Source: Verrucomicrobiota bacterium
GTDB taxonomy: Bacteria; Verrucomicrobiota; Verrucomicrobiia; Verrucomicrobiales; Verrucomicrobiaceae
Assembly (NCBI GenBank): GCA_009885275.1
Contig: VFKY01000403.1
Location: 1 to 11,354 of the forward strand
Reading direction: 5' to 3'
DNA: 11,354 nucleotides
A model generated the notes under the pieces. That model did no database searches. It was not told the origin of the DNA and was given only the letters and a program-made list of their open reading frames with translations. The position numbers and the translations under genes were made by a program. This document shows, piece by piece, positions 1 through 11,354 of the stretch (within the stretch, counting starts at the first letter, position 1; the number at the start of each line of letters is the position of its first letter).

Positions 1-28
1 ATCATCTCTAGTATTTACCGGATAAAAA

Positions 29-3000
29 ATGAAAATGACGATTCCTCAAAAGATTTCATGGATGCGGCTGTCTGCCACATTGATATTCGCGCTTTCAACT
101 GATGCAGTATTTGCTGAAGGCAAAATTGAATTCAATCGTGATATCAGGCCGATTCTCTCCGACACTTGTTTTCATTGTCATGGACCAGATGAAAAGGAAC
201 GAAAGGGCGGTTTGCGTCTCGATATTAAAGCTGAAGCTCTTAAGCCTGCAAAATCGGGATCTTTGGCACTTGTTCCTGGCAAGCCGAACGAAAGTGAATT
301 AATCGCACGCATATTGACGGCAGACGATGATGATTTGATGCCTCCCACGAAGTTGCATAAGCCGCTTACCGCCGAGCAAAAAGCCCTATTAAAGCAATGG
401 GTGGCTGAGGGAGCGGAGTATCAAGGGCATTGGGCCTTTATTAGCCCCGTCAGACCCGAAGTGCCGCCTGTAAAGGATGAAGCTGGAAGGCTGAAGGATG
501 AAAATGGGAAAGCATTGCCACCATCAGCCATTGACGCCTTCATCATGGATCGACTGGCTAAGGAAAAACTGACATATTCACCTGAAGCAGATAAGGCGAC
601 ACTGATCCGGCGCGTGACACTTGATTTAACGGGTTTGCCTCCCACCGCAAATGATGTCGATGCATTTGTGAATGATCAATCAACGCAAGCGTATGAGCGA
701 GTGGTCGATCGATTGCTGGCATCAAAGCAATACGGAGAAGTGATGGCCATGGAGTGGTTGGATTACGCTCGTTATGCCGACAGTCATGGCTTTCAAACGG
801 ACAGTTCGCGCAGCATGTGGCCATGGCGCGATTGGGTGATTAATTCTTTTAACGATAACAAGCCGTTTGATAAGTTCACGGTGGAGCAGATCGCCGGAGA
901 TCTCTTGCCTAATGCAACTCGTGAGCAAATCGTGGCCACGGGATTTAATCGTAATCATCGACTCAACGGTGAAGGAGGCATCATTGCGGAAGAGTGGCGC
1001 ATCGAAAACATCATTGATCGTGTTGAAACCACTTCATTCACTTGGATGGGGCTGACAATGAATTGCTGTCGATGCCATGATCATAAGTATGATCCGTTAA
1101 CGCAGCGTGATTTCTACAGCATGTTTGCATTCTTTAATAATATATCAGAATCAGGGACAATACAGGGGGCTTCAAATCGAGCGGGTGGTAATAGTCCGCC
1201 AACGATTGATGTGCCATCGCCAGAACAAGAAGTTCAGTTGGTGAAACTCAAGGACGGGATAAAAAGTGCAGAATTGAAAGTTGCAGAGGCTGCTAAAGAG
1301 TTGCCCAGCCTTATTGCTGCATGGGAACCGATCGCGATGAGTTCACTTCAAGCGGAGACGAACTCTTGGCATATGATTGAACCGACCAAAGTAGAATCTC
1401 AAGGTCAAGCGGAGTTCATAAAGCAAGGGGATGGATCGTATCTTGTTGGTGGAAGTAATCCACCCAGCGACGTATATACTATCACTGCGAAAATTACCGC
1501 ATCAGATAAGTTGAGTGCGATCTTGTTGGAATGTCTTCCCGATGAATCACTGCCCAATAAAAGTCTCGGGAGAGCTAGCAATGGAAACTTTGTGTTGAGT
1601 GCACTTGAGGTGAGTTTAAGCGATCCGAAAACACTTAAACCGAAGTTACTTAAAGTCACAAAAGTGGAAGCGAGTTACTCACAAAAGAGTTACGAGATTG
1701 CCAATGTATTGAAACCCGCGAAAAGCAAAGGCTGGGCCGTCGATGGTAACACACGTCGTGAAGCTACTAATGCGATGTTTATACTTGAAAAACCTGAGTC
1801 TATACCTTCAGGCAGTGTCATCACGATCACTCTGAAGCATGGAAAGGACTTCGGTCAGCACAACATCGGTCGATTTAGATTATCATCGAGTTCTATAGAT
1901 CCAAAATTGGTGAGGCTTGATGGAGCGTCACCGATTGCGGCTGTGAGTTCCATTCTCAAAACACCCGAAGCCAAACGCAATCCAGCGCAGAAAAATCAAT
2001 TAATCAGTTTCTATCGTTCCAATGTGGATAGTGCGGTGAAAAAAGCTGACGATGAGCTCACGGCTACTAAAAAGGTTCTAACTGATTATGAGAATAGTAT
2101 CCCAACGGTTATGATCATGAAAGAGGCCGATAAACCAAAGGACACTTTCATCCTTCATCGCGGTGAATATGATAAACCCGAAGGTAAGGTAACGATGGCG
2201 ACACCTTCGGTCTTCCCCCCGATGCCTGAAGGGGCACCGGTCAATCGTCTGGGGTTGGCACAATGGATTGTAGATGAAAAGAACCCACTCACTTCGCGTG
2301 TCTGGGTAAATCGTTCATGGGCAAAGTTTTTTGGTTATGGCCTTTGTAAATCAACGGACAACATTGGTTCTCAAGCGGAGTGGCCGAGTAACCCGGCACT
2401 TCTCGACTGGCTAGCCACAGAGTTCATTCGCATGAAATGGGATATGAAAGCCTTTCAAAAAATGCTGGTCATGAGCGCCACTTATCGGCAGTCCTCCAAG
2501 ATTACCAAAGAGATGTCTGAGCGCGATCCTGACAATCGATTGCTGGCTCGTGGTCCTCGTTTTCGCTTGAGTGGTGAAGCAGTTCGTGATCAGGCGCTCT
2601 TCATATCGGGACTACTCGTGCCAAAGATTGGCGGTCCGAGTGTAAGGCCCTACATGCCTAATGGTGTGTGGGATGAAACAAGCAAATACGGTGATTTACT
2701 TGGTTACAAAAACGCGACAGACGATGGATTATACCGTCGCAGTTTTTACACGATTTGGAAACGGACGGCTGCTCCACCTAGTATGTTATTATTTGATGTT
2801 CCCACTCGTGAAATTTGCACCATAAAGCGGAGCCGAACCAATACACCATTGCAGGCGTTAGCATTATTGAATGAAGTGACGTTCGTGGAAGCCTCTCGAG
2901 CACTTGCTGAAATAATGATAAAGGAAGGGGGGGCGACTCCTGAGTTGCGCCTCGCTTATGGCTATAAGCGCGCCACATCACGTAGCATTGATGATGTCGG

Positions 3001-3190
3001 ATTGAAGACCTTACTCAAAGGATTTAATGACCGTTTAGCATTTTACAATGCGCATGCGGATGACGCCAAGAAACTGATTACTCAGGGGGAAAGCAAACCT
3101 GATCCCGCACTTAATGTTTCTGAACTTGCTGCTTATACCACGAGCGCAAGTGTCTTGCTGAATCTCGATCGTGTCGTTGCACGTGACTGA
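29..3190 (+). CDS. Exported PSCyt1-DUF1549-DUF1553 cytochrome-like protein (copy 1)
   Basis: This is a large secreted protein of the planctomycete/verrucomicrobial type. Residues 1-29 form a signal peptide (hydrophobic stretch, AVFA before the likely cut). PSCyt1 spans about 35-110, with a c-type heme motif CFHCH at 47-51 and a likely Met ligand in MPP at 104. DUF1549 spans about 165-372 and carries a second CxxCH (C346-H350) followed by DHKYDP. About 480-645 looks like a beta-sandwich of the discoidin/carbohydrate-binding kind (NGNFVLSALEV, GWAVDG, NIGRFRLS). DUF1553 spans about 737-1000 (NPLTSRVWVNR, SATYRQSS, NTPLQALALLNE). The C-terminus ends normally in LNLDRVV. The biochemical activity of the family is unproven; a redox role linked to polysaccharide breakdown is inference. 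The stop at 3188-3190 overlaps an ATG at 3190-3192, which is relevant to the cassette described downstream. I see no strong Shine-Dalgarno before position 29; a second ATG lies two codons in. The promoter is outside the window. Confidence 0.93.
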   Translation: MKMTIPQKISWMRLSATLIFALSTDAVFAEGKIEFNRDIRPILSDTCFHCHGPDEKERKGGLRLDIKAEALKPAKSGSLALVPGKPNESELIARILTADDDDLMPPTKLHKPLTAEQKALLKQWVAEGAEYQGHWAFISPVRPEVPPVKDEAGRLKDENGKALPPSAIDAFIMDRLAKEKLTYSPEADKATLIRRVTLDLTGLPPTANDVDAFVNDQSTQAYERVVDRLLASKQYGEVMAMEWLDYARYADSHGFQTDSSRSMWPWRDWVINSFNDNKPFDKFTVEQIAGDLLPNATREQIVATGFNRNHRLNGEGGIIAEEWRIENIIDRVETTSFTWMGLTMNCCRCHDHKYDPLTQRDFYSMFAFFNNISESGTIQGASNRAGGNSPPTIDVPSPEQEVQLVKLKDGIKSAELKVAEAAKELPSLIAAWEPIAMSSLQAETNSWHMIEPTKVESQGQAEFIKQGDGSYLVGGSNPPSDVYTITAKITASDKLSAILLECLPDESLPNKSLGRASNGNFVLSALEVSLSDPKTLKPKLLKVTKVEASYSQKSYEIANVLKPAKSKGWAVDGNTRREATNAMFILEKPESIPSGSVITITLKHGKDFGQHNIGRFRLSSSSIDPKLVRLDGASPIAAVSSILKTPEAKRNPAQKNQLISFYRSNVDSAVKKADDELTATKKVLTDYENSIPTVMIMKEADKPKDTFILHRGEYDKPEGKVTMATPSVFPPMPEGAPVNRLGLAQWIVDEKNPLTSRVWVNRSWAKFFGYGLCKSTDNIGSQAEWPSNPALLDWLATEFIRMKWDMKAFQKMLVMSATYRQSSKITKEMSERDPDNRLLARGPRFRLSGEAVRDQALFISGLLVPKIGGPSVRPYMPNGVWDETSKYGDLLGYKNATDDGLYRRSFYTIWKRTAAPPSMLLFDVPTREICTIKRSRTNTPLQALALLNEVTFVEASRALAEIMIKEGGATPELRLAYGYKRATSRSIDDVGLKTLLKGFNDRLAFYNAHADDAKKLITQGESKPDPALNVSELAAYTTSASVLLNLDRVVARD

Positions 3191-3194
3191 TGCT

Positions 3195-3236
3195 GAACAT
3201 TGAACGTCCAACATGGAACATCCAACATTGAACACT
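3195..3236 (+). repeat. Left heptad-repeat array (six 7-bp units)
   Basis: Six consecutive 7-bp units fit the pattern (G/C)AACATN with few deviations: GAACATT, GAACGTC, CAACATG, GAACATC, CAACATT, GAACACT. It starts 4 bases after the DUF1553 stop. The array is open in frame and contains the ATG at 3213 used as the longest start of the next ORF. It is the inverted counterpart of the array at 3718-3752. From memory, similar sequence, read in translation as peptides like MLNVQ, is widespread in Verrucomicrobiota genomes; this could not be checked here. Confidence 0.75.
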
Positions 3237-3677
3237 ATGAATGCGAGGAAGAGAGTGGAGCGAGGTATTGAATATCAGGTGACTACGTGTGGTGAAGGTA
3301 GGAAGTATGATCTTGAAGAGAGGTTGTTGGAATATGCAGCGGATGTAATTCGGTTTTGTGATGGCACTATGAAGACGGATGCAGGTAGGCATGTTAGTGG
3401 ACAACTACTGCGTTCCGGCACTGCTCCACTGGCGCATCAGGGAGAGGCACAGGCAGCGGAGTCACCGAGAGACTTCATTCACAAGATGAGGGTGGCACTG
3501 AAGGAGCTCAGGGAATCTTGCCGATGGATCAAACTTGCCATTCGTGTGCCTCTAACCAATGAAATAGAACGAGCCAATTTTCTCCTCGCTGAGACAGATC
3601 AGCTTACTCGCATTTTCGTCGCCAGTATCCGCACCGCTCGAAGCAATTCTTTGCGTGGCCAAACCCAAGAATCATAA
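3213..3677 (+). CDS. Four-helix-bundle protein, S23/23S rRNA intervening-sequence protein family
   Basis: This is a small protein of 154 residues (146 from the internal ATG at 3237). It matches the four-helix-bundle family first described from ORFs inside 23S rRNA intervening sequences and related to the Avd accessory proteins of diversity-generating retroelements. Recognisable segments are [17 protein letters not shown] (about 32-48), [15 protein letters not shown] (about 58-72), [19 protein letters not shown] (about 84-102) and a final helix at about 115-142 ending FVASIRTAR. Together they predict four amphipathic helices. No catalytic motif is visible; family members are thought to form oligomers that bind nucleic acid, but a cell function is not established. 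The first eight residues are encoded by the repeat array, so the true start may be 3237. It lies between DUF1553 and DUF1501, 11 bp before the longest DUF1501 start. Confidence 0.85.
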
Positions 3678-3688
3678 TCCCCCTATCC

Positions 3689-5185
3689 ATGACTCTCAAA
3701 CACAATTCCCCTACTTCAATGTTCGGCGTTGAACGTTCGATGTTGAATGTTCAAGACACCCTCAATCGACGTGTCTTTCTTAGAAACAGCGCTGGAGCGA
3801 TAGGTGCCACAGCCCTGTCATCGCTGATGGCGAACGATGCCCTTCCATCCGCTCTACCCAGTGCTGGAGGACTTGCGGGGTTCCCCAACTTTGCGCCCAA
3901 AGCAAAACGCATCATCTATCTTTTTCAATCTGGCGCTCCCTCCCAGATGGACTTGTTTGATCCAAAGCCACAAATGGAGAAACGTCGCGGTGAAGATTTG
4001 CCCGCCACCATTCGGAATGGTCAGCGACTTACGGGTATGACTTCCGGGCAAAAGACATTTCCTGTTGCACCCTCCATTTTTAAATTTGCGCAGCATGGAA
4101 ACAGTGGTGCTTGGATCAGTGATCTTATGCCCAATATTTCGGGTATTGCCGATGAACTCTGTTTCATCAAATCCATGCATACCGAGGCGATCAATCATGA
4201 TCCAGCGATCACATTTTTCCAGACCGGCTCGCAACTTGCGGGCAGGCCAAGCATTGGCTCATGGCTGAGTTATGGATTAGGCAGTAGCAATAAAGATCTG
4301 CCTGCCTATGTCGTTCTAACCTCTTTTGGTACGGGTAGACGCGAAGACCAGCCCCTTTATGATCGTCTCTGGGGCAGTGGATTTATACCAACGCAACATC
4401 AGGGAGTAAAATTCCGCAACACGGGAGATCCTGTGCTTTATCTTTCTAATCCCTCGGGCGTAGATCGGGGCACTCGTCGAGCCATGTTGGATGAGTTGTC
4501 CATTTTAAATCAGCGTGACTTTGAGCAGTTTGGTGATCCAGAAACACAGACTCGCATTTCACAATATGAGATGGCTTTCCGTATGCAAATGAGCGTGCCA
4601 GATCTTGTGGATACGAGCAAGGAACCGCAGCACGTGATTGATGCTTATGGACCGGATGTGAAGAAGCCTGGGACTTTCGCTGCGAACTGCCTGCTTGCAC
4701 GTCGCCTCGCTGAAAGGGATGTCCGCTGCATTCAGCTTTTCCACATGGGATGGGATCACCATGGCGGATTGCCTGCTGCGATTAAGGGGCAGTGTAGCGA
4801 TACTGATCAACCCACAGCCGCACTCATCAAAGATCTTAAAGAACGTGGGTTGCTTGAAGATACACTTATCGTTTGGGGCGGAGAATTTGGTCGCACCATT
4901 TATTCCCAAGGTGAACTTTCTGAAACTAATTATGGTCGCGATCACCATCCGCGTTGCTTTACTATTTTCATGGCCGGCGCTGGTGTTAAAAAGGGAACTA
5001 CTTTCGGGGCGACAGATGACTATTGTTACAACATCACCCAAGATCCGGTTCACGTGCATGATCTTAATGCCACCATCATGCATCTTCTTGGTGTGAATCA
5101 TGAGCGTCTTACTTATCGTTTCCAGGGGCGTGATTATCGTCTCACAGACATTGCGGGGAAAGTGGTGAAGGGTGTTCTGGCATAG
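3689..5185 (+). CDS. Tat-exported DUF1501 (sulfatase-like fold) protein
   Basis: This is a DUF1501 family protein. The Tat signal is NRRVFLRN at about 26-33, followed by a hydrophobic stretch to about residue 48. The body carries the family's landmarks: [16 protein letters not shown] (about 79-94), [17 protein letters not shown] (355-360), WGGEFGRT (396-403), GRDHHP (416-421) and HVHDLNATI with H455, H457 and D458. The His/Asp clusters resemble metal sites of the alkaline-phosphatase/sulfatase fold. No sulfatase C/S-x-P-x-R active-site signature is seen, so sulfatase activity is not claimed. The protein usually partners a PSCyt1-DUF1549-DUF1553 protein. The start is uncertain: 3689, 3719 and 3740 are all in-frame ATGs, and residues 10-22 ([13 protein letters not shown]) are encoded by the heptad repeat. 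The 3740 start gives the shortest leader before the Tat motif. The C-terminus appears complete. Confidence 0.93.
3718..3752 (-). repeat. Right heptad-repeat array (five 7-bp units, inverted)
   Basis: Read on the minus strand the units are GAACATT, CAACATC, GAACGTT, CAACGCC and GAACATT, the same heptad family as 3195-3236 in opposite orientation. The array falls inside the DUF1501 reading frame and supplies two of its possible ATG starts (3719 and 3740). Its last base, 3752, is the point at which removing the cassette restores a direct in-frame junction with the upstream gene. Confidence 0.75.
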
Positions 5186-5200
5186 ATAGCATTTTCATTT

Positions 5201-6295
5201 ATGCGGTATTTTATATTGGCATTTGTCGTTTCGATTACGGGTTTTATATCAGCGGCTTCGCCGGCGACTTGTTGGCAGGCTGAAAAAATGGAAGCTGAAC
5301 CGATATTATTTATTGGTGCAGACCGAGCATCTGCCACTGCGCAACTTCTCCACGCCCCCTCAGAAGCCCCAGTGCTCAAGGATGCTCGTGGCACGGTGAC
5401 TTATGAGTTACAAAAAGATTATCTCTGGACTGCAGGATCGAGAGATATCTCTTTAACAGCGACTTCTCGCATCCCCTTTAAAACGATCGCCGAATTACAT
5501 CCTGCTCCTCATGCACCTAATGCCTATGCCTCCAGTCGTGATGGCAAATCTTGGATGCTCTATGGTGCCGGTAGTTTCTGGCATGACATGCAGTGTCATG
5601 CATTCTATCCTGCGATGAAAGATGACTGGCAAGCACCGCAAGTATCCCCAGCACCAGAGGCGCAACTTGGAGCGTTACGCGAACGATTAAAATCAAAAAC
5701 GCCCCTAAAAATCATCATGTTAGGTGACAGTATTTCGACGGGCGCAGATGCCTCTGGTGTTGCCAAAGTGGCACCTATGCAGCCTGGGTACCCAGAGCTT
5801 GTGGCAAGTGGTATCCAGTCCCGTAGTGGATGTCCTGTGACACTGACAAACCTCTCTGTAGGCGGTATGGACAGCACGTGGGGTATCACGCGAGTGCCGG
5901 ATGTTATCGCGGCACAACCAGACATTTTTATGATCGCTTTTGGAATGAATGACGCTTCTGGTCATCGGACTCCTGAGGATCTCGCGGCAAACACTCGGAA
6001 GATGATCGAACCGGTTCGCGCCGCGTTTCCCCAGTGTACGATCATTCTTGTGGGCAGTATGACTGCGAATAGCGAGTGGGTTCATTCTTCACCTGATCTT
6101 TATCCAAAATATGTCACCGCTCTCGAAGGTCTCGTGGGGCCTGGCATTGCTTGCGCTAATGTCACAAAAGTTTGGACAGAAATAGCCGTGCGGAAAAAAT
6201 ATCTCGATCTCAGTGGGAATGGCTTAAACCACCCGAATGATTTCGGGCATCGTATCTACGCTGATGTGATTCTCAGTGTTCTCGGCATACCATAA
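5201..6295 (+). CDS. Exported SGNH/GDSL-type hydrolase (probable carbohydrate esterase)
   Basis: This is a 364-residue secreted esterase-like protein. Residues 1-18 are a signal peptide with a probable cut near ISA-A. About 30-150 is a beta-rich N-terminal domain (VTYELQKDYLWTAGSRDI, SRIPF) often found in front of SGNH domains in these phyla. The catalytic domain starts at about 168 with GDSIS (nucleophile S177), followed by block II GG (221-222), block III GMND (248-251) and block V NHPND (H344). In block V the position three before His is Gly rather than the usual Asp; D336 and D347 are nearby candidates for the acid, or the enzyme works as a Ser-His dyad. A likely role is removing acetyl or other acyl groups from a polysaccharide, but the substrate is unknown. 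The gene begins 15 bp after the DUF1501 stop, so co-transcription is likely. No good ribosome-binding site is visible; the start is chosen for the clean signal peptide. Confidence 0.9.
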   Translation: MRYFILAFVVSITGFISAASPATCWQAEKMEAEPILFIGADRASATAQLLHAPSEAPVLKDARGTVTYELQKDYLWTAGSRDISLTATSRIPFKTIAELHPAPHAPNAYASSRDGKSWMLYGAGSFWHDMQCHAFYPAMKDDWQAPQVSPAPEAQLGALRERLKSKTPLKIIMLGDSISTGADASGVAKVAPMQPGYPELVASGIQSRSGCPVTLTNLSVGGMDSTWGITRVPDVIAAQPDIFMIAFGMNDASGHRTPEDLAANTRKMIEPVRAAFPQCTIILVGSMTANSEWVHSSPDLYPKYVTALEGLVGPGIACANVTKVWTEIAVRKKYLDLSGNGLNHPNDFGHRIYADVILSVLGIP

Positions 6296-6480
6296 TTGAT
6301 TACAGTTAGGGGAAGCCCCTGCGTTACTTTTGAAGGCAACAATCCAGTTTGGTGAATTTGTATACCAAGACAGTGAGAGCGCACGAGCTGCTTTATAGAC
6401 GCAGAGGCTGGGGTCGAGATTGAGAGGAGGGGGTGTCCACAAGCCTGAGCCGGCAAGATGCGCCTGCGCTCCCAGGGTCG

Positions 6481-6500
6481 AAGCGACGCCCTCGTCGCTT
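6481..6500. repeat. Short perfect inverted repeat
   Basis: AAGCGAC at 6481-6487 and GTCGCTT at 6494-6500 form a perfect 7-bp stem with a 6-base loop. It lies 15 bases before the larger palindrome and may be part of the same repeat-rich intergenic unit. No T-tract follows it, so it does not look like a terminator by itself. Confidence 0.5.
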
Positions 6501-6515
6501 GGTCCATAATGGAGA

Positions 6516-6589
6516 GTAGAAGGCTTGTCCCAAGCCTTTCTGATTATAAGCAGTGAATACCAAGGCTTGAGACAAACCTTCTACTTTTT
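6516..6589 (+). terminator. Probable Rho-independent terminator made of two nested palindromes
   Basis: The arms 6516-6538 and 6562-6584 are complementary over 23 bp with two mismatches, enclose a 23-base loop, and are followed at once by TTTTT (6585-6589). This is the expected form of an intrinsic terminator for the upstream operon ending in the SGNH gene, though it lies about 220 bp after the stop. Each arm is also a hairpin on its own: AAGGCTT-GTCCC-AAGCCTT at 6520-6538, and a near copy at 6562-6580. This resembles REP-type intergenic palindromes, so it could be a dispersed repeat that serves as a terminator. Confidence 0.55.
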
Positions 6590-6659
6590 ATCAAGGAATG
6601 TCCCTACCTTCTCGCGTCTCTCCCATGAATGCTGACTGAGCACACTCAAGGTCTGAAAA

Positions 6660-6670
6660 TATAATATAAT
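6660..6670 (+). promoter_or_regulatory. Putative -10 region(s) for the IclR operon
   Basis: Two overlapping TATAAT hexamers (6660-6665 and 6665-6670) sit in an AT-rich block about 65-75 bp before the preferred IclR start. I see no convincing -35 hexamer at 16-18 bp upstream, so an activator or relaxed spacing would be needed. A small palindrome GAAC-AG-GTTC at 6721-6730 lies just before the ATG and could be an autoregulatory operator, but this is weak. Confidence 0.3.
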
Positions 6671-6735
6671 ATTTTGAAAGAAAACTTCGGCACGTAGGTA
6701 TTAGTCACGTGAAACATTCGGAACAGGTTCTATAT

Positions 6736-7524
6736 ATGGAACACAGTAAATCTAATAAGGCAACACAAGCTCTAACGGAGGCCCCGGCTCTGGACCGTGG
6801 TCTTGCGATTCTTGAATTACTGGACGCGGCTTCTCAAGGGATGAATTTGACTGAGATCAGCATTGCGATTGATAGTCCGAAGAACTCTACCTCGCGATTG
6901 GTGCAGACGTTGATGGCTCGAGATTATTTGGAACGCGATGACGCCACAATGCAGTTCCGGTTGACTGGTAAATTGTTACGCTTGGGGCAACCTCGTGTGG
7001 GTGGTATAAGTCTGGTTGCTTGTTCATTGGATGCCATGCGTGCGCTGCGCGACACGGTAGGCGAGACTGTTCAAATTGGTATTCCGAGTGGCGATGAAGG
7101 TGTGATCATCGAGAAGATCGAAAGCAATCGCGCGGTTCGTATTGGTGTCGAGCATGGACTACGCTTTGGCCTACACAACAATGCGCCGGGAAAGGTTTTA
7201 CTAGCCTGTCGGCCTGCGAAAGAGCGCGAACGGACGATCAATCGGCTTAAGCTGACTCGTTCTACCGATCGTACGATAACAAACAAAGACGCGCTCAAGA
7301 AAGAGTGTGAACTGATAGTAAAGCAGGGGTATGCGGTTGATTGGGGGGAAGCGGATGAGGGGATTAATTGTGTCGCTGCTCCGATTCGTGACCGACACAA
7401 TGCGTTGGTAGCCATGCTATGGGTATCAGGTATCGCGGGAAGAATGCCCAAGAGTTTTTTTGCAACAGTGGCGATCGCCGTCATTAAGGCAGCCAATGAA
7501 ATCGAGAGGAGACTACGAGCATGA
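6736..7524 (+). CDS. IclR-family transcriptional regulator
   Basis: This is a cytoplasmic one-component regulator of 262 residues from the ATG at 6736, the usual IclR length. An N-terminal winged helix-turn-helix covers about residues 17-80 (ALDRGLAILELL, LTEISIAIDSPKNSTSRLVQTL, RDYLER). The C-terminal ligand-binding domain contains the typical GETVQIGIPSGDEGVIIEKI, LHNNAPGKVLLA and GYAVDWGEADEGINCVAAPI segments. Known members bind small metabolites such as sugar-acid or aromatic breakdown products; the ligand here is unknown. A longer version from GTG at 6709 adds nine residues. I prefer 6736 because it is an ATG with AGG eight bases upstream and leaves an ordinary N-terminus. The stop overlaps the next start as ATGA, so it is almost certainly translated together with the second PSCyt1-DUF1549-DUF1553 gene and probably regulates it. 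Confidence 0.92.
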   Translation: MEHSKSNKATQALTEAPALDRGLAILELLDAASQGMNLTEISIAIDSPKNSTSRLVQTLMARDYLERDDATMQFRLTGKLLRLGQPRVGGISLVACSLDAMRALRDTVGETVQIGIPSGDEGVIIEKIESNRAVRIGVEHGLRFGLHNNAPGKVLLACRPAKERERTINRLKLTRSTDRTITNKDALKKECELIVKQGYAVDWGEADEGINCVAAPIRDRHNALVAMLWVSGIAGRMPKSFFATVAIAVIKAANEIERRLRA

Positions 7525-10454
7525 GAGTGTTGCTATCAATGGTATTATTATTTGCAGCATCGTTGGCAAGAGCTGATGAGTTTTTCACTTCAAAGATCGA
7601 GCCGCTGTTGAAGCAACGCTGCTACGAGTGTCATTCGCACGAGAAGAAGATGAAGGGTGGTTTGACGCTCGATTCGAAATCTGGCTGGGAACAAGGAGGC
7701 GACGCTGGGCCGAGTATCGTAGTAGGAAAACCGGATGAGAGTTTATTGATTAAGATGGTGCGCTGGGCTGATGGTGACCATCAGATGCCGCCGAAGGAAA
7801 AGCTCCCCGCGGCCGAAATTGCGTTACTGGAAGAGTGGGTGAAGCAAGGCGCGGCGGACCCGCGGGTGATCGTGAAGACTCGGCCAAATGCTACGGACTG
7901 GTGGTCATTGAAGCCGTTGATAAAACCTGTCCCTCCAGTGCTCGCGGACGCAACGGTCGGGCATCCTGTTGATCGCTTCATCCGAGCAAGGCTCGCAGAA
8001 CGGAAGCTGACACCATCACCGGAAGCGGATCGTCGCACGCTCATTCGCCGTGTGTACTATGATTTGCATGGCTTGCCACCGTCACTGGCTGAGGTGGAGG
8101 CTTTTGAGAAGGATAGCGAACCGAAGGCTTACGAGCAACTAGTGGATCGATTGCTCGCTTCTCCACGCTATGGCGAGCGCTGGGCTCGCAATTGGCTGGA
8201 TACGATTCACTTTGCGGAGACGCATGGCTGCGGTCACGATCTTCCACGGGATCATGCTTGGCGATATCGCGATTATGTTATTGAATCATTGAACGCCGAC
8301 AAGCCATGGTCGCGGTTCGTTCGGGAGCAACTCGCTGCGGACCGTTTGTTCCCCGATGAGCCGCGTCTCATCGCCGCGCTTGGTTTTCTAGGGGCGGGTG
8401 TGTTTGACCACAGTGCATTCCAGACGGCACCTACCAACTTCGATTACCTCGACCGTGATGACTTGGTGACGCAGACGATGGCGGCCTTCACCAGCACCAC
8501 GGCGAACTGCGCGCGCTGCCACGCGCACAAGTTTGATCCGATTACGCAGGAGGACTATTACGCCCTGCAATCGGTCTTCGCGGGCATCATCGAGGGCGAC
8601 ATTCCCTTTGATGAAGATACGAAGGTTGCGCAGCAGCGGAAGCACTGGCAGTCGCTCCTCACAGCGGTTGAGGCCCAAGACAAGACCGTGCTGCTCACGG
8701 CGGAGAATGAGGCGATCGTCGCTGATTGGGAGAAGCACCAGGGGCCGGCGGTGAAATGGACTACGCTTGAATACGAGAGTTTCATCAGCACGGAGGGTTC
8801 GACGCTTTCTCGCAGTGGCGAGGTCATCATCTCTGACGGCGCAAAGCCTGAGAAAGACACGTATGTTATCACTGCAACGTCACCGTCGGCGAGCATCACC
8901 GCGCTCCGGCTCGATGTAATTGCAGACAAGTCATTGCCCAAGAACGGCCCTGGCAGGCAGGACAACGGCAATCTGACTGTGAGCGAGTTTGAGGCGCAGG
9001 TCTTCGATTCTGGAGCTGCAACGCCGATGAAGTTGAAGTTCTCGCGTGCAACGGCGGACTTCAATCAAGAGAACTACGCGGCACCTGCGGCCCTTGATGG
9101 CAATCCAGCCACCGGGTGGGCCATTCATCCAGCAGTAGGTCAGTCGCACCATGCGGTTTTTGAACTCGCTACGCCGCTGGTTTTGAAGCCAGGCGCAAAG
9201 CTCACCATCACGATGAAGCAGCTCGCTCCGCAGGCGCATCTCGTGGGGCGCTTTAAGCTCTCGGCGACCGATGAACCGGCATCGCGTGCTTCGGCGATAC
9301 CCTTGCTCGCCTCCGCTACGCTCTCTATTCCCGTCGACCAACGCAGCGAGCCACAACGCCTCGCGCTCGCCGTTCATGCATTGCGTCTTCGTGCCGTTGA
9401 TGAATTACCAAAGCTGCCTGCGCCAGCGCTCGTCTATGCTGCGGGCAAGAAAGCTGACGTTCTATTGGCTGTCAGCAAAGGCACGCCAACCACCGTGGAC
9501 AAGCCCAAGGTAGTGAACATCTTGAAACGTGGCGAGTTCGACAAGCCCATCGGTGACGTCGAGAGTGGCGCGCTCAGTGCGTTGACGGCGGTGCCCGCAC
9601 GCTTCACCAAGGCCCACATTGGCGACGAATCCGAGCGCCGTGCCGCGCTCGCAGATTGGATTGCCGATGACAACAATCCGCTCACCTGGCGCAGCATCGC
9701 GAACCGCGTTTGGCATCATCATTTCGGTCGCGGTATTTGCGATACGCCGAGCGATTTCGGGCGCATGGGCGGCGCACCTTCGCACCCCGAACTGCTTGAC
9801 TGGCTAGCGTGCGAAATGCGCGAGAGTGGTGGCTCTTTGAAGCATCTGCATCGCCTCATCGTCACCAGCGCCACGTATCGTCAGAGCAGCTCACATCGTG
9901 ATGACGGCGTGTTGCTCGATACAGACAACCGCCTACTCTGGCGCATGAACCGCCTGCGGCTCGACGCCGACAGTTATCGCGACTTTGTTCTCGCTACTGC
10001 GGACAAGCTCGACCTCGCCGTCGGTGGTCCCAGCGAGCGGCAATTCATCACCGGCCCGCCCGTGCAGCTTACGCCCACGCTCGACTATGCCTCCTACGAT
10101 TGGTCTGCGCTGCCGAAGCATCGCCGCAGTATCTACCGCTTCGTCTGGCGCGGCGTGCCCGATCCTTTCATGGACACGCTCGACTTCCCCGACCTCGGAA
10201 TGCTCGCTCCGATGCGTAGTTTCTCCGCGTCATCGTTGCAATCTCTCGCTCTCTACAACAACGGTTTCGTGCTGCACTTCAGTAGTGAGATGGGCAAGCA
10301 AAGCACCACACCCATCGATGCCATCCGCCGTATCCTTCTGCGCGAGCCGACCGCAGATGAGCTCCGCGACTTCACCACGTATGCAGATAAGAGCGGCCTC
10401 CCCGCGCTCTTCCGCGTGCTTATCAACAGCAATGAATTTCTCTTTGTGAACTGA
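7521..10454 (+). CDS. Exported PSCyt1-DUF1549-DUF1553 cytochrome-like protein (copy 2)
   Basis: This 977-residue protein is a paralogue of the first gene with the same domain order. The signal peptide is residues 1-18 (ARA before the cut). PSCyt1 carries CYECH at 34-38 and a likely Met ligand in MPP at 89. DUF1549 spans about 145-350, with a second CxxCH at 330-334 followed by AHKFDP. A beta-sandwich region spans about 430-600 (DNGNLTVSEFEAQVF, DGNPATGWAIHP, LVGRFKLS). DUF1553 spans about 705-955 (NPLTWRSIANRVWHHHFG, SATYRQSS, SASSLQSLALYNN). The protein is slightly shorter than copy 1, and its C-terminal part differs (EFLFVN end). It overlaps the IclR gene by 4 bp. Base composition rises along the gene: hand counts give 29/60 GC at 7621-7680, 35/60 at 9661-9720 and 42/60 at 10021-10080. 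No DUF1501 partner follows within the window. The biochemical role is as uncertain as for copy 1. Confidence 0.93.
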   Translation: MRVLLSMVLLFAASLARADEFFTSKIEPLLKQRCYECHSHEKKMKGGLTLDSKSGWEQGGDAGPSIVVGKPDESLLIKMVRWADGDHQMPPKEKLPAAEIALLEEWVKQGAADPRVIVKTRPNATDWWSLKPLIKPVPPVLADATVGHPVDRFIRARLAERKLTPSPEADRRTLIRRVYYDLHGLPPSLAEVEAFEKDSEPKAYEQLVDRLLASPRYGERWARNWLDTIHFAETHGCGHDLPRDHAWRYRDYVIESLNADKPWSRFVREQLAADRLFPDEPRLIAALGFLGAGVFDHSAFQTAPTNFDYLDRDDLVTQTMAAFTSTTANCARCHAHKFDPITQEDYYALQSVFAGIIEGDIPFDEDTKVAQQRKHWQSLLTAVEAQDKTVLLTAENEAIVADWEKHQGPAVKWTTLEYESFISTEGSTLSRSGEVIISDGAKPEKDTYVITATSPSASITALRLDVIADKSLPKNGPGRQDNGNLTVSEFEAQVFDSGAATPMKLKFSRATADFNQENYAAPAALDGNPATGWAIHPAVGQSHHAVFELATPLVLKPGAKLTITMKQLAPQAHLVGRFKLSATDEPASRASAIPLLASATLSIPVDQRSEPQRLALAVHALRLRAVDELPKLPAPALVYAAGKKADVLLAVSKGTPTTVDKPKVVNILKRGEFDKPIGDVESGALSALTAVPARFTKAHIGDESERRAALADWIADDNNPLTWRSIANRVWHHHFGRGICDTPSDFGRMGGAPSHPELLDWLACEMRESGGSLKHLHRLIVTSATYRQSSSHRDDGVLLDTDNRLLWRMNRLRLDADSYRDFVLATADKLDLAVGGPSERQFITGPPVQLTPTLDYASYDWSALPKHRRSIYRFVWRGVPDPFMDTLDFPDLGMLAPMRSFSASSLQSLALYNNGFVLHFSSEMGKQSTTPIDAIRRILLREPTADELRDFTTYADKSGLPALFRVLINSNEFLFVN

Positions 10455-10460
10455 AAGAAT

Positions 10461-10529
10461 AGGCAGGGGAATGGGTGGCAAAGGAATAGAAATCAGAAGA
10501 ACATTCCCCTGCCACCCATTCCTCTGCCT
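10461..10529. repeat. Long imperfect palindrome of a 15-bp repeat unit
   Basis: The arms 10461-10487 and 10503-10529 are complementary at 24 of 27 positions around a 15-base loop, starting 6 bases after the DUF1553 stop. Each arm contains two units of the form GGCA-RRGGAAT about 15 bp apart. The same unit in direct orientation reappears at the window end. As RNA it would form a strong hairpin, which may stop or stabilise the upstream message, but there is no T-tract. I associate this repeat type with GxxExxY genes in Verrucomicrobiota; that association is from memory. Confidence 0.7.
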
Positions 10530-10539
10530 TCATCCTCTC

Positions 10540-11354
10540 ATGCCCATCCAATCCACGATCCATCTCCACGACCTGACACAGTCGGCCTTCGATGAACTCG
10601 ACGAGGTGGTGATGCGCCATGCCTATGCCTCGCAAAACAAGTTCGGTCGTCTCTTTGATGAGCGAATCTATGAGAACGACCTCGCGAAGCGTCTTCGCGC
10701 CGAAGGCTTCGATGTCCATACACAAGTGCCGGTCAAAGTCAGTCACGTATCGTTCGAGAAGGGCTACTTTCTCGACCTTGTTGTGAATGACATGCTCTAC
10801 GAACTCAAGGTCGTCGCGGCGTTGTTGCCCGAGCATCAGGCGCAGGCCCTGCACTACGCCATGATGAACAACATTCGCCGCGTGAAGCTGATTAACTTTC
10901 GCTCCAGCAGGGTCGTTGGTGAGCTGCTCTACAATCCAATCGGCGATGCTGAACGGCATCAGCCCGTTTTTGTCACCGAATCGTTCCGACCGCTGACTCC
11001 CGGTTGTGAGATGCTTGTCTCGCAGGTACGCAGTTTTGTGGCGGATTGGGGCACGCATTTGAGCAGCCGACTTTATAGCGAGGCACTCGTGCATCATTTC
11101 GGCGGTGAACAAGAGTGTCTATTCAGAGTTCCAGTGGGTGAAGTGAGCGACCCTTTGGGCACGCACCTGATTCAGTCCCATTCAAAGAAGCACAGTTTTG
11201 TCGTCACAAGCATCACGCGAGAAGTCCGGCAACATCGCGGGCATTTGCAGTGCCTGCTCAACAACCTCGGCATCGAGACGATGCAGTGGATTAATTTCAA
11301 CCGCTCCAGAATCGAGTTCACCACGCTGATGAAAGGAATGAAGGCAGGGGAATG
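10540..11354 (+). CDS. GxxExxY family protein, PDDEXK-nuclease-like, two-lobed (3' end beyond window)
   Basis: The frame is open from ATG 10540 to the window edge: 271 codons plus TG. The first lobe (about residues 12-135) matches the GxxExxY family: FGRLFDERIYENDL stands where the family's G-E-Y motif is expected, then FLDLVV with D79, YELK with E88 and K90, and EHQAQALHYAMMNN through INF (118-120). D79, E88 and K90 fit a PDDEXK-type nuclease core, although no activity has been shown for the family to my knowledge. The second half (about 175-262) looks like a decayed copy: RLYSEALV, then HRGH (H232) with INF at 251-253, at the same 19-residue spacing as in lobe one, but lacking an E-x-K at the matching site. 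The last residues (KGMKAGE) are encoded by a repeat copy, so the stop lies just outside. A 228-residue minus-strand frame across this gene is a shadow. Confidence 0.85.
   Translation, partial: MPIQSTIHLHDLTQSAFDELDEVVMRHAYASQNKFGRLFDERIYENDLAKRLRAEGFDVHTQVPVKVSHVSFEKGYFLDLVVNDMLYELKVVAALLPEHQAQALHYAMMNNIRRVKLINFRSSRVVGELLYNPIGDAERHQPVFVTESFRPLTPGCEMLVSQVRSFVADWGTHLSSRLYSEALVHHFGGEQECLFRVPVGEVSDPLGTHLIQSHSKKHSFVVTSITREVRQHRGHLQCLLNNLGIETMQWINFNRSRIEFTTLMKGMKAGE
11335..11354 (+). repeat. Further copy of the 15-bp-unit repeat, cut by the window end
   Basis: The last 20 bases contain two GGAAT-bearing units, including a 13-bp exact match (11342-11354) to 10461-10473. It lies inside the 3' end of the GxxExxY frame. 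With 10461-10529 it places the GxxExxY gene between copies of one repeat family. Confidence 0.6.

Follow-up and report, generated by a model that had tools for sequence, protein, structure and literature searches.

In the window (the whole 11,354-nt stretch of DNA analyzed here), an operon junction carries what we interpret, with moderate confidence, as an IVS-like cassette, which behaves as a presence/absence allele exchanged as a block and seems to replace the native start of the downstream DUF1501 gene. The upstream host gene (29..3190) codes for a DUF1553/DUF1549/PSCyt1 protein, a planctomycete-type cytochrome protein (Pfam PF07587, PF07583, and PF07635), and is followed by the DUF1501 gene (3689..5185; Pfam PF07394), the downstream host gene; these genes and the cassette features are all placed on the forward strand. 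Repeat and inverted-arm searches identified a left heptad array of TTGAACA/TCCAACR-type units (3194..3234), which is followed by a four-helix-bundle (4HB) ORF of the S23p/IVP family (3213..3677) and by a right array (3715..3756) with the inverse sequence, which falls within the DUF1501 frame and would account for 13 residues there. TRF placed the arrays at 3195-3234 and 3721-3752, and the inverted arms (3194-3232 and 3715-3753) span 39 nt with 77% complementarity. An alternative start of the 4HB ORF at 3237 is possible, and its conserved core begins with K-Y-D-L-E-E-R-L.

The assignment of the 4HB protein follows from its score of 63.3 bits against the S23p-IVP profile TIGR02436 (cut-off 24), while PF05635 was just missed (33.4 vs. 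a cut-off of 33.8). In Foldseek searches, its AF2 model matched solved S23p-family proteins (2rld, E 5.2e-6 and TM by target 0.90; 2gsc, E 1.6e-4). S23p/IVP proteins are numerous (of 7,997 scored candidates, at least 7,984 reach E ≤ 1e-10) and, according to PMC4990558, have no known function. Further 4HB copies in the same genome, which is 77% complete, were considered and rejected, as one match was found. At the RNA level, the lowest-energy fold of the cassette has the two arms paired, and folding of the whole cassette was no better than that of shuffled sequences (z -0.86, 19 of 100 as good). An Rfam search of the window yielded 11 weak matches at E ≤ 0.1, ten of them in one hairpin at approximately 10448-10543; none reached the gathering score and none belonged to an rRNA family.

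Junctions in relatives were collected from 55 DUF1501 loci taken from best-match lists (30 + 24 + G006), 12 of which have no recognizable DUF1553 end. Among the matches listed, this gave 43 DUF1553/DUF1501 junctions, a number to which G080 contributes two entries and in which the remotest loci are possibly paralogues: five carry the cassette at the same junction (G000, G006, G007, G070, and G079), one (G069) retains the arrays without the ORF and 37 are cassette-free. In G080, the same 4HB subfamily is located ahead of a different DUF1501 paralogue. The cassette-free junctions are tight, with the DUF1501 ATG 0-7 nt past the stop codon in 23 of 37 cases and exactly one base past it in 13, and many of their N-termini read (L/F/I/Y)QDxLNRR. 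In the window, the DUF1501 frame has its most upstream ATG at 3689, with two more at 3719 and 3740. All six repeat-bearing loci have an ATG of this frame ahead of the repeats on the right, which argues that these repeats are most likely coding and that 3194..3752 does not represent a clean insert. The probable start of DUF1501 is the ATG at 3689, from which the predicted protein would read through SMFNVERSMFNVQD. The right arrays of the six loci contain 5, 5, 2, 5, 8, and 5 full heptads (5 in G069), all of which equal 2 modulo 3, a modest pattern because just two changes in right-array length were seen. The 15-nt native start segment of close empty sisters could not be recovered from the filled loci, where it scored 7.0 against a mean of 6.9 for shuffled sequences, a comparison that excludes an intact copy and not a decayed one, and the event therefore looks like a replacement. 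Comparisons of G070 with empty G059 and of G079 with empty G073 pointed to replacement, and no target duplication was noticed by eye.

These junctions bear directly on the preliminary description, which had proposed that the cassette was inserted precisely at the TGATG-coupled start of DUF1501 and that this gene then borrowed a start codon from the terminal repeat. Its reading of the letters is accurate: the DUF1553 stop codon TGA (3188-3190) is overlapped by an ATG (3190-3192), and removal of the unstranded segment 3194..3752, i.e., the left array, the 4HB ORF, the linker with the likely DUF1501 start and the right array, generates CTGATGCAAGACACC, read as M-Q-D-T-L-N-R-R. The remark that this ATG presently leads nowhere useful also fits, since it opens only a repeat-coded ORF of 13 codons (3190..3231) that stops 5 nt before the ATG at 3237. 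G007 reads TAATGC at this position and gives ATG-CAG-GAT-ACT upon the same virtual deletion, a likeness that is probably due to shared ancestry. The in-frame products and the tight cassette-free junctions speak for a precise insertion; nevertheless, the coincidence of ATG, frame, and repeat boundaries carries less weight than had been claimed. A stop-overlapping ATG occurs in only two of the 37 cassette-free junctions (G048 and G003) and is the DUF1501 start in neither, and it is absent from three of the five filled loci (G006, G070, and G079) as well as from the remnant G069. What holds is that the cassette is located at a tight DUF1553-DUF1501 junction, that cassette-free sites exist, many of them with the expected type of N-terminus, and that the present DUF1501 start is on the cassette side; the probable start at 3689, however, precedes the right repeats and is itself removed by the virtual deletion. 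The relatives' junctions thus differ from the proposed one in their exact letters, while the general idea is left standing. The exact-insertion reading is only partly supported, and as a full explanation we regard it as highly improbable.

The stop-overlapping ATG is better accounted for by the cassette itself. When DUF1553-4HB-DUF1501 loci of any phylum are considered, it is present in four of eight (G000, G007, L135, and L209) vs. two of 37 empty junctions (Fisher p 0.006 in a post hoc comparison), and this higher frequency in filled loci points to the cassette rather than the host as its source. Among named cassette loci it was found in three of 36 (the 37 with a same-strand upstream gene minus L192), one of which is G007 (L131; L131-L134 correspond to G007, G070, G079, and G080). 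An ATG immediately preceding the left array was observed in 13 of 42 other cassettes, a count that leaves out L160, L163, L192, and L193 as loci without a recognizable unit, compared to 0-7 in slid windows. This recurrence at unrelated cassettes makes the ATG at 3190 more likely a cassette edge than a host start, and it is probably the cassette's own left edge. Eleven of these 13 edge ATGs open a short leader and two read into the 4HB ORF; the ATG at 3190 may have a leader role, a pattern that was recognized after the fact.

Phylogenetic analyses suggest that filled and empty alleles have been exchanged. In a tree built from both flanks, empty G059 is the partner of filled G070 (97/98), and a single clade of G070 and G079 was rejected with both flanks (p-AU 0.0027) and with the downstream flank alone (p-AU 0.0058). 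Both of these filled loci are nested among empty sisters, and the sister pairs share 91-93% DNA identity. Close to the junction, the last 75 nt of G079 are identical to those of empty G073, and the first 60 nt past it are 98% identical between G070 and G059 vs. 86% between G070 and G079. In the 120 nt leading up to the junction, G070 is equally close to G079 and G059 (92% identity each). Alternatively, the cassette could have been gained once, long ago, with empty alleles returning later by recombination or loss, which we consider possible yet on balance doubtful. Consistent with an old gain, filled loci of several genera share one layout, G069 documents decay, and empty G001 and G002 fall inside the filled G000/G006/G007 group in a quick tree (SH-aLRT 90 and 94, not starred). 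Moreover, the upstream flank alone did not reject the G070+G079 clade (p-AU 0.255), and the separate flank trees did not resolve the rows of these two loci. However, the native starts of the empty loci in genus g8 resemble one another (TGAYATG...) and would not be rebuilt by a plain deletion of the cassette, and the cassette dS is about twice that of the host gene. Between G070 and G079, the 4HB gene shows a dN of 0.011 and a dS of 0.741 (dN/dS 0.015) compared to a dS of 0.368 for the host DUF1501 gene, a comparison that rests on 360 sites and in which the host dS could be depressed by codon bias. The cassette 4HB gene is under strong purifying selection.

This selection, together with the co-oriented position and the fact that three Planctomycetaceae loci also have a 4HB gene between DUF1553 and DUF1501, would also suit a resident operon gene that has a host role with DUF1553/DUF1501, is not mobile and is flanked by ordinary microsatellites. 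We judge this rather unlikely, given the absence of the gene from 37 of 43 junctions, the presence of related 4HB genes next to other genes in several phyla and the inverted, locus-matched design of the arms. At named 4HB loci, lag-7 arrays were detected upstream in 46 of 80 cases (leaving out L136, whose upstream stretch is an N-run) and downstream in 48 of 80, whereas lags of 5, 6, 8, and 9 gave 0-1 of 80, the single upstream hits probably reflecting the same N-run. The two arms match each other within a locus, to a degree that none of 2000 permutations reached. The left array was located at most 20 nt from a same-strand upstream stop codon in 28 of 44 testable loci, a count that covered 78 of the 80 loci (L136 and L186 left out) and required an array and a neighboring ORF, available for 44 loci on each side. 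Same-strand neighbors were found at 37 of 44 and 39 of 44 cassettes vs. 62 of 88 control pairs away from 4HB genes, and 32% of 62 control gene pairs are within 20 nt of each other. As control pairs are often close and on the same strand, the stop-near, co-oriented arrangement may in part be ordinary operon spacing. The idea that small genes at junctions are generally marked by heptads was rejected, as arrays were found in one of 30 GxxExxY loci. The view that the heptads expanded locally out of the native CTTCAATTTCAAGAC codons and that the 4HB gene was captured separately could draw on the many empty g8 sites that read CTTCAACTTCAAGACC or CTTCAATTTCAAGACC, which are near the heptad TTCAATGTTCAAGACC; it is clearly unlikely, however, because the left array is inverse and pairs with the right one, and the paired design recurs at other sites.

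In the favored model of an exchanged IVS-like cassette, one S23p/IVP 4HB gene between inverted heptad arrays lies directly past the DUF1553 stop codon, in operon direction. The cassette allele would replace about 16-25 nt between this stop codon and the DUF1501 QDxLNRR codons and would supply a new DUF1501 start, consisting of an ATG, a linker and in-frame heptads, ahead of the twin-arginine-type motif. Exchange would proceed by homologous recombination in the conserved genes on either side, the paired arms would form an mRNA hairpin and the Avd/S23p-like protein may act on nucleic acid.

Several known systems share features with the cassette. The rRNA IVS with S23p ORFs of Leptospira and Coxiella have in common with it the protein family, an ORF between complementary ends, a sporadic distribution and, as described in PMC4990558, recurrent insertion sites, with a short native tetraloop replaced by the element. 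They differ in location, 16S/23S rRNA as opposed to a site between two protein genes, and the complementary ends of the cassette are heptad arrays. The Coxiella S23p ORF is reported there to be under reductive evolution, unlike the strongly conserved cassette ORF. Avd of diversity-generating retroelements has the four-helix-bundle fold in common (Foldseek TM by query 0.56-0.61 to 4dwl, 8ub7, and 8ube, at E-values of only 0.09-0.19), but a Pfam scan of the seven window proteins revealed no reverse transcriptase. Inverted ends and an ORF-less remnant (G069) are reminiscent of MITE-like/IS elements, from which the cassette differs in that it encodes no transposase and replaces native sequence; no recombinase or nuclease was seen at it. 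The TAACTGA heptamer repeats of Beggiatoaceae also form intergenic arrays, located near start codons and scattered across phyla, but are mainly direct repeats of one fixed heptamer, and the relevant passages of PMC4679880 describe no paired inverted arrays around a gene; “four helix” occurs 0 times in the text of that article. In Flavobacterium columnare, the table in PMC5524665 places a four helix bundle gene 36 nt past a guanylate kinase gene, heptads or inverted repeats going unmentioned in the passages concerned. Titles and abstracts of the open-licence PMC articles listed for the heptad sequences, for 4HB proteins with repeats or mobility and for DUF1501 with DUF1553 did not describe the arrangement.

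As a tentative possibility, heptad-armed S23p/IVP cassettes might constitute a widespread protein-gene IVS, selfish or addictive in nature, that docks at the stop codon of a transcribed gene, brings its own edge ATG and reading order and, in different lineages, homes to one and the same operon junction, where it takes the place of the start of the next gene; the 4HB protein might recognize the locus-matched arms of its own cassette, as RNA or as DNA. The matched filled, decayed, and empty sites make it possible to answer, by strain sequencing and simple genetics, whether and how the cassette moves.

The preliminary description had placed a cassette where the DUF1553 gene (positions 29-3190) adjoins DUF1501 (positions 3689-5185), and this cassette was found to be real. 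The window, contig C98 of a 2.5-Mb genome that is 77% complete, contains between these neighbors an ORF of 154 codons (3213-3677), assigned by its score to TIGR02436, the four-helix-bundle (4HB) S23p/IVP family, and heptad arrays at 3195-3234 and 3721-3752 form inverted arms. The AlphaFold model of the 4HB protein (mean pLDDT 85.6) matches the S23p-family structures 2rld and 2gsc; a weak match was obtained to Avd of diversity-generating retroelements. In layout, the cassette is alike to rRNA intervening sequences (IVSs), but it differs by location and is hence not an IVS. According to a study on the Coxiella IVS, IVSs took the place of a native tetraloop and are excised by RNase III, and S23p proteins are without known function (PMC4990558).

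Searches for DUF1501 in 57 genomes, and then in 32 further genomes of the genus g8, yielded 54 loci from the best-match lists, which together with a partial contig (G006) resulted in 55 loci, 43 of them with a recognisable DUF1553 end. Five of these junctions are filled (the window's own G000, G006, G007, G070, and G079), one (G069) keeps both arrays within 124 nt without an ORF, and 37 are cassette-free. The latter include G088 (L118), whose junction spans 777 nt and contains two small ORFs of another kind, a putative VapBC-type toxin-antitoxin pair. The tightly packed empty form that had been guessed does exist among relatives: in the cassette-free junctions, an in-frame DUF1501 ATG was found at +1 in 13 of 37, anywhere from 0 to 7 nt past the stop in 23, and at -4 in three.

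Virtual deletion of 3194-3752 reproduced the claimed TGATG junction exactly. The proposal that the ATG at 3190-3192 was the original host start is not supported, as none of the 37 cassette-free junctions starts DUF1501 at the stop-overlapping position (in G048 and G003 an ATG does overlap the stop, but DUF1501 does not begin there) and this ATG is missing in three of the five filled loci and in the remnant G069. Among 42 named cassette loci, 13 carry an ATG with its A located 1-6 nt ahead of the left array's first unit, compared to 0-7 in slid windows; 11 of these edge ATGs begin leaders that are 4-23 codons long, and the other two read into the 4HB gene. The ATG at 3190 matches this edge position. 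A stop-overlapping ATG was present in four of eight DUF1553-4HB-DUF1501 loci (two counted by eye) vs. two of 37 cassette-free junctions (Fisher 0.006, post hoc). Because edge ATGs recur in other cassettes and stop overlap is commoner in filled loci, the 3190 ATG is taken as the putative edge of the cassette itself, its A being common to the stop codon. The apparent restoration thus most likely reflects this edge property and ancestry common to the window and G007.

The end of the last heptad had been regarded as a precise deletion boundary. At all six repeat-bearing loci, however, the DUF1501 frame contains an ATG that lies upstream of the right array, as seen in the window and in G070, which reads MTSRLPHSMFNVERSMFNVQD here. 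The right array would therefore not end at a free boundary, and the right end of the cassette is, from its reading frame, predicted to be coding. The right arrays contain 5, 5, 2, 5, 8, and 5 full heptads (the last counted by eye), all 2 modulo 3 as expected under a frame constraint, with only two length changes visible. An additional array precedes the in-frame DUF1501 ATG in G070 and G079, and a degenerate one in G006 (read by eye).

Similar cassettes were found when a single genome from each species was scanned and the best 80 of 375 confirmed relatives were kept. Seven-base periodicity was detected upstream of the 4HB gene in 46, downstream in 48 and on both sides in 35 of these best 80 (N-run removed), whereas periods of 5, 6, 8, and 9 occurred in 0-1 of 80 and far-end stretches showed the seven-base period in 5 of 94. 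In the 35 two-armed loci, the left-right match was 0.59 within a locus vs. 0.38 between loci (0 of 2000 permutations as high), and the inverted match exceeded the direct match in 27. Of the 44 loci testable on each side, 28 have a left array that starts no more than 20 nt from an upstream stop on the same strand, and 11 have a right array that ends no more than 20 nt from the following gene; neighbors are on the same strand upstream in 37 and downstream in 39. Since control gene pairs are often co-oriented and close as well (62/88 same-strand; median spacing 71 nt; 32% within 20 nt), the enrichment of stop-near, co-oriented placement is moderate; some of the loci are also closely related to one another. 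Flavobacterium columnare records list a four helix bundle gene 36 nt past a guanylate kinase gene and ahead of a nicotinate-nucleotide adenylyltransferase gene, the same placement near an upstream stop (PMC5524665).

The DUF1553-DUF1501 junction also hosts other genes. DUF1553 was found upstream of 20 of 30 DUF1501 loci from four genomes, and five of the 20 gaps exceed 400 nt, containing GxxExxY (three), 4HB (one, the G070 locus) or another gene (one). All five regions picked for nearby GxxExxY and DUF1501 coordinates show the order DUF1553-GxxExxY-DUF1501; two of them also belong to the 30-locus sample. When the window's own proteins served as queries and the five seed loci (L130-L134) were set aside, 4HB lies between DUF1553 and DUF1501 in 4 of 75 loci, in the same direction in three Planctomycetaceae (L135, L167, L209) and in the opposite direction in L189 (Planctomycetota). 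At 7521-11352, the window exhibits a second DUF1553 gene followed after 17 nt by a GxxExxY-type ORF running off the contig. As GxxExxY genes of relatives lie between DUF1553 and DUF1501, the window may contain two junctions that both harbor a small inserted gene. Directly past the second DUF1553 stop, a strong hairpin (10461-10529; 27-nt arms, 89% complementary, 15-nt loop) is not built of heptads. In G059, the DUF1553-DUF1501 gap beside the empty site (gap locus L272) spans ~690 nt and includes a different small ORF with cysteines, and its G070 counterpart (L271) holds GxxExxY. Further heptad arrays with a different unit (CCTTGAA/CCTTAAA) are located on contigs C21, C66, C150, C233, and C392 of the window's genome, some as close inverted pairs (e.g., C21:4090-4175); no second match to the window-type 4HB was found elsewhere in this 77% complete genome.

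Filled and empty sisters bear on how the cassette arrived. DNA identity is 93% between filled G070 and empty G059 and 92% between filled G079 and empty G073; G079 equals G073 across the final 75 nt before the junction, and G070 is 98% identical to G059 across the first 60 nt past it. Comparisons farther from the junction are mixed. The empty-site segment TATGAATCATCCMGC was not recoverable in filled loci, a comparison of 15 nt only, and the event is taken as a probable replacement, not a simple insertion. Grouping of G070 and G079 in one clade was rejected by the AU test on both flanks (0.0027) and on the downstream flank (0.0058), and not on the upstream flank alone (0.255); single-flank trees gave no resolution at these two loci. 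Between them, synonymous divergence of the cassette gene is 0.74 (360 sites) vs. 0.37 for the host gene, about twofold, and its dN is 0.011. This pattern is taken to suggest block-allele exchange or repeated arrival at one place. A single gain of the cassette with empty alleles returning later appears less likely; a quick DUF1501 tree placed empty G001 and G002 inside the G000/G006/G007 group, without firm support, as such a history would have it. The odds of replacement by a block allele are slightly reduced because the final 120 nt of the G070 upstream flank are tied (92% to both G059 and G079). Overall, the cassette allele probably exchanges the downstream gene's start for another, which would account for the junction better than restoration of TGATG.
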